DNA of 64,000 nucleotides from an uncultured Rhodobiaceae bacterium (GTDB lineage Bacteria > Pseudomonadota > Alphaproteobacteria > Rhizobiales > TMED25), in the NCBI GenBank assembly GCA_913045225.1, contig CAJWPC010000002.1, forward strand, positions 124,001 through 188,000. Direction: 5' to 3'. The translations under genes were made by a program, and so were the position numbers. Shown one piece after another: positions 1 through 64,000 of the stretch (its first letter is position 1; every line of letters starts with the position of its first letter). The notes beneath the pieces were generated by a model that ran no database searches, was not told where the DNA came from, and saw only the letters and a list, made by a program, of their open reading frames with translations.

Positions 1-2
1 TT

Positions 3-203
3 AAATTAATTGAAGAAGAAATGTCTGTTGAAGATATAATTGACTCTGGGCATGATAGTAATTGGGTATCTAAAATACAAAATCTACTTTACATATCTGA
101 GTACAAAAGAAGACAAGCTCCACCAGGTGTAAAAATATCTAACAAAAATTTTGGTAAAGATAGACGTTATCCAATAACTAATAACTTTAGAGATAAAAGT
201 TAG
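3..203 (+). CDS. nadE: NAD(+) synthetase, C-terminal end (partial)
   Basis: This frame is open from the left edge of the window, so only the last 66 residues of a larger protein are seen. They carry the conserved C-terminal block of glutamine-dependent NAD+ synthetase (EYKRRQAPPGVKIS, then FGKDRRYPITN), which lies at the end of the ATP-pyrophosphatase domain. The enzyme converts nicotinic acid adenine dinucleotide to NAD+ in the cytoplasm, using ammonia or glutamine. The in-frame ATG at position 21 is an internal methionine and not a start. gltX begins five bases after the stop, so the two genes are probably co-transcribed. Confidence 0.85.
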   Translation, partial: KLIEEEMSVEDIIDSGHDSNWVSKIQNLLYISEYKRRQAPPGVKISNKNFGKDRRYPITNNFRDKS

Positions 204-208
204 AATTT

Positions 209-1561
209 ATGGCAGATAATAAGCTCAGATTTGCTCCAAGCCCTACTGGTGACCTCCACATCGGTAACGCCAGAACATTGATTCTCAACTATGTTTATTC
301 TAAATCAATCTTAGGAGATTTAATCCTGAGAATTGATGATACGGATCAAGAAAGATCTGAGGAAAAATACTACCGCTCCATAATTAAAGATATTGAATGG
401 TTAAAAATTTCACCCTCTGCAATTGAGAGACAATCATCAAAAACTGAAAAATATACAGAAATCAGAGATTACCTAATCAAAGAGGGCCATTTATATCCTT
501 GTTATGAGACAGATGAAGAGTTGAATAGATTAAGAAAAGTCAGCTTATCCAGTGGTCTGCCTCCGATCTATGATAGAGCTTCATTAAAATTAACAAAGGA
601 CGAAATAAAAGACTATGAAGCAAATGGTATAAAGCCGTATTGGAGGTTTAAATTAGACAGAAAAAATATAACTTGGAATGACCTTATAAGAGGAGAGCAG
701 AGCATTGCATGCGACTCATTTTCAGATCCTGTCCTGATAAGGGCCGATGGGACATTTTTATACACATTGCCAAGTGTAGTTGATGATATTGATATGGGCA
801 TCACACATGTATTAAGAGGTGAAGATCATGTGTCAAACACTGCTACCCAAATTCAATTATTTAAAATTTTGGGTTCAAATATACCAAATTTTGGTCACCA
901 TAGCTTGATGGTTCAAAAGGATGGGTCACGCATGTCTAAAAGGATTGGTTCAATGTCATTAAAAGATATTAGAGATCGTGGAATTGAGCCAATGACACTA
1001 ATTAATTATTGCGCTCGAATTGGCACCTCAGATGCGATAGAAGCGTTTCAATCGATCGGTGAATTAGTTGATGATTACAGCCTAACAAAAATATCGCGTT
1101 CACCAGCAAGATTTAGCTTTGATGAACTCATGGGATTAAATAAGAAAATTATACAGAATATTTCATTCCAAGCACAAGAGTCACGGCTCGCTGATTTGGG
1201 CATAGATGGAAATGATGCAGAGATGTTCTGGGATACAGTTAAGACAAATATAAATACCGTAAATGAAGCACAAAAATGGTGGAATTTAATAAGTAATGAT
1301 AAAATAAATATAAACGTCGGAGAAATTAATCGTGATTTTTTAAAAATTGCTCAAGAATCTCTTCCAAATATACCATGGGACAACAAAACATGGTCGATTT
1401 GGACAGAGGAAATATCACAAAAAACGGGGCTTAAAGGAAGGGAATTATTTCTACCATTGAGGATTGCGCTAACTGGTGAAAATTCAGGCCCTGAACTTGC
1501 AACATTTATATTACTCCTTGGAAGAGAATTAGTCTTAAAGAGGTTAAGTATTTTAGAGTAA
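209..1561 (+). CDS. gltX: Glutamyl-tRNA synthetase
   Basis: A 450-residue class I aminoacyl-tRNA synthetase that charges tRNA-Glu with glutamate. The N-terminal Rossmann fold has the GluRS signature RFAPSPTGDLHIGNART, with HIGN (the HIGH motif) at residues 17-20. The KMSKS-type loop appears as RMSKR at 241-245, followed by a helical anticodon-binding region. The length is normal for the family. Many alphaproteobacteria lack glutaminyl-tRNA synthetase and use a non-discriminating GluRS with GatCAB; whether that holds here cannot be seen. The start follows nadE by five bases. Confidence 0.95.
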   Translation: MADNKLRFAPSPTGDLHIGNARTLILNYVYSKSILGDLILRIDDTDQERSEEKYYRSIIKDIEWLKISPSAIERQSSKTEKYTEIRDYLIKEGHLYPCYETDEELNRLRKVSLSSGLPPIYDRASLKLTKDEIKDYEANGIKPYWRFKLDRKNITWNDLIRGEQSIACDSFSDPVLIRADGTFLYTLPSVVDDIDMGITHVLRGEDHVSNTATQIQLFKILGSNIPNFGHHSLMVQKDGSRMSKRIGSMSLKDIRDRGIEPMTLINYCARIGTSDAIEAFQSIGELVDDYSLTKISRSPARFSFDELMGLNKKIIQNISFQAQESRLADLGIDGNDAEMFWDTVKTNINTVNEAQKWWNLISNDKININVGEINRDFLKIAQESLPNIPWDNKTWSIWTEEISQKTGLKGRELFLPLRIALTGENSGPELATFILLLGRELVLKRLSILE

Positions 1562-1568
1562 AAAAAAA

Positions 1569-1609
1569 TTGATTTTTATTTACAGTGGTGTATAATCGAA
1601 CGATCGTTC
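1569..1609 (+). promoter_or_regulatory. Promoter and operator-like palindrome of the TetR gene
   Basis: TTGATT (1569-1574), a 16-base spacer and a perfect TATAAT (1591-1596) form a good sigma-70-type promoter. The perfect 12-base palindrome GAACGATCGTTC (1598-1609) follows immediately and would cover the transcription start. That placement is what is expected of an autorepressing TetR-family operator, and the TetR gene starts 14 bases further on. Because the genes run on without a gap, the same promoter could also drive cysS and cimA. Confidence 0.65.
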
Positions 1610-1622
1610 TATTGGTGGCACC

Positions 1623-2189
1623 ATGGTTAAAATCGTATCATATAAAGATTTAGTTGATAAGCTTACAGATATATTCTGTGAATATGGCTATGACGGCACA
1701 AGTTTGACAATTTTATCCCAAAATACAGGGTTAGGGCGTGCAAGTTTGTATTATCACTTTCCCGGGGGAAAAGAAGAGATGGCCAACGCGGTATACGAGA
1801 AAATATCTCGCGATTTTACAAAATTAGTTTTATCACCTCTCGCGAGCGATCACAATTTTCCAACAAAGATTAAAAATATGTTAGAGGGTATTAATTTATT
1901 TTACAATAATGGTCAAAGATCATGCCTTTTGGACGTATTTGCTATTGGTTCAACTAAGGATATTTTCAATTCACAAATAAAGAATGCGGCGCTCTATTGG
2001 AAAGACTCGCTCGTTAAAATTATTGAGGACGAAGGAATTGATACTAATAGGGCAATTATGCTGTCAGAAGAAATTATCATTTCAATCGAAGGCGCCCTTG
2101 TTTTTGCAAGAGCTACAGGTGATTTTGAGAGTTTTAATAGAGCCCTCGAGAATATATTATTAACTATTACAAAAAATATCTTGGATTAA
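1623..2189 (+). CDS. TetR/AcrR-family transcriptional regulator
   Basis: A 188-residue protein with a TetR-type helix-turn-helix at roughly residues 10-55 (GYDGTSLTILSQNTGLGRASLYYHF), which contains the typical LYYHF recognition-helix end followed by GGKEEM. The C-terminal ligand-binding half is not assignable to an effector; its overall form resembles the LmrA/YxaF branch. The GAACGATCGTTC palindrome lies just upstream, suggesting self-repression. cysS starts six bases after its stop, so the regulator is probably the first gene of a TetR-cysS-cimA transcript. That is an unusual neighbour for a tRNA synthetase, and the effector is unknown. Confidence 0.85.
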   Translation: MVKIVSYKDLVDKLTDIFCEYGYDGTSLTILSQNTGLGRASLYYHFPGGKEEMANAVYEKISRDFTKLVLSPLASDHNFPTKIKNMLEGINLFYNNGQRSCLLDVFAIGSTKDIFNSQIKNAALYWKDSLVKIIEDEGIDTNRAIMLSEEIIISIEGALVFARATGDFESFNRALENILLTITKNILD

Positions 2190-2195
2190 TATATT

Positions 2196-3560
2196 ATGGA
2201 TATTTTTCTTTATAATTCACTGTCCAAACAAAAAGAGAAATTCATCCCTATAGATCTAGGATCTATTAAAATGTATGTATGCGGGCCAACTGTTTATGAT
2301 GAACCACATATTGGTAATGCAAGGCCCGTCATTGTCTTTGATTTATTATTTCGATTACTTCGGTATAAATATGGGAATGATAAAGTCAAATATGTTCGAA
2401 ATATAACAGATGTTGATGATAAAATTAATAAGATAGCATTACAAAAATATCCAGATTTAGATATCAACGAAGCAATACGTGAAATCACCAATAAAATCGA
2501 AGTAATATTTAAAGATACTGCAATCAAATTGGGCTGCCTTGAGCCGTCAAAAGAGCCTCGCGCTACAGAACATGTTACTGAAATGATTAATATCATTGAT
2601 AGCCTATTAAAAAATAAAAAGGCATATGAAAACGAAGGTCATGTAATTTTTGATATTAACTCATACTCTAATTATGGTCATTTATCTAACAAATCAAAGG
2701 AAGATTTAATGGCTGGGGTGCGAATTGAAGTTGCAGCCTATAAACGAGATCCTTTAGATTTTGTATTATGGAAACCAAGTGCAGTAAATGAGCCATCTTG
2801 GGATAGTCCGTGGGGTAGGGGAAGACCTGGTTGGCACATAGAATGCTCTGCTATGTCCGCAAAATATTTAGGCGAGGTTTTTGATATTCATGGTGGGGGT
2901 ATCGATCTTGCTTTTCCCCATCACGAGAATGAAATTGCTCAATCATGCTGCTACAATGATAACGACAAAATGGCAAATTATTTTATTCACAATGGAACTC
3001 TGAATATTGAAGGTAAAAAAATGTCTAAGTCAGCTGGTAATGTAACGTTGTTGACGGACACGCTTCAAAACTACCACGGTTCTATTATAAGACTAAATAT
3101 GCTTCGAACACACTACAGACAACCAATTGATTGGACAGAAAGAAGTCTTCAACAAACAGAAAATGTAATACGAAAATGGTTATCAGCGGCTAAAGATATA
3201 AATACTGAAGCTAATAAAGAAGTTCCAAAGGAGGTATATGAGTCACTTTTTGATGATATGAATACTCCAATGGCTATTACTCACATGCATGAATATTTTA
3301 ATAAACAAGAGTATAATAAACTTTATGCGTCATTAGATTTTTTGGGTATTGATCTGAAAAGTTTCAATAATAGCATCAAAAAAAATCAAAAAATATCTAA
3401 GATTAATGAAGAAGAAATACATGTATTGATTGAGGAAAGAAATTTGGCTCGCGCAAATAAAGATTTCAAAAAATCAGATGAAATAAGAAATAAGCTTGAA
3501 ATAATGGGAATTAGGCTTAAAGATATGGAAAATGGAACTGTATGGGAGCAAATTGAGTGA
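2196..3560 (+). CDS. cysS: Cysteinyl-tRNA synthetase
   Basis: A 454-residue class I synthetase that charges tRNA-Cys. It has the zinc-ligand segment MYVCGPTVYD (Cys29), HIGN at residues 38-41, the second zinc-binding stretch GWHIECSAMS, FPHHENEIAQS, and KMSKS at 275-279. Length and motif order are normal, so a functional enzyme is expected. The TGA stop overlaps the GTG start of cimA by four bases, which indicates translational coupling. Confidence 0.96.
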   Translation: MDIFLYNSLSKQKEKFIPIDLGSIKMYVCGPTVYDEPHIGNARPVIVFDLLFRLLRYKYGNDKVKYVRNITDVDDKINKIALQKYPDLDINEAIREITNKIEVIFKDTAIKLGCLEPSKEPRATEHVTEMINIIDSLLKNKKAYENEGHVIFDINSYSNYGHLSNKSKEDLMAGVRIEVAAYKRDPLDFVLWKPSAVNEPSWDSPWGRGRPGWHIECSAMSAKYLGEVFDIHGGGIDLAFPHHENEIAQSCCYNDNDKMANYFIHNGTLNIEGKKMSKSAGNVTLLTDTLQNYHGSIIRLNMLRTHYRQPIDWTERSLQQTENVIRKWLSAAKDINTEANKEVPKEVYESLFDDMNTPMAITHMHEYFNKQEYNKLYASLDFLGIDLKSFNNSIKKNQKISKINEEEIHVLIEERNLARANKDFKKSDEIRNKLEIMGIRLKDMENGTVWEQIE

Positions 3561-5164
3561 CCAAGGATAATTTATATATATTTGATACCACGCTAAGAGA
3601 CGGTAATCAGACGCCTGGCGTTGATTTCACGCTTGATGATAAGAACAGAATATCAAATATTCTAGACGAGCTTGGCGTCGATTATATCGAAGGTGGATAC
3701 CCAGGAGCAAACCCAATTGATACAGATTTTTTTAACGCGCTACCAGACCTTAAAAAATCAAAATTTGTATCATTTGGAATGACAAAAAGACCTGGGAGAT
3801 CGATATCAAATGACCCTGGTTTTAATGATCTTTTATCAAATAAAGCAGACGCGATATGTTTTGTAGCAAAATCTTGGGATTTTCATGTTGAAAAGGCTCT
3901 TGGCTGCTCACTCGATGAAAATCTAGCTTCAATAACAGAGTCAGTAAAAGAGGCATCAAAAACACATTCAGAAGTTATGGTCGACTGCGAACATTTTTTT
4001 GATGGATACAAAAAAAATAAAATATACGCGCTCGCTTGCGCAAAAGCAGCTTTCGACTCGGGGGCAAGATGGATTATTTTATGTGATACAAATGGTGGTA
4101 CATTGCCTGATGAAGTATCTGAAATTGTGAGTGATGTGTGTAAAACGGTGTCTGGAGATCACCTCGGTATCCATGCCCATAATGATACTGGTAATGCAAT
4201 AGCAAACAGTCTTGCCGCTGTTCAATCTGGCGTTCGTCAGATTCAAGGAACCCTCAATGGTATTGGTGAAAGGTGTGGAAATGCAAATCTCATCACGCTA
4301 ATACCAACTTTACTATTAAAGGAGAGGTTTAATAAAAATTTTAATATATCTATTACAAAAGACTCACTAAAGAATATCAGAAAAACAAGCCTTATCATCG
4401 ATGATATTATGAATAGGGCGCCTAACAAACAGGCCCCATATGTCGGTGATAGTGCATTTTCAACAAAAGCGGGTATTCACGCATCCGCAATTGTAAAAGA
4501 TCCTAAAACTTATGAGCATGTGGATCCAAAATTAATCGGAAATGATAGAAAACTTCTGATTTCTGACCAAGGTGGACGTTCGAATATTTTATCATCTTTA
4601 AAAGATATTGGTTTCAATGTAGATAAAGATGACTCTAGGATAGCAGATTTATTAAATATTGTTAAAGAACGTGAAGCCGCGGGCTATACATATGAGAGCG
4701 CGCAAGCATCATTTGAGCTCTTGGCTCGAAGTATTTTTGGTAAATCAAAGGATTTTTTCAATGTTGAAAGTTTTCGTACTCTTGTAGAAAGAAGGAACAA
4801 TGCAAAGGGTGAGCTCATAACTGTATCTGAAGCGACTGTAAAGCTAGAAGTCGATGGTGAGAGGTTTATCTCATCAGGTGAAGGTAATGGACCGGTTAAT
4901 GCTATTGATAATGCTTTGAGGAAAGATCTTGGTAAGTATAACAAATATCTCAAGAATACGAAGTTAGTAGACTATAAAGTTCGTGTTTTATCCGGAGGTA
5001 CAGGTGCTGTTACGCGTGTACTTGTCGAGTCTGCTGATACTGAGACCAGTGAGAGGTGGGTTACCATAGGCGTATCGCCAAATATAATGGATGCATCATT
5101 TCAAGCTCTTTACGACTCTATAAATTATAGATTAATACACTCAAAGGCTTATAATATAGCCTAG
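3557..5164 (+). CDS. cimA: (R)-citramalate synthase
   Basis: A 535-residue enzyme of the isopropylmalate/homocitrate synthase family. It begins with the TIM-barrel signature DTTLRDGNQTPG (residues 10-21), and the metal-binding HAHND is at 206-210, followed by GTLNGIGERCGNANL. The C-terminal quarter matches the LeuA-type dimer/allosteric domain (VLSGGTGAVTRVLVES). The GGYPGANPIDTDFF segment and the ~535-residue length fit CimA better than LeuA. CimA condenses pyruvate and acetyl-CoA to citramalate and so supplies 2-oxobutyrate for isoleucine without threonine deaminase. The GTG start overlaps the cysS stop by four bases; the end overlaps the convergent LOG gene by four bases. Confidence 0.88.
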   Translation: MTKDNLYIFDTTLRDGNQTPGVDFTLDDKNRISNILDELGVDYIEGGYPGANPIDTDFFNALPDLKKSKFVSFGMTKRPGRSISNDPGFNDLLSNKADAICFVAKSWDFHVEKALGCSLDENLASITESVKEASKTHSEVMVDCEHFFDGYKKNKIYALACAKAAFDSGARWIILCDTNGGTLPDEVSEIVSDVCKTVSGDHLGIHAHNDTGNAIANSLAAVQSGVRQIQGTLNGIGERCGNANLITLIPTLLLKERFNKNFNISITKDSLKNIRKTSLIIDDIMNRAPNKQAPYVGDSAFSTKAGIHASAIVKDPKTYEHVDPKLIGNDRKLLISDQGGRSNILSSLKDIGFNVDKDDSRIADLLNIVKEREAAGYTYESAQASFELLARSIFGKSKDFFNVESFRTLVERRNNAKGELITVSEATVKLEVDGERFISSGEGNGPVNAIDNALRKDLGKYNKYLKNTKLVDYKVRVLSGGTGAVTRVLVESADTETSERWVTIGVSPNIMDASFQALYDSINYRLIHSKAYNIA

Positions 5165-5706
5165 TGATCGGGCGCTTCAATCAATTTTAGTATATCGCTT
5201 GCGTTGCTGGCGATTGAATAATTTATGCGAGATAAATCGCTGAGGTATTTAAATTTATTTAGGTGAATGAGTAAATCTATATACGGAGTCCAAAATTCTT
5301 CGAAATTTCCAATAATTACTTTTTTAGTATGAACCCCAAGTTGGTTCCAGGTCAAGACTTCTGTCATCTCATCAAGGGTGCCAATACCACCAGGTAAGAC
5401 AAGAAAAATATCAGATAAGCTGTACATTGTCAGCTTTCGTTCATGCATGTCTTTAGTTTCTATTAGCCTGTGGAAGCCAATATTCCTATCAATATATTTC
5501 ATGAGAAACTTAGGCACAATTCCTGTTACTTTGACACCCTTATTTATCATTGATCGTGCCGCATGACCCATGAGACCTTTATCGCCTCCGCCATAAACCA
5601 TATTAATTTTTTTTTCTGAAAATAACTCACTGAGATGTGTAACTTCATCTAGGAAGCGATTTTCAGGATTAAATGTGCTACAAAAAATACATACAGTTTT
5701 GGTCAT
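5161..5706 (-). CDS. LOG-family nucleotide phosphoribohydrolase
   Basis: A 181-residue Rossmann-like protein of the lysine-decarboxylase-like (LOG) family. It shows YGGGDKGLMG at residues 38-47 and the defining PGGIGTLDE at 105-113. Family members cleave nucleoside 5'-monophosphates or cytokinin riboside monophosphates to the free base and ribose 5-phosphate; annotation as lysine decarboxylase is obsolete. The bacterial substrate cannot be told from sequence. It stands alone and converges on cimA with a four-base overlap. Confidence 0.85.
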   Translation of the reverse strand: MTKTVCIFCSTFNPENRFLDEVTHLSELFSEKKINMVYGGGDKGLMGHAARSMINKGVKVTGIVPKFLMKYIDRNIGFHRLIETKDMHERKLTMYSLSDIFLVLPGGIGTLDEMTEVLTWNQLGVHTKKVIIGNFEEFWTPYIDLLIHLNKFKYLSDLSRINYSIASNASDILKLIEAPDH

Positions 5707-5820
5707 TTGAACACCATATTAATTATTAATAGAAATTTATATACCTTATCCGGATAGAAAATACTTTAATTTGCTTTTTATAATACTATAATAAAATAAA
5801 ACATTAAGTGATTGTTTCCA

Positions 5821-6834
5821 ATGTTTAACAATAAAAAAAATTTATCTATTCTAGCATTTTTTCTATTAGTCTTATTCCTTTTTATTTTCCAATACTTATC
5901 GTCTCAGAAACAAGAAGATGCCATTATGACTGAGGACGAAGTTATTACAAGAACATCCGAAGTAGGCCAAAAAAGTATGGATGAAGCCAAAACAGAAACT
6001 TTTCCCGTCGAGAAAGCCCAGGGTTCATTTGACGTTGTCAGGATAGATAATGACGGTGTATCTGTCTTAGCTGGAAAATCACCTCCAAATCAAATAATTA
6101 AGATCTATAAAGATGATTTTTTGATAGCAGAAGGTTTATCTGATACCCAAGGGAATTGGGTTATAACTCTTGATGATAATATTCCCAATGAGGTTTTGAA
6201 TTTGAAAATTTCAACGACCAATCCAGGGGATCAAATCGAGGTTTTCTCGGATCAAATTGTAACAATTATGCCAAATAAAATAGTTGATAAAGCAGAGAAT
6301 TTATTAAGTGATGAAAATATTGTACTTTTGACCCAAGATGATAAAGCTAGTCAGATATTATCCAATGATCCAAGTTTTTTACAAGATGAAACAATCGTTA
6401 ATATTCAAAGCATCGACTATAATGAAGAAAATTTGGTATTGGGCGGTAATGCTGAAGCGAATAAAGAGGTAAACGCATATATTGATAATGAGTATGTTGG
6501 TACCGCAATCTCTGATAAATTAGGCAAGTGGACATTAAATATAGATGATAACATCGTACCTGGTGAATATGAGATTAGAGCTGATATGGTCGATGATGAA
6601 AGATTTGTTATCGCAAGAACATCAACCAAATTTACCAGATTATTCGATGATGTGGACGGTAATTTTGGGATAAATACTATAACTATTGAACCGGGGGATA
6701 ATTTATGGAATATCTCAAGGACAAAGTATGGAACCGGAATGCAATATACGGTTATTTACTTGGCTAATTCAAACCAGATAGTTGATCCAGACCTTATATT
6801 TCCTGGGCAGGTTTTAATGGTTCCTGGTTCTTAA
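5821..6834 (+). CDS. Membrane-anchored Ig-like/LysM domain protein
   Basis: A protein of 337 residues from the ATG at 5821; a TTG three codons earlier is possible but less likely. It has one N-terminal membrane helix (about residues 8-26), an acidic linker, and two Ig-like repeats with the parallel pattern of a small loop, AxxNGNW/LGKWTL and DDN (around 80-130 and 200-265). A C-terminal LysM domain contains EPGDNLWNISRTKYG and ends FPGQVLMVPGS. LysM binds peptidoglycan, so the protein likely links the inner membrane to the cell wall. Similar Ig-like/LysM proteins are common in alphaproteobacteria with no firm function. Its last 41 bases overlap the 3' end of the convergent RND gene. Confidence 0.8.
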   Translation: MFNNKKNLSILAFFLLVLFLFIFQYLSSQKQEDAIMTEDEVITRTSEVGQKSMDEAKTETFPVEKAQGSFDVVRIDNDGVSVLAGKSPPNQIIKIYKDDFLIAEGLSDTQGNWVITLDDNIPNEVLNLKISTTNPGDQIEVFSDQIVTIMPNKIVDKAENLLSDENIVLLTQDDKASQILSNDPSFLQDETIVNIQSIDYNEENLVLGGNAEANKEVNAYIDNEYVGTAISDKLGKWTLNIDDNIVPGEYEIRADMVDDERFVIARTSTKFTRLFDDVDGNFGINTITIEPGDNLWNISRTKYGTGMQYTVIYLANSNQIVDPDLIFPGQVLMVPGS

Positions 6835-9800
6835 CTTTTAGCATCTTCCTATTTTTTATAACATAAGGCATTACTAATAATGTTGGCAATAATATTAGCG
6901 TCAGTATAGTGGAAAAAGAGAGTCCAAATATTATCGCTGTTGACATCTGAACCCACCATGATGAAGTTATTCCGCCCACTAAAACGTCACGCCCAATAAA
7001 ATCAAATGTTATTTGCGTTGCCATCGGGATTAATCCCATAATTGTTGTTATTGTTGTTAGAAGAATTGGCCTAAATCTCTCATTGGCAGTTTGAATGACA
7101 GACTTTATGGGATCTTTCATTTCTTTGAGATTTGTGTTGTAAGTATCTATAAATACAATTGCATTATTTACTACAATTCCTGCAAGTGCAACAATACCTG
7201 TTCCAGTCATGATTATTGAAAATGTTTGACCCGTTATTAATATACCCAACATAACTCCAAATACTGATAAAATTACAGTGAAGAGGGTTAGGAATGTTTG
7301 GTAAAAACTATTGAACTGTGTAATAAGAATTATGAACATCAATGCAAGTGCTGCTATTGCAGCCTTACTGAGAAAATCACCAGCCTCTTTTTGTTCTTCA
7401 TCCGCTCCACGAAATTTAAATTTAAGATCTTCAGGCCATTGCTGAGTCGATAGCCATTGTTCAATCTCACCAACTTTTTGATCTGTGTTAACGCCATAAT
7501 CAGTATTGGCTTTTACAACAAAGGCAAATTTACCATTTAACTTACTGATGTTTGGAACTGAGTCACGGTAAGATTTAGTTATGATATTACTGATTGGAAT
7601 TGAACCCACCTGTGTCTCAATGCTCAGCTGGTCTAATTGATCTATATTTCTATCACTTTTTGGAAGTCTAGCGCGGATTTCAATTTCGTCCTCTGAATCA
7701 TCTGGCCTAAAGTTGCCAACCAAGACCCCATTAGTTACAAGTCTTATTACAGAACCAATTGTAGCAACGTCTGTGTTGTAGATGCCAGCCTTTTCTCTGT
7801 CTACATTAACAGTCCACTCTACACCCGGCAGAGGTCGTGTATCCTCAATATCCTTAATACCATCAAGGTTATTATCAAAGTAACTTCTAATTTGCTTGGT
7901 GGCTTTGAATGCATTTTCATAATTTGCTGAAGTTACCTCAAGTCTGATATTTTTACCCGTAGGGGGCCCTCCTTCAACTTTTCTTATCTCAACGTTGATC
8001 CCCGCGATACCTTTAGTATTTTCTATGATCTCATCAAAAATCTCTCTCGCCTTCCTTCTCTTTTCAAAATCTAACAATTCAATACTTATTTGACCTATCG
8101 CATCAACTGGTACATCTTGCTGATCGGCAGGACTGCCACCACTATCAATTTTAGATTTTGTATTTATATTTTCAATGCCAGGTACGTTCAGAACTGCCGC
8201 CTCAACTTCTTCAATCATTTTTTTGCTTTCGTGTAATGATAGATTGCCTCTGGCTGAGATAAATATTACTGCCTCTTCTGGTTCTTGATCGACAAAGTAA
8301 TCAACACCATTATTAAACTTAACAAAGCTACTCATTATGATATAACCCAATACTAATGCGGATATTAGCACTACAAATGGACGCCTGATTACAGTCTCAA
8401 CAACTTTCCCGTATAGCGTCTCATCGTAGTTTGTAATTTTTTGATACGCATTATCTGCATTATCCCCCCCTACAGACCCTATTACTGGAATGAAGATTAA
8501 AGCGGTCGCCAAAGCTGAGCTCAATACAATTATGACCATAATTGGCAAATAACTCATGAATTGTCCAGCTACGCCAGGCCATAATAACATGGGTAAGAAT
8601 GCAGCTAATGTTGTACCAGTTGATGCAACAATTGGCCAAAACATTCGCTTGGATGCATTCAGGAAAGCATCTCTGCGTGGTGATCCTCTTTCTGTAAGTT
8701 TTTTAGAGTATTCAACAATAACGATAGCGCCATCAACCAGCATACCAACGGTCAGAACAAGACCAAATAGCACCATAATATTTACCGTCATACCAAGTAA
8801 ATTTACAATAAGAAAACTTATGGTAAAAGTAATTGGAATACCAATGCCAACAAGCAGCGCGGGACCGACTCCCAGAACTGCAATTACAGTTATCATGACC
8901 AGCACTACCGCCGTTAAAATAGCTGCCTCAAGCGATTTCAAGACTTCAAAAATATTTGTTGATTGATCAAACGAATAGTCAACCTCTATAACATCTGGCC
9001 AGTCTTTTGTGTAGTTATCGACAACCAATCGAACATTCTTATTATTTTCAATGATATTCACGCCCAATCTTTTAACAACTTCAATTGATATTGCTTGTTT
9101 GCCATTAAATTTACTGAAATCGTTTTGATCAGCATAAGTTCGCTTAATTTCAGCAACTTCACCAAGTGTGATTATAATATCCCCATTTCTTTTTACAGGG
9201 ATTGAATAAACATCTTGAATGGTCTTGAATAGGCCTGGAACTTTTATGCTAAATTTGCCATTCTCACTCTCTACAGCGCCCGCTGATACAACTTTATTGT
9301 TTTGATTGATGGCATTGATTAGTTCAAGAGCTGTCAGGTTATAAGACTCAAGTTTTGATGTGTCAATGATAACCTCAACCATCTCATCTCTTGCGCCAGC
9401 TAAGTCGGCGCTCAATACTGAGTCCAGCTCTTCAATCTCATCTTGAAGGTTATTGGCGTATTTATTAAGTGTGCGTTCCGGCACATTACCAGATACTGTA
9501 ACGATTATCGATGGTATGAGGGCAAAATTAATTTCCACAACTTTTGGCTCTTTTGCCTCATCGGGTAGTTCAGACTCAACTTCAGATATTTTTGAACGAA
9601 TATCAGCCAATGTTTTTTCATTATCAATTTTGATATCAAACTCCAAGATTACAGCTCCATAATCTTCGGCCCCAATTGATTGTATCTGCTTTAGCCCATC
9701 CATTCCCTTTAGTTTATTTTCTAGTGGTCGAAGTATAAGCCTCTCTGAGTCTTGGGAACTTATTCCCGGCTGAGGGACGGATACATAAAATACAGGTATA

Positions 9801-9925
9801 TCTATGTCAGGGTTTGACTCCTTTGGTATTGTTATGTAGGAGTAAATACCACCGATGATTAAAGCCAGCAAAAGTGTGATGATCGTTCTTGGCTGTGAGT
9901 GTAATATGTCAATGAACTTGTTCAT
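6794..9925 (-). CDS. RND efflux transporter permease subunit (AcrB-like)
   Basis: A 1043-residue inner-membrane protein of the HAE-type RND superfamily. It has the duplicated arrangement of one membrane helix, a large periplasmic loop and a block of six helices in each half. The proton-relay region of helix 4 reads LVDGAIVIVEY (V397-D398-G399), so only one of the two AcrB aspartates is present; helix 10 has GIVVNNAIVFID. Such VDG variants occur in other RND branches, so transport is still expected. The adaptor gene lies two bases upstream. No TolC-like outer-membrane factor is in the window. The C-terminal tail overlaps the LysM gene by 41 bases. Confidence 0.92.
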   Translation of the reverse strand: MNKFIDILHSQPRTIITLLLALIIGGIYSYITIPKESNPDIDIPVFYVSVPQPGISSQDSERLILRPLENKLKGMDGLKQIQSIGAEDYGAVILEFDIKIDNEKTLADIRSKISEVESELPDEAKEPKVVEINFALIPSIIVTVSGNVPERTLNKYANNLQDEIEELDSVLSADLAGARDEMVEVIIDTSKLESYNLTALELINAINQNNKVVSAGAVESENGKFSIKVPGLFKTIQDVYSIPVKRNGDIIITLGEVAEIKRTYADQNDFSKFNGKQAISIEVVKRLGVNIIENNKNVRLVVDNYTKDWPDVIEVDYSFDQSTNIFEVLKSLEAAILTAVVLVMITVIAVLGVGPALLVGIGIPITFTISFLIVNLLGMTVNIMVLFGLVLTVGMLVDGAIVIVEYSKKLTERGSPRRDAFLNASKRMFWPIVASTGTTLAAFLPMLLWPGVAGQFMSYLPIMVIIVLSSALATALIFIPVIGSVGGDNADNAYQKITNYDETLYGKVVETVIRRPFVVLISALVLGYIIMSSFVKFNNGVDYFVDQEPEEAVIFISARGNLSLHESKKMIEEVEAAVLNVPGIENINTKSKIDSGGSPADQQDVPVDAIGQISIELLDFEKRRKAREIFDEIIENTKGIAGINVEIRKVEGGPPTGKNIRLEVTSANYENAFKATKQIRSYFDNNLDGIKDIEDTRPLPGVEWTVNVDREKAGIYNTDVATIGSVIRLVTNGVLVGNFRPDDSEDEIEIRARLPKSDRNIDQLDQLSIETQVGSIPISNIITKSYRDSVPNISKLNGKFAFVVKANTDYGVNTDQKVGEIEQWLSTQQWPEDLKFKFRGADEEQKEAGDFLSKAAIAALALMFIILITQFNSFYQTFLTLFTVILSVFGVMLGILITGQTFSIIMTGTGIVALAGIVVNNAIVFIDTYNTNLKEMKDPIKSVIQTANERFRPILLTTITTIMGLIPMATQITFDFIGRDVLVGGITSSWWVQMSTAIIFGLSFSTILTLILLPTLLVMPYVIKNRKMLKVKNQEPLKPAQEI

Positions 9926-9927
9926 AT

Positions 9928-10995
9928 TTAGCCGGTCACGTCTTGCACTGCATTCACAATATCACCAGACGTAACAAAATCTTGACCAACCGTGATAACT
10001 CTTATTGTCGGCGGTAAGTCAGTTACATAAGCACCTTCATTATTTAGATTAGATACTTTCACCTCAATAAATTCAACAACATTCTCTTTTGATATAATTT
10101 TAATGCCAATGTTTCCATCGTCACTAAGGCTCAAAATAGAAGATGGTATGAGATGTGAATTTTTAATTTGATTACTGACGAATATCTCTGCTGTTGTTCC
10201 AACTTTGATTTGGTTATTAGGATTATCTATGGCTACTTCAACTGTGAATGTTCTTGTATCTGGATCTGCAATGCTTGATATATAATTTATTTTACCTTCT
10301 AAAACAGTTCCCCCAATCAGCTGGACTTTTGCAGGCGCGTCTGTGTTCAGCTTTGATATATTCTTTTCCGAGACGTTACCTTTTACGATTATTGGATCAC
10401 TATCCATCAGTACAGCACAAATTTCACCATTTGTAGCTAATTCACCTACTTCAATATTTATGTCGTTTATTATTCCGTCTATCGGCGCTTTGACATTTAA
10501 ATATTCTTTATTTAGTTCCGCGTTTCGATAATCTGCCTTCGCTTTTTCATAGCTTGCCTCAAGAGAGTTTAAACTATTTTCGGATACAAAACTTTTTTGG
10601 GCCAACTTTAGCTGACTTTCATATTTTGATTTAGTGTCATTTAAATTAGCCCTTGCAGCTTCAAGTAATTCGTATTTATTCTGTGTCTCAAGAGCGCAGA
10701 TAGTCTGCCCCTTCTTTACATTTTGCCCTTTTTTAAAGTAGATATTTTCAACTTTTCCATTTGTTTGCATACTAAGTTCGACAATAGAGTCAGCCTCAGT
10801 TTTACCAATTATTTTGAATATATCAGTGAAATCAGAGGCATTACTTTCAATGTACTTCACTATAAAATCATTCACTTTTGTATCGTTTTCGGTAACATCT
10901 ATATTCTCCGAGTCATCACCAAAATAACCAGAGCCAACCCAAAGTCCTATCAGGGTAAGGATTAAGATTGCCGAAAATATTGATTTTTTTTTCAT
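9928..10995 (-). CDS. RND efflux periplasmic adaptor subunit (HlyD/MFP family)
   Basis: A 355-residue membrane fusion protein. It starts with a lysine-rich N-terminus and a single membrane or signal-anchor helix (about residues 5-22). A lipoyl/barrel-sandwich half follows (NGKVENIYFKKGQNVKKGQ), then a short alpha-hairpin, the second lipoyl half (VKAPIDGIINDINIEVGEL) and the beta-barrel (PAKVQLIGGTVLEGKINYIS). It bridges the RND pump to an outer-membrane channel. Transcription runs adaptor then pump, with two bases between the genes. The pump substrate is unknown. Confidence 0.9.
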   Translation of the reverse strand: MKKKSIFSAILILTLIGLWVGSGYFGDDSENIDVTENDTKVNDFIVKYIESNASDFTDIFKIIGKTEADSIVELSMQTNGKVENIYFKKGQNVKKGQTICALETQNKYELLEAARANLNDTKSKYESQLKLAQKSFVSENSLNSLEASYEKAKADYRNAELNKEYLNVKAPIDGIINDINIEVGELATNGEICAVLMDSDPIIVKGNVSEKNISKLNTDAPAKVQLIGGTVLEGKINYISSIADPDTRTFTVEVAIDNPNNQIKVGTTAEIFVSNQIKNSHLIPSSILSLSDDGNIGIKIISKENVVEFIEVKVSNLNNEGAYVTDLPPTIRVITVGQDFVTSGDIVNAVQDVTG

Positions 10996-11066
10996 TATTT
11001 ATCGATTTTTACGAATTCAACTGAATAATATACGTTTTCGGTTCAATTTTAGGTTAACTAATAATT

Positions 11067-11906
11067 TTATCTAACCATATTTGTGAAGAGCTTTATTGGC
11101 ATTTTTCTCTCCTTTGGTAGATGTTTAGTGAAGTATACATTTATAATTTTAAATATCAATATGATAAGCAAAGTGATTGATATGAAGTAAACAGCAATAA
11201 TTGGGTAGGGGACAAAGGGGTTAAATGTCTTATCTGCAAAATAGCTCGCATAATATAATGCATCTCCAGATTGCCTCCATGCAGGGAAACTGCTGAAAAA
11301 TACAAGTGTCGTCGCGTGAAAGAGAAATATAGCTTCGTTAGTATAAGAGGACCATGAGTTTCTGAGCATTGTTGGAATGATAATTTTTCTATATTTTCGT
11401 CTCGTTGATAGACCAAAAGCCTCAGCGGCTTCAATATCATGTTTTGGGATAGACTTTAAAGCGCCATAAAAGATTTCAGAGCTGTATGCGGTTGTATTTA
11501 GGAATAAAACAAGTACAGCACCAAGCCAGGCTTTTGTTAGCCATGAGGTTTCGACGGTAATGGTTGTGAATAAGAGATTAATATCAAAACCAATTTTCGG
11601 GAGCAAGACAAAGATCTCATAGGCACAAAAAAACTGGATAAATAAAGGAGACCCTCTAAAAATAAATACATATATATCAATTGCCTTTGATAGGAATCTG
11701 TATTTGTTGAATCTTATAATAGCAGTAAGAATCGCAAATATGAAACCAAATGCAAGCGCTATAATACAAAAATATAAGTTCCAAATCACACCACTTCCAA
11801 TTAAAACAAATTGGTCACATAGAGTTATGTCACTTTTGGGTAGAAGCTTTTCTCCTATCCCAATTGATCTCAGGGCATAATCTTCTATTGTTGCATTACA
11901 AATCAT
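11067..11906 (-). CDS. Polar amino acid ABC transporter permease (HisM-like)
   Basis: A 279-residue integral membrane protein of the HisM/GlnP type. Predicted helices include LYFCIIALAFGFIFAILTAI, and the cytoplasmic EAA loop is EIFYGALKSIPKHDIEAAEAFGLS. It would form the translocation pore together with the neighbouring permease. It is the last gene of a four-gene operon running from 14320 down to 11067. The N-terminal soluble segment before the first helix is about 35 residues longer than the shortest family members. Octopine, arginine or histidine are plausible substrates, but the sequence does not decide. Confidence 0.9.
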   Translation of the reverse strand: MICNATIEDYALRSIGIGEKLLPKSDITLCDQFVLIGSGVIWNLYFCIIALAFGFIFAILTAIIRFNKYRFLSKAIDIYVFIFRGSPLFIQFFCAYEIFVLLPKIGFDINLLFTTITVETSWLTKAWLGAVLVLFLNTTAYSSEIFYGALKSIPKHDIEAAEAFGLSTRRKYRKIIIPTMLRNSWSSYTNEAIFLFHATTLVFFSSFPAWRQSGDALYYASYFADKTFNPFVPYPIIAVYFISITLLIILIFKIINVYFTKHLPKERKMPIKLFTNMVR

Positions 11907-11915
11907 TATCAGCCT

Positions 11916-12758
11916 CTAAATTGGTACATATATTTTTTTAGATATTCTATTCAAAATTAATTCACTTATTTTTGTAAGTAGAAGATAGAAAACTAACAGC
12001 GAAAGAAAATACCAGACCCTCCAATCCGGATGTGGATATTGAAATATTGAGGTCTTGGATCCCCCTAACTCTCTTGCCCAATAAACGACATCTTGAATTC
12101 CTAATAGAAAGAGTAGGGGTGTTGATTTTATTAGTAACATCCAAAGGTTTGATAGGCCAGGAAGTGCATACCTCCACATCTGTGGAAAGATGATACTGGT
12201 GTATATCTGTTTCCGAGACATTCCGAAAGATTTACCTGTTTCAATTTGTGATTGGGGAACAGAATTCATTGCTCCGTAAAAAGTATTTGCAGCAAATGCG
12301 CCATAAACAATCGTAAATGAGAATACGGCAAGCAAAAAACCGTAAATATCATGAATCCATTGTGGGTCTGAATTTAGTGGAAGTTTTGCAGCACCGCAGA
12401 CAACAAAGTCGCTTCCTTGCCATACGCTATCCACAATTTCAGGGCATTTAATCTTATGTCTCGTGAATTCAATTAATTGATCAATAGTGATAGGAATAAA
12501 TAAAAAGAATATTATATCAGGTATACCTCTAACAATATTTGCATAGGCTTTACTAAATAATCTAAGTAGTAAGAATTTTGACTTAATTGCTACAGCTGCT
12601 AAAAGACCAAGTAGTGCCGCGAGGGGGGCCGTTATAAATAACAACAGAATAATTAAGCCAAATGATTTGTAGAATAATAGATGTTTACCATTAGTGAGAT
12701 AGCAACTGAACCACTCAAAAGTTGATAAAACGTCTGGATCAGTGCAATACTCAAACAT
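11916..12758 (-). CDS. Polar amino acid ABC transporter permease (HisQ-like)
   Basis: A 280-residue membrane protein, partner of the HisM-like permease nine bases downstream. The EAA loop reads NTFYGAMNSVPQSQIETGKSFG. A soluble insertion of about 45 residues (roughly 85-135) sits between the third and fourth predicted helices and includes CPEIVD and VVCGAAKLPLNSD; this is longer than in enteric HisQ. The start is ATG. It lies downstream of a strong RNA hairpin that separates it from the binding-protein gene, so its expression is expected to be lower than that of the binding protein. Confidence 0.9.
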   Translation of the reverse strand: MFEYCTDPDVLSTFEWFSCYLTNGKHLLFYKSFGLIILLLFITAPLAALLGLLAAVAIKSKFLLLRLFSKAYANIVRGIPDIIFFLFIPITIDQLIEFTRHKIKCPEIVDSVWQGSDFVVCGAAKLPLNSDPQWIHDIYGFLLAVFSFTIVYGAFAANTFYGAMNSVPQSQIETGKSFGMSRKQIYTSIIFPQMWRYALPGLSNLWMLLIKSTPLLFLLGIQDVVYWARELGGSKTSIFQYPHPDWRVWYFLSLLVFYLLLTKISELILNRISKKIYVPI

Positions 12759-12780
12759 AAAAAATCATTATTATTTGTTT

Positions 12781-12800
12781 GGGAGGCTTTAGAGCCTCCC
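12781..12800 (-). promoter_or_regulatory. Intercistronic RNA hairpin between binding protein and permease
   Basis: A perfect 8-base-pair inverted repeat (GGGAGGCT/AGCCTCCC) with a four-base loop lies eight bases beyond the stop of the binding-protein gene. No run of T follows it in the direction of transcription, so it does not look like a complete terminator. Hairpins at this place in binding-protein operons protect the upstream message from 3' decay and set a high ratio of binding protein to permease. That role is inferred here. Confidence 0.65.
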
Positions 12801-12807
12801 GAACTAA

Positions 12808-13533
12808 TTAGAATAGAGATGCCTCATCCCCAAACCATTTCTCGATTAGGGTATTTAGGCTTCCATCCGCTTTCATTGAGTCAATTGCAGCATCAAATGT
12901 ATCTTTAAGATCACTATCTGACTCTCTGATACCCATTCCAACGCCGCCGCCAATGTAGACGTCCTGTCCAATGAACTTAAGACCACCATTTGACTCAGCT
13001 ACAATTGGGGCCAAGAATGATTTATCAGCCATTACTGCTTCAACTTCACCATTTCTCAAAGCTGAAATAGTCTCATCGGGAGTTGCAAATTCGGCAAGAA
13101 TTGCGCCTGATTCAGCAACGTGACTTGCTTGGATTGTTGCAGTTTGTGCAGCAACCACACCAATATACGCGGCTTTGTTACCATCACCTGTCGTTATATA
13201 TGCCGATGGATCTGGTTGAAGATAATTTTGCGTAAAATCAATAACTTCATCTCTCTCAGCTGTAATAGACATACCAGCTATGATTGTATCGTAGTTACCA
13301 GATACCAGATTTGGAATAATTGAGTCCCAATCGTTTTGTACCCACTCACAGTCTAATCCAGCTCTATCACAAAGTTCATCTCCAAGATCTCTTTCAAAGC
13401 CATCAATTTCTCCATTATCATTAATGAAGTTGTATGGTGGGTATGCACCTTCTGTCCCCATTCTCACAGTATCAGCATTAGCTGGCACATAAATAAAGGC
13501 AAGAAGGATTGCGCTAAATAGTAATTTTTTCAT
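12808..13533 (-). CDS. Polar amino acid ABC transporter substrate-binding protein
   Basis: A 241-residue periplasmic binding protein of family 3 (HisJ/GlnH type). It has a Sec signal peptide with likely cleavage after ANA at residue 20. The mature start DTVRMGTEGAYPPYNFIN carries the usual EG.YPPY ligand-binding stretch, followed by GFERDLGDELCDRAGL. The hinge/ligand region DWDSIIPNLVSGNYDTIIAGM and its two conserved lobes are intact. A clear Shine-Dalgarno sequence (GAGAGG) precedes the ATG. It delivers an amino acid, likely cationic or opine-like, to the neighbouring permeases. Confidence 0.92.
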   Translation of the reverse strand: MKKLLFSAILLAFIYVPANADTVRMGTEGAYPPYNFINDNGEIDGFERDLGDELCDRAGLDCEWVQNDWDSIIPNLVSGNYDTIIAGMSITAERDEVIDFTQNYLQPDPSAYITTGDGNKAAYIGVVAAQTATIQASHVAESGAILAEFATPDETISALRNGEVEAVMADKSFLAPIVAESNGGLKFIGQDVYIGGGVGMGIRESDSDLKDTFDAAIDSMKADGSLNTLIEKWFGDEASLF

Positions 13534-13543
13534 AACATACCTC

Positions 13544-14320
13544 TCATGTGTTACTGAAACTGACAGTCTCCAAAAATTTTTTTAGCCTGTCTGTTTTAGT
13601 ATTATTAAAAATAACGTCAGGGCTACCTTTTTCAACGATTTTCCCTTCGTCCATAAACAGTATATAGTTAGATATATCTTTTGCAAGTTTCATATCATGT
13701 GTGACCAAAATCATTGTTCTATTCTCGTTCGCAAGCCTCTTAATAACCCTTACAACTTCATGTTCAAGTTCTGGATCAAGAGCTGATGTGGGCTCATCAA
13801 AGAGAATGATTTCTGGACTCATGGCCAGCGCTCTTGCAATGGCGGCTCTTTGTTGTTGTCCACCAGATAAATTTGCAGGGTACTCATTTAGTTTGTCTTC
13901 CAAACCAACTCTAGTAAGGACATCTCTTGCGCGTTCAAGCGCCTCTGATCGCCTCATTTTCAAGACTGAAGTTGGTGCTTCTGTAACATTTTGTATGACA
14001 GTCATGTGGGACCAAAGATTAAATTGTTGAAAGACCATAGATACTCTTTTTCTTAAATCATTAATATTTTCTTTTATTATTTTTGATTTGTTACTAATTT
14101 CATCATTTACAATTACATTTCCATTGAAATATATTTCACCAGAGTCAATCTTTTCAAGCTGGTTGATGCATCGCAAGAGTGTAGACTTTCCTGAACCAGA
14201 TGAGCCAATAATTGTAATAATTTGCCCAGTTTTTGCAGATAAATCTACTCCTTTTAGGACTTTGAGTTCACCATATGATTTATGTATATTTCTGAGCTCT
14301 AGTGTTGTTGATTGTTCCAT
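13544..14320 (-). CDS. Polar amino acid ABC transporter ATP-binding protein (HisP-like)
   Basis: An ATPase of 258 residues from the ATG at 14320; a TTG eight codons further upstream is unlikely. It has Walker A (IGSSGSGKSTLL), the Q-loop (VFQQFNLWSHMT), the signature LSGGQQQR, Walker B (IILFDEPTSALDP) and the H-loop (ILVTHD), all intact. It powers the importer formed with the two downstream permeases. It is the first gene of the operon, ten bases before the binding-protein gene, so all four proteins of the importer are present. Confidence 0.93.
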   Translation of the reverse strand: MEQSTTLELRNIHKSYGELKVLKGVDLSAKTGQIITIIGSSGSGKSTLLRCINQLEKIDSGEIYFNGNVIVNDEISNKSKIIKENINDLRKRVSMVFQQFNLWSHMTVIQNVTEAPTSVLKMRRSEALERARDVLTRVGLEDKLNEYPANLSGGQQQRAAIARALAMSPEIILFDEPTSALDPELEHEVVRVIKRLANENRTMILVTHDMKLAKDISNYILFMDEGKIVEKGSPDVIFNNTKTDRLKKFLETVSFSNT

Positions 14321-14435
14321 AATGTGCCCACTATATTGATTCAATGTGTGTTAAAAAATACATAGTGTAATTATATCTTATTAAGTTACCAAATGATACC
14401 CAATATCACTTTTTGCTTTTTTTGGCATAGCTCAC

Positions 14436-14441
14436 TTGACA
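14436..14441 (+). promoter_or_regulatory. Candidate -35 element for the nitroreductase gene
   Basis: A perfect TTGACA occurs in the divergent intergenic region upstream of the nitroreductase gene. No good -10 is present at the ideal 17-base spacing; the AT-rich stretch at 14459-14468 is the only candidate, so the call is tentative. Confidence 0.3.
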
Positions 14442-14486
14442 GCATTAAAAATAGATGTTTGATATCATTTAGCAAAGGAGATAATA

Positions 14487-15044
14487 ATGGATGCAATAAA
14501 AAATCTAACAGAGAGGTCATCGTCTGGTCGCCTTGCCCCTCCTATTCCATCACGAGAAGAGCTAGAATTAGTATATAGGGCGGCACTAAGGGCACCGGAT
14601 CATAAAAATTTGAAGCCTTCCCGTTTTATAGAGGTGAGTGGTGACGGACTGACAAAGCTATCAAATATTTTTGTTGAATTTGCCAAACAAAATTTATCAG
14701 AAAAGGGTGAAGAGCAAATAGAGAAGTATCAGCGAATGCCTTATCGTTCACCTTTAATTATAATTCTTGTGTCTGCATTTAAGCAAGAAAAGGGTGTGCC
14801 TGAAATAGAGCAAATGATGTCAACTGCTTGCTCGGCACAATCAATGCTACTAGCGCTAAATGCTCTAAATTACTCTGGCATGTGGCGGACGGGTAAACTG
14901 TCGTTTAATCGGTCAATATCAAATCTATTGGGGCTTGCTGATAATGAGTCAGTTATTGGCTACTTGTATGTCGGCACTAATGTTGGTCCAGAAAAAAAAA
15001 TTGAGACACCAGATAGCAACAATTTTGTTGAGATTTGGGATTAG
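14487..15044 (+). CDS. Nitroreductase-family flavoprotein (YdjA-like)
   Basis: A 185-residue compact nitroreductase. RSSSGRLAPPIPSREELELV and RAALRAPDHKNLKPSRFIEV match the YdjA-type FMN-binding N-terminus, and the C-terminal part has LGLADNESVIGYLYVGT. These enzymes use NAD(P)H and FMN to reduce nitro compounds or quinones; the natural substrate of this short branch is unclear. A strong Shine-Dalgarno (AAAGGAG) lies eight bases before the ATG, and a consensus-like TTGACA (14436-14441) lies about 45 bases upstream. The gene ends one base before the convergent korB. Confidence 0.85.
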   Translation: MDAIKNLTERSSSGRLAPPIPSREELELVYRAALRAPDHKNLKPSRFIEVSGDGLTKLSNIFVEFAKQNLSEKGEEQIEKYQRMPYRSPLIIILVSAFKQEKGVPEIEQMMSTACSAQSMLLALNALNYSGMWRTGKLSFNRSISNLLGLADNESVIGYLYVGTNVGPEKKIETPDSNNFVEIWD

Positions 15045-15045
15045 A

Positions 15046-16101
15046 TTAACGAAATTGATTATTAATTTCTTCTAATTCTTCGCCCCCAGGACATAGATCA
15101 TTCATTGAAAGTGAGTTCAATGGTTTTGAGGACGTGTTGAGTGTATCATGTAGATCAGACTTATCGGGATCGACATATAATAGTCCTGTCGTGACTTTAC
15201 CGTCACTCCTATTATTCCTAAGTGTATTTAATACTTTATGAGGATCGGTAGGATCGTGATCTGCCCCGAGTTTTTTAAAACTAATATCATTACCGTTGTG
15301 AAGTTTTATAGTAACTGTCTCACCCTCTGCATATGAGGTATTAATTGTCTCTTCTTCTGGTATAAAGTCGAGCTCACCAAAAAGCGATCTGTGCTCGCGT
15401 ATATAATCATAACTCTTTGTTGAATATCCATGATTATTGAAAGTTACACACGGCGATATAACGTCAATGAATGAAAAACCGTTATATTGAAGGGCGGATT
15501 TCAATAAAGGGACGAGTTGTTCTTTATCTCCTGAAAAGCTCCGTGCTACAAAACCAGCACCAAGTTCAATTGCCATTATGGCCAAGTCTATGGCACCAAA
15601 TGGGTTGTCTAGACCTTTCTTATTCTTTGATTCTTTATCATTTGTTGCTGAGAACTGACCTTTTGTAAGACCATAGGTCCCATTGTTCTCACATATGTAT
15701 GTTAAGTTTAGCTGTCTTCTTATTGCGTGACAATACTGACCAAGACCAATAGATGCAGTGTCACCGTCACCAGAAACACCTATATATACCAAGTCTCTGT
15801 TAGCTAAGTTTGCGCCGGTTGCTACGGATGGCATTCTACCATGCACGGAGTTGAAACCATGTGCGTTATTTAAAAAATAGTTTGGCGTTTTTGATGAGCA
15901 ACCGATACCTGATAGCTTCGCAATTTTATGTGCTGGTAATGATAATTCATAACATGCATCAATTATTGAAGCTGTAATTGAGTCATGACCACATCCAGCG
16001 CATAAAGTAGAAACAACACCTTCATAATCACGATACGTCAAACCTATTTCGTTTGTCGGTAGCGATGGATGCCTAAATATTGGTTTTTTTATATATGTCA
16101 T
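15046..16101 (-). CDS. korB: 2-oxoacid:ferredoxin oxidoreductase, beta subunit
   Basis: A 351-residue thiamine diphosphate-binding subunit. The N-terminal cysteine motif is TLCAGCGHD, and the ThDP/metal motif is GDGDTASIGLGQ followed by the conserved NNGTYGLTKGQ. A further cysteine (KLSGIGCSSKTPNYF) belongs to the 4Fe-4S site. It decarboxylates 2-oxoglutarate or a related 2-oxoacid to the acyl-CoA and passes electrons through its cluster. The alpha subunit gene is three bases upstream. The C-terminal ~70 residues extend beyond the core beta fold, as in longer KorB proteins. Confidence 0.9.
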   Translation of the reverse strand: MTYIKKPIFRHPSLPTNEIGLTYRDYEGVVSTLCAGCGHDSITASIIDACYELSLPAHKIAKLSGIGCSSKTPNYFLNNAHGFNSVHGRMPSVATGANLANRDLVYIGVSGDGDTASIGLGQYCHAIRRQLNLTYICENNGTYGLTKGQFSATNDKESKNKKGLDNPFGAIDLAIMAIELGAGFVARSFSGDKEQLVPLLKSALQYNGFSFIDVISPCVTFNNHGYSTKSYDYIREHRSLFGELDFIPEEETINTSYAEGETVTIKLHNGNDISFKKLGADHDPTDPHKVLNTLRNNRSDGKVTTGLLYVDPDKSDLHDTLNTSSKPLNSLSMNDLCPGGEELEEINNQFR

Positions 16102-16104
16102 TTG

Positions 16105-17946
16105 CTATACTATCTTTATTGGTGGTGAATTTGCCGCTTTTATATTCTTATTATTATTTATAATCTCAGTAATATTGTTTACAATAAAATTAGCAGTTAG
16201 AGGCATGCCATCATAGTTTAGTATCGAGATTAATTTATTTGTATCTAAATCTTCTTCAGAAATTAGGAGTTTTTTCATCTGTGCATCACGATTTTGCTCA
16301 AGCACGAATACAAATTCATGGTCGTTTATAAAATCAACAACTGATTTTGAGAAGGGAAATGCTCTAATTCTCAGATGATTTATACCAATGCCATTTCTTG
16401 TTAAATCTTGCATAGCATCATTTAGTGCAACATTCGTACTACCGAAGTTAATTATTCCAATTTTTGATTTTGGGCTATTTAAATTTATTATTGGGTGCGG
16501 CAAATACTCTTTAGCTGTATCGAATTTTTTTGTAATCCTGTCAAGCATTTCAGCGTGTATCATTCCATTCTCGGTGTATCCACCTGTATCTGTATGTGAT
16601 GTCCCTCTAGTGAAGTACGAGCCATAGTCTGGATGTGTAGCAGGTATGGTCCTGTAGGGTATTCCATCACCGTCGACATCTCTATAGCGCGCAAATGATT
16701 TTAGCTTTTCAATATCCTCTGAGGTCACAAGTTTACCACGATCGTGTGAATAATTATCATCCCATTTAAACTGATCAACAACCCAGTCGTTCATTCCAAT
16801 ATCAAGGTCACTTAATACCATAATCGGTGTTTGAAATTTTTCAGCGTAATCAAATGCCTTGTATCCAAACTCAAAACATTCATTCGGGTCGGACGGTAAT
16901 AATAGTATATGTTTTGTATCACCATGTGATGCATAAGCGCATGTCAAGATATCTGATTGCTGTGTTCTTGTTGGCATTCCTGTTGATGGACCACCTCTTT
17001 GAATATTAAATAATACAAGAGGTATTTCGGCAAAATAGGCTAACCCTAAAAATTCACCCATCAGTGAAACACCAGGTCCCGATGTGGATGTGAAAGCTCT
17101 AGATCCATTCCAATTTGCACCAATGGCCATTCCAACAGATGACAGTTCGTCTTCTGCTTGAATTACTGCAGCATTTATATTCCCGTCTTTATCTTTGCGT
17201 AATTTGTTTGCATGCTTTTCAAAAGCCTCAACTAGAGATGTGGATGGAGTAATTGGATACCAAGATGCAACGGTAGCACCACCGTAAAGCGCCCCAAGTG
17301 CAGCTGCTTCATTCCCATTAATCATTATCTTATTCGCGTTTCTATTACATTTTCTCACTTGTTTGTCCAAGGGATATTCGATGTTGTCAGCAACGTACTT
17401 TCTACCAATTGTTAGAGCTTTTAAATTTGCATCAAAGAGATTTTGTTTTCCCTTAAACTGTTCTGATAATAGTTTTTCTATTACATCAATATCGATTCCA
17501 ATAAGTAGGCTCAAGCCTCCTAAGTATACAATATTTTTGAATAACTGCCTCTGTCTTTGATCGGTATATTCTGCTGCACACAGTTTTGCTATTGGGATAC
17601 CAATGACTCTGATATCATCTCTATCAAATTTTCTTTGAATACTATTATCATATATAAAGGTTCCACCACTTGCTACCTCATCAATATCACTTGCATAAGT
17701 TTGAGCGTTCATAGCAACCATAACATCGACTTTTTCCTTACGTGCTAATTTTTCACTTTCCGAAATAGTAATTTCATACCATGTGGGAAGCCCTTGTATG
17801 TTTGAAGGAAATATGTTTTTTGCAGATATTGGAATTCCCATACGGTAGAGGGACTTTGCACAAAATGTATTAGCGCTGGCAGACCCAGAACCATTTACAT
17901 TTGCAAATTTAATTACCAACTCGTTGTATGTTATGTTACTCGACAT
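16105..17946 (-). CDS. korA: 2-oxoacid:ferredoxin oxidoreductase, fused gamma-alpha subunit
   Basis: A protein of 613 residues from the ATG at 17946; a TTG two codons earlier is less likely. The N-terminal ~190 residues form the gamma domain (NGSGSASANTFCAKSLYRMG). A linker leads to the alpha domain beginning NGNEAAALGALYGGATVASW and YPITPSTSLVEAF, with GPGVSLMGEFLGLAYFAEIP. The fused arrangement is typical of bacterial KorA. With KorB it oxidises a 2-oxoacid and reduces ferredoxin. Its start overlaps the end of the upstream GltD-like gene by 11 bases, so the two are tightly coupled. The substrate is not certain. Confidence 0.9.
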   Translation of the reverse strand: MSSNITYNELVIKFANVNGSGSASANTFCAKSLYRMGIPISAKNIFPSNIQGLPTWYEITISESEKLARKEKVDVMVAMNAQTYASDIDEVASGGTFIYDNSIQRKFDRDDIRVIGIPIAKLCAAEYTDQRQRQLFKNIVYLGGLSLLIGIDIDVIEKLLSEQFKGKQNLFDANLKALTIGRKYVADNIEYPLDKQVRKCNRNANKIMINGNEAAALGALYGGATVASWYPITPSTSLVEAFEKHANKLRKDKDGNINAAVIQAEDELSSVGMAIGANWNGSRAFTSTSGPGVSLMGEFLGLAYFAEIPLVLFNIQRGGPSTGMPTRTQQSDILTCAYASHGDTKHILLLPSDPNECFEFGYKAFDYAEKFQTPIMVLSDLDIGMNDWVVDQFKWDDNYSHDRGKLVTSEDIEKLKSFARYRDVDGDGIPYRTIPATHPDYGSYFTRGTSHTDTGGYTENGMIHAEMLDRITKKFDTAKEYLPHPIINLNSPKSKIGIINFGSTNVALNDAMQDLTRNGIGINHLRIRAFPFSKSVVDFINDHEFVFVLEQNRDAQMKKLLISEEDLDTNKLISILNYDGMPLTANFIVNNITEIINNNKNIKAANSPPIKIV

Positions 17947-19729
17947 ATTCAAATATACTGCTTTTATCAGCGTGTGCCTCTATGTATGTGAATTTTTGCA
18001 TATCCCAAGCCCCTGTTGGGCATCTTTCCGCACAAAGACCACAGTGCAGGCACATATCTTCATCTTTAACCATAACTCTTCCTGTCTTTAGATTATCAGA
18101 AACCAAAATATCTTGTGACAAATTTAGAGCGGGTACAGTTAATTTTTTTCTAAGGTTTTCTTCAGTATCATTCTGTGTAAAGTTTATGCAATCAATTGGA
18201 CAAATATCCACGCAAGCGTCACATTCGATACATAGGCTTTCAGAAAATACGGTTTGAATATCGCAATTTAAACATCTTTGAGCTTCTTCAAAAGCTAATT
18301 TTTCATCATAACCTAGCTCAACTTCCATGTTGAGATCAGTCAGGGATAATTCTTTTTCTGCATGTGGGACTGCAAATCTATCAGAGTTTGATATATCATT
18401 TGGGTATGACCATTCATGAATACCCATTTTCTGACTTACAAGATTTGTGAGTGGGCTTGGTCTATCCTCTAAATCCTTGTTATTACAAAAATGATCTATG
18501 GATATTGCTGCTTGGTGGCCATGTGCAACAGCCCAGATAATGTTTTCGGGTCCCCAAGCGGCATCACCCCCAAAAAAAACTCTTGGTAAGGTTGATTGGA
18601 AGGTAACTTTGTTAACCTCAGGTTGATTCCATTGATTGAATTCAATACCAATATCTCTCTCAATCCATGGAAATGCATTTTCTTGACCGATTGCGAGGAG
18701 TACATCATCACACTCAAAGAAGATTGTCTCACCAGTTGGGATTAGTTTCCTTTTTCCGTCTTTATATTTTGCTTCCATTTTTTCAAAGAGCACACCTTTC
18801 AATTTTCCATTTTCATGAACAAATTCTTTAGGGGAGTGATTATCAAAAATTGGAATTCCTTCTAGCTCAGCTTCTTCGATTTCCCAGTCTGAAGCTTTCA
18901 TGTCAGCCTTAGGACTTCGGACGGTCACTTTGACATCTTTTCCTCCAAGTCTGAGTGATGTCCTACAGCAATCCATTGCAGTGTTGCCCCCACCAATAAC
19001 GACAACCTTTTTACCAATTTTATCTACATGTTTAAATGCCACACTTGTAAGCCAGTCAATCCCCACATGTATATTACTGCTGGCTTCTTCCCTACCTGGT
19101 ATATCAAGATCTTTACCTTTTGGGGCACCTGTGCCAATAAATATTGCATCATAATCTTGTTGAATTATTGACTTGAGACTTTTAACTTCTTCGTTGAATT
19201 TTTTCACAACACCAAAGTCTAAAATTCTATCCACTTCTTCATCGATAACACCTACTGGTAGCCTGAAGGATGGAATATTAGTTCTCATGAGCCCACCAGC
19301 TTTTGGATCTTTCTCATACACAGTGCAGTCATAACCAAGTGGCATTAGATCCCTCGCTACTGTCAGTGATGCTGGACCGCCACCAATTAATGCAATCTTT
19401 TTACCATTTTTTTTGCTTGGTATTTCTGGTAATAGACTGCTTACGTCAGACTTATTGTCCGCTGCCGCTCTCTTAAGTCTGCATATTGCTACTGGCTCTT
19501 CCTCTACTCTTACTCTGCGGCATGCAGGCTCGCAGGGTCTGTCACATGTTCTTCCCAGAACTCCGGGAAAGACATTTGATTCCCAGTTGATCATGTACGC
19601 TTCAGTGTATTTTCTTTGAGCGATTAACCTGATATATTCAGGCACCGGTGTATGTGCAGGGCACGCCCATTGACAATCTACAACTTTATGATAGTAATTT
19701 GGATTTTTTGTATCTGTAGGCTTCATCAT
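17936..19729 (-). CDS. GltD-like FAD/NAD(P) oxidoreductase with C-terminal 2x[4Fe-4S] ferredoxin domain
   Basis: A 597-residue flavo-iron-sulfur protein. The N-terminus has the GltD-type cluster-binding cysteines (CQWACPAHTPVPEY; TCDRPCEPACRR). FAD binding is at IALIGGGPASLTVARDL and NAD(P) binding at VVVIGGGNTAMDC. The C-terminal 80 residues carry two ferredoxin motifs (CIECDACVDICP and CLHCGLCAERCP). It is first in an operon with korA and korB. That context suggests it moves electrons between KorAB, ferredoxin clusters and NAD(P), rather than acting as the glutamate synthase small subunit; no gltB is nearby. The electron route is inferred. Confidence 0.88.
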   Translation of the reverse strand: MMKPTDTKNPNYYHKVVDCQWACPAHTPVPEYIRLIAQRKYTEAYMINWESNVFPGVLGRTCDRPCEPACRRVRVEEEPVAICRLKRAAADNKSDVSSLLPEIPSKKNGKKIALIGGGPASLTVARDLMPLGYDCTVYEKDPKAGGLMRTNIPSFRLPVGVIDEEVDRILDFGVVKKFNEEVKSLKSIIQQDYDAIFIGTGAPKGKDLDIPGREEASSNIHVGIDWLTSVAFKHVDKIGKKVVVIGGGNTAMDCCRTSLRLGGKDVKVTVRSPKADMKASDWEIEEAELEGIPIFDNHSPKEFVHENGKLKGVLFEKMEAKYKDGKRKLIPTGETIFFECDDVLLAIGQENAFPWIERDIGIEFNQWNQPEVNKVTFQSTLPRVFFGGDAAWGPENIIWAVAHGHQAAISIDHFCNNKDLEDRPSPLTNLVSQKMGIHEWSYPNDISNSDRFAVPHAEKELSLTDLNMEVELGYDEKLAFEEAQRCLNCDIQTVFSESLCIECDACVDICPIDCINFTQNDTEENLRKKLTVPALNLSQDILVSDNLKTGRVMVKDEDMCLHCGLCAERCPTGAWDMQKFTYIEAHADKSSIFEYVE

Positions 19730-19956
19730 TTTTGATTAGTATTAAACCACTTGAGATATTTTGTATACAGTAAAATTATCAATCTAACAATAAATCTGAT
19801 AAGAATATTTTCTATAATTTATATATACATAAATATTTACATATCAATAGTTAATTCAAATTAAATAAATAATTTTTTTACATAATTAATCTAAATTTCA
19901 CATGGACAATAAATACAAAAATATATATAAAAAATACTTAACAAAAGGGGGTAAGA

Positions 19957-21015
19957 ATGGACAGATTAAATGTAGGAATAATCGGCACAGGATGGTGCGG
20001 GGGTATTAGGGCTGAGGCATCCGCAAAAAATGGCTTAGTTGATCAGCTCCATATTTGTGAAATAAGAGAAGATAGATTGAAAGAGGTAGCCGATCTTACT
20101 AATCCGACCAGTGCAACCCTTGATTACAAAGACTTATTAAAAAACGACGATATTCATGCAATAATGATATCAACAACTCCAGAGAGTACACACTATCCAA
20201 TCGCAAAAGAGACTCTAGAGGCGGGTAAGCATCTATTACTCGAAAAACCAATCTCAAGAACACTCACTGAAGCGGATGAGCTAATCAGTCTTGCGGAAAA
20301 AAATAAAGTTCAATTTACAATTGGTTATTCTCAAAGATTTCGATCTAAGTATGCTTATGTTCGTGAAAAATTTATAGATGGAACACTGGGAGAGCCTGTG
20401 AGTGTTTTGATATCAAGAAATATTACAACGCAACTTTCCAAGAGAATAACAGGAAGAACAAGACTATCTCCAGCAGCAATGGAAGCTACACATGACCTTG
20501 ATTACGCACTTTGGTGTCTTGCCCCAAGAAAACCTGTTAAAGTCTATTCACAGCAAGTAGAAAAAGTTCTTATAAAAAATTCAAACTCAGCAGATTGTCA
20601 GTTCATAATGGTGACGCTCGATGATGGGACAGTTGTTACAGTTGGTGCTGGATGGGTATTACCACCAAGTTATCCCAATTACTCATCAACCAAAATGGAA
20701 TTTATTGGGTCAAAGGGCGCGATTATTCTAGATGATACACACAATGATGTAACGATAATGACCGGTGAAAGAGGAATTGAATATCCAATGTCATCGATGC
20801 CAGGTGAACCAGTCGGTCACGTGAATGCCGGTCCTATGGCTGAGGAAACAAATAATTTTATCGACGCGATCCTGTTCAATAAGCCTGTAATAGTGAAACC
20901 TAGGGAGGCAAGGGTTGTTATGGAATTATATCAGGCAGCGGACCTCTCTGCTGAAAGAGGCGAGCCAATTAATCTGCCCATCAATATAGACCCACTTGAA
21001 GCGGGGCAAGCTTAA
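19957..21015 (+). CDS. Gfo/Idh/MocA-family oxidoreductase
   Basis: A 352-residue NAD(P)-dependent dehydrogenase. It has the Rossmann start VGIIGTGWCGGIRAEA, the family motif LLEKPISRTLTEAD and the C-terminal alpha/beta substrate domain (SPAAMEATHDLDYALWCLA). Relatives oxidise inositol or other polyols, or hexose derivatives. A strong ribosome binding site (AAAGGGGG) precedes the ATG. The stop overlaps the start of a second Gfo/Idh gene by one base, so the two paralogues are probably made together and may act on successive or related substrates. Confidence 0.88.
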   Translation: MDRLNVGIIGTGWCGGIRAEASAKNGLVDQLHICEIREDRLKEVADLTNPTSATLDYKDLLKNDDIHAIMISTTPESTHYPIAKETLEAGKHLLLEKPISRTLTEADELISLAEKNKVQFTIGYSQRFRSKYAYVREKFIDGTLGEPVSVLISRNITTQLSKRITGRTRLSPAAMEATHDLDYALWCLAPRKPVKVYSQQVEKVLIKNSNSADCQFIMVTLDDGTVVTVGAGWVLPPSYPNYSSTKMEFIGSKGAIILDDTHNDVTIMTGERGIEYPMSSMPGEPVGHVNAGPMAEETNNFIDAILFNKPVIVKPREARVVMELYQAADLSAERGEPINLPINIDPLEAGQA

Positions 21016-22121
21016 TGAAAGATATTGGATTAGCAGTTATCGGTTGTGGTACAATTGGGAGAATTAGAGCTGAATTAGCCCGCGACTATCCTGGTATTAA
21101 ATGGCTTGGACTGTGTGATATCCGGAAAGAAGTAGCTGAGAAATTAGCATCCGATTGCAATGCTGATTTTTACACAACAGATTTTAATGAGCTTTTGAGT
21201 AGGAGCGAAGTTAATGCTGTTATTATTGCAACAGAAGAGAATGCACATGTTGAGCCTACGCTGAAGGCCGTAGAGATGGGGCATTCATTATTTATTGAAA
21301 AACCACTGGCCACTAACCCGCTAGACTCTAGAAAAATTATTGATGCAATTGAGAGCAACAATATAGACACCGCCATGGGGTACACAAATAGATTTAGACG
21401 CAGATTTCTTGCAGTCAAGGAGAGGCTTACAACCGGTCAAATTGGTCACGTTCATTCCGTAGTCACAAGGGCATTTATGAACAAAATGGTCCCAATTGCG
21501 ACAATAAATAAAACAAATGATCGTCAAAATCTCACGCCGATGGTTGTCTCAGGTACGCATAGCCTCGACATGTCAATGTGGTTGATGGAGGGAAAAAATC
21601 CTGTCAGCGTATACGCTAAATCAGTTGATGGTGTACTCAATCAATGGGGTACAAAAGACTCCACCTTTGGCATATTCACAATGGATGATGGGACTATTTG
21701 GAGTATGAATATTTCTTGGGCCTTACCAGAAGTTTGGCCTGGATCAGTTTATGGCTTGGAAATAGGTATTGTTGGAACCGAGGGTGTTATTGACATTGAG
21801 GATACTCATCGTGATTTAGTTTTAGCGTCGAATATTGCACAGGGTGCAGGATACACATCGAGAGAGTATTCCCCACCACAAGGTAGGCACGTTGATTTTT
21901 TAACCAGTTATCCTGCTGGTGATATTCAAGGGGGGCAATTCTGGGGTCCAATGCGAGAAGAAACTAATACATGGTACACACGCTTGTGCACAGGTCAAGA
22001 TACTCCCCACGCCACAGCTCAAGATGGGCATAGAAATCTACTTATGACTATGGCTATGGATTTATCTGCAAAAGAAGAAAAGGAAATTATCTTACCCGAA
22101 AGAATGGATGATATATTCTAG
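21015..22121 (+). CDS. Gfo/Idh/MocA-family oxidoreductase (second copy)
   Basis: A 368-residue paralogue of the preceding enzyme. The nucleotide-binding start is LAVIGCGTIGRIRAELA, FIEKPLATNPLDS is the EKP motif, and the substrate domain has MVVSGTHSLDMSMWLMEGK. Compared with its neighbour it has a longer C-terminal region with two tryptophans (GGQFWGPMREETNTWYTRL). The single-base TAATG junction implies coupled translation. The two proteins are clearly diverged, so this is an old duplication and not a recent repeat. The substrate is unknown. Confidence 0.87.
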   Translation: MKDIGLAVIGCGTIGRIRAELARDYPGIKWLGLCDIRKEVAEKLASDCNADFYTTDFNELLSRSEVNAVIIATEENAHVEPTLKAVEMGHSLFIEKPLATNPLDSRKIIDAIESNNIDTAMGYTNRFRRRFLAVKERLTTGQIGHVHSVVTRAFMNKMVPIATINKTNDRQNLTPMVVSGTHSLDMSMWLMEGKNPVSVYAKSVDGVLNQWGTKDSTFGIFTMDDGTIWSMNISWALPEVWPGSVYGLEIGIVGTEGVIDIEDTHRDLVLASNIAQGAGYTSREYSPPQGRHVDFLTSYPAGDIQGGQFWGPMREETNTWYTRLCTGQDTPHATAQDGHRNLLMTMAMDLSAKEEKEIILPERMDDIF

Positions 22122-22132
22122 TTCATAATTTT

Positions 22133-23056
22133 TCATAATATTTTTCTAATATGATCTGGGAACTTTTCGATAACATTATGGCCGGCTTCAAAGCATTTTA
22201 ATTTCATTTCGTCACGAAGTATTTCGTTTAATTCTATTATCTCTGCCCCACTCATTTTCAAATATTTCATACATTTTTCATCCTCATTGATTGCGAGCTG
22301 TCTTTGGTAAACAGTTGCTCTCTTTATGAGAGTAATAAGGTTATCCTGGAATGGCTTATCCCAACTATAGTATTTCTTTTTATTGCATAATAAAATTGAG
22401 GTTCCGTATAGATGAGACGATAAGGTAATATATTTATGGTATTCCTCAATACCGTAATTAATGATATTTGTGAGTGGATTTTCTTGTGTATCTATTTCGT
22501 TTTGAATGATTGCATTCTTTAGGTTCTTAACATCAACAAATTTAGTTGCGAAGCCAAGCGACTCGAATGCCATTTTGTGCATGCTATTTTTGGCAATCCG
22601 TATTGTCAGATTTTTGCAATCATCTATGGACTTAATATTTTTTTTATTTGAAGATAAGTGGCGAATCCCGTTATCCCACCATCCAATTACTTTATAGCCT
22701 GTATTGAGTTCAACTTTGTTTGATAAGTATTCGCCTATTTCCCCATCAAGCAAATTGTAAACCATTTCTCTGCTTGATATTTGAAATGGGATTTCAAATA
22801 TATTTAGCTCATTTACTCTCCCTGTAAGATAGCTTGAAAAAAAATAGCAACAATCTATCTGACCATCTTCAACAAGGTGAAGCAGGTCTATGGCATTGTA
22901 GCCTAAATCTCCAACATCTGAGACAAATTTGAAATCAACATCGTCACCATAGAGCATTTTAAACTCATTTCTTAGAAAATGAATACTTTGCGCTTGAACC
23001 GACTTTTCAGGATGATATCCAGCCCAATATATACTATTCTTTGCCAATATGCTCAC
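22133..23056 (-). CDS. TRAP-type (DctP-like) solute-binding protein without signal peptide
   Basis: A 307-residue protein with the DctP fold. The hallmarks are GWWDNGIRHLSSNKKNIKS, the KNLTIRIAKNSMHKMAFESLG arginine-containing ligand region and IDTQENPLTNI. DctP proteins normally have a signal peptide and feed organic acids to a DctQM permease. Here the GTG start is only three codons after an in-frame TAA, so no N-terminal export signal can be encoded. No TRAP permease gene is in the window. It may be a cytoplasmic sensor or binding protein, or a decaying gene, though the reading frame is intact over its full length. Confidence 0.75.
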   Translation of the reverse strand: MSILAKNSIYWAGYHPEKSVQAQSIHFLRNEFKMLYGDDVDFKFVSDVGDLGYNAIDLLHLVEDGQIDCCYFFSSYLTGRVNELNIFEIPFQISSREMVYNLLDGEIGEYLSNKVELNTGYKVIGWWDNGIRHLSSNKKNIKSIDDCKNLTIRIAKNSMHKMAFESLGFATKFVDVKNLKNAIIQNEIDTQENPLTNIINYGIEEYHKYITLSSHLYGTSILLCNKKKYYSWDKPFQDNLITLIKRATVYQRQLAINEDEKCMKYLKMSGAEIIELNEILRDEMKLKCFEAGHNVIEKFPDHIRKIL

Positions 23057-23062
23057 CGCAAA

Positions 23063-23950
23063 TTAATCATTGATAAGTTTTTCATATTCGTTATAAAGCA
23101 ATGAAAAGTCTATATCTGCGAGACCGCAAGATATTGCATTTTGTAATATTGACGTAGTCAGCTCGCCATAAGGGCAGCCAATTTGATTATCATTCAGTAA
23201 GTCGGTGACCATACTTAAATCCTTGTGGAGGTTAGAAACACGCGATCTAGCGTCCCATTTTTCTGATAATATATGATTTGGGAATCTCGACTGTGATATA
23301 TAGCTTCTTGCATTACCTGAATTAAACACATCAATAACTGTCTTAGGATCAATACCAAGTTTTTTGGCACCAATGACCCCTTCAACAGTCGCAAGAAATA
23401 TTGTATGCGTAACCATATTATGTATAAGCTTAAGTGCATGCCCTGATCCAATCTTACCCACATGAATTAGTCTGTTGGTAAAAGTATCTAATACGGGAGT
23501 TACTGAGTCTATAATACCTTTATCGCCACCCATCATTAATGTTAGAGTTGCATTTTCCGCACCCTGAGCTCCTCCGGTCATTCCACAATCAATATAATTT
23601 ATTTTCCGAACACTTAATTCGTTTGATAATTTTTTTGTCGCATCAGGGTTTGACGTTGTAAGGTCAATTACAATTGTGTTTTCATTAATATTATCAATCC
23701 AGTTTGAGCCAAAAAGAAAGTCTCTAATTTGTGTTGTACTTGGAACAACAAAGATAAGTACATTAGAAGATTTCAAGCCCTTTTTTGCATCATTAATAAT
23801 AAGATTTTCGCTTTTATTAAATTTACTAAGAACACTTTCATTAATCTCAAAAATAGAATTTAGATACCCAGCATTTTGTATATTTTTCGCAATTCCAAGT
23901 CCCATCTGACCTATGCCAACAACAGAAACAAATGGCGTAATATTTTTCAT
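23063..23950 (-). CDS. 3-hydroxyisobutyrate dehydrogenase-like enzyme
   Basis: A 295-residue beta-hydroxyacid dehydrogenase with NAD(P) motif VVGIGQMGLGIAKNIQ, substrate loop DCGMTGGAQGAENATLTLM, and the catalytic lysine segment GSGHALKLIHNMV. The family includes 3-hydroxyisobutyrate, tartronate semialdehyde and 2-hydroxy-3-oxopropionate reductases. Its ATG overlaps the cupin stop by four bases, and its own TAA is followed in the same frame by the DctP-like gene. It is probably the dehydrogenase step of a small acid-degradation operon. Confidence 0.87.
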   Translation of the reverse strand: MKNITPFVSVVGIGQMGLGIAKNIQNAGYLNSIFEINESVLSKFNKSENLIINDAKKGLKSSNVLIFVVPSTTQIRDFLFGSNWIDNINENTIVIDLTTSNPDATKKLSNELSVRKINYIDCGMTGGAQGAENATLTLMMGGDKGIIDSVTPVLDTFTNRLIHVGKIGSGHALKLIHNMVTHTIFLATVEGVIGAKKLGIDPKTVIDVFNSGNARSYISQSRFPNHILSEKWDARSRVSNLHKDLSMVTDLLNDNQIGCPYGELTTSILQNAISCGLADIDFSLLYNEYEKLIND

Positions 23951-24354
23951 TTTGTTACTTTATCCCCTGATGAGAGATGCTGAACAGTTTCCCCTGTCTC
24001 TGTAAAGGTTCTAGTTACATTTGTTTCACCGTATATCCAAAATATTGTGAGGGGTTCATCTCCAATATTATTAAACCTATGTGGTACATTTGCCGGTATA
24101 AAAGAGTTATCCATTGCTGTTAATTCAGTCTTAATTCCCCCGCATTCAACTTCTGCATGACCGGAAATTATTAATACTTGTTCACAGCAATTATGGCTAT
24201 GCATAGGTGCCGCTCTTCCCGTTGGAAAGGTTGTAAATCCTGACGTGAATATTGTACCCTCGGCATTATCCTTACCATAGAGTAGAGCTGTAGATACGCC
24301 ATCACCTCTATCGAAGTTTGGCCTATCCTCATATTTTATTATAGTGGCTGTCAT
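23947..24354 (-). CDS. Small cupin-domain protein
   Basis: A 135-residue single-domain cupin. The first motif contains HSHNCCEQVLIISG with the two-histidine metal-ligand pattern, and the second is FIPANVPHRFNNIG. Such proteins bind a divalent metal and act as isomerases, dioxygenases or sensors; the activity cannot be inferred. It sits between a DUF1330 gene and a hydroxyacid dehydrogenase, in an operon, with a GGGAG ribosome binding site before its ATG. Confidence 0.85.
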   Translation of the reverse strand: MTATIIKYEDRPNFDRGDGVSTALLYGKDNAEGTIFTSGFTTFPTGRAAPMHSHNCCEQVLIISGHAEVECGGIKTELTAMDNSFIPANVPHRFNNIGDEPLTIFWIYGETNVTRTFTETGETVQHLSSGDKVTK

Positions 24355-24375
24355 AATTTTCTCCCATTTTTATAT

Positions 24376-24666
24376 TTAATTACTTTCAACAAAAACAATA
24401 TCAACATCTCCTGAACCATTTCTTCTATTCGATGCGGCATTTTTATACTCTTCTGACTCAAAACAATTTATAGCAGTTTGTTTATCTGGAAATTCGGCAA
24501 TCACAAACCTTGTAAAATGATCGGTGCCCTCCATAATTTGGTAATCACCACCTCGTGTGAGAAAACGACCGCCATAGCTCTCAACTATATCTCCAGCCTT
24601 ACTTGCATATTTTTGATATGACTTATTATTAATTATTTTTGCCCTTGCTATCCAATATGTGACCAT
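24376..24666 (-). CDS. DUF1330-family protein
   Basis: A 96-residue dimeric alpha/beta-barrel (ferredoxin-like) protein with the family pattern YWIARAKIINNKSYQKYASK, RFLTRGGDYQIMEG and RFVIAEFPDKQTAINCFES. Members are common in alphaproteobacterial catabolic operons, but have no established reaction. It is the first gene of the leftward DUF1330-cupin-dehydrogenase-DctP set and is divergent from the Ldh-family gene. Confidence 0.85.
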   Translation of the reverse strand: MVTYWIARAKIINNKSYQKYASKAGDIVESYGGRFLTRGGDYQIMEGTDHFTRFVIAEFPDKQTAINCFESEEYKNAASNRRNGSGDVDIVFVESN

Positions 24667-24772
24667 TTATTTTATTCCCAATAATTCAAAATTAGAATAT
24701 CATTATATTGCTCAATAATAAAATGCTATCAAACATAATATTGCATTATTATCATTTTTTAAGGGTTTAATT

Positions 24773-25831
24773 ATGAAAGAAAATTTGAGGCGCATTAGCG
24801 AAGATCAGTTATTCAATTTTATAAAGACTGCATTAATTACAATTGGGTTACCTCAAGATAATGCAAATATTGTTGCGAAGCTGATGACGCAAGCCGATCT
24901 TATTGGAAGCGATGCACACGGTGTCTTTAGATTGCCCCAATACACAAAAAGACTCTTGGCAGGTGGAATAAATAAAACACCAAATATCCGAATTGAGCGT
25001 GAAAAGAATTCAATGGCAGTTTTGAATGGTGACAATGCTATGGGTCATCTCGTGATGGAGCATGCTGCAAACCTGGCTGTCAAAAAAGCAAAAGAGAACG
25101 GCGTTGCTTGGGTTGGGGCAAATTCATCAAATCACGCTGGGCCGGCATCATTGTATGCACGAATTCCTCTAGAACATAATATGATTGGCATTTATGTTGC
25201 GGTGGGTAGTGGAAACCATGTGCCGCCATGGGGTGGAACAGACCTACTTCTATCAACAAATCCTATCGCAATTACAGTTCCAAGCTGGAATGAGCCTCCA
25301 ATTGTATTAGATATGGCAACTACAGTCGCGGCTTACGGGAAGGTCAAAGAAAAGCTACAAAGAAATGAAGAAATGCCTGTGGGGTGGATGATTGATGGGG
25401 AAGGCAAGCCACTAACTGACCCAAAAAAATCCAGTGAAGGCTATTTGCTTCCAATTGGTGAAGCAAAGGGTTACGGCCTTGCTCTGATGTTTGGTATTCT
25501 TGCAGGTACATTGAATGGTGCATCATTTGGTAAAGCGGTGGTAGATTTTAATGCTGATGCATCCAGTTTTACAAATACAGGTCATTTCATAATTGCAGTT
25601 GACATCGCCTCTTTCACAGAAGTTGAAGGTTTCAAAAAAAATATTGATCAAGTATGGACTGAGATGAAGGGATCAAAATTAATGCCTGGTTTCAATGAAA
25701 TAAGACTGCCTGGTGAACGATCTCATCAGATTTATCTTGATAGAACAAAAAATGGTATTCCTATACATGAGAATTTAAAAAATGTCTTGGATGCATTATC
25801 CGAGCAATTAAATATTAATAAAATATACTGA
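24773..25831 (+). CDS. Malate/L-lactate-type (Ldh family, YiaK/AllD-like) dehydrogenase
   Basis: A 352-residue NAD(P)-dependent 2-hydroxyacid or ureidoglycolate-type dehydrogenase of the Ldh/AllD/YiaK family, distinct from classic LDH. Family blocks are QADLIGSDAHGVFRLPQY, the catalytic-histidine segment GANSSNHAGPASLYA, LLSTNPIAITVP and KGYGLALMFGILAGTLNGA. Length is normal. The flavin reductase gene follows after 11 bases. It is divergent from the DUF1330-cupin operon. Possible substrates are 2-oxo/hydroxy acids such as sulfolactate, malate or sugar acids. Confidence 0.9.
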   Translation: MKENLRRISEDQLFNFIKTALITIGLPQDNANIVAKLMTQADLIGSDAHGVFRLPQYTKRLLAGGINKTPNIRIEREKNSMAVLNGDNAMGHLVMEHAANLAVKKAKENGVAWVGANSSNHAGPASLYARIPLEHNMIGIYVAVGSGNHVPPWGGTDLLLSTNPIAITVPSWNEPPIVLDMATTVAAYGKVKEKLQRNEEMPVGWMIDGEGKPLTDPKKSSEGYLLPIGEAKGYGLALMFGILAGTLNGASFGKAVVDFNADASSFTNTGHFIIAVDIASFTEVEGFKKNIDQVWTEMKGSKLMPGFNEIRLPGERSHQIYLDRTKNGIPIHENLKNVLDALSEQLNINKIY

Positions 25832-25842
25832 AATTTAAAAGC

Positions 25843-26310
25843 ATGGAAAATACAAATGATCTAAGGAAAGCTATGGGTTGCTTCGCAACAGGTGTAGCGA
25901 TTATTACGACCTCAGATGAGCAATTTGAACCTATTGGTGTTACAATTAATTCATTTACTTCATTATCTCTTGAGCCACCACTTATTATGTGGGGACTCTC
26001 CAAAAAAGCCCCAAGCCTTGATGCCTTTAAATACAGAAGGTTATTTGAAGTGAATATACTCTCGAGTGAACAAGAAGAATTATTAAAGATATTTTCGACC
26101 CCATCGGAAAATAAATTTTTAAATGTTCGATGGGATATGAGTGAGAAGAAACTACCAAAAATTAGAGGGTGTATCGCAAACTTCGAGTGCGTTGTACATT
26201 CAATTTTTCCAGGAGGGGATCATGAAATTTTTGTTGGTAATGTAATTGACTACTCCCATACAGATTTGAAACCACTTGTACTGTCAAAGGGAAAGGTAAT
26301 CAGCAACTAA
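25843..26310 (+). CDS. Flavin reductase-like FMN-binding protein
   Basis: A 155-residue protein of the flavin reductase (HpaC/NADH:FMN oxidoreductase) family. It begins RKAMGCFATGVAIITTSDE, has the FMN-binding VTINSFTSLSLEPPLIMWGL, and ends with the HEIFVGNVIDY segment. Such proteins supply reduced flavin to two-component monooxygenases. No partner monooxygenase is adjacent; the only flavin monooxygenase in the window lies far away at the right edge. It ends four bases from the convergent dehydrogenase gene. Confidence 0.85.
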   Translation: MENTNDLRKAMGCFATGVAIITTSDEQFEPIGVTINSFTSLSLEPPLIMWGLSKKAPSLDAFKYRRLFEVNILSSEQEELLKIFSTPSENKFLNVRWDMSEKKLPKIRGCIANFECVVHSIFPGGDHEIFVGNVIDYSHTDLKPLVLSKGKVISN

Positions 26311-26314
26311 TACT

Positions 26315-27277
26315 CTAAGCCTTAATTGGATATACAGGCTCTTCGCCATTTAGTACTCTTGCAACATCTGAAGCAGCTTTTGTCTGTAGTTCTTCGAGCG
26401 CTTCTACTGAGTAAAAGGCCGTATGCGGCGCAAGTATCACATTATCCCTTCCTATGAGTGGAGAATTTTCTGGCAAGGGCTCAGTCTCTACAACGTCCAA
26501 ACCAGCTCCACCAATTTCATTCTTATCGAGGGCTTCTATCAAATCTTTCTCATTGATAAGTGGGCCACGCGCTGTATTCACAATAATTGCAGTATCTTTC
26601 ATTTTTTTGAATGCGTCTTTATTTACCAAACCCTTTGTCTCTGGGAGTAAGGGGGCATGTACAGAAATGAAGTCTGATCTTTCATATAATTCATCCATGC
26701 TAACGCTTTCGACTCCATACTTTTCAAATAGTTCTTTTGGTGCGTATGGGTCAGAGGCAATCACATTAAAGCCAAATGCCTGAGCCTTAGGTGTCATAAG
26801 TCTGGGAATATTTCCAAATCCAATAAGACCCACAGTTTTACCTCTTAACCTGTACATTGGGACAACGGCTGGCATCTCCCATCTGCCGGATTGAACAAGT
26901 TTGTTTGATTGTGGTATTTTTCTTGCCATTGATATAATCATAGCCATTGCTTGGTCTGATACTTCATCAAGGCAGTAATCTGGAACATAATTAACAGATA
27001 TCCCTAACTCACCAGCAACTTTTAGATCTATATTATCAACACCAATTCCAAACCGACCTATCGCCTTACAATTTTTTAGGCTTCTTAGTATGTTTTCATT
27101 TAGCTTAGCATAAGTAACTAGGATTGCATCTGCATTCTCAGCAGCTTTAATTATATCTTCCTCAGAACTGCTGGGGGCCTGAACGACCTCAGCATTAGCG
27201 TCTTCCAGCGCCTTTTTTGCTGGATCTAGTGAAGGAAATGGGCTATCAGTTACAACTACAAGTGGACCATTATTCAT
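26315..27277 (-). CDS. D-2-hydroxyacid dehydrogenase (CtBP-like)
   Basis: A 320-residue enzyme of the D-2-hydroxyacid dehydrogenase family, closest in form to the bacterial C-terminal-binding-protein type. It shows RFGIGVDNIDLKVA, LRGKTVGLIGFGNIPR as the NAD-binding site, VNTARGPLINEKDL (catalytic Arg), the Glu in DVVETEP and the His in LAPHTAFYS. It is the last gene of a four-gene leftward operon. The substrate is unknown. Confidence 0.88.
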   Translation of the reverse strand: MNNGPLVVVTDSPFPSLDPAKKALEDANAEVVQAPSSSEEDIIKAAENADAILVTYAKLNENILRSLKNCKAIGRFGIGVDNIDLKVAGELGISVNYVPDYCLDEVSDQAMAMIISMARKIPQSNKLVQSGRWEMPAVVPMYRLRGKTVGLIGFGNIPRLMTPKAQAFGFNVIASDPYAPKELFEKYGVESVSMDELYERSDFISVHAPLLPETKGLVNKDAFKKMKDTAIIVNTARGPLINEKDLIEALDKNEIGGAGLDVVETEPLPENSPLIGRDNVILAPHTAFYSVEALEELQTKAASDVARVLNGEEPVYPIKA

Positions 27278-27285
27278 TTAAATAC

Positions 27286-28278
27286 CTATTTTTTTAAAGT
27301 TTCGGGGTTGACGCAATTTGGTGGTGTTGTCCCATCAATCAGCGCTTCAATATTATCTACAACTCTATGAGCCATACCTTCGCGCACATCCTTACCGGCG
27401 GACCCAAGATGTGGCGCTAAAACGACATTATCCATCGCAAATAATTCTTTTTCGATCTGTGGCTCGTTTTCATAAACATCTAGGCCAGCTCCAGCAATTT
27501 CACCATTTTGAAGCGCTCTTACCATTGCTTTCTCATCGATTATGGGCCCTCTTGCTGTATTGATTATATAAGCAGATTTTTTCATAAGTTTAAATTCTTT
27601 GTCGGATATCAAATGAATTGTCTCTGGTCTTTCTGCAGCATGAACTGAAACAAAATCTGACTGCTTGAATAATTCCTCATATTCGACATATTCAAATCCA
27701 AATTCAGCTTCATCTTCCGGTGTCATCCTATTTGGCCCCCAGTATATTACTTTCATGCCAAAGCCTTTGCCACGAACTCCCGTTGCTTTACCGATTCTTC
27801 CTCTCCCTCCAACAAGGCCGAGTGTCTTCCCGGAGACATCACCACCTAAAAATAAAGCCGATTGAGCTCCTGGATAACCTCCCGCTCGAACGAAACGATC
27901 TGCCTCAAGTATTCTTCTTGCTACACATAATAGAAGCCCAAAAGCTATATCAGCTGTTGCATCTGTCACAACTGCTGGTATTACCGTAACAGGCATGCCT
28001 ATCTCTGTTGCACCCTTTACATCAATTCTATCAGGTGTAATTGACTGTGATGCAACCGCTTTAAGATTTGGATTGGCTTGCATAATTTTTTTATCTACGA
28101 CGTCATGTAATAAACAGTATAGAATATCACAATGCATTACTTCATCCATGAGTGTGTCGTATGGTATAATTTTTGATGCATCTGGGTATACTTTTATTTC
28201 GACGTCACCTCGTTGTTCCAACCTCTCAATAGCACTTTGTGCTATTGGTTGAGTTATAAATATCTTTGTTTTTACCAT
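27286..28278 (-). CDS. D-2-hydroxyacid dehydrogenase
   Basis: A 330-residue NAD(P)-dependent dehydrogenase, a second member of the D-2-hydroxyacid family in this operon. The NAD motif is LGLVGGRGRIGKATG, with INTARGPIIDEKAM, DVYENEP and LAPHLGSAG carrying the catalytic Arg, Glu and His. It is well diverged from its downstream neighbour. A good ribosome binding site (AAAGGGG) precedes the ATG. Glyoxylate/hydroxypyruvate reduction is a possible role but is not shown by the sequence. Confidence 0.88.
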   Translation of the reverse strand: MVKTKIFITQPIAQSAIERLEQRGDVEIKVYPDASKIIPYDTLMDEVMHCDILYCLLHDVVDKKIMQANPNLKAVASQSITPDRIDVKGATEIGMPVTVIPAVVTDATADIAFGLLLCVARRILEADRFVRAGGYPGAQSALFLGGDVSGKTLGLVGGRGRIGKATGVRGKGFGMKVIYWGPNRMTPEDEAEFGFEYVEYEELFKQSDFVSVHAAERPETIHLISDKEFKLMKKSAYIINTARGPIIDEKAMVRALQNGEIAGAGLDVYENEPQIEKELFAMDNVVLAPHLGSAGKDVREGMAHRVVDNIEALIDGTTPPNCVNPETLKK

Positions 28279-28292
28279 TTTATTGCCCCTTT

Positions 28293-29537
28293 TTATTTAT
28301 CAGTTATTAATCTCTCATCAAATGGCGTTCTCGACATGATATGTGGCCCATCCTCCGTTACTAGCACCATTTCTTCAAGACGAACTCCGCCACCGCCTCT
28401 GACACCATCAATCCAAATTAACGGTTCAACAGCAAATACCATTCCAGGCTCAAATTCATACTCCGGAGCACCGGGAAGAGTTTCTCCAATATAAGGCGGT
28501 TCATTTGCTCCAATACCGACACCGTGGCCAATAAATAATGATAAAAAACGTCCGCCAAGGCCAAATTTTGATGCCTCATTTATGAGTGCATTTGCAGAGT
28601 CTTTATTTGTCTTACCTGGTCTCATTTCATTGATACCAGCTTGTAGACCATAATACACTGCACTGTATACATTTATTTGTTCTTTTGACGGTGATGATGC
28701 TTGTGTACCACAATAAACTGTCCTTGCCATATCGCCAAAATAGCCATTCCATGCTGCCCCAATATCAATAAAGACCAAATCTCCATCTCTGATAATTTTA
28801 TCAGAACAGATTCTATTTGGTGGTGCCATGTGCTCGCCTGATGCAACGAAAGGTGTTGTCACATGTGAGTATTCCCCTCCTAGAGTATATAGCGTGTGCA
28901 TTGCATTGGCTGCAACATCACACTCACGAACACCTTCCTGAACGGAATTAATTGCAGTTGCACAAACTGCGTCAGCAATTGCTGTGGCTTCCTCAAGCAT
29001 GACAATCTCACCGGGCAATTTTATCATCCTTGCTTTCTGCATGGGTGTATCACCATCCTCGATAGATAAATTTGGAAAATGCTCTTCAAGTGTCTTATGG
29101 AAAATAATATTTGACTCATCCAGTCCAATTTTTGCTTTATCTAGTTTATATTTTTTAAGAACTGGTCCAAGTATATCCTTTACAAGACCATGAATAAGTG
29201 CTTTTTCCTCAATAATTGGGATGGTATGAACTTCTTTAATCCATGGCATTGTTCTATCAATTCTATCTCTTTCGCCACCAGAGCAAAAAAGAATCGGCTC
29301 TTCATTCTCAACTAAGAGTGCACCGTTTAAACAAGTTGATTTTCCATGAATAATCTGAGGCCTGAGGTCGGTAAGATAGCGTTGATTTTCATCTTTCCAA
29401 ACAAGAAGTGCATCAAGCCCTGCTTTTTTAAGCTCAGTCCTCACCTTTTCTATTCGTTGTGATCTGAGCTCTGATGGAGAAACCCTCTCCTCATAGCTGA
29501 CATTAAATCCTCCACGGGCGTAATGATCAATCTTCAT
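28293..29537 (-). CDS. M24-family aminopeptidase/creatinase-like hydrolase
   Basis: A 414-residue pita-bread-fold hydrolase with an N-terminal creatinase-type domain (about 1-170) and a C-terminal M24 domain. The metal ligands are present: FIDIGAAWNGYFGDMAR (two Asp), GHGVGIGANEP (His), MVFAVEPLIW (Glu) and RLEEMVLV (Glu). It could be an Xaa-Pro dipeptidase or a creatinase-like amidinohydrolase. Its place between a lyase/synthase gene and a dehydrogenase gene favours a catabolic amide or ester substrate over peptide turnover, which is an inference. Confidence 0.85.
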   Translation of the reverse strand: MKIDHYARGGFNVSYEERVSPSELRSQRIEKVRTELKKAGLDALLVWKDENQRYLTDLRPQIIHGKSTCLNGALLVENEEPILFCSGGERDRIDRTMPWIKEVHTIPIIEEKALIHGLVKDILGPVLKKYKLDKAKIGLDESNIIFHKTLEEHFPNLSIEDGDTPMQKARMIKLPGEIVMLEEATAIADAVCATAINSVQEGVRECDVAANAMHTLYTLGGEYSHVTTPFVASGEHMAPPNRICSDKIIRDGDLVFIDIGAAWNGYFGDMARTVYCGTQASSPSKEQINVYSAVYYGLQAGINEMRPGKTNKDSANALINEASKFGLGGRFLSLFIGHGVGIGANEPPYIGETLPGAPEYEFEPGMVFAVEPLIWIDGVRGGGGVRLEEMVLVTEDGPHIMSRTPFDERLITDK

Positions 29538-29550
29538 GCTAATTCCTCAA

Positions 29551-30771
29551 TTAAGATAAAGTATCTTCAGCAATTTTTCTGAACTCATCATCATTCATGA
29601 GTCTTTTGTTTTGAAGACCCCAATCTTTGATCGCCATTAGGATATCCATTGCTTGTTTATCATCTGCTTTAATTTGGAATCTATCAAGCCTATCTTTTAT
29701 TGAGTCAATTCCAGAACCTTTTCCTATTACTATTTCAGGTTCTTTTTGTCCGACCATACTCGGTCTAAATGGAAATAATTCGGTCTGGTTTTCATACCCG
29801 CAGTTAATTAGCCAGTTTGCTATGATTCCAGACTCGACATTGAATAAGTCATCACCAACAATTGGCCTATTTGAAGGAACATTTACCCCAGATAAATCCC
29901 GGACCAAGTCTGCAATACCTTTTAGGTTTTCGGTTTTTATACCAATATCCTTATTATACAACGTTTTAAGAGCCATTACTGTCTCCTCTGTTGGGACATT
30001 ACCTGCTCTTTCACCTAGACCGAGCACGGTAGAATGGATAACTTCAACGCCCATCGATACAGCCATTAGTGTATTTGCAATTCCTAAGCCAAAATCTTGA
30101 TGGAAATGAGCTTCAAGAGGTACATTTATTCTCTCTTTAACTGCACTCACAAAATATGGCATTGCGTGAATTGATGTTGCACCCATTGTATCAACCAATG
30201 CGAGAGCATCCATGTGCCCTTCATTTCCAACTTTTTCAATGAGATCAATAACCCATTTAAGGTCTGACCTTGAGAAATCTATAGGAAAAAATACCACTTT
30301 CAGACCGTTGTCATGGGCATATTTTGTTGACTCTATTGATAAATCAATAGCACGCTCTAATTCCCATCTATAGCCAAGCTCAATTAAATGCTGACTTGAT
30401 GGTACTTCCATCACGACACCAGATACACCAGCATCTACAGCACGCTGAACGTCATCAACCATACATCTTGCAAATGAGAATATTTCAGGTCCAAGATTTC
30501 TTTTTGCTAGATCTGATACAACCTTTGCATCCTGATGAGAAACAACAGGCATACCTGCTTCAATTCTATGTATTCCAGCTTCTGCTAATGCTTCAGCTAT
30601 CTTTATTTTATCATCATAGTTAAATGCAACACCAGTTTGTTGCTCTCCATCTCTCAGTGTGACATCATGGATTTGTATTTTTTCAGGAAAATTAATTTCC
30701 TTTGTGACTTCTGGTGCAAAATTCCACTGACTAGTTAGCCATTGATCTGATTTCCAAGGTGTATTTGACAT
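29551..30771 (-). CDS. HMGL-like (pyruvate carboxyltransferase fold) lyase/synthase
   Basis: A TIM-barrel enzyme of 406 residues if the ATG at 30771 is used. A GGGAG ribosome binding site lies just upstream of that ATG, whereas longer starts at 30783 (ATG) and 30831 (TTG) lack one. Family motifs are IHDVTLRDGEQQTGVAF near the N-terminus and EAHFHQDFGLGIANTL as the metal-binding HxH site, with GLGERAGNVPTEE downstream. It resembles homocitrate/isopropylmalate synthases but lacks the LeuA allosteric domain, so a catabolic aldolase or lyase role is equally possible. It is first of the four-gene operon ending at 26315. Confidence 0.83.
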   Translation of the reverse strand: MSNTPWKSDQWLTSQWNFAPEVTKEINFPEKIQIHDVTLRDGEQQTGVAFNYDDKIKIAEALAEAGIHRIEAGMPVVSHQDAKVVSDLAKRNLGPEIFSFARCMVDDVQRAVDAGVSGVVMEVPSSQHLIELGYRWELERAIDLSIESTKYAHDNGLKVVFFPIDFSRSDLKWVIDLIEKVGNEGHMDALALVDTMGATSIHAMPYFVSAVKERINVPLEAHFHQDFGLGIANTLMAVSMGVEVIHSTVLGLGERAGNVPTEETVMALKTLYNKDIGIKTENLKGIADLVRDLSGVNVPSNRPIVGDDLFNVESGIIANWLINCGYENQTELFPFRPSMVGQKEPEIVIGKGSGIDSIKDRLDRFQIKADDKQAMDILMAIKDWGLQNKRLMNDDEFRKIAEDTLS

Positions 30772-30884
30772 TTTATCTCCCATCTTACTTTCTAGTGTAT
30801 CCCGTATACTTACGAGTGTGATAAATAACAATTTTTTAGTTATATATATTTTTGTGCCAATTTTGAAGAAAAAAATTAAACAAA

Positions 30885-32273
30885 TTATTCGGATTTTTTT
30901 CTTGTGGCAATATTATAGTTTGGATCAAGTTCTATTACTTTATTATGGAGTTCATTACTTTCTTGGATATCACCTTTCATTAATTTGATATCTCCAAGAA
31001 TGGAGTAGCCATCAGGAGACACAGGATCAACTTCAATTAATTTTTCAGCATAATCCTCTGCAAAATCATACTCGCCAGCCTCGGAATATGATCTAATTTG
31101 CCATAGTAATGCCTCTTTATTATTTGCGTTTATTGTGAGTTCTTTATCAATGAAAGCAATAGATTTATCTCTTTCACCGAGTTGATAATATATTTTTCCG
31201 AGCATTAGATTTACATTGCTTGCGACAAGGTTCTCGTTCAGTGATGACGCAATAATAAGATCATTTTCAGCGTTTTTGTAATTTTTCATTTTTGAAAGTA
31301 ATTGACCTCGCTCAAAATATAAAATTGCATCTGATGGATTTAAATTTATCGCTTTATTATAATAGTTTATTGCACTTTCATAATCTTTTTGTTTAATCAT
31401 CTCCCTAGCATAAGAATGCAGATCGGCGGCTTGTAAATCTAGGATATTTTCGTATAGATTTGGTATACCTGGTGTATTTGGATTCAGTTGTTCAATTATG
31501 GTAAGATTATATTTTGCAAGATCATATTTTTTATTTGTAATTAATAGTTTTACCTTCTCGATCAGATACCTGATATTCTCCCGGTCGCGCATTATTGCTT
31601 TATTGATATTTGCTAGTGCATTTTGTAAGTCATCTTCTTTGATTGATATGATATATTTCAAATAGTAAGCATAAGAGTAGCCAGGATTAATTTCTATAAT
31701 TCTATTCGTTATCAAATTAGCTTTAATCAAATTTCCTTCAGAAATTAAATTTTCACTCAGTTGCGTCATGCTTTGAGTGTCTGAACTATCCTCATAAAAG
31801 TTTCCTGTTAAAATAAGATTTGCTTTTCTTGTGTCACCAGATTGGAATAACGCCCTTGCAAGCTGCCTTTTTATACTAATTGAGTTCGGTTCTCCAAGAA
31901 TTGCCTTCTCAAGGTAGAAAATAGCTTCTTTGTTGTTATTTAACTTAATTTCAATTAGGCCCGCGAGATAATAATCGTTAGCGCTAATTGAAGGGCTGGT
32001 ATTTAGAAGTTTAGTTATTGCCTCCTTTGCCAACATGTTTTTGTTAATTGACGAGTAAGAATTTGCCAAATAATACAATAATTCTAATTCTGCTTCACGA
32101 TTTACGCCATCCCTCATTGCTTTTTGGCATTGCTCAATAGCAGGCAAATGTAAACCAATACTGCTAAATTCTCTACATTTTTGCAGATTTTTTTCAGCAG
32201 AGATACTAGTCTGGCTTAAGAATAAAAAACCAAAGATAATGATCAACATTGATTTGATTATTGGATTTTTCAT
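30885..32273 (-). CDS. Secreted TPR-repeat protein
   Basis: A 462-residue protein with a signal peptide (about residues 1-26) followed by about ten tetratricopeptide repeats. Examples are YYLAGLIEIKLNNNKEAIFY, SYAYYLKYIISIKEDDLQNA and AILYFERGQLLSKMKNYKNA. It is expected in the periplasm as a scaffold for envelope or secretion complexes; no enzymatic domain is seen. It is separate from its neighbours by spaces of 68 to 113 bases. Confidence 0.8.
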   Translation of the reverse strand: MKNPIIKSMLIIIFGFLFLSQTSISAEKNLQKCREFSSIGLHLPAIEQCQKAMRDGVNREAELELLYYLANSYSSINKNMLAKEAITKLLNTSPSISANDYYLAGLIEIKLNNNKEAIFYLEKAILGEPNSISIKRQLARALFQSGDTRKANLILTGNFYEDSSDTQSMTQLSENLISEGNLIKANLITNRIIEINPGYSYAYYLKYIISIKEDDLQNALANINKAIMRDRENIRYLIEKVKLLITNKKYDLAKYNLTIIEQLNPNTPGIPNLYENILDLQAADLHSYAREMIKQKDYESAINYYNKAINLNPSDAILYFERGQLLSKMKNYKNAENDLIIASSLNENLVASNVNLMLGKIYYQLGERDKSIAFIDKELTINANNKEALLWQIRSYSEAGEYDFAEDYAEKLIEVDPVSPDGYSILGDIKLMKGDIQESNELHNKVIELDPNYNIATRKKSE

Positions 32274-32341
32274 CTAAAAAAATGCCTTCCAAATTTTCCA
32301 ATTTTTACATTATAGTTTACTTGCCGTATATTTGAAGAAAA

Positions 32342-33226
32342 TTAATATTTTAATTCTTCTCGTTTGATGAGGAAATCTAGTATTTTTTCAATTTCTCTCA
32401 GATAAATTGGCCCCTCAAGGAGCACATATTGCATTAGGGGAATGATTTGATAGGCATATATCTTGAACGACCAGAAATCATTACTAATTGGATTATTATG
32501 GTTATAACCATCATAAAAACCACGACTAAATGTACCATTGAGATATATATAAGCTAGCTCGTACTCATTATCAGCATAGAATAATGCGGGATCAATAATC
32601 TTTAGATTGCGATCATTATCAACCAGTATGTTGCCCGACCAGATATCTCCATGAATTAAGGTTGACTGCGATGGTTCAGATAGATTTCTATCAATATAGT
32701 CTCTTACGATTAATACTTTATCATTCAATTCAGGGTTTATCGACAGAGTTTTTTTCATTTTACTTAGTAGACAATCAAAGCGTTGATTAAGATAAAATTT
32801 TTTCCATGACTGACTCATTTTATTCTCTTGCAATAAAGAGCCAATATATGTGTCATATTCATATCCATAGTATGACTCTCTTTTAGTGTGAAATTTAGCA
32901 ATACTTTCACCAAAAATATGCTGGTTGAGAAATCGTATATCTGGGCTCTCAGCTTGAAAGTATTCCATCAATAATATTTCTGGATCTGAATAATAAATTT
33001 CTCTGCTAGTTAAGGGATTAAATTTTATATCATTATACATTCGATTGATTACGGAGCATTGATCAACATTTTTTTTGTTAATTTTTAGCGAGTATCTCCT
33101 ATTTGTAGTTTCAAGATAATAATTCTCAAAGTCATAATTTACGCTAATAAGTGATATATTAATTATGGTTTCTCCAATGGATAATATCTTTCGTTCATAA
33201 ATTAAATTTTTAACAATAGAGTCCAT
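32342..33226 (-). CDS. Fructosamine kinase-like/phosphotransferase-fold protein
   Basis: A 294-residue protein with the aminoglycoside phosphotransferase fold of the fructosamine-kinase family. The catalytic loop is LIHGDIWSGNILVD, and the metal-binding Asp is in KIIDPALFYAD. Family members phosphorylate ketoamine-modified (glycated) amines and start deglycation; other substrates are possible. The ATG directly abuts the stop of the upstream epimerase gene (TAA then ATG), so the two proteins are probably coupled. Confidence 0.78.
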   Translation of the reverse strand: MDSIVKNLIYERKILSIGETIINISLISVNYDFENYYLETTNRRYSLKINKKNVDQCSVINRMYNDIKFNPLTSREIYYSDPEILLMEYFQAESPDIRFLNQHIFGESIAKFHTKRESYYGYEYDTYIGSLLQENKMSQSWKKFYLNQRFDCLLSKMKKTLSINPELNDKVLIVRDYIDRNLSEPSQSTLIHGDIWSGNILVDNDRNLKIIDPALFYADNEYELAYIYLNGTFSRGFYDGYNHNNPISNDFWSFKIYAYQIIPLMQYVLLEGPIYLREIEKILDFLIKREELKY

Positions 33227-34225
33227 TTATCCCCACAACATTGAGTCAGCAATATTCAGTTTACCACGTGAGTAATTAATTTTTATCGCTCGATCTTGTT
33301 CCAGAAAAAGGGGGGCATCGTGATCAATGTACTCTGCCTTAGAGGCAATGATTTGTGATGCAGCTATTCCAAGAGATGTGCAGAGCATACAGCCGCTCAT
33401 TGTTTTTATCCCTTTGTTGATTGCTGCCTCTTGCATCAGTAGTGCCTCGGTAAGGCCACCCGCTTTATCAAGTTTTATATTTACTGCATCATAGTATTTC
33501 TCAATTTTTTTTATGTCTTCAAGGCTCGAGCATGACTCGTCTGCGCATAAAATAGTTTTAGTTTTTATTGTCCCAAGTAACTCATCATATTTTGTCTTCA
33601 TTGGCTGTTCTAAAACTTCAATGTTAAATCTTTCACAGGACTCAATATATTTACCTATTTTCGACGGAGATATTGACTCATTTGCGTCAATCAGCAGTCT
33701 TTTTTTTGGATAGCACTCTCTAATTTTCAGTAATCTATCTATATCTGTTTTGTCTCCTTTAAACTTTATCTTGAATATCGTGCTATCACTAAATTGACGT
33801 GCAGTTGATAAGTTCTTTTCAATGTTTGATGCATCCAAAGTTATCATAGTAGGTAATGCATTAGGTTTTTTGGTATTATGAAAAGACCAAATCGATTTTT
33901 TTATTTTTTTTAATTCAAAATCCCATAATGCAATATCAAACGCGGATCGCGCCGGGCTTGGTTCGAATAATTTATTTATTGTTTCTCTATTAATATCACA
34001 ATTACCATCCTCGAATGCTTGCGTCATGAACTCTAGTTTATTTAGCTCGCCATCGATAGTTTGGCCATATCTAATGTTTGGTGTGCACTCTCCGAAACCA
34101 GAATAAGTCTGGTCAGAAATTCGTAAAGTTATTAAATCGGCTGATTTTTTTGCACCTCTTGATATAGTAAAATTATCTTTAAGCGAGAAACTCTCTGGCC
34201 CAAATGATATTTTTAATTTATTCAT
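33227..34225 (-). CDS. Dipeptide epimerase (enolase superfamily)
   Basis: A 332-residue enolase-superfamily enzyme, closest to L-Ala-D/L-Glu-type dipeptide epimerases. Visible active-site segments are IFKIKFKG (the KxK acid/base), LIDANES, EVLEQPMKT and ILCADESC (metal ligands), then NIKLDKAGGLTEAL containing the second catalytic lysine. It would epimerise dipeptides from cell-wall turnover. Alternatives include DgcA-type N-acyl amino acid racemases. It is followed without a gap by the kinase-like gene. Confidence 0.82.
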   Translation of the reverse strand: MNKLKISFGPESFSLKDNFTISRGAKKSADLITLRISDQTYSGFGECTPNIRYGQTIDGELNKLEFMTQAFEDGNCDINRETINKLFEPSPARSAFDIALWDFELKKIKKSIWSFHNTKKPNALPTMITLDASNIEKNLSTARQFSDSTIFKIKFKGDKTDIDRLLKIRECYPKKRLLIDANESISPSKIGKYIESCERFNIEVLEQPMKTKYDELLGTIKTKTILCADESCSSLEDIKKIEKYYDAVNIKLDKAGGLTEALLMQEAAINKGIKTMSGCMLCTSLGIAASQIIASKAEYIDHDAPLFLEQDRAIKINYSRGKLNIADSMLWG

Positions 34226-34268
34226 TGGAAATATAATTATCTAGATAGATGATTTCATATAATTTTAT

Positions 34269-36803
34269 TTAATCAAGCTTACCGATTGAATGTGATACTA
34301 GAAAAAATAAAATACCCGACTCTGAGTCAAGAAATTGACTAATTTCTTTTTCATTGTTTGCTTTTTGATGATTGGAAACAATTTCTTCGAAAGATTTTAG
34401 ATACTTATTAACTAGGCTTCTAAATTTTTTATTTTCAGAATATTTGGACTTGACTTGATTGAATAATTTTCGTCCAGTTCGTGAATAGTCTCTCTCGCTA
34501 ATAACATCACTGGCTCCATTATAGTAGGCCTCCCAGAATTCATATGGCTGTCTGTTTGGAAGCAATGTTGATAGTTTCTCATAATCAAACTTTAAAAAAT
34601 CAAGGATTTCATTTTCAAGGATTTCAAGTCTTTGGTTATCAGCGCTAGTTTTTTTCTCTGTCATCCTTGCTTTTGGTGATAAAATTTCTGGCAAAATCCA
34701 ATCTTTTGATGGTTTCCTTGGAGTTCGAGTTGGTGTTCTTGAAGCTGTTTTCTTTTTCTCTGGAGAGCGCTCTAATTGTGGTTGAGCCAATTCTATATCT
34801 CTATTTATGTCATATTCTGAGATTAATAAATTCAAGTGCCCTATTGCTTCAATTTGCTCTTCAATGACACCTCTCATCTTGTTTAGATGTTGATTTGTTT
34901 CATCAGGGAGTTCAAAAATATCCCGTTTGATTGAACTTCGTGTATCATCCAGACTTTTTACAAGTTTTTCAGTAACTTCTGCAAGGCTAAGTAAACTTTC
35001 GTTATATGAATTCGAAATCTGGTTGATTTCGCTATTTATTTTATTGAGGGTTTCTTTTTGCACATTAACCATTTCTGCCGATAGTTTTGATGTTGTTGTG
35101 GATATCTCATTTGCAATATCACTTGAAGTGTTTCCTGCTTCAAGTCGGAAGCCATCGATAGATGAAGATATAGTATTCTGAATACCTTCAATGCTACTGA
35201 TTGTATTCTGACTGAGCTCTTCAGATTTTTCGAGTAAACTAGCACTCAGCCCAATTAATTGTTCGTGCATATTATCTCGAATGCTGGAGAACTCAAGATC
35301 TGCAGCTTTTGATGTATCATTGAAGTTTAATTTTATAGTTTGAAGGATTTCTTTTATAGTCAGATTTAACTTATCGGTTGTATCATTTGTTATATCTTTT
35401 ATTGCTTCCATCATCATCTTTGTTTTTGCGTTAAACTCTAATATTTTTTGGTCAAAAGACTTCTCAATTTCAAATTTTTGTCCTTCAATTGTAGTTTTTG
35501 CCTCCGAATTAATATCTTTAAATATTTCTTCGATACTTATTATCTGACTTGAAAGCGTGTTCTTCAGCTCCTCAGATATATTCTTTAAATGATCAGATAG
35601 ACGTTTATTAATTGAGAGTTCTTCTGCTAGTTTTTCATCAATAATTCTGATGGTGGTCGCACTCATATCAGATATATTTGTCTCGTATGCATGCGATATT
35701 TCTCCGAGAGATTTGATATCACTGCTTAACCCTTCATAGATACGTGAGAGTTTAGGCTCCATTTCATTTTTAAAGTTCAGTAAGAGCTGATCTGTGTTAA
35801 GGATTTTTGTATTCATTCCATCGCTCAAACGACTTAGTTCACCAACTGAGTCTTCAAGCCGCAAGTTTTGTTCACTCATTAGTTTATTTAGATTATTGAG
35901 CGTCAATTCAAGCTCGTCTCTAACAGTTCTTACAGATGCTGCTTGGTCATTAATCGTATTATTTGTTGAATTCAAACTTGATGAAATTTCGTCACTGTTA
36001 TCCTTTATTAACGCCGATGATGCTTCAATTTTTTCGACAGTATCATCAAACTTTGACATAGATCTTGCAAATTCTTCATCAATCGCTGATAGTTTTTTAA
36101 CCTGTAAGTTAATTTGCTGATCAAGCTCTGATGTTTCTTTGTGGAACTTTTGTAGAAGCTCCTCGACCTCCGATTTAGTCGCAGAAGTTGTATCTATAAT
36201 CTCCTCTTTCTGTGACTTTAGAGAGTTGATCATTTCCATCAATTTTATTTCATTGGAGGACATACTTGACTCGATCTGATTGATCTCACGAGCTATAGAT
36301 TTTTCCATATCACTTGATTTTTTTATTACCTCATTAATCGCATTGGTAATGTGGCTAATCTCGCTTCTGATTGCGCTACCTAGTGTGGAAACAGCTTTTT
36401 CAGATGACTTTACGGGATGTGTTAACCTTAAAGCTGTATTTAAAAGTCCTTCAGATATAGTTGTAACTTCATTGATCTTTCTGACCATGGAGTAATATAA
36501 CCAAAAGATTGGAATAATCATCAAAAATGCCGCAGTGTAGATCTGGACTTTCTGTATTCTGAAAATATCAAATATTGCAGAAGGGGAATTAATTACCTCA
36601 TTATAATTAAATAGTAATATTGCGATACCAATCAGAAGATAAATGAAAGTTATACCCACAAAATAGAGGGTACCTTTTGTATGTTTTACTTCTTTTACGC
36701 GATCTATTAAGCTTGCGGCATATAAATCATCATCATTTGCGTGGCTTGCATTTTCGGGTATTGAATTACTATTTTTTTTATTCTTATAATCAAGATCTGT
36801 CAT
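34269..36803 (-). CDS. Large membrane-anchored coiled-coil protein, unknown function
   Basis: A protein of 844 residues from the ATG at 36803 (a TTG eight codons upstream gives 852). Two adjacent membrane helices lie near residues 48-90. A predicted helical coiled coil rich in S, E, K, N, I and L covers about residues 100-650. Next comes a basic, proline-rich linker (TASRTPTRTPRKPSKDW), then a compact C-terminal helical domain of about 130 residues. The layout resembles that of the alphaproteobacterial pole marker TipN, but no sequence relationship was tested. It stands alone in the leftward direction with no obvious partner. Confidence 0.7.
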   Translation of the reverse strand: MTDLDYKNKKNSNSIPENASHANDDDLYAASLIDRVKEVKHTKGTLYFVGITFIYLLIGIAILLFNYNEVINSPSAIFDIFRIQKVQIYTAAFLMIIPIFWLYYSMVRKINEVTTISEGLLNTALRLTHPVKSSEKAVSTLGSAIRSEISHITNAINEVIKKSSDMEKSIAREINQIESSMSSNEIKLMEMINSLKSQKEEIIDTTSATKSEVEELLQKFHKETSELDQQINLQVKKLSAIDEEFARSMSKFDDTVEKIEASSALIKDNSDEISSSLNSTNNTINDQAASVRTVRDELELTLNNLNKLMSEQNLRLEDSVGELSRLSDGMNTKILNTDQLLLNFKNEMEPKLSRIYEGLSSDIKSLGEISHAYETNISDMSATTIRIIDEKLAEELSINKRLSDHLKNISEELKNTLSSQIISIEEIFKDINSEAKTTIEGQKFEIEKSFDQKILEFNAKTKMMMEAIKDITNDTTDKLNLTIKEILQTIKLNFNDTSKAADLEFSSIRDNMHEQLIGLSASLLEKSEELSQNTISSIEGIQNTISSSIDGFRLEAGNTSSDIANEISTTTSKLSAEMVNVQKETLNKINSEINQISNSYNESLLSLAEVTEKLVKSLDDTRSSIKRDIFELPDETNQHLNKMRGVIEEQIEAIGHLNLLISEYDINRDIELAQPQLERSPEKKKTASRTPTRTPRKPSKDWILPEILSPKARMTEKKTSADNQRLEILENEILDFLKFDYEKLSTLLPNRQPYEFWEAYYNGASDVISERDYSRTGRKLFNQVKSKYSENKKFRSLVNKYLKSFEEIVSNHQKANNEKEISQFLDSESGILFFLVSHSIGKLD

Positions 36804-37050
36804 TTTTTTCAACAATAAAAATTTCAATTATATTAATGCTTTAGTTATAAGTACCTAAGGTTACATATTAAGTTAAAGATTATCAAATATCAAATAATAT
36901 TTAAATGCAGAATATATAAATTATTTGGATAAATTATTCTAATATATCGAATCTGTTTATTTAAATTATAATATATACCCATCAAAGTCATTTGAATTTG
37001 ACGGGAAAGCTATTATATCAAAAGAGCGTCAATTTTTTAGGAAGTAATTT

Positions 37051-37371
37051 ATGGTAGTAATTAATTTTATAAGCTCAAAGGGTGTACTAAAATCTGTTAA
37101 TGCAGCAGAAGGAGAGACCATCATGGACTGCGCAAAAAATAATGATATTTATGAAATAGAAGCAGAGTGTGGGGGTGGCTGCTCATGCGCAACATGCCAC
37201 GTTTATATACAAGACGAATGGGTGGATAAACTTGATGCACCAACAGAGATGGAAGAAGACATGTTGGACTTTGCAATTGATGTGAAAGAAAATAGTAGGC
37301 TTTCATGTCAAATCAAAATTGATAAGACACTTGACGGTATTACCATCCAAACTCCTGAAAAACAATTCTAG
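37051..37371 (+). CDS. Adrenodoxin-type [2Fe-2S] ferredoxin
   Basis: A 106-residue ferredoxin with the cluster cysteines at 40, 46, 49 and 86, which is the C-x5-C-x2-C-x36-C spacing of the adrenodoxin/Isc-type class. An additional Cys44 lies in CGGGCSCATC. An AGGAAG ribosome binding site precedes the ATG. The reductase gene follows after ten bases, so the pair would form a NAD(P)H-to-ferredoxin electron supply. The isc or P450 partner is not in the window. Confidence 0.93.
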   Translation: MVVINFISSKGVLKSVNAAEGETIMDCAKNNDIYEIEAECGGGCSCATCHVYIQDEWVDKLDAPTEMEEDMLDFAIDVKENSRLSCQIKIDKTLDGITIQTPEKQF

Positions 37372-37381
37372 TGGTGCATTT

Positions 37382-38404
37382 ATGGGTAATCCAATACAAA
37401 CAGATGCATTAATAATCGGAGCGGGTCCTGTTGGATTATTCGCTGTGTTTGAACTTGGTCTTTTAAATTTGAACTGTCACGTAATTGATATTTTGAATAA
37501 ACCTGGCGGGCAATGCGCCCAACTATATCCGGAAAAACCAATATACGATATCCCTGCTTACCCTGTAATTACAGGGCAAGATCTCACCGAGAATTTATTA
37601 AAGCAGGTAAAACCATTTTCTCCTGTATTTCATTATGAGCAGCTTGCAAATAAAATTAGAAAGCAAAAGAATGGAAATTGGCTGGTTGAAACTGATAAGG
37701 GTCTTGTCTTTGATGTTAAAGCTGTAGTTATTGCAGCTGGCGGAGGATCATTTGAACCAAAAAAACCAAATATTCCGGATCTGGATAAATACAGCAAATC
37801 AATCAGATACTCAATAGATAAGGTGGATCGTTTCAAAAATAAGGATATTGTTATTTTAGGGGGCGGAGATAGCGCTCTAGACTGGACTTTGCAGCTTTAT
37901 GATATAGCCAAGAGCCTTACGCTTGTACACAGAAGAGATAAATTCCGTGGCGCACCTGCTACAGTCGAAAAAGTGATGAGTCTTAGAGACGGCGGAAAGA
38001 TCCAATTCCATGTTGGCCAAGTAAATGAGATTATTGGTAGTGATGGTAACTTAACTGCAGTAAAATGTATAAAAGAAAATAAAATTCTAGACTTGCCATG
38101 CGATATACTTATGCCTTTCTTCGGTCTCACAATGTCACTGGGGCCTGTCGATAAATGGGGTATCGATTTGTCAGATGAAAGGATTGTTGTTAGCACAGAA
38201 ACTTTTGAAACAAGTATTCCTGGCATTTTTGCAGTTGGCGATATTAATACATATCCAGGTAAACTAAAGCTAATCTTGTCTGGTTTTCATGAGGCGGCTT
38301 TAATGGCTCACGCGGTATTTAAAAGAATAAACCCCGATGAAAAGCACACTCTGCAGTACACAACAACAAGCAGCTCTCTTCAGAAAAAACTTTTAAACCA
38401 ATAA
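37382..38404 (+). CDS. Thioredoxin-reductase-like ferredoxin-NAD(P)+ reductase
   Basis: A 340-residue flavoprotein; the ATG at 37382 is chosen because it follows the ferredoxin stop by ten bases and leads directly into the FAD site ALIIGAGPVGLFAVFE. The NADP-binding site is IVILGGGDSALDWTL, and a GIFAVGDINTYPGKLKL FAD-contact segment lies near the C-terminus. No CxxC redox pair is present, which separates it from thioredoxin reductase and fits the YumC-like FNR class. It reduces the adjacent ferredoxin with NADPH, by context. Confidence 0.9.
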   Translation: MGNPIQTDALIIGAGPVGLFAVFELGLLNLNCHVIDILNKPGGQCAQLYPEKPIYDIPAYPVITGQDLTENLLKQVKPFSPVFHYEQLANKIRKQKNGNWLVETDKGLVFDVKAVVIAAGGGSFEPKKPNIPDLDKYSKSIRYSIDKVDRFKNKDIVILGGGDSALDWTLQLYDIAKSLTLVHRRDKFRGAPATVEKVMSLRDGGKIQFHVGQVNEIIGSDGNLTAVKCIKENKILDLPCDILMPFFGLTMSLGPVDKWGIDLSDERIVVSTETFETSIPGIFAVGDINTYPGKLKLILSGFHEAALMAHAVFKRINPDEKHTLQYTTTSSSLQKKLLNQ

Positions 38405-38512
38405 ACATTATTAACAGTAAAGTATTTTTTTTATTTTTTTATTTTTAATTCATTGATTAGTTTTTTAGATAAGTCTATATAAATATTATCAAATTTGCTA
38501 ATGAGGTTAGTT

Positions 38513-38920
38513 ATGGTGGCTAATGATAATTACATTCCGAGCGAATCTGAGGAGTACATGTGCGAGAAGCATCTTGAGTATTTCAGAGATAAACTTCAAA
38601 ATTGGAAGGAAGAGATAATCTCAAACTCAAAACTAACACTTGAAAACTTACAAGAAAAAAACTCCTTTCCTGATGACACAGATAGAGCCTCAAATGAAAC
38701 GGATCGATCAATTGAGTTAAGGGCCCGAGATCGTCAAAGAAAATTAATTTCGAAGATTGATAAGGCGCTCAAAAGCATTGAAGATGGCGAGTATGGTTAC
38801 TGTGAAGAAACTGGAGATCCAATTGGATTGGCAAGATTGGAGGCCAGACCTACAGCAACTCTATCGGTGGAAGCGCAAGAAAGGCATGAAAGAAACGAAA
38901 AAATATATAGGTTCAAATAA
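38513..38920 (+). CDS. dksA: RNA polymerase-binding protein DksA (single-cysteine type)
   Basis: A protein of 135 residues from the ATG at 38513, which has a GAGG ribosome binding site at the right distance. It has the long N-terminal coiled coil with DDTDRASNETDRS containing the tip aspartates, then the C-terminal RxxL region (ARLEARPTATLSVEAQERHE). The classic CxxC/CxxC zinc finger is reduced to one cysteine (GYCEETGDPIG), as in known alphaproteobacterial DksA proteins. It binds the RNA polymerase secondary channel and works with ppGpp. Its end overlaps the start of the kinase gene by 35 bases. Confidence 0.9.
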   Translation: MVANDNYIPSESEEYMCEKHLEYFRDKLQNWKEEIISNSKLTLENLQEKNSFPDDTDRASNETDRSIELRARDRQRKLISKIDKALKSIEDGEYGYCEETGDPIGLARLEARPTATLSVEAQERHERNEKIYRFK

Positions 38921-40298
38921 ACCTTACTCAAATGGCCCAAAGGCAACAATTTTCTATTTTGCGCTGGCTGTTTTGTCTATATTTCTTGGCTTAGCTTTTT
39001 TTCAGTATCAAACGTTATTTCTGGCTCTCACAATCCTATCTGCTCTTGGAATCGTCTTTATTTTTGAGCAATTATTTAAAGATAATTCGGGTAAAGATAA
39101 AAAAAATAGCACAATAGACCTTGAGATAGATCAAAAGTCTTATCAAAATCAAAAAATACAGTCAATTGGGCAGCTTGCTGGTGGGGTTGCTCATGACTTC
39201 AATAATGTATTGACAGCTATCATTGTTTCAACAGACCTTCTGATTTTGAGGTTTAAACCTGAGGACCCTACATTTCGAGAGCTTCAGGAAATAAGAGAGA
39301 ATGCACAAAGAGCCGCAGGCATTGTTAGGCAATTGCTTGCATACTCCAGGCAACAAAATTTTAATTTAGAAATAATCTCCTTAACCGATCTATTGCAAGA
39401 ACAAACGATTCTTTTAAATCGACTCGTAGGAGATAAAATAAAAATTGATCTCAAGCATGATTCAAAACTGTGGAACATAAGGGCAGATCTGAACCAATTT
39501 GAGTCAGTAATTACTAACCTTGTCATTAATGCCAGAGATGCTATTGAAGTCAATGGGAAGGATGGGGTTATCACAATACAAACAGACAATATCTTAAATG
39601 TGGATATTCCCAGACACTACGCGGTCAATTTGGAAGATAGAGATTATGTGAGAGTAACCGTAACCGATAATGGTGCAGGGGTGCCATCTGAAATGAAGGA
39701 TAAGATATTTGAACCATTTTATTCTAGTAAAGGAGTGCAAGGAACCGGTTTAGGACTATCAATGGTTTATGGGATAATTAAACAGCTAAACGGGTATATT
39801 TTTTTAGCCAATAGCGAGACCGGTGAAGGAGCAAGATTTGAAATCTATATCCCAAGATGCATTGAAGTGAAGGTGAAGGAAACAAATGAGACGGCAATCG
39901 TAAATAAAAAAAATACCAAAGATATAACAGGAAGCGGTGCTATACTTCTTGTTGAAGACGAAGACTCAGTTAGAACCTTTACAAAGAAAGCATTAGAGTT
40001 GTCAGGTTATAATATTACAGAAGCGTACGATGGAGTATCCGCTCTAAGATATGTAAACGAAGAAAAAAATAATTATGATCTAGTTATTACAGATGTAATG
40101 ATGCCTGAAATGGATGGGCCAACGCTGGCTAGTGAAATAAAAAAGAATAATCCACAGCAAAAAATTTTATTTATTTCTGGCTACACAGAGAATCATGAGA
40201 ATCTTATTTCTGTCGAGGAAAAAGAAGTTTATTTCTTAAATAAACCTTTCACCTTAGAAGAATTAAATTTAACTGTGAAGAAGGTTATTCAAAGCTAG
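38886..40298 (+). CDS. CckA-like hybrid sensor histidine kinase (compact)
   Basis: A protein of 470 residues from the ATG at 38886, which is the only plausible start; longer reading lies inside dksA. Order: two membrane helices (about residues 17-62), then HisKA with IGQLAGGVAHDFNNVLTAI (phospho-accepting His), HATPase (NLVINARDAI; DNGAGVPSEM; GTGLGLSMVYGI), and a C-terminal receiver (ILLVEDEDSVRTF, phospho-acceptor in VITDVMMPEMDG, NKPFTLEEL). This matches the CckA class that controls CtrA, but no PAS domains are seen between membrane and kinase. Confidence 0.85.
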   Translation: MKETKKYIGSNKPYSNGPKATIFYFALAVLSIFLGLAFFQYQTLFLALTILSALGIVFIFEQLFKDNSGKDKKNSTIDLEIDQKSYQNQKIQSIGQLAGGVAHDFNNVLTAIIVSTDLLILRFKPEDPTFRELQEIRENAQRAAGIVRQLLAYSRQQNFNLEIISLTDLLQEQTILLNRLVGDKIKIDLKHDSKLWNIRADLNQFESVITNLVINARDAIEVNGKDGVITIQTDNILNVDIPRHYAVNLEDRDYVRVTVTDNGAGVPSEMKDKIFEPFYSSKGVQGTGLGLSMVYGIIKQLNGYIFLANSETGEGARFEIYIPRCIEVKVKETNETAIVNKKNTKDITGSGAILLVEDEDSVRTFTKKALELSGYNITEAYDGVSALRYVNEEKNNYDLVITDVMMPEMDGPTLASEIKKNNPQQKILFISGYTENHENLISVEEKEVYFLNKPFTLEELNLTVKKVIQS

Positions 40299-40317
40299 TT
40301 TTTTTTAAAAATTATAC

Positions 40318-40347
40318 TTGACGGGATGAGAACAAAAGTGGTACAAA
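40318..40347 (+). promoter_or_regulatory. recA promoter region with LexA-like box
   Basis: A TTGACG (40318-40323) precedes recA by about 65 bases, with a weak -10 candidate around 40342-40347. Between them lies GAAC-N7-GTAC (40330-40344), which matches the alphaproteobacterial LexA box GAAC-N7-GAAC at seven of eight fixed positions. It sits where a repressor would block the promoter, so SOS control of recA is likely. Confidence 0.5.
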
Positions 40348-40386
40348 ACTTAAATAAGTAATAATATTTTTGAAAGGTAAATTGAA

Positions 40387-41481
40387 ATGTCAGACAAGTC
40401 ATTATATGCAGTTGATAAAGAAAGTGCATCCGACAGTACAAAAAATAAAGCACTAGAAACTGCTTTAACGCAAATTGAGAAATCGTTTGGCAAAGGTTCA
40501 ATAATGAAACTTGGTACGGATGGTGTTGTTGTGGAGATAGAGTCAATTCCAACCGGCTCTCTTGGTTTAGATATTGGTTTAGGTATCGGAGGTTTTCCAA
40601 AAGGTAGAGTTATTGAAATATATGGACCTGAATCATCAGGCAAGACAACTCTAGCTTTGCACACCATAGCTGAAGCACAAAAAAAGGGTGGTGTATGCTC
40701 TTTCATTGATGCGGAGCATGCTTTAGATCCAACTTATGCAAAAAGACTAGGTGTAAATATCGAAGAATTATTAATTTCGCAGCCTGATACCGGTGAACAG
40801 GCATTAGAAATTGCCGATACGTTGGTAAGAACAGGAGCCGTCAGCGTTCTAGTCATTGACTCAGTTGCTGCGCTTACACCAAGGGCTGAATTGGAAGGTG
40901 ACATGGGAGACTCATTGCCTGGCCTTCAGGCGAGATTAATGAGTCAAGCTCTAAGAAAATTAACAGCATCCATTGCACGATCGAATTGTATGGTCATATT
41001 CATCAATCAAATAAGAATGAAAATTGGTGTTATGTTTGGAAGCCCCGAGACTACGACTGGCGGTAATGCTCTCAAGTTTTATTCATCTGTCAGAATTGAT
41101 ATTAGAAGAATAGCTCAAATAAAAGAAAAAGATGAAGTGATAGGTCATGAAACGAGATGTAAGATAGTAAAAAATAAAGTGGCTCCACCTTTCAAGCAAG
41201 TTGAATTCGATATTATGTATGGTGAGGGTATATCAAAAGCTGGAGAGCTAATAGATCTAGGTGTAAAAATTGGCATAGTAGATAAGGCGGGCTCTTGGTA
41301 TGCATATGGAGATGAAAGACTCGGGCAAGGAAAAGAAAATGCGAGGCAATTTCTGAAAGAGAATTCAGAGATAGCGGAACAAATTGAAAATCAGATAAGA
41401 GCAGCCTCACAAAAGAAGGACTCTACTCCTGACGAGCATGTAGATATTGATGAAGAAAAAAATGTTCAGATCTCCGAATAA
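40387..41481 (+). CDS. recA: Recombinase RecA
   Basis: A 364-residue recombinase. Walker A is [13 protein letters not shown], with [12 protein letters not shown] as Walker B, the L1 region [16 protein letters not shown], and the L2 region [19 protein letters not shown]. Its acidic C-terminal tail ([15 protein letters not shown]) is typical. It forms the nucleoprotein filament for homologous recombination and stimulates LexA self-cleavage. It has its own upstream region with a LexA-like box. Confidence 0.97.
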
Positions 41482-41494
41482 TATCTAAACCTTA

Positions 41495-41524
41495 TAGACA
41501 TTTAATCTATCACTAGTCTATAAT
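41495..41524 (+). promoter_or_regulatory. Strong promoter directly upstream of alaS
   Basis: TAGACA (41495-41500), an 18-base spacer and a perfect TATAAT (41519-41524) form a good promoter. The ATG of alaS is only seven bases after the -10, so the message would begin at or within a few bases of the start codon. No ribosome binding site is visible before that ATG. Confidence 0.55.
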
Positions 41525-41531
41525 TGTGCGC

Positions 41532-44177
41532 ATGGTTAATTCGAATGAAGTTAGAAATAAATTCCTTGGCTATTTTCAGGATAATGGGCATTCAATAAAT
41601 AAATCTAGCCCACTAGTGCCACTTAATGATCCATCATTATTATTCACGAATGCTGGAATGGTTCAATTTAAAAACTGTTTTACAGGTATTGAGTCCCCAG
41701 ACGCAAAGAGGGTTGTGACCTCACAAAAATGTGTTCGAGCGGGTGGGAAGCACAATGATTTAGATAATGTAGGGTATACTCATAGGCATCACACTTTTTT
41801 TGAAATGCTTGGTAATTTTTCCTTTGGTGATTACTTCAAGGAAGATGCAATAAGTTTTGCGTGGGAATTAATTACAAAAGAATTTTCAATCCCAAAAGAC
41901 AAATTATTAGTTACAGTATTTCATGAAGACGACGAAGCGAATAAACTTTGGAAAAAAATTGCAGGGCTAAGTGAAAGTAAAATAATAAAAATAGATACCA
42001 GCGATAATTTCTGGTCAATGGGCGATACGGGGCCATGTGGTCCATGTTCTGAGATATTTTATGACCATGGAGATCACGTTGAGGGCGGTCCGCCAGGTAG
42101 CGCAAATGAAGATGGGGATAGATTTGTAGAGATATGGAATTTAGTATTTATGCAGTATGAACAGCTCAGTGAAAAAGAGCGTATTAACTTACCAAATCCA
42201 TCAATAGACACAGGGATGGGCCTTGAAAGAATGACTGCAGTGCTCAATTCTACTCATTCTAATTTTGATATTGATATCTTCCAATCATTAATAAATAAAA
42301 TAAGTGAGGTAATTCAAAAGAACCCAGGTGATGACATAGCTAGCTACCGAGTCATTTCAGATCATTTGAGGTCGACAGCATTTTTAGTTGCAGATGGAGT
42401 ATTGCCATCCAATGAGGGTCGAGGTTATGTGCTAAGGAGGATCTGCAGACGTGCCACACGGCACGCAGATTTATTGGGCTATAAAGAGCCTATTTTACAT
42501 CAACTGCTGCCAACATTAATTGCCGAGATGGGCGCTGCATATCCTGAGCTGAAGGCAAACGAGATACTGATCAGTGAAACGTTAGAGTTTGAAGAAAATA
42601 AATTCCGAGAAACATTAGGTAGGGGGCTAAAAATCCTCAATGATGAATTAGAAGGGGTCGGAGATAGTAAAATTTTCTCCGGAGAAGTAGCGTTTAAATT
42701 ATATGATACGTTCGGCTTTCCACTAGATTTAACAGAAGACTTGCTAAAATCTAAAAATATTAAAGTTGATAAGAAAAAATTCAATCAATCTATGGATAAG
42801 CAAAAAAAACAAACAAAGTCATCCTGGAAGGGGTCTGGTGAAAAATCAAATAATAAATTCGATTTTGAGCTTATTGCAAAATATCCAAGCACAAAATTTA
42901 TTGGCTACGATAGTTTGGAAACAGAATGTGAGTTATTATCTATCGTTCGTGAAGGGAAAGAGGTTAAAAAAATAGAGCCAAATGAAGAGGCAACCTTGAT
43001 TACAGACCAAAGTGTTTTTTATGCTGAATCCGGAGGGCAAGTTGCAGATACAGGAGAAATGACCAACATTAAAAATGGGATCAAATTTTATGTAAAAGAT
43101 GTACAGAAAATTGGTGGAAGTATCTTTTGTCATAGAGGCTCACTCGCACCTGATTCGAAGGCCCTAAGCATCGGTCAAAAATTGGATCAAAATATTGATC
43201 AGAAAAGTAGAAAAAATATTTCTAAAAATCACTCTGCAACACATATACTTCATGAGGCGCTCAGACAAGTTTTAGGCGAGCACATATCGCAAAAAGGATC
43301 TCTTGTAGATGGTAATAGATTAAGATTTGATTTTAGCCATCAAAAGGTAATCACAAAGGAAGAAATATTGGATATCGAAAAATTAGCAAATAATATAGTG
43401 ATGCAAAATAATCCCGTAGAAACAGAAATAATGACGATAGAAGATGCAATAAATAGTGGTGCAAGAGCTCTCTTTGGTGAGAAGTACGGCAAGGAGGTCA
43501 GGGTGGTTTCAATGGGTGAAAAAGATAATCAAAAATTTTCTATTGAGTTATGCGGGGGGATACACGCAAAAAGTACAGGTGATATTGGACTAATAAAAGT
43601 TATGTCCGAACAAGGTATTGCCTCTGGTGTGAGAAGAATTGAGGCCATTACCGGCGAAAATGCAATTAATTTTCTTACCAGTCAGAATACACGAATGCAG
43701 AGAACTCAGGAGCTTCTTAATGTACAGGGAGATGACGTCATTGAAAAATTGGAAGCTATTTTAAAGGAAAAAAGACATACAGAAAGAGAGCTTGAGAATA
43801 TAAAGAAGAAAGATAAATTTCAAAATATTGGCGACAAACTTAATGAAATTAGTCTTGGTGAAATTACACTAATATATCAAAGCTTAGATGATGTATCCAC
43901 GAAAGAGTTAAGGCAGTTAATGGATGAAACAAAAGCAAAAGTTAAATCAGCAATAATAGTCCTCATCGGCAATCAGGATGGTAAAATAATGATAATTGTT
44001 GGTGTTACAGAGGATGTTTTGGGTAAATATAGTGCGAACGATATCATTAAAATTATAGCTAAATTCTCCGACATAAAGGGCGGCGGTCGGGATGATATGG
44101 CCCAAGCTGGTGGTAGTCATATAGGTGAAAAGTCAGAAATAATTGATGCAATAAGCAAGTATATTGGATCTTCCTAA
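41532..44177 (+). CDS. alaS: Alanyl-tRNA synthetase
   Basis: A class II synthetase of 881 residues from the ATG at 41532; the GTG two codons earlier is less likely. Motif 2 region HHTFFEMLGNFSFGDYF is followed by the editing domain with HSATHILHEALRQVLGEH (the HxxxH zinc site) and the third/fourth ligands in ELCGGIHAKS. The C-terminal C-Ala/DHHA1-like part is present (GGGRDDMAQAGG). It charges and proofreads tRNA-Ala. It lies downstream of recA, the common alphaproteobacterial order, but has its own promoter. Confidence 0.97.
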   Translation: MVNSNEVRNKFLGYFQDNGHSINKSSPLVPLNDPSLLFTNAGMVQFKNCFTGIESPDAKRVVTSQKCVRAGGKHNDLDNVGYTHRHHTFFEMLGNFSFGDYFKEDAISFAWELITKEFSIPKDKLLVTVFHEDDEANKLWKKIAGLSESKIIKIDTSDNFWSMGDTGPCGPCSEIFYDHGDHVEGGPPGSANEDGDRFVEIWNLVFMQYEQLSEKERINLPNPSIDTGMGLERMTAVLNSTHSNFDIDIFQSLINKISEVIQKNPGDDIASYRVISDHLRSTAFLVADGVLPSNEGRGYVLRRICRRATRHADLLGYKEPILHQLLPTLIAEMGAAYPELKANEILISETLEFEENKFRETLGRGLKILNDELEGVGDSKIFSGEVAFKLYDTFGFPLDLTEDLLKSKNIKVDKKKFNQSMDKQKKQTKSSWKGSGEKSNNKFDFELIAKYPSTKFIGYDSLETECELLSIVREGKEVKKIEPNEEATLITDQSVFYAESGGQVADTGEMTNIKNGIKFYVKDVQKIGGSIFCHRGSLAPDSKALSIGQKLDQNIDQKSRKNISKNHSATHILHEALRQVLGEHISQKGSLVDGNRLRFDFSHQKVITKEEILDIEKLANNIVMQNNPVETEIMTIEDAINSGARALFGEKYGKEVRVVSMGEKDNQKFSIELCGGIHAKSTGDIGLIKVMSEQGIASGVRRIEAITGENAINFLTSQNTRMQRTQELLNVQGDDVIEKLEAILKEKRHTERELENIKKKDKFQNIGDKLNEISLGEITLIYQSLDDVSTKELRQLMDETKAKVKSAIIVLIGNQDGKIMIIVGVTEDVLGKYSANDIIKIIAKFSDIKGGGRDDMAQAGGSHIGEKSEIIDAISKYIGSS

Positions 44178-44185
44178 TTTTGAGT

Positions 44186-44572
44186 CTAATTACATAAGTC
44201 ACAGATCCCAAAAATTTCAAGATTATGAGTGAAATACTTAAAGTTAGACTCTTGGGATAGTTTTACGAACTTATCGGATAGATCACTCTCAAGGACCTCG
44301 TATACTTTTTGGCACTCCTGACAAATTAAAAATGATGTAGACTCTCGAGCTTTGCAATCCTTATGCTTACAAGCGATGTATGAGTTTAAACTTTCAATTT
44401 TGTGAACCGCACCAATTTCTATGAGTTTGTCGAGTGCGCGATAAACCTGCTGTGGAGATTTTATACCTTTTTTTTCTATATTAAATAAAATGCTGTATGC
44501 GCCAAGTGGCTGCTCAGAGTCCTCGAGTGCTTGCAGCACAATTTTTTGATTATTGGTCAGACTAGGTTCCAT
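44186..44572 (-). CDS. zur: Zinc uptake regulator (Fur family)
   Basis: A 128-residue Fur-family repressor. The winged-helix region contains SPQQVYRALDKLIEIGAVHKIE. Two CxxC pairs (CQEC and CDLC) supply the structural zinc, and CKHKDCKA adds possible ligands. Its position as the third gene of the znuC-znuB operon, together with a palindrome upstream of that operon, identifies it as Zur over Fur. With zinc bound it would shut off znuA and its own operon. Confidence 0.87.
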   Translation of the reverse strand: MEPSLTNNQKIVLQALEDSEQPLGAYSILFNIEKKGIKSPQQVYRALDKLIEIGAVHKIESLNSYIACKHKDCKARESTSFLICQECQKVYEVLESDLSDKFVKLSQESNFKYFTHNLEIFGICDLCN

Positions 44573-44597
44573 AATATAAATATCCTATCATAAAAAA

Positions 44598-45407
44598 TTA
44601 GTTATTTGCACCTGATATTAATCTCTTTAGTGGGGTTAATGATATTATAAAGAGTATTAATGCTATAACTAAAATTGATGGTCCTGATGCAGTGTTGAAA
44701 GTTAATGAAGTAAATAATCCACTTACCACAGATGTTACTCCAACAATTATTGATATTAAAATCATTTGTATAGGGCTATTTGATATATTTCGGGCCATTG
44801 CAGCAGGAATAATAAGCAAACCAGTTATTAGCAGGATTCCGATTATTTTAATTGATATTGCAATTATCCCGGATAATAGAATCATATATATGAGTTCAGA
44901 GCGCCGCGGGCTCATGTTTTCTGAAGATGCGATATCACGATTAACGGTTCCTGCAAGCAGTGATTGCCAAATTATATATAGTATAAAAATGAATAATCCG
45001 CCGCAAACCCAAACAATGAGGATATCTAACTTAGTTACCGCTAAGATATCACCAAACAGTAAACCCATCATATCAAAACGAATATATGATAAGTATCCCA
45101 CGACGAGCAATCCAATTGATAAACTTGAATGAGATAAGAGGCCCAATAATGAGTCTGAGGTTAGCTCTGTTCTTTCATTAAGGAGAAATAGTAATATTGC
45201 TACAATACTTGATACCGCAAAAACAGTAATGCTGATATTGATTGAAAATACGTATCCCAATGCAACTCCAAGCAAGGAAGAATGAGACAGTGTCTCACCA
45301 AAATAAGATAAGCGTTTCCAAACGACAAAACACCCAAATGGCCCAGCAATTATTGCTATGCCAATCCCCACAATCAGAGCTCTTATGAAGAAATCATCTA
45401 ATAACAT
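44598..45407 (-). CDS. znuB: Zinc ABC transporter permease
   Basis: A 269-residue membrane protein of the ABC-3 metal permease family with about eight helices. The opening GIAIIAGPFGCFVVWKRLSYF and SHSSLLGVALGY are typical of ZnuB. It pairs with ZnuC to import Zn(II) delivered by ZnuA. It lies between znuC and zur with gaps of 18 and 25 bases. Confidence 0.92.
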   Translation of the reverse strand: MLLDDFFIRALIVGIGIAIIAGPFGCFVVWKRLSYFGETLSHSSLLGVALGYVFSINISITVFAVSSIVAILLFLLNERTELTSDSLLGLLSHSSLSIGLLVVGYLSYIRFDMMGLLFGDILAVTKLDILIVWVCGGLFIFILYIIWQSLLAGTVNRDIASSENMSPRRSELIYMILLSGIIAISIKIIGILLITGLLIIPAAMARNISNSPIQMILISIIVGVTSVVSGLFTSLTFNTASGPSILVIALILFIISLTPLKRLISGANN

Positions 45408-45425
45408 TATATTTCTATCCTTAAT

Positions 45426-46148
45426 TTAATGTGAGTGGTCATGGTCATGTTCGTAAGGAGAGAGTGTTTGTGCTGCGGAAGCTCCAAATAAATCAATAAA
45501 TTCTTTGCTTTGAACAATAGTTTTGGGCGTACCCGAGCAGCAAATATGTCCATTTAAACAAATTACATTATCAGTAGCTGACATAACAAAATGTAGGTCA
45601 TGTGATATTAATATGGTCCCACAATTTAGCTCTGATGACACTTGGTTTATTAAATTATATAGGGCGATTTCACCAGTAAAGTCAACTCCTTGCACTGGCT
45701 CGTCAAGAATAAGTAAATCCGGCTTTGTTGCTATTGCTCTTGCTAATAAAACCCTCTGGAATTCACCACCTGATAGGTTTCTCAGATTTTTATTTATGAG
45801 TGAGGCAACACCTGTCATATCTAATACCTCGGTAACCTCTTGAAATGTCATTTTATTGGTAAGCCTCATAAAATCTATGACTCTCAATGGGAGAGTCCAG
45901 TCGATGGCCAGGTTTTGAGGAACATAGGCAATTTTATTTGTATGAAGAATAACACTACCCGCATCCGGCTTTAATATACCGAGCGCAATCTTCGCTGTAG
46001 TACTTTTGCCAGAGCCATTAGGCCCAATGATTGTCAAGATCTCTCCTTCGCTTACAGAGAGAGTTATGTTCCTAACAAGCCACCTGTTAGATCTATAAAC
46101 CCCTGCATCCGTCAGTTCCAAGAGAATTTTATTATGTTCTTTTACCAT
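45426..46148 (-). CDS. znuC: Zinc ABC transporter ATP-binding protein
   Basis: An ATPase of 240 residues from the ATG at 46148. Walker A is IGPNGSGKSTTAK, the signature is LSGGEFQRVLLARA, and Walker B is LLILDEPVQGVD. The C-terminus ends in a short histidine-rich tail (YEHDHDHSH) that may bind metal. It is the first gene of the znuC-znuB-zur operon and diverges from znuA across a Zur-like palindrome. Confidence 0.93.
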   Translation of the reverse strand: MVKEHNKILLELTDAGVYRSNRWLVRNITLSVSEGEILTIIGPNGSGKSTTAKIALGILKPDAGSVILHTNKIAYVPQNLAIDWTLPLRVIDFMRLTNKMTFQEVTEVLDMTGVASLINKNLRNLSGGEFQRVLLARAIATKPDLLILDEPVQGVDFTGEIALYNLINQVSSELNCGTILISHDLHFVMSATDNVICLNGHICCSGTPKTIVQSKEFIDLFGASAAQTLSPYEHDHDHSH

Positions 46149-46172
46149 TTCCAATTTTTAGCATTTACATCT

Positions 46173-46195
46173 GTTATGTTATATTATAACGTAAC
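46173..46195. promoter_or_regulatory. Zur-like operator between znuC and znuA
   Basis: A 23-base near-perfect palindrome: GTTATGTTATA and TATAACGTAAC around one central T, with ten of eleven arm positions pairing. It lies in the 102-base divergent region 25 bases from the znuC ATG and about 55 bases from the znuA ATG. AT-rich palindromes with a TGTTATA/TATAACA core are the known Zur binding form in alphaproteobacteria, so both promoters are probably repressed by Zur when zinc is sufficient. Confidence 0.8.
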
Positions 46196-46250
46196 ATATA
46201 TTTCCAAACTATACATCAATAATTACAAATAACATAATAACGAGATAGAT

Positions 46251-47282
46251 ATGAAATTTATTAATAAAATAAAAAATTATATTCCAGTCATAATTTTAAT
46301 TCTAACATATTCGCACGAGGCCAGATCAGATATAAATGTTGTGACCTCGATCAAACCACTTCACTCTATAGCTTCCAATATAATGGATGGGGTATCCGAG
46401 CCAACTTTACTTGTCGAGGGAACAACATCGCCACACAGTTATATTATGAAACCATCTCATGTTGAGGCTATCAATAATGCAGATTTGATTTTTTTTGTCA
46501 GCGATGAGCATCTAGAAACCTTCCTAGCAAAACCTCTTAGCAATATAAATAATAATGCTAAGATTGTTGATTTAATGGATAATGAAGACCTTTTTGTTTT
46601 GAAGTTTAGAGAAAAAAATATTTATCTGGGCGATGACCATGACGAACATGATGACCATGACCACCATGATGAAGGCAAGCATGCGAAACATGATGACCAT
46701 GACGAACATGATGACCATGACGAACATGATGACCATGACGAACATGGGCATCACGAGCATGCGCACGGTGAGTTTGATGTTCACATTTGGTTGGATCCAT
46801 TTAATGCAAAGGTTATTGCAAATAATATTGCAGAAGAGTTATCAAAATTGGACCCAGCGAATACATCAACTTACCAAAATAACAGAGATAAATTTTTGGA
46901 AAAGCTCAGTGATACAGAAGAAAAAATTAGCCAGCAACTTGATCACTATGTCAGCTATGTAACATTTCATGATGCATACCAATACTTTGAAAATAGATTT
47001 GATGTAGCGTCGAGTGGAGCATTGACCATAAATCCAGATGTCATGCCGGGAGCAAGACAGCTGAGTGATGTGAGGGAGTTAATGGCCGATAACGACATAC
47101 ACTGCATCTTCTCAGAACCACAGTTTAATCCTAAAGTTGTTGAGGTGATTGCAGAGGATACGAATACTAAAATGGGTATTCTTGATCCACTAGGAGCGAC
47201 AATTCCCCTTGGTAAAGACCATTATTTTGGAGTCCTTACAGATATCGCCGATAGCTTGGAGGATTGTGGTCACGATCATTAA
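46251..47282 (+). CDS. znuA: Zinc ABC transporter substrate-binding protein
   Basis: A 343-residue periplasmic protein with a signal peptide (about residues 1-26). Metal-site histidines are in IKPLHSIASNIM, TTSPHSYIMKPSH, GEFDVHIWLDP and YVTFHDAYQYFE. Between residues about 125 and 175 lies a histidine/aspartate-rich loop built largely of DDHDEH repeats, typical of ZnuA but unusually regular in DNA sequence. The C-terminus adds CGHDH. It captures Zn(II) for ZnuBC and lies divergent from znuC across a Zur-like site. Confidence 0.95.
   Translation: MKFINKIKNYIPVIILILTYSHEARSDINVVTSIKPLHSIASNIMDGVSEPTLLVEGTTSPHSYIMKPSHVEAINNADLIFFVSDEHLETFLAKPLSNINNNAKIVDLMDNEDLFVLKFREKNIYLGDDHDEHDDHDHHDEGKHAKHDDHDEHDDHDEHDDHDEHGHHEHAHGEFDVHIWLDPFNAKVIANNIAEELSKLDPANTSTYQNNRDKFLEKLSDTEEKISQQLDHYVSYVTFHDAYQYFENRFDVASSGALTINPDVMPGARQLSDVRELMADNDIHCIFSEPQFNPKVVEVIAEDTNTKMGILDPLGATIPLGKDHYFGVLTDIADSLEDCGHDH
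46632..46745 (+). repeat. 18-base tandem repeat inside znuA
   Basis: The unit GATGACCATGACGAACAT occurs exactly at 46632-46649, then three times without a gap at 46692-46745; a variant with three changes is at 46650-46667, and 24 unrelated bases separate the groups. Each unit encodes DDHDEH of the metal-binding loop. Identical copies imply recent expansion, so the loop length may vary between strains. Confidence 0.9.
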
Positions 47283-47309
47283 ATAGTTTCAATTTAAGAA
47301 AATATAAAG

Positions 47310-47345
47310 AATACACCGCTATGATTTAGCGGTGTATTTCTTTAT
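47310..47345 (+). terminator. Intrinsic terminator of znuA
   Basis: A perfect 12-base-pair stem (AATACACCGCTA with TAGCGGTGTATT) and a five-base loop lie 27 bases after the znuA stop, followed by a T-rich tract (TCTTTAT). This is the strongest terminator seen in the window. Confidence 0.85.
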
Positions 47346-47359
47346 AAAGGATAAATAAT

Positions 47360-47767
47360 ATGATTGAAAATTTTAATGGATTTTTTTATTTAATAATTTT
47401 TTTAATAGTTTTAGCAATGAATTCATTTTATGGATTTAATTGCCTTTTTCGAACTGAAAAATTCCTAGCAAAATATAATATTAGTATTGAGGCTTCATTT
47501 TTTTGTAGGTTTGCAGGAGCAATAATTTCCGCTGCCGTTCTTATGCAAATATATATTTTATTTCGGGGTACGGAGGCAACCTGGGCCTTCTTCAACTTTA
47601 TGTTTGTTGGTATGACATTAATTTCAGCGGCATCTTTTTATGGATTCGAAATAGATAAGCTTGGATTAACTGACGGATCCTCAAGGGAAGGTTATATCTC
47701 AACAGGTCTCCTAGCTTTGTTTTGGGCAATACTTTGCTTTGGGCTAGCAGATAAAATTTATATTTGA
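47360..47767 (+). CDS. Small four-helix membrane protein, unknown
   Basis: A 135-residue protein with four hydrophobic segments (about 8-28, 45-65, 72-92 and 112-132). Motifs are not recognisable beyond a loose resemblance to the DUF4345-type small membrane proteins. It starts 15 bases after the znuA terminator, so it probably depends on read-through or on its own promoter. The gene converges on the 455-residue unknown gene with a 29-base gap. Confidence 0.65.
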   Translation: MIENFNGFFYLIIFLIVLAMNSFYGFNCLFRTEKFLAKYNISIEASFFCRFAGAIISAAVLMQIYILFRGTEATWAFFNFMFVGMTLISAASFYGFEIDKLGLTDGSSREGYISTGLLALFWAILCFGLADKIYI

Positions 47768-47796
47768 ATAACCTTATTAGCGGCAAATAAGTTAAT

Positions 47797-49164
47797 TTAC
47801 TCAAATGGCTTTATGGCGTCTTTTAGTTTTTCATATCCCTCTATAAAACCTGGTCTATCTCCAGAATATATATTGTCAAACTTATTTAAAATTCCATCAA
47901 GCCATTTTTCTAATTCTTTATTTCCTGGATTTGCATCAAGATAAGCATCACGAATAAGCACAAAATGAATTCTTGGATCATAAGGTTTTTTAGATCCACC
48001 AACAGTCTCATCACCATCTAACAATCTAAGAAGCATCGCATCGGCAGATCCCAGAGTTTGCTCGTGAATGGGAGGCCCATCCATCCTGTACATGACAGAG
48101 GTCATATCACGACCATTCCCAGTTGTATAACCCATCTCATTCCACAAATAGTCCATATGCGCTTTAGAATTTAGCTTTTTAATAATCCTACTACCAAAAT
48201 ACCTTAGAGGATCAGAAACATCAGCTAGTAGATCAGTAAGTCTGTCACCATCTAAATCTGTTGAAAGAACAACTGTATCTTGGTGGTTAATCAAATCCCA
48301 AAGTAAAAGACCATAATTTGTATCCGCAATATGCTGTTCAATTTGACCCGACCATTCACTCATTCCGTCTTTGAAGTCAGGAGGCAGTAATGCAATGATT
48401 TTATCAACATTTTCCTTGTGCTCATCATACGCATTGACAGCCCATCTTCTACCAATTTTAAACTGTGTACCTTCAAGAAGCCATGTGAGCAGACCAGCAT
48501 TGATACCATCTTCCATTGCTTGTGTTGGTTTAAAGGCAACCCTTCCAAGTTTTTGTGTCTCATGCACCATTTTCAAGAAAAGCCTTGCAGCATAAGCCAT
48601 TTGAATTCCGGGTGTATTCATTTCAGAATGTATGATGCCGGTTTTTGGGTCTACATTAAATACACTTTTATCTTGTGAATAGGGCAGACAGGGCATGCAT
48701 CTCACAACAGTTATTGTTCCATACGGCCTTACGTTACAATATACACCTGCCTGAGTTCTCAACGGTGCGTTACCAGATTTTCCCATCACAACGACTTTTG
48801 ATCCATCAGGGTCTCTTACATAAGCATCACCAGCAGTCGACCATTTGATAGAAGTAATAGGCATATTTCCAAACCAGCTGAGTGGAGCAAGTTTGAGATC
48901 ATGTCTTATTTGTGACCACATCGGAAGCGCATAAAATGGAAGACCAAGGACATCGATTGCTGCAATTGTTCCAAGGAGCGCAAAGGCATCGGTTAGTGAA
49001 TGTGCAATAGGATTTATTTTAATATTGTGGTTACCACCTTTCCAAACAATTGCATCTGGGTAACCATTCGGTCTCATATCTGATTTTTCGTAAATATTAT
49101 CAAAGATTTGCTGAAGATCTCCGCCAGCAGCTTCTGTTTTTGCAATTTTTAATAGATCAATCAT
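47797..49164 (-). CDS. Conserved-looking 455-residue cytoplasmic protein, family not recognised
   Basis: An intact, well-formed reading frame of 455 residues with no signal peptide or clear membrane helix. It is rich in aromatic and Gly/Pro-containing blocks, such as PFYALPMWSQIRHDL, APLSWFGNMP and RMDGPPIHEQTLGSADAM. A cysteine-rich stretch (YCNVRPYGTITVVRCMPCLP, near residues 142-161) could bind a metal. I cannot place it in a known family. A ribosome-binding AAGG lies near the ATG, and a perfect 12-base palindrome with Zur-like half-sites is about 55 bases upstream. Confidence 0.7.
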   Translation of the reverse strand: MIDLLKIAKTEAAGGDLQQIFDNIYEKSDMRPNGYPDAIVWKGGNHNIKINPIAHSLTDAFALLGTIAAIDVLGLPFYALPMWSQIRHDLKLAPLSWFGNMPITSIKWSTAGDAYVRDPDGSKVVVMGKSGNAPLRTQAGVYCNVRPYGTITVVRCMPCLPYSQDKSVFNVDPKTGIIHSEMNTPGIQMAYAARLFLKMVHETQKLGRVAFKPTQAMEDGINAGLLTWLLEGTQFKIGRRWAVNAYDEHKENVDKIIALLPPDFKDGMSEWSGQIEQHIADTNYGLLLWDLINHQDTVVLSTDLDGDRLTDLLADVSDPLRYFGSRIIKKLNSKAHMDYLWNEMGYTTGNGRDMTSVMYRMDGPPIHEQTLGSADAMLLRLLDGDETVGGSKKPYDPRIHFVLIRDAYLDANPGNKELEKWLDGILNKFDNIYSGDRPGFIEGYEKLKDAIKPFE

Positions 49165-49218
49165 TTGGTACCTTAATGTTTTGTGTGGACAAGATTTAAT
49201 ATGTAAATTTCGTTATAT

Positions 49219-49230
49219 TTGTTATAACAA
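49219..49230. promoter_or_regulatory. Perfect palindrome upstream of the unknown 455-residue gene
   Basis: TTGTTATAACAA is a perfect 12-base palindrome within a larger GTTATA-N5-TATAAC arrangement (49212-49228). It lies in the divergent region between the unknown gene and trmJ. The half-sites resemble those of the znu operator, but the spacing differs, so a Zur link is only a possibility. Confidence 0.4.
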
Positions 49231-49284
49231 TAGATAAAAACAGGTCAATATCTAAATATTCAAATTATAAATAAAATAAGCTAA

Positions 49285-50082
49285 ATGCCAAAAAAAATAA
49301 CTAAAATTTCGCAAAAGATGCAAAAACAACAAAATGATCCGGTGATTATACTAGCAAACCCACAGTTAGGTTATAATATTGGTGCTGTTGCACGAGTTAT
49401 GGCGAATTTTGATTTATATAAACTGCGACTTGTGAATCCAAGGGATGGTTGGTTAGCCGATGAAACTTATAGCTCTGCATCAGGTGCATCTGGAATTCTA
49501 GATCATTCAGGTATTTTTAATAATGTTAGTGAGTCCATTTGTGACCTCGACTGTGTTTATGCAACAACAGCGCGAAGAAGGGATATGATCAAAGAGGTCT
49601 TGAGCCCGAAATCTGCTGCAAAAGATATGAGAACCAGAATTAAAAATGGTCAAAAAATTGGGTTGTTATTCGGAGGAGAAAAATCAGGACTTTCAAATGA
49701 TGAGCTGAGCTATGCTGATACAATTATAACAGCACCCGTTAATCCAGAATTTGCATCCTTAAATCTAGCTCAAGCAGTTTGTGTTATTGCTTATGAGTTT
49801 TATTCAGGTATTACAAAAGGGGAACTTGGTAGGGTCACAGAAAGTGATAAGGGTAGGACTGAAGGGTTACCTTTAGAAAAGACCCGAGGTGCAAATAAGA
49901 ATGAATATATTCGTTTTATTGAATTTCTTGAGAAAACTCTCGATGAAAAGGGTTTCTTCCATCCGGTTGAGAAAAAAAATATGATGCTAAACAATATAAA
50001 AGCCATGTTTCAGAGGCAAAATCTTACACAGAAAGATATCAAAATTTTGTTTGGAATCTTCAAGCATCTAATAGATGAATAA
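49285..50082 (+). CDS. tRNA/rRNA 2'-O-methyltransferase, TrmJ-like (SpoU/SPOUT family)
   Basis: A 265-residue SPOUT methyltransferase. Motif 1 is ILANPQLGYNIGAVARVMAN, motif 2 is LLFGGEKSGLSNDEL, and motif 3 is APVNPEFASLNLAQAVCVIAYE, which together bind S-adenosylmethionine in the knot. The form fits TrmJ, which methylates the ribose at tRNA position 32. A short C-terminal helical extension follows. Its gene ends upstream of rpsD with a 139-base gap. Confidence 0.87.
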   Translation: MPKKITKISQKMQKQQNDPVIILANPQLGYNIGAVARVMANFDLYKLRLVNPRDGWLADETYSSASGASGILDHSGIFNNVSESICDLDCVYATTARRRDMIKEVLSPKSAAKDMRTRIKNGQKIGLLFGGEKSGLSNDELSYADTIITAPVNPEFASLNLAQAVCVIAYEFYSGITKGELGRVTESDKGRTEGLPLEKTRGANKNEYIRFIEFLEKTLDEKGFFHPVEKKNMMLNNIKAMFQRQNLTQKDIKILFGIFKHLIDE

Positions 50083-50099
50083 AATTTTAGAACTTGGTG

Positions 50100-50134
50100 T
50101 TGACACAAATACCCATAGATTGTAGAGATATTAT
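50100..50134 (+). promoter_or_regulatory. Candidate rpsD promoter
   Basis: A perfect TTGACA (50100-50105) follows the trmJ-like gene. The best-spaced -10 (TAGAGA, 50123-50128) is weak; TATTAT at 50129-50134 is nearer consensus but spaced 23 bases. The -35 hexamer is the main evidence. Confidence 0.45.
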
Positions 50135-50221
50135 GTATTTTAACCCGCGAGATTGATTTTATATCAAGTTTTCTGTCAGCATAATTTGCTTAGGAGGGCG
50201 GATCCACAAGGAGGATTTAGA

Positions 50222-50839
50222 ATGACAAAAAGAATTAAAGCCAAGTATAAGATTGATCGTAGGCTTGGAGAGAATATTTGGGGTAGGCCCAAAAGCCCTG
50301 TAAATAGGAGAAGTTATGCCCCTGGTGAGCATGGGCAAAGAAGGCAGGGAAAACCATCCGACTACGGACTTCAATTACGTGCCAAGCAAAAATTAAAAGG
50401 TTACTATGGAAACCTTACAGAGAAGCAGTTTAAGGCTTGCTATAAAGAGGCTGTGCGCGTCAAAGGTGATACAGGCGAAAACCTTATAGGGCTATTGGAG
50501 AGAAGGCTGGACACGGTTGTTTACAGATCTAAGGTGGTTCCCACTGTCTTCGCTGCAAGGCAATTCATAAATCACGGCCATGTAATGGTAAATGGTAAAA
50601 AAACAAACATAGGTAGCTACCGACTAAAGGTTGGTGACGTTGTGGAAGTCCGTGAGAAGTCAAGGACAATGCCAATGGTTATGCAGTCTGTTGAGAGCCA
50701 AGAAAGAGACGTACCAGAATATATAAATTTTGATGAGAACAACTTTAAAATTGAGATAAAAAGAATACCAGCACTGGATGATGTTCCTTACCCAGTTCAA
50801 ATGGAGCCGAATTTAGTTATCGAGTTCTATTCGAGATAG
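50222..50839 (+). CDS. rpsD: 30S ribosomal protein S4
   Basis: A protein of 205 residues. The ATG at 50222 is chosen because it follows an AGGAGG ribosome binding site by seven bases and gives the standard start [21 protein letters not shown]. The RNA-binding S4 domain contains [27 protein letters not shown], and the C-terminus [11 protein letters not shown] is typical. It binds 16S rRNA early in 30S assembly. Its stop abuts, with no gap, the stop of the convergent grxD. Confidence 0.96.
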
Positions 50840-51169
50840 TCAGTTTGTTGCAATACCCTTATCTTTGAGAAATTCTTTAAGTTCATTTTCTTCGAACATT
50901 TCTCTGACAATGTCGGCACCACCAATGAATTCATTTTTTACATAAAGTTGTGGTATGGTTGGCCAGTTAGTATATTCTTTTATACCATTTCTAATTGATT
51001 CATTTTCCAAAACATTGACTGATGAGAATTCAATACCCAGATAATTGAGTATTTGCACCACTTGACTTGAGAAGCCGCATTGCGGTGTTTCAGGGGTTCC
51101 TTTCATAAATAATACAACATCATTTGATGTTATTTTTTTACTTATCCAATCGTTAATATTTTCGTCCAT
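50840..51169 (-). CDS. grxD: Monothiol glutaredoxin, Grx4 family
   Basis: A 109-residue CGFS-type glutaredoxin (MKGTPETPQCGFSSQVVQIL), with the TVP-like cis-Pro region WPTIPQLYVKNEFIGGADI. It binds a glutathione-ligated [2Fe-2S] cluster and works with BolA, whose gene is ten bases upstream, in iron-sulfur transfer or iron sensing. It is the last gene of the purine operon, an arrangement common in alphaproteobacteria. Confidence 0.94.
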   Translation of the reverse strand: MDENINDWISKKITSNDVVLFMKGTPETPQCGFSSQVVQILNYLGIEFSSVNVLENESIRNGIKEYTNWPTIPQLYVKNEFIGGADIVREMFEENELKEFLKDKGIATN

Positions 51170-51179
51170 TTTATCCTCG

Positions 51180-51410
51180 CTATGTAGATATTGTTTTTAC
51201 TTGGAGTGCATGAAGCTTATTACCCATTTTTTCTTCCAATGCATTATATACAATTTGATGCTGTTCAATGCGCGTTTTACCTCTAAATACATCAGATTTT
51301 ACAATAATAGAAAAGTGGTTATCATCACCGGCTAAGTCCTTAATTTCAATTTCTGAATTAGGTATTGCTTTCTTTACTAGCGACTCCAGTTCAGTCAATT
51401 TCATGCTCAT
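51180..51410 (-). CDS. bolA: BolA-family protein
   Basis: A 76-residue BolA-fold protein with the class motif FRGKTRIEQHQIVYNALEEKM, whose histidine and neighbouring positions would coordinate the Grx-BolA cluster. A second ATG two codons inside (51404) is an alternative start. The grxD gene follows directly. Together they form the usual GrxD-BolA pair. Confidence 0.92.
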   Translation of the reverse strand: MSMKLTELESLVKKAIPNSEIEIKDLAGDDNHFSIIVKSDVFRGKTRIEQHQIVYNALEEKMGNKLHALQVKTIST

Positions 51411-51417
51411 TTTCTTA

Positions 51418-53592
51418 CTAGGCCATATTATTCATTACAGATGGGATCAGGCTTTCATATGCGTCCCTGATTTCATTACTAGATATAATAATACTATCAT
51501 TAATTTTCAATTGCGATGAGGTGATGCATCCAATTAGCTCATATTTGACTCCTCGCTTTTTCATTTTCTTTTCAAATATACTCTCAAGCTCTGGCGAGAT
51601 AGTTATAATATACCTTGATTGATCTTCGCCAAAAAGCTCACCAATCATTTTATTATTATCAACTATATTAATTGTTGCGCCTTTTTCATCCATCATAATC
51701 ATTTCGCATATCGTAACTATCATGCCGCCATCTGATATATCATGACAAGATGTGATAATTTTTTCTTGGATTAGCTCTAGTACTCCATTTCCGTTTAGTT
51801 TTTCTTGATATAGATCTATTTCTGGTGGGTCAATCGACGATTCACCATTGTAGACTTCTTCGAGGGTTGAACAGCTCAGATGCGAACCCTTTTTCCCAAT
51901 CATATAGATTGAGTCACCAATATTTAGAGAACCAAAATTATCCAATACACCAATATTTTCTACAAGACCAACGCCTCCTATTGTTGGTGTATTTTTTATT
52001 GCATCGCCATTTGTTTCATTATACAGAGATACATTGCCTGAGACTACAGGAAAGTCTAGTGCAATTGATGCATCTCTGATGCCTTCAATAGTTTCAACAA
52101 AGTCATTCATTATTTCAGGTTTTTCTGGATTTCCAAAATTAAGGCAATTAGTTATTGCGAGGGGCTTAGCACCCATCGAAATGATATTACGCCAACACTC
52201 AGCAACTGCTTGCATAGCACCTTTTTTAGCATCCGCATGACAGTATCTTGGGTTCACATCGCATGACATTGCTATTGCCTTTTCTGTATTTTCAATTCGA
52301 ACAAGACCAGCATCTCCACCTGCATCATTTAGTGTGTTTGCCATTATTGTTCTATCATATTGCTCCCAGATCCATTTTTTTGAACATATATTTGGTGAGT
52401 TCAGCATTTTTAGGATTGCATCTTTTGGTTTAATACCTGGAAGTGGTTGAGGTTTTTGATTTCGTTTATTTTTTTTAATTTTTTCTCTCTTATACATTGG
52501 TGCGTTATCTGTAAGAAATTTGATTGGAATATCTGCTTCAATCATTCCATTGTGCAAAACGACAATATTATTTGTTTCAGTGATCTTTCCAACAATAGCA
52601 AAATCAACATCCCATTTTTCGAAAACCTCTTTGGCGATTTCAGTTTTTTCTGGCTTGAGCACCATCAGCATCCTCTCTTGGCTTTCGGACAACATCATTT
52701 CATAAGCTGTAAGATTTTGTTGTCTGGTCGGTATATAATCTAAATTTAATTCAATACCAACCTTTCCTTTATCAGCCATTTCCACAGATGATGAGGTAAG
52801 TCCTGCTGCGCCCATGTCCTGTATTGATATGATCGCGTCTTTTTGCATAAGCTCTAGGCACGCCTCAAGCAGAAGCTTTTCAGCATATGGATCACCAACC
52901 TGAACTGTCGGCCTGTTTTTTTCTGACTCGTCATCAAACTCCCCCGAAGCCATCGTTGCACCGTGAATACCATCACGGCCCGTCTTTGCACCGACATACA
53001 CAACTGGGTTTCCCACTCCGGAGGCTTTTGAATAAAATATTTTATCTTTCGTGGTTAATCCAACACACATGGCATTTACAAGGTTATTTCCATTATATGA
53101 GCTATCAAAGCCTGTTTCACCTGCAATTGTTGGTATCCCAACACAGTTTCCATACCCTCCAATGCCAGCGACGACGCCAGAGAGTAAAAACTTTGTTTTT
53201 GGATGCGTTAATTCACCAAATCTGATCGAATTTAGAAGTGCAATAGGACGGGCGCCCATTGTAAACACATCACGCATAATTCCACCAACTCCTGTTGCTG
53301 CACCCTGGTATGGTTCGATAAAAGACGGATGATTATGACTTTCCATCTTGAAAATTATCGCTTGGTTGTCACCAATATCAACTACACCTGCATTCTCACC
53401 AGGACCTTGTATAACTTGTATTCCTTCTGTATGTAATTTTTTAAGCCAATGTCGAGAAGATTTATATGAACAATGTTCTGACCACATTACTGAAAATATA
53501 CCAATTTCAGTGTGACTGGGATCTCTTCCAAGATAATTTAATAGTAACTCTTTTTCCTCTTTATTTATACTGTGAGATTCATATATATCCAT
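51418..53592 (-). CDS. purL: Phosphoribosylformylglycinamidine synthase subunit II
   Basis: A 724-residue small-type PurL, the ATP-dependent synthetase of a PurLQS complex. Visible blocks are [38 protein letters not shown] (ATP site) and GDAGLVRIE, then the repeat of the same fold. It converts FGAR to FGAM in purine synthesis, using ammonia from PurQ. The order PurS, PurQ, PurL in the same transcript matches the three-protein form. Confidence 0.96.
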
Positions 53593-53602
53593 TTGTTACC
53601 AA

Positions 53603-54268
53603 TCAAGTTGAATAAAAATTTAGCGCAGATTCGAATATTCGTGATCCATCGTTTGTACCTGTTTTTATATCGACTGCTCTTTCTGGATGTGGCATAAGAC
53701 CTAATATATTTAAATTTTTGTTATACAAACCAGCTATATTGTTTAAAGATCCATTGATAGGATTTAGATAACGTAACGCGACTTGGTTGTTATCTTCAAT
53801 TGAGTTAAGCGTATCTTGATCAGCAAAAAAATTACCATCATGATGTGCAATAGGTATATTTACGACCTCATCAGTTTGATATTTTGAGGTAAAAAAAGTA
53901 TCATTTCTATTAATTTTGAGTTCAACATTTTTTGATATGAATTTTAATGAACTATTTTTCAAAAGAGATCCTGGTAACAGTTTTCTCTCGGTCAGGATTT
54001 GGAAGCCATTGCAAATACCAATTATGTAAACACCCTGATTTCCTCTTAATTCAAGATCATCCATTATCGGTTCACGTGCTGCAATTGCGCCAGATCTCAG
54101 ATAATCACCATAGGAAAATCCACCAGGTATAATTATCAAATCTGATTTTGGAATTTTATCGTCTTTGCAGGAAATTATTTTTGGTATGATGCCAAGAACT
54201 TTTTTTACAGCATTTGCTGTATCTAAATCACAATTAGTTCCAGGAAAGCGAATTATTGTTACATTCAT
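53603..54268 (-). CDS. purQ: Phosphoribosylformylglycinamidine synthase, glutaminase subunit
   Basis: A 221-residue class I glutamine amidotransferase. The nucleophile Cys is in GVYIIGICNGFQIL, the catalytic His and Glu are in LMPHPERAVD, and FPGTNCDLDTANAV is typical of PurQ's start. It releases ammonia from glutamine for PurL. purS lies one base upstream and purL ten bases downstream. Confidence 0.96.
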   Translation of the reverse strand: MNVTIIRFPGTNCDLDTANAVKKVLGIIPKIISCKDDKIPKSDLIIIPGGFSYGDYLRSGAIAAREPIMDDLELRGNQGVYIIGICNGFQILTERKLLPGSLLKNSSLKFISKNVELKINRNDTFFTSKYQTDEVVNIPIAHHDGNFFADQDTLNSIEDNNQVALRYLNPINGSLNNIAGLYNKNLNILGLMPHPERAVDIKTGTNDGSRIFESALNFYST

Positions 54269-54269
54269 A

Positions 54270-54509
54270 CTAACTAATTTCTATTGAATATTCCTCGATA
54301 ACAGTATTTGCAAGGAGAGACTTGGTGATTTTCTCAATTTTTTCTTCAGCTTCATCTTTGTTTTTAGCCTCAATATCCATTTCAATCAGCTTTCCCTGTC
54401 GGATGTTATTTATATTATTCTCACCAAGATTTTTCAGTGCATTCTCAATCGCTTGCCCTTGGGGATCTAATACTTCAGCTTTTAGTCTTATGTAAACGAT
54501 TGCTCTCAT
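54270..54509 (-). CDS. purS: Phosphoribosylformylglycinamidine synthase subunit PurS
   Basis: A 79-residue protein with the PurS pattern VYIRLKAEVLDPQGQAIENAL and EMDIEAKNKDEAEEK. It bridges PurQ and PurL in the FGAM synthase complex. The gene is separated from purC by two bases and from purQ by one. Confidence 0.95.
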   Translation of the reverse strand: MRAIVYIRLKAEVLDPQGQAIENALKNLGENNINNIRQGKLIEMDIEAKNKDEAEEKIEKITKSLLANTVIEEYSIEIS

Positions 54510-54511
54510 AG

Positions 54512-55276
54512 TTATCCTTTTACAAGCGTTGGTTTCTTATTTTTTGATGTACCATTTTGCGTCAATAATCCCATCCTTTTTGCAACTTCATTATACCCAT
54601 CTAACAAATATCCTGAGTTCTCTCGATAAACGTCCTTATCCATTTTTTGTTTTGTTTGTGAGTCCCATAGCCTGCATGAGTCAGGACTAATTTCGTCGGC
54701 TAAGACCACAAATATCTCATCGTTTTTATACAATCGTCCAAACTCAATTTTAAAGTCAACTAACTGTATTTTTATTGCAGAAAAATATCCTGCCAGGAAG
54801 TCGTTTATTCTGAGAGCTAGTGATGTAATTTCATCTAATTCATTTTGGCTTGCCCAGCCAAATGTTATGATATGTTCTTCGCTAACCAGAGGATCTTGCA
54901 ATGCATCATCTTTATAGTAAAATTCGACAATTGTTCTGTTAAGTTTTTCACCACTTGGAATACCTAGCCGCTTCGTAAGTGAACCCGCTGCTATGTTTCT
55001 GATCACAACTTCTAATGGAATTATCTCAACCTCATTAATGAGCTGCTCTCTCATATTAAGCCTTTTGATAAAGTGATGAGGTATATCAATAGATGATAGA
55101 AGTGTAAACAAATGTTCAGAGATACGGTTATTTATAACCCCCTTACCTTCAAAAACATCCATTTTCTCATTATTATTTGCGGTTGCATCATCTTTGAAGT
55201 GCTGAATTAATGTCCCAGGCTCTGGACCTTTATACAAAATTTTGGCCTTTCCCTCATAAATTTTATTTTTTTTCAT
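54512..55276 (-). CDS. purC: SAICAR synthase
   Basis: An enzyme of 254 residues from the ATG at 55276, which gives the standard start [14 protein letters not shown]; upstream in-frame starts would run into the purB end. The ATP/CAIR region [14 protein letters not shown], and the catalytic [20 protein letters not shown] and [14 protein letters not shown], are conserved. It joins aspartate to CAIR in purine synthesis. It follows purB by 19 bases. Confidence 0.96.
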
Positions 55277-55295
55277 TACGAAGCCCGTATTTTTA

Positions 55296-56603
55296 TTATT
55301 TACCAAAAACATTTTTGAAAATGTAATCAACATTCTTCAAGTGATAATCTAGCGAGAATAAATCATCAATTTCTTCTTTTGTTAGTATTTCCATGATTCC
55401 TTTATCTGATAAAATTATTTCTTTAAAATCACTTTGATTATCCCATGATTTGGATGCATTTTTCTGCACGATGTCATAACTATCTTCACGACTAACTCCT
55501 TTTTGGGTTAGCATTAGGAGTATCCTTTGTGAGTATATCAATCCGTTGAGCTTATCTAAATTTGCTTTTATATTTATTTTATTCACAACAATATTTTTAA
55601 TAACATTTGTAAGTCTTGAGAGGGCAAAATCTAATAGTATAGTCGTGTCCGGACCAATTACTCTTTCCACCGATGAATGAGAAATATCCCGCTCATGCCA
55701 CAAGGATATATTTTCGAGTGCGGGGGTGACGGCACCACGAATCAATCGAGCAATACCTGTTAAATTTTCGGTTAATACAGGATTCCTCTTGTGAGGCATA
55801 GATGAAGAGCCTTTTTGACCCTTTTGGAATTGCTCAGACATTTCATCAACTTCGGTTCTTTGCAGGTGTCTTATTTCAGTTGAAATTCTCTCAATTGAAC
55901 CAGCAAGCACACCGAGGGTTGAAAAGAAATACGCATACCTATCTCTTGGAATTATTTGGGTAGAAATAGTCTCAATGTTTAAATTTAGCTTTTTAGCGAC
56001 ATATTTTTCAATTCTTGGGTCAATATTAGCAAAAGTTCCGACTGATCCGGATAATGCACAAATAGAAATTTCTTTTTCAGCAATTTCCATTCGTTTTAAA
56101 GCTCTATCGAATTCAGCATATGCCTGTGCGAATTTTAATCCTACTGTTGTGGGTTCCGCGTGAATACCATGACTTCGGCCGATAGTCGGTAAATATTTAT
56201 ATTCTTCAGCCTTTTTCAATAATTCTTTGAGCAATGCATCTATATCTTCTCTTATATGTTGTGATGCCTTTTTCAATTGGATGCAAAGACATGTATCAAG
56301 TATATCCGATGATGTCATTCCCTGATGGAGATAACGTGCTTGTTTTTCACCAATTTTTTCAGATATGAATGTGAGAAATGCAATTACGTCATGATGTGTT
56401 TTGCTTTCAATTTCTGATATGCGGGCTTCGTCAAAAATTATATCTTTTAACTTATCTCGTATCTTCTTTGTAAGACCTTTTTCAATGAGGCCAATAGACT
56501 CCATTGCCTCATGGGCGAGCATCTCAATTTCAAACCAGATTGCATACTTAGACTGATCAGACCAAACATCTCTCATAATCTGTCTAGAATATCTGTTTAT
56601 CAT
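55296..56603 (-). CDS. purB: Adenylosuccinate lyase
   Basis: A 435-residue lyase with the fumarase-family signature [19 protein letters not shown] and catalytic [16 protein letters not shown]-like region ([15 protein letters not shown]). It removes fumarate from SAICAR and adenylosuccinate. It is the first gene of the purB-C-S-Q-L-bolA-grxD run and is divergent from coxG. Confidence 0.96.
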
Positions 56604-56748
56604 TTCTTTTGTTGTATTTGTAAAGTATTTATATAGCTTAAATATTATAGAAAAGCGATCATATTTGTATTATTTTTTTTAATTATACAAAAAGAATTCT
56701 TGAGTTTTTAAATCAAATAATAATAATAAAGATGATCAGGAGATCTAA

Positions 56749-57336
56749 ATGAAATTAAATGGAGAAAATATCATTCAGGCATCGCGCATGCAAGTCTGGG
56801 AAGCCTTGAATGATCCTACGGTACTAAAAGAGACAATTCCGGGTGCCCAAAGTGTCGAGCAAAGCACAGATGATGAATTTAAAGCAGTAGTCGAAATCAA
56901 GATCGGGCCAGTGAAAGCGAAGTTTACTGGAAAAATCAATTTAAGTGATGTTAACCCACCTAATGGATACAAGATTGTTGGCCAAGGTCAAGGCGGCGCA
57001 GCGGGATTTGCAAAAGGCTCCGCAGTAGTTTCATTAACCGAATTAGACCCAGAAACCACAAAGTTAAATTATGAGGTTGACGCACAAGTAGGAGGGAAGC
57101 TGGCACAGGTTGGGCAAAGGCTTATCCAGAGTGCATCAAAATCACTTGCAGACCAATTTTTCAATAATTTACAAGAATATTTCAACAGTGATAGTACGCA
57201 TATAGATGAAGAGCAGCCTGTGATTGAGGCTGGAAAATCATCCAGAAATGTATTTTTCTTTAATACGCAAAGAAAAAGAATTATTTTTGCATTAATTGTT
57301 TTCTTGCTGTCATTCGTATATTTTTATAATAACTAA
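56749..57336 (+). CDS. coxG: CoxG-like SRPBCC protein with C-terminal membrane anchor
   Basis: A 195-residue protein of the SRPBCC/CoxG family (KLNGENIIQASRMQVWEALN; ETIPGAQSVEQS; GPVKAKFTGKINLSD). The C-terminal ~20 residues form a hydrophobic anchor (IIFALIVFLLSFVYFYNN). CoxG is known to tether carbon monoxide dehydrogenase to the cytoplasmic membrane and help electron flow to quinones. A strong ribosome binding site (AGGAGA) lies before the ATG. coxS follows after 15 bases. Confidence 0.86.
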   Translation: MKLNGENIIQASRMQVWEALNDPTVLKETIPGAQSVEQSTDDEFKAVVEIKIGPVKAKFTGKINLSDVNPPNGYKIVGQGQGGAAGFAKGSAVVSLTELDPETTKLNYEVDAQVGGKLAQVGQRLIQSASKSLADQFFNNLQEYFNSDSTHIDEEQPVIEAGKSSRNVFFFNTQRKRIIFALIVFLLSFVYFYNN

Positions 57337-57351
57337 TTTTATGAGAGCGAT

Positions 57352-57810
57352 ATGGTAAAAATTAACATAAACATTAATAATAAAGCCTATAGCGAAGAGG
57401 TCGGAGACAACACTTTATTGGTAGAGTTGCTTCGTGATAAACTTGGCCTTACGGGTACCCATGTTGGTTGTGATACAAGTCAGTGTGGTGCGTGCGTGAT
57501 TCATGTTGATGGAGACTCTGTAAAAAGTTGTACAGTTTTAGCCGCTCAGGTTCATGGAAAAGATTTAACCACAGTTGAGGGATTGGCGAGTGAAGGACAG
57601 CTTCATCCAATTCAAAAATCATTTCAAAATAACCACGCATTACAATGTGGTTTTTGCACACCTGGATTAGTAATGAGCGCTGTAGATTTATTGAAAAAAA
57701 ATAGCTCTCCTTCGGAAGATGAAATTCGTGAATGGTTTGAAGGCCATATTTGCCGATGCACGGGTTACAAGAATATTATTAAGGCAGTTCAAGAAGCAAT
57801 TACGCAATAG
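57352..57810 (+). CDS. coxS: Molybdenum hydroxylase small [2Fe-2S] subunit (CoxS-like)
   Basis: A 152-residue subunit with two [2Fe-2S] clusters: plant-type cysteines 40, 45, 48 and 60, and the second set at 99, 102, 134 and 136 (CGFC, CRC). It carries electrons from the molybdenum site to FAD. The medium subunit gene follows after only 12 bases, and the gene for the catalytic molybdopterin subunit, normally beside it, is absent here. It could serve CO dehydrogenase or another aldehyde/xanthine-type hydroxylase. Confidence 0.9.
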   Translation: MVKINININNKAYSEEVGDNTLLVELLRDKLGLTGTHVGCDTSQCGACVIHVDGDSVKSCTVLAAQVHGKDLTTVEGLASEGQLHPIQKSFQNNHALQCGFCTPGLVMSAVDLLKKNSSPSEDEIREWFEGHICRCTGYKNIIKAVQEAITQ

Positions 57811-57822
57811 ATATAGGAAAAC

Positions 57823-58617
57823 ATGTATAATTTTAGATATCACAAGGCAGAAACGATAGAAACCGCGAGATCTCTGATTGCGCAATCAGATGATCCAAAA
57901 ATACTTGCAGGTGGGCACACACTTATTCCAACATTAAAGCAAAGACTCTCACAGCCATCGGATATTATTGATATATCCTCAATTGACGAATTGAAAATGA
58001 TTACTCTTGGTGATGGATTTGTTACAATCGGAGCACTTTGTACACATTCTGATATTTCAAATTCACCAGATATTAAAAAGAATATTAAAGGATTAGCTGA
58101 CCTTGCAAAACAAATTGGTGATCCGCAGGTACGTCACAAGGGTACGATTGGTGGCTCCGTTGCAAATGCAGATCCAGCTGCAGATTATCCAGCAGCAGTG
58201 CTAGCTTTAGATGGTGAAATAACAACCTCAGCTGAAAATCATAAAGCAACGAATTTTTTCGTCGACATGTTTGAAACTTCCTTAGACTCCGATGAAATAA
58301 TTACTGGAATTAGATTGAAAATTCCAAATTCTTCAACATACAAAAAGTTTAGGAATCCTGCATCAGGTTATGCGATGGTTGGTGTTTTTATGGCAAGATA
58401 TGACAATGACGTAAAAATAGCTGTTACGGGTGCATCAAGCTCTGCCTATCGTATGCTAGACGTAGAGGACTCACTGAAGAGCAACTTTAATAATGATATC
58501 ATGGCGGATGTTGACATTGATACAACCAACTTTAATGATGATATTCATGCATCAGCGAAATATAGGGGCGTAATTCTAAAAGTACTGCTTGAGGAAGCTA
58601 TTTTAGAGTTAAAATAG
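57823..58617 (+). CDS. coxM: Molybdenum hydroxylase FAD-binding medium subunit (CoxM-like)
   Basis: A 264-residue FAD-binding subunit. FAD contacts are at AGGHTLIPTLKQRLSQP and TIGGSVANADPAADYPAA, the two family signatures, and the C-terminal CO-dehydrogenase flavoprotein domain follows. It passes electrons from the iron-sulfur subunit to quinone. Both accessory subunits are intact, which argues against simple decay of the operon. Confidence 0.9.
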   Translation: MYNFRYHKAETIETARSLIAQSDDPKILAGGHTLIPTLKQRLSQPSDIIDISSIDELKMITLGDGFVTIGALCTHSDISNSPDIKKNIKGLADLAKQIGDPQVRHKGTIGGSVANADPAADYPAAVLALDGEITTSAENHKATNFFVDMFETSLDSDEIITGIRLKIPNSSTYKKFRNPASGYAMVGVFMARYDNDVKIAVTGASSSAYRMLDVEDSLKSNFNNDIMADVDIDTTNFNDDIHASAKYRGVILKVLLEEAILELK

Positions 58618-58663
58618 GCTTATAACTATTCCATTAGCCATTTTTCGTCATTATATGATAAAA

Positions 58664-58669
58664 TATAAT
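58664..58669 (+). promoter_or_regulatory. Candidate -10 element before the xdhC genes
   Basis: A perfect TATAAT lies in the 83-base gap between coxM and the XdhC gene pair. No clear -35 is seen, so an internal promoter for the maturation genes is only suggested. Confidence 0.3.
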
Positions 58670-58700
58670 CCTACAAATAATTACAAGGTACATATTGGCT

Positions 58701-59024
58701 ATGGCAATAAGTGATCATGATATAATAAATATTGCTCTCGAGTGGAAAAATAATGGCAGAAAAGTTGCCATTGCAACAGTAATTCAAACTTGGGGATCTG
58801 CCCCAAGAGGGGTTGGAAGTAAACTACTCATTGATGATTTGGGTAATTTTGAAGGTTCCGTATCTGGTGGCTGTGTCGAAGGTGCTGTAATTGGAGAGGC
58901 TTCAGATCTTTTTAAGACTGGAAATGCTAAAATTCTTGAATATGGCGTTTCTAATGAAATGGCTTGGGAAGTTGGGTTGGCATGCGGCGGTACAATAAAG
59001 ATATATCTAGCTGAGTTAAATTAA
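58701..59024 (+). CDS. XdhC-family protein, N-terminal (XdhC/CoxI) domain only
   Basis: A protein of 107 residues from the ATG at 58701 (a TTG two codons earlier gives 109). It has the XdhC/CoxI N-terminal signature VIQTWGSAPRGVGSKLLI and GSVSGGCVEGAVIGE, and ends after LACGGTIKIYLAEL. XdhC proteins sulfurate and insert molybdenum cofactor into hydroxylases. The second half is encoded by the next gene two bases downstream in a different frame, so this is a two-piece form. Confidence 0.85.
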   Translation: MAISDHDIINIALEWKNNGRKVAIATVIQTWGSAPRGVGSKLLIDDLGNFEGSVSGGCVEGAVIGEASDLFKTGNAKILEYGVSNEMAWEVGLACGGTIKIYLAELN

Positions 59025-59026
59025 AA

Positions 59027-59701
59027 ATGCAGAGAAAGATATTAGAAGAGATCATATCGAGGCAAGGTGAGAGAGAGTCCTTAGCTTATGTTATCGATAC
59101 TGAAAACGGAGATGAGCTTATTTTCTCCAAAGGTAAAAAGACCAATTACCCTGAGCTTGATATGGAAATAATCGATTGCTTGAAGTCTGATCGCAGCAAG
59201 CTTGTTCAAATAGATAATAAAAATTTTTTTATCGACGTCTACAATCCTCCCTTAAAGCTACTTATCATAGGTGCGGTCCATATTGCTCAACATCTAATTA
59301 ATTTCGCAAATAACCTCAATTTTGATTGTATATTAATTGACCCAAGGGAAGGTTTTGCAAATAAAGAACGTTTTGCTGATGTTAAAATATATAATAGTTG
59401 GCCCGATGAGGTTCTACCTGAGCTGGGGATTGATGAAAGGACAGCCATAGTCACACTAACACATGATCCAAAAATTGATGACGTTGCACTCGATTATGTG
59501 CTAAATAAAAGCTGCTTTTATATCGGCTCCCTCGGTTCTAAGAAAACGCATAATGCAAGGATTGAAAGGTTGAGTAAAAAACATTCCAAGGAGAAACTTG
59601 CTACGATCCACGGACCAATCGGTCTAGATATTGGCGCTAGATCCCCGGCGGAAATCGCGCTATCGATTATAAGTGAAATGATATCCGAATTAAGATTATA
59701 A
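59027..59701 (+). CDS. XdhC-family protein, C-terminal Rossmann domain
   Basis: A 224-residue protein with the XdhC C-terminal NAD-type fold: LLIIGAVHIAQHLINFAN, the conserved DPREGFANKERF, and the final GLDIGARSPAEIALSI. It lacks the N-terminal cysteine domain, which is supplied by the preceding gene. Together they probably form one cofactor-insertion factor. Split XdhC pairs like this are found in other alphaproteobacterial cox clusters. Confidence 0.86.
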   Translation: MQRKILEEIISRQGERESLAYVIDTENGDELIFSKGKKTNYPELDMEIIDCLKSDRSKLVQIDNKNFFIDVYNPPLKLLIIGAVHIAQHLINFANNLNFDCILIDPREGFANKERFADVKIYNSWPDEVLPELGIDERTAIVTLTHDPKIDDVALDYVLNKSCFYIGSLGSKKTHNARIERLSKKHSKEKLATIHGPIGLDIGARSPAEIALSIISEMISELRL

Positions 59702-59710
59702 GTATTTTTG

Positions 59711-61321
59711 ATGAAAATATTTGAAAAATATATTCAAGAGGCATTTGGTTGCTTATTAATGCATTCTGTTTTTCTGAAAGACGGTAGGATTCGTAAAGGA
59801 AAAATTATAGATAAAAATGATATTGCTATGATGGAAAGATCTGATATTGAGAAAGTCCAGGTTGGTGAGTTGGAAGATGATGATATTGGTGAGAATGCGG
59901 CTTCAGGTCTGATTGCAAGAGCAATTGCAACAAATCAGTTTTCCATATCCCCGACGCTTTCAGGAAAAACAAATATAACATCCATTGCAGATGGCCTTAT
60001 TGAAATTGATGAGGGTAATGTCATCAAACTCAATAATCTATCACCCAATATTGCTGTTTCAACTCTTAATAATCATGACGTCGTATACCGAGGCGACCAT
60101 ACAGTTAGTGTAAAGATAATTTCGTTTGTTATTTCATCATCTGATTTAGATAAAATTCTAAATTTTCTAAAAAAAAATAAAATCGTTAAATTAAAAAAAT
60201 TTAATTCGATGAGGTTTGGAGTGATTTATACGATTGCAAAAAATGAGAAGCGATCTCTAATTGAAAAAACAAAAAAATCAATAATGTCGAGAATAAGTAA
60301 CTACAACTCCACAATAATGGATGAGAGGGTGGTGCCCCATGACGTTGCAAGCATAAAAAATAATGTAGTTGAGTTATTGGAAAATAATATTAATTGTATT
60401 TTATTATTTCTATCTACGTCGATAACAGATGTAAATGATATTGTTCCAACTGTAATTAATGATCTTGGTGGTAAGATTAATTCTTTTGGCATGCCAGTTG
60501 ATCCAGGCAACTTGACATTAAGTGGTAAGATTAATGATGTGGATATTATAGTAGCTGCTGGATCTGCACGAAGTGACTCGCTCAATGGTTTTGATTGGCA
60601 TTTAAATTGTCTGCATGCAAATATTGAAGTTAGTCAAGAAATGGTAAACTCTCTGGGTGTTGGTGGTTTGCTAAAGGATATCGATTTTGCGGTAAAGAGA
60701 AAAAGAGTTTCCAAAACTATAGATACAAAAAAATCGAACATTGCTGCAGTTGTGCTATGCGCAGGCGAGTCAAAGAGAATGGGTAACAGAAATAAGTTAC
60801 TTTTGAAGGTTGCGGGCAAGTCTCTCATAAAAAATTATATAGATAATATCTCTAAATCCAACGTGTCAGAAATAGTCATAGTGACAGGGTATCAGTCAAT
60901 TGAAATAGAAAAAGAGTTAGAAGGGTACGACGTAAAATTTATCCATAATGAAAAATACAGGGAGGGTATGTCAACCTCCTTGAATACTGGAATTAATTCG
61001 CTATCAAAAAATATTAATGCAGCCATAATATGCTTACCAGATATGCCCATGATTGGTATTTATGAAATAAATAAGTTGATTGAGTATTATAATCCAAAAA
61101 TTGGAAATGAAATTTGTATTGCAACCTATAATGACCAACGGGGTAATCCCGTTTTATGGGACAGGAAATATTTTAAAAAACTAATGCAAATTAAAGGTGA
61201 CAAAGGGGGAAGATATTTGTTACCAAAATATTTAGAGCAATCTGTGGAGGTGGTATTAGGAGAAGCGGTAGCCTTTGATGTAGATAATGAGAGTAGTTAT
61301 AAAATCATCAATACGAAGTGA
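59711..61321 (+). CDS. Molybdopterin-binding/MobA-like nucleotidyltransferase fusion
   Basis: A protein of 536 residues from the ATG at 59711. The first ~345 residues form a molybdopterin-binding (MoeA/Mog-like) part with MPVDPGNLTLSGKI and AAGSARSDSLNGFDWHL. The C-terminal ~185 residues form a NTP-transferase domain (AVVLCAGESKRMGNRNKLLL; KFIHNEKYREGMSTSLNTGI; ICLPDMPMIG), the MocA/MobA type that makes cytidylated or guanylated molybdopterin. It completes the cofactor for molybdenum hydroxylases. Its position after the xdhC pair supports this role. Confidence 0.86.
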   Translation: MKIFEKYIQEAFGCLLMHSVFLKDGRIRKGKIIDKNDIAMMERSDIEKVQVGELEDDDIGENAASGLIARAIATNQFSISPTLSGKTNITSIADGLIEIDEGNVIKLNNLSPNIAVSTLNNHDVVYRGDHTVSVKIISFVISSSDLDKILNFLKKNKIVKLKKFNSMRFGVIYTIAKNEKRSLIEKTKKSIMSRISNYNSTIMDERVVPHDVASIKNNVVELLENNINCILLFLSTSITDVNDIVPTVINDLGGKINSFGMPVDPGNLTLSGKINDVDIIVAAGSARSDSLNGFDWHLNCLHANIEVSQEMVNSLGVGGLLKDIDFAVKRKRVSKTIDTKKSNIAAVVLCAGESKRMGNRNKLLLKVAGKSLIKNYIDNISKSNVSEIVIVTGYQSIEIEKELEGYDVKFIHNEKYREGMSTSLNTGINSLSKNINAAIICLPDMPMIGIYEINKLIEYYNPKIGNEICIATYNDQRGNPVLWDRKYFKKLMQIKGDKGGRYLLPKYLEQSVEVVLGEAVAFDVDNESSYKIINTK

Positions 61322-61336
61322 TAAAATTTAAATAAA

Positions 61337-62131
61337 TTAATTCGTTGTGAATATATCACAGCCATCTTTTGTGATGCCAACGGTGTGTTCAAATTGAGCT
61401 GATAATTCTTTATCTCTTGTTACAATTGTCCAACCATCTGATAAAAGTTTAATATCCTTCGTACCCGCATTAATCATTGGTTCTATTGTGAATATCATTC
61501 CTTCTTTTAATTCATACCCATGACCTTTCTTACCAAAGTGGAGAATATTTGGATGATCGTGGAATATTTTACCAATACCATGTCCACATAAATCTTCAAC
61601 GACAGAAAATCTGTGCTTTTCCGCTATCTCCTGTATTCGCGCACCTATATCACCCGTTCGGATTCCCGGCTTTAGTATTTTTATAGCTTCCATGAGGCAC
61701 TCTTTCGTAATATCAACGAGAATTTCAGCTTTTCTTGATACCTTACCTACTTTAAACATTCTACTTGTATCGCCATACCATCCTTCGTGTATGAGGGTAA
61801 CATCAATATTTAATATATCACCTTCTTTTAACTTTTTTTTGCCAGGAATACCGTGGCAAATAACATTATTTAATGAGATGCATGAAGAGGCGGGGTAACC
61901 TCTGTAATATAGAGTCGCTGGAATACAATTATTTGATAATGCAAACTCGTAAATGAGTTTATCAAGGTATTCTGTGGTGTTTCCTTCTTGGACATAGGGC
62001 TCAATGAAATCGAGGCATTTTGCTGCAAGCGTTCCAGATTTCTTCATGCATTTAAAGCTCTCCTGATCATATAATTTAATTAATCCTATATTTTTTATCG
62101 GCGCGAGACTTGCTTTTATATAGCTATGCAT
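61337..62131 (-). CDS. map: Type I methionine aminopeptidase
   Basis: An enzyme of 264 residues from the ATG at 62131; the upstream extension to 62191 is not supported. The metal ligands are in DVTLIHEGWYGDTSRM (two Asp), CGHGIGKIFHDHPNI (His), FTIEPMIN (Glu) and AQFEHTVG (Glu). It removes the initiator methionine from new proteins. It is convergent with the molybdenum cofactor gene and divergent from the CinA-like gene. Confidence 0.94.
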   Translation of the reverse strand: MHSYIKASLAPIKNIGLIKLYDQESFKCMKKSGTLAAKCLDFIEPYVQEGNTTEYLDKLIYEFALSNNCIPATLYYRGYPASSCISLNNVICHGIPGKKKLKEGDILNIDVTLIHEGWYGDTSRMFKVGKVSRKAEILVDITKECLMEAIKILKPGIRTGDIGARIQEIAEKHRFSVVEDLCGHGIGKIFHDHPNILHFGKKGHGYELKEGMIFTIEPMINAGTKDIKLLSDGWTIVTRDKELSAQFEHTVGITKDGCDIFTTN

Positions 62132-62240
62132 TAATTTTTTTCTCAGGTTTCTGTAATTTTCTATACTAAAAAATATTTTTATTATACTCAATATAATATA
62201 TAAACAATGTAATAATTATTTTCACCAACATGGAATTGAA

Positions 62241-62987
62241 ATGAAAGATATAACAGCAGCAATTTTGGTGATCGGCGATGAGATCTTATCAGGAAGAACC
62301 AAGGATAAAAATATTGGTTACATTGCAGAATGCTTCTCAAATATAGGTGTTTATTGCAAGGAGGTAAGGATCGTACCCGACGAGGAAAGTAAAATTATTG
62401 GCGCATTAAATGAGCTAAGAAAAGACTATACTTATGTAATGACTACAGGAGGTATAGGCCCGACCCACGATGATATAACTGCCGATTGTGTAGCTAAAGC
62501 ATTTGGCGTTGAGATATCCGAAAATGAGGATGCTATTAACATGCTGCTTGAGAGGATACCTCTTGAAGATCTCAATGAGTCAAGACGAAGAATGGCTCGA
62601 ATACCGCACGGTGCAAAATTGATTGAGAATAATGTATCAAAGGCACCCGGTTTTCAAATTGATAATGTATTTGTAATGGCTGGGGTCCCTGCTGTAATGC
62701 AGGCTATGCTGGATGTTGTCATAACAAGAATTGACAAAGGTCAGAAGTTATTCACTTGCAATATATCTACAAATATCAAGGAAGGTGATATCGCAGATAT
62801 ACTCAGGGAGATTCAAAAAAATAATCCAAATATCATGATTGGATCATACCCGTACTATACTGATGATGGGTATGGAGCGAATATTGTGTGTAGAGCTAAG
62901 AATCTTAATGAACTGAAAAATATAGCCAGTATAATAGAAAGCAGTTTATTGGCGATTGGAAATGTAGAAGTTGGAGAATTTGAGTAG
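62241..62987 (+). CDS. CinA-like molybdopterin-binding domain protein
   Basis: A 248-residue protein with the MoCF/CinA N-terminal fold: AILVIGDEILSGRTKDKN, MTTGGIGPTHDDITAD, and FVMAGVPAVMQAM. The C-terminal nicotinamide-nucleotide amidase domain of CinA is absent, which is common in alphaproteobacteria. The fold binds molybdopterin or ADP-ribose-type nucleotides, and its role is uncertain. The gene overlaps nothing, and the phosphoribosyltransferase ATG follows by one base. Confidence 0.86.
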   Translation: MKDITAAILVIGDEILSGRTKDKNIGYIAECFSNIGVYCKEVRIVPDEESKIIGALNELRKDYTYVMTTGGIGPTHDDITADCVAKAFGVEISENEDAINMLLERIPLEDLNESRRRMARIPHGAKLIENNVSKAPGFQIDNVFVMAGVPAVMQAMLDVVITRIDKGQKLFTCNISTNIKEGDIADILREIQKNNPNIMIGSYPYYTDDGYGANIVCRAKNLNELKNIASIIESSLLAIGNVEVGEFE

Positions 62988-62988
62988 G

Positions 62989-63495
62989 ATGGATAATAAC
63001 ATAAGTTCAAAGTTATTTCCTGTATCGTGGGATCAATTCCATAGGGACTCCAAAGCCCTCGCTTGGCGACTTGCAGATAAAGCCGACTGGTCAGCTATAA
63101 TTGCTGTTACTCGGGGAGGGCTTGTGCCATCGGCAATAGTCGCAAGAGAATTAAATGTACGAATAATAGAGACAATATGCGTAACATCTTATAATCCTGA
63201 ACATAAAAAAGGTGATATTGAGGTACTAAAAAGAATTAGCGATAATTTACTTTCAGATCCAAAATTTAAGCCAGATACAATATTATGCATTGATGACTTA
63301 GTTGATACGGGGTCAACCATGGCGGTTGTGAAAGATATGATACCGGGAGCGCATATAGCAACTGTCTATGCAAAGCCTGAGGGTTTATCTAATGTTGATA
63401 CATTTGTCACGGAGGTCAGTCAAGATACATGGATTTATTTTCCATGGGATACTGAGCTACAATTTTCACCACCTATTAATCCGGGTGGCGTCTGA
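62989..63495 (+). CDS. gpt: Xanthine phosphoribosyltransferase
   Basis: An enzyme of 168 residues from the ATG at 62989; the TTG six codons upstream would overlap the previous gene. The PRPP-binding motif is ILCIDDLVDTGSTM, with IIAVTRGGLVPSAIVARELN and the C-terminal YFPWDTE base-recognition segment. It salvages xanthine and guanine to nucleotides. The tRNA-Leu gene lies 19 bases after its stop. Confidence 0.92.
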   Translation: MDNNISSKLFPVSWDQFHRDSKALAWRLADKADWSAIIAVTRGGLVPSAIVARELNVRIIETICVTSYNPEHKKGDIEVLKRISDNLLSDPKFKPDTILCIDDLVDTGSTMAVVKDMIPGAHIATVYAKPEGLSNVDTFVTEVSQDTWIYFPWDTELQFSPPINPGGV

Positions 63496-63514
63496 TGATG
63501 TATTTAATTTATGA

Positions 63515-63601
63515 GCGGACGTGGTGGAATAGGTAGACACAAGAGACTTAAAATCTCTCGGAGGTTACTCCGTGCCGGTTCGAGTCCGGCCGTCCGCACC
63601 A
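63515..63601 (+). tRNA. tRNA-Leu (UAA anticodon)
   Basis: An 87-base cloverleaf. The acceptor stem GCGGACG pairs with CGTCCGC, followed by discriminator A and an encoded CCA. The anticodon arm AGAGA/TCTCT carries loop CTTAAAA with anticodon TAA; the long variable arm (GGAGGTTACTCC) is typical of a class II tRNA, and the T loop reads GTTCGAGTC. It reads UUA and UUG leucine codons, which are frequent in this AT-rich genome. Confidence 0.98.
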
Positions 63602-63604
63602 TTT

Positions 63605-64000
63605 CTATACTTTATAATCATAAAGCCACTTCAATTTATCTAACTGACTTAGACCATTAGTTTTTTCTAAGAAAAAATCTCTGAAGACAGAAATAATAGG
63701 TGGCGCATGAAAAATTTGACGGTTGAGACTTGAATTTTTGATTACTTTATCAATTCTTTTTTTTCTCATATTCATTGCATAATGAACAGACTCAACGGTA
63801 TTATTTTCGCCAATTGATTTACCCAAGGTGAAGGCGTCCTCAAGCGCCATTGATGCGCCTTGAGCAAGATGCGGCTTAATTGAATGTGCTGCATCACCAA
63901 TAGCAAATATTGGTCTAGAAGCATCCAGATTTAATGTAATTTTAGAGTCATAAAGGCTCCACGAATGCCAGTCTTGCGCATTCAAGAAAGAATAGAAACC
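63605..64000 (-). CDS. FAD-dependent monooxygenase, C-terminal part (partial)
   Basis: The last ~130 residues of a class A flavin monooxygenase of the salicylate/6-hydroxynicotinate hydroxylase type. The conserved FAD/GD motif reads FAIGDAAHSIKPHLAQGASMALEDA. The frame stays open to the right edge of the window (GFYSFLNAQDW precedes the first visible codons), so the start lies outside. A substrate cannot be assigned. It converges on tRNA-Leu. Confidence 0.85.
   Translation of the reverse strand, partial: GFYSFLNAQDWHSWSLYDSKITLNLDASRPIFAIGDAAHSIKPHLAQGASMALEDAFTLGKSIGENNTVESVHYAMNMRKKRIDKVIKNSSLNRQIFHAPPIISVFRDFFLEKTNGLSQLDKLKWLYDYKV

Follow-up and report, generated by a model that had tools for sequence, protein, structure and literature searches.

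A DctP-family protein without export signal, found beside dehydrogenase genes, belongs to a clade for which sequence comparisons suggest a job inside the cell

Our findings that a DctP-family protein encoded in the window (the whole 64,000-nucleotide stretch of DNA analysed here, from an uncultured Rhodobiaceae bacterium) has, like its clade, no export signal and no matching transporter, and that it has dehydrogenases for gene neighbours, suggest that it may have a job inside the cell. With a probability of roughly 0.58, we take the protein to be a cytosolic, carboxylate-binding and perhaps catalytic member of the DctP fold, one that would serve an organic-acid breakdown pathway rather than act as a TRAP receptor. 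The host genome is 1.34 Mb in size and 99% complete, and the genes that matter are arranged in the window as follows.

19957-21015, plus strand: Gfo/Idh/MocA dehydrogenase 2 (Gfo2), by Pfam
21015-22121, plus strand: Gfo/Idh/MocA dehydrogenase 1 (Gfo1), by Pfam
22133-23056, minus strand: DctP-family (PF03480) frame read from a GTG start, 307 aa, without signal peptide, by Pfam
22133-23047, minus strand: signal-less DctP, likely true coding sequence read from a TTG start, 304 aa, the start being kept in relatives
23048-23062, minus strand: junction between the dehydrogenase stop and the TTG, 15 nt, with a Shine-Dalgarno-like GGTGA at 23057-23053
23063-23950, minus strand: 3-hydroxyisobutyrate/2-hydroxy-3-oxopropionate-type dehydrogenase with NAD_binding_2 and NAD_binding_11, 295 aa, by Pfam
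23947-24354, minus strand: cupin protein gene overlapping the dehydrogenase start by 4 nt, by Pfam
24376-24666, minus strand: DUF1330 protein gene, first of the same-strand run

Judged by the 4-nt overlap and the spacing, the cupin gene is in the same operon as the dehydrogenase, and the two Gfo genes (19957-22121, plus strand) are oriented toward the dehydrogenase/DctP pair from the opposite side. Close relatives are MAGs assigned to the OCS116 cluster (n=3) and Rhodobiaceae (n=2), which we take to be marine Alphaproteobacteria. Adjoining the module at 15046-19729 are KorB-like, KorA-like (by eye) and GltD-like (below cut-offs) genes, kept in six stretches of the genus and sister genus, one of which is cut. 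On the other side (24773-30831) there are an Ldh_2 dehydrogenase and a flavin reductase (Pfam), two D-2-hydroxyacid-type dehydrogenases (by eye) and M24 peptidase-like and isopropylmalate-synthase-like genes (below cut-offs), most of which stay with the module in both genera.

Family assignment of the DctP is clear-cut with PF03480 (E 3e-49, 168 bits vs a cut-off of 23.4, residues 15-285) and with NF037995 (125.8 bits, cut-off 50), while its TIGR00787 score (146.1 bits) stays below the cut-off of 175.05; Pfam found no output domain on it. An AlphaFold2 model made from five close sequences reached a pLDDT of 47, which is too low for the model to be used. The upstream dehydrogenase matches both NAD_binding_2 and NAD_binding_11, which places it in the 3-hydroxyisobutyrate dehydrogenase family, yet it does not reach the equivalog cut-off (118.7 vs 291.6 bits) for 3-hydroxyisobutyrate dehydrogenase proper (TIGR01692), and none of its 14 NCBIfam matches was at or above cut-off.

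According to the initial annotation, the DctP-like frame continues in register behind the dehydrogenase stop after two sense codons. The coordinates bear this out: on the minus strand, which carries both genes, TAA (23065-23063) is followed by TTT GCG and, in the same frame, by GTG at 23056. That this GTG is also the start, as had been proposed, is a different matter since, although present in frame, it is probably not used. In L003, a 92%-identical relative, the GTG does not lie in frame, which leaves TTG as the sole start, and GGTGA precedes the TTG in L001-L005 (in L004 and L005 as read from the junction sequence). Hence, the true start probably is TTG 23047, and the window GTG would probably form part of the ribosome-binding site. 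TTG stands at the same position in L001-L007 and L011-L013, with AGGA before it in L007 and L011-L013, and L008-L010 have an ATG two codons further in. For each of the 13 family genomes carrying the gene, that of the window among them, the first beta strand must lie close behind the start.

The same annotation saw in the shared frame a chance for stop read-through and a natural fusion of both proteins, a scenario that does not survive comparison across the 13 family genomes (own included), in ten of which our script found the dehydrogenase end. Stop-to-start gaps at ten genus loci (L001-L003, L005-L011) measure 13, 14, 14, 14, 15, 15, 15, 16, 26 and 29 nt, and the L004 junction, read by eye, has 15 nt in register 0 with a TAG stop followed by a second in-frame stop (TGA). 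Altogether, 11 genus genomes (own included) carry the pair, seven of them out of frame and four in frame (L001, L002, L004, L006); the same-frame register is one of three register states within the genus. What speaks for read-through is the single stop in the window itself (L001) and in L002; a further stop stands in frame in L004 and L006, the TTG with its ribosome-binding-site-like GGTGA is kept in L001-L005, another gene lies between dehydrogenase and DctP in L012 and L013, and an opposite-strand gene separates them in the sister genus (L070, L071). With 7/11 pairs out of frame and 2/11 behind two in-frame stops we have rejected the fusion, for which we see next to no chance; its frame is not conserved, and chance and drift would explain the register.

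The claim that a signal peptide cannot be encoded, by contrast, stands: there are 14 residues between the GTG and the start of the Pfam match, with the in-frame TAA shortly before the GTG, which leaves no room for one in this frame. More importantly, the trait is not confined to the window. We compared 33 clade sequences, namely 13 from the window family (own included), ten from other families of the order (eight genomes) and ten from family f220 (four genomes), which is of the same class as the window yet a different order, with 38 other DctPs. In all 33, only a few residues precede beta strand 1 with its motif (A/G/S/V)GYxx, whereas 37 of the 38 others have a hydrophobic leader, the remaining one (L102) being truncated where its contig ends. 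A plain, untrained hydrophobicity window was applied to candidate starts as far as 45 residues upstream (60 in one run). In 26/33 clade sequences no upstream start within 45 residues adds even 15 residues, and the other seven have a best ten-residue hydrophobicity of at most 1.73, compared to at least 1.75 in 36/38 signal-bearing DctPs. Nearest to a signal comes L042, where an upstream start brings in a fairly hydrophobic stretch (1.73). For a signal-bearing sequence, L030, the score was 0.81 at the 45-residue limit and 2.12 at 60 residues, its leader lying just beyond the limit. A wrong gene start hiding a signal was thus considered and dismissed, as none of the upstream starts scored in this way gave a clear signal in any of the 33.

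These signal-less proteins form a group of their own. A profile built from 16 of them gives all 33 at least 313 bits and the 38 other DctPs no more than 201 bits, and one branch with 100/100 support sets the clade off in both a 50-row and a 71-row tree, the latter with a second subclade (GGYGP motif) of nine sequences. The absence of a signal is real, old and clade-wide across two orders. On this unrooted tree, the signal was probably lost rather than gained. As for distribution, a draw of 385 genomes from the class gave clade members in the window genome and four others; 15 genomes had a DctP match, and those in the other ten were signal-bearing or cut. In a draw of 398 genomes from the phylum, the only clade member was that of the window genome, the seven matches outside it (six genomes) all being signal-bearing. 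Family f220 is richer, with matches in 21/24 genomes and up to three in each; starts were checked for signals in four of these 21. Clade-bearing genomes include some of 2.3-6.6 Mb and come from two orders. Searching plasmids with a clade member gave identities of 33% at most among the matches listed (20 of 538 records).

In the window's genus, the signal-less DctP is under purifying selection (dN/dS 0.116, 0.125, 0.068 and 0.060 against four relatives, two more distant pairs being saturated), and none of the listed DctP matches has an internal stop. Residues expected for ligand binding are retained. Arg153 is found in 71/71 sequences, clade and other DctPs alike, and within the clade Arg132, Gln191 and Asn193 are invariant (33/33) and Glu192 nearly so (32/33). 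Residues 58-275 of the window protein match SiaP 52-269, ranges of equal length that place Arg153 putatively at SiaP Arg147, a residue described as required for high-affinity carboxylate binding (PMC4646407). The clade differs from other DctPs in cysteines, with a mean of 3.8 per mature chain vs 0.45 (Mann-Whitney p 1e-12, the rows being related), which is what a reducing compartment would lead one to expect. It also has marker residues of its own. Tyr14 and Tyr71 (both 33/33 vs 0/38), His207 (32/33 vs 0/38) and Glu63 (29/33 vs 0/38) are confined to it, and Gly13 (33/33 vs 5/38), Tyr76 (32/33 vs 4/38), Asp175 (32/33 vs 6/38), Ser75 (31/33 vs 7/38) and Asp57 (28/33 vs 3/38) are enriched. Asp57 and Glu63 looked invariant on 23 clade sequences, an impression we dropped with the full 33 (28 and 29, respectively). 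For the window DctP, we infer ligand binding and a cytoplasmic site.

To compare neighbours, we ran tblastn (E 1e-10) with fixed queries on stretches around clade members (4-18 kb; nine of the 13 family genomes and the full set of 20 sequences outside the family) and on 22/38 signal-bearing controls (8-16 kb), related rows being treated as independent in the tests. The window supplied the Gfo and dehydrogenase queries, and clade stretches (L062, L069) supplied two of the three TctA queries and the LVIVD query, which makes the TctA and LVIVD counts less neutral. Gfo1 at 50% identity or more is nearby in 9/9 family stretches, 7/20 clade stretches outside the family and 0/22 controls. The corresponding counts are 9/9, 8/20 and 0/22 for Gfo2 (at least 45% identity) and 9/9, 6/20 and 0/22 for the 3-hydroxyisobutyrate-type dehydrogenase. 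Outside the family, Gfo1 relatives are 68-73% identical and occur in two orders, and Gfo2 relatives are 48-61% identical. In L062, the DctP lies 6 nt from Gfo1, with dehydrogenase and Gfo2 on the same strand within the same 18 kb, and in L115, L118, L120 and L122, all from another order, DctP, Gfo1, Gfo2 and dehydrogenase are together within 16 kb. A close Gfo1 (72-76% identity) was found in five of the order's 383 genomes outside the family, all among the eight with a signal-less DctP, if the two draws of 397 genomes behind the Gfo1 and DctP counts are taken as the same genomes. Three of these five share a family, and two (G044 and G105) have DctP and Gfo1 on different contigs. At the thresholds used, partners are lacking in many stretches outside the family (Gfo1 13/20, Gfo2 12/20, dehydrogenase 14/20), some of which are short or cut by contig ends. 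The second subclade has mostly other neighbours, so the dehydrogenase linkage is strong in part of the clade only.

Two further observations concern this neighbourhood. The window genome has one DctP only and yet two more Gfo1 paralogues (G000:C3:161860-162960, 58%; G000:C1:277196-278272, 53%). In family f220, a protein of about 250 aa with the motif WATWYDLPEDGRDEYLDWLHSDYLP (looser in L122) adjoins the signal-less DctP as judged by eye (L115 8394-9152, minus; L118 8372-9115, minus; L120 6286-7089, plus; L122 6905-7642, plus), and its L118 copy has no Pfam match.

Transport genes show a different picture. The initial annotation had seen no TRAP permease near the DctP, and this extends to the whole 99%-complete genome, where DctM gave no match at E 0.001 (7/14 control genomes have one) and where the window DctP is the only PF03480 match. 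DctM is missing in 7/14 family genomes searched, i.e. the window genome, the five closest by DctP protein (two of these genus genomes having a completeness of just 73 and 77%) and G006 with 53%. Nearby DctM was found in 0/9 clade stretches of the family and 1/20 outside it, compared to 21/22 signal-bearing controls, and the sole case (L114) belongs to a TAXI-type system that brings a receptor of its own. There (L114 4308-8385), a TAXI-type receptor (NMT1_3) and a long DctM, probably a fused DctQM, immediately precede the signal-less DctP. TctA is nearby in 0/9 family stretches, 8/20 clade stretches outside the family (one of them, L065, a 61-bit piece) and 1/22 controls. The Tct operons beside the DctP carry a TctC of their own in L060, L062 and L069 (Pfam) with signal-like starts by eye, and TctC neighbours were also found by similarity in L115 and L118. 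The window genome has a Tct operon on another contig, its TctA being 32% identical to that of L062. This only TctA match lies in a TctC-TctA-TctB-like run (L085 7767-12075, contig C8; TctC and TctB assigned by eye), after which comes an LVIVD-repeat protein. Relatives of this protein are near the signal-less DctP in L062, L064 and L060, but own and L062 copies share 30% identity only.

Based on these comparisons, a scenario may be envisaged in which a DctP-fold clade that lost, or never had, export works in the cytoplasm. An organic acid would be bound in the cleft between the two lobes via conserved Arg153 and either be acted on or be handed over in the course of its breakdown, with the two Gfo/Idh/MocA dehydrogenases and the 3-hydroxyisobutyrate-type dehydrogenase as the pathway enzymes. 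Uptake of the acid would probably fall, in some other lineages, to TctABC-type importers with their own periplasmic receptor. The neighbourhood data support the view that the signal-less DctP belongs with the dehydrogenase. An earlier proposal of a cytoplasmic binding or sensory protein working with that enzyme thus stands in part: it fits with the missing signal, the retained ligand residues and a linkage that recurs in another order, while the sensory side of it lacks an output domain. Whether the protein is catalytic is a guess with about even odds. We lean toward catalysis because there are precedents for binding proteins turning into enzymes, because the clade has marker residues of its own and because there is no constant output or membrane partner. 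The fuller version, in which the clade left transport to become cytosolic enzymes and the TRAP-receptor cleft catalyses a step (isomerisation, lactone opening or elimination, for example) between the two Gfo/Idh/MocA dehydrogenases of an undescribed organic-acid pathway, is tentative and falls somewhat short of even odds.

Several alternatives have to be weighed against a cytosolic, perhaps catalytic role. Rather than changing the acid, the protein might hold it as a carrier or buffer, keep its free level low and pass it on to the dehydrogenases. This would agree with the usual carboxylate-binding residues being kept and with a location next to importers of two unrelated kinds (TctABC and, in L114, TAXI-TRAP), yet the clade-only residues Tyr14, Tyr71 and His207 suggest a changed site, and to our knowledge this fold is rarely found in cytosolic binding proteins of a single domain unless they catalyse or regulate. 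To our minds, a carrier is unlikely, if still the most serious competitor, and slightly less unlikely once a scaffold role is counted in. Alternatively, the acid-bound protein may alter the activity of a dehydrogenase, of a GntR-UTRA regulator or, from the inner side, of the importer by contacting it. SBP-type domains do serve as sensor domains (PMC9602780), and a GntR-UTRA gene adjoins the module in L118 (Pfam), with a similar one in L120 (by eye). However, the window DctP is devoid of an output domain and no GntR gene was recognised by eye beside it, so we regard such ligand sensing as rather improbable, more so than a carrier.

Two further models do away with a cytosolic function altogether. 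One sees in the protein a decaying TRAP receptor, left over in a reduced genome after permease and signal peptide were lost. The small genome and the lack of a DctM match in it and in its five closest genus relatives are in line with this. The signal-less state is, however, common to the whole clade, including the larger genomes of both orders, and the low dN/dS values (0.06-0.125), the intact reading frames and the copy number in f220 (up to three matches per genome, 21/24 genomes) speak for a gene in use; conservation, selection and copy number together led us to rule out a pseudogene or leftover, for which there is hardly any room. The other model assumes export by a non-classical route and a periplasmic receptor role for a TctAB-type or other permease, which could account for TctA near 8/20 clade stretches outside the family. 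With the adjoining Tct operons (L060, L062, L069) having their own TctC and with the high cysteine content, this model is very improbable, although less so than the leftover, and we know of no export route for such a protein that dispenses with a classical signal.

Seen against known systems, the closest is the TRAP receptor DctP (PF03480; NF037995; solved 4p9k, 4ovs, 7bbr, SiaP). The clade resembles it in a family match that spans most of the chain and in keeping the carboxylate arginine and the QEN motif, and it differs in that none of its 33 members has a clear signal peptide, in more cysteines and own marker residues and, for the window genome, in the lack of DctM. NF037995 labels the clade members tested (three) as TRAP substrate-binding proteins despite the absent export signal and the rarity of a TRAP permease nearby. 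At minimum, transporter counts for these marine bacteria are likely to be wrong at this gene. TctC/Bug proteins (PF03401) have a binding-protein fold broadly like that of DctP. They are, however, a different Pfam family, and the signal-less DctP adjoins TctC rather than replacing it.

About 1% of the proteins retrieved by SBP profiles are predicted to be cytosolic, according to a general statement in PMC9602780. A signal-less DctP does not figure in the accessible parts of PMC5812351 and PMC4996985, and among open PMC literature, by titles and openings of abstracts, we found no description of a signal-less or cytosolic DctP. A precedent for a binding-protein fold put to use away from transport is cyclohexadienyl dehydratase, an enzyme that evolved from a solute-binding protein with a cationic amino acid-binding ancestor (PMC7683729). 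It stems from another binding-protein family, and catalysis by the DctP clade is, in comparison, only proposed. If the clade is catalytic, it would add to cyclohexadienyl dehydratase another instance of a binding protein giving rise to enzymes, here with the partner enzymes alongside and the transition open to direct study.
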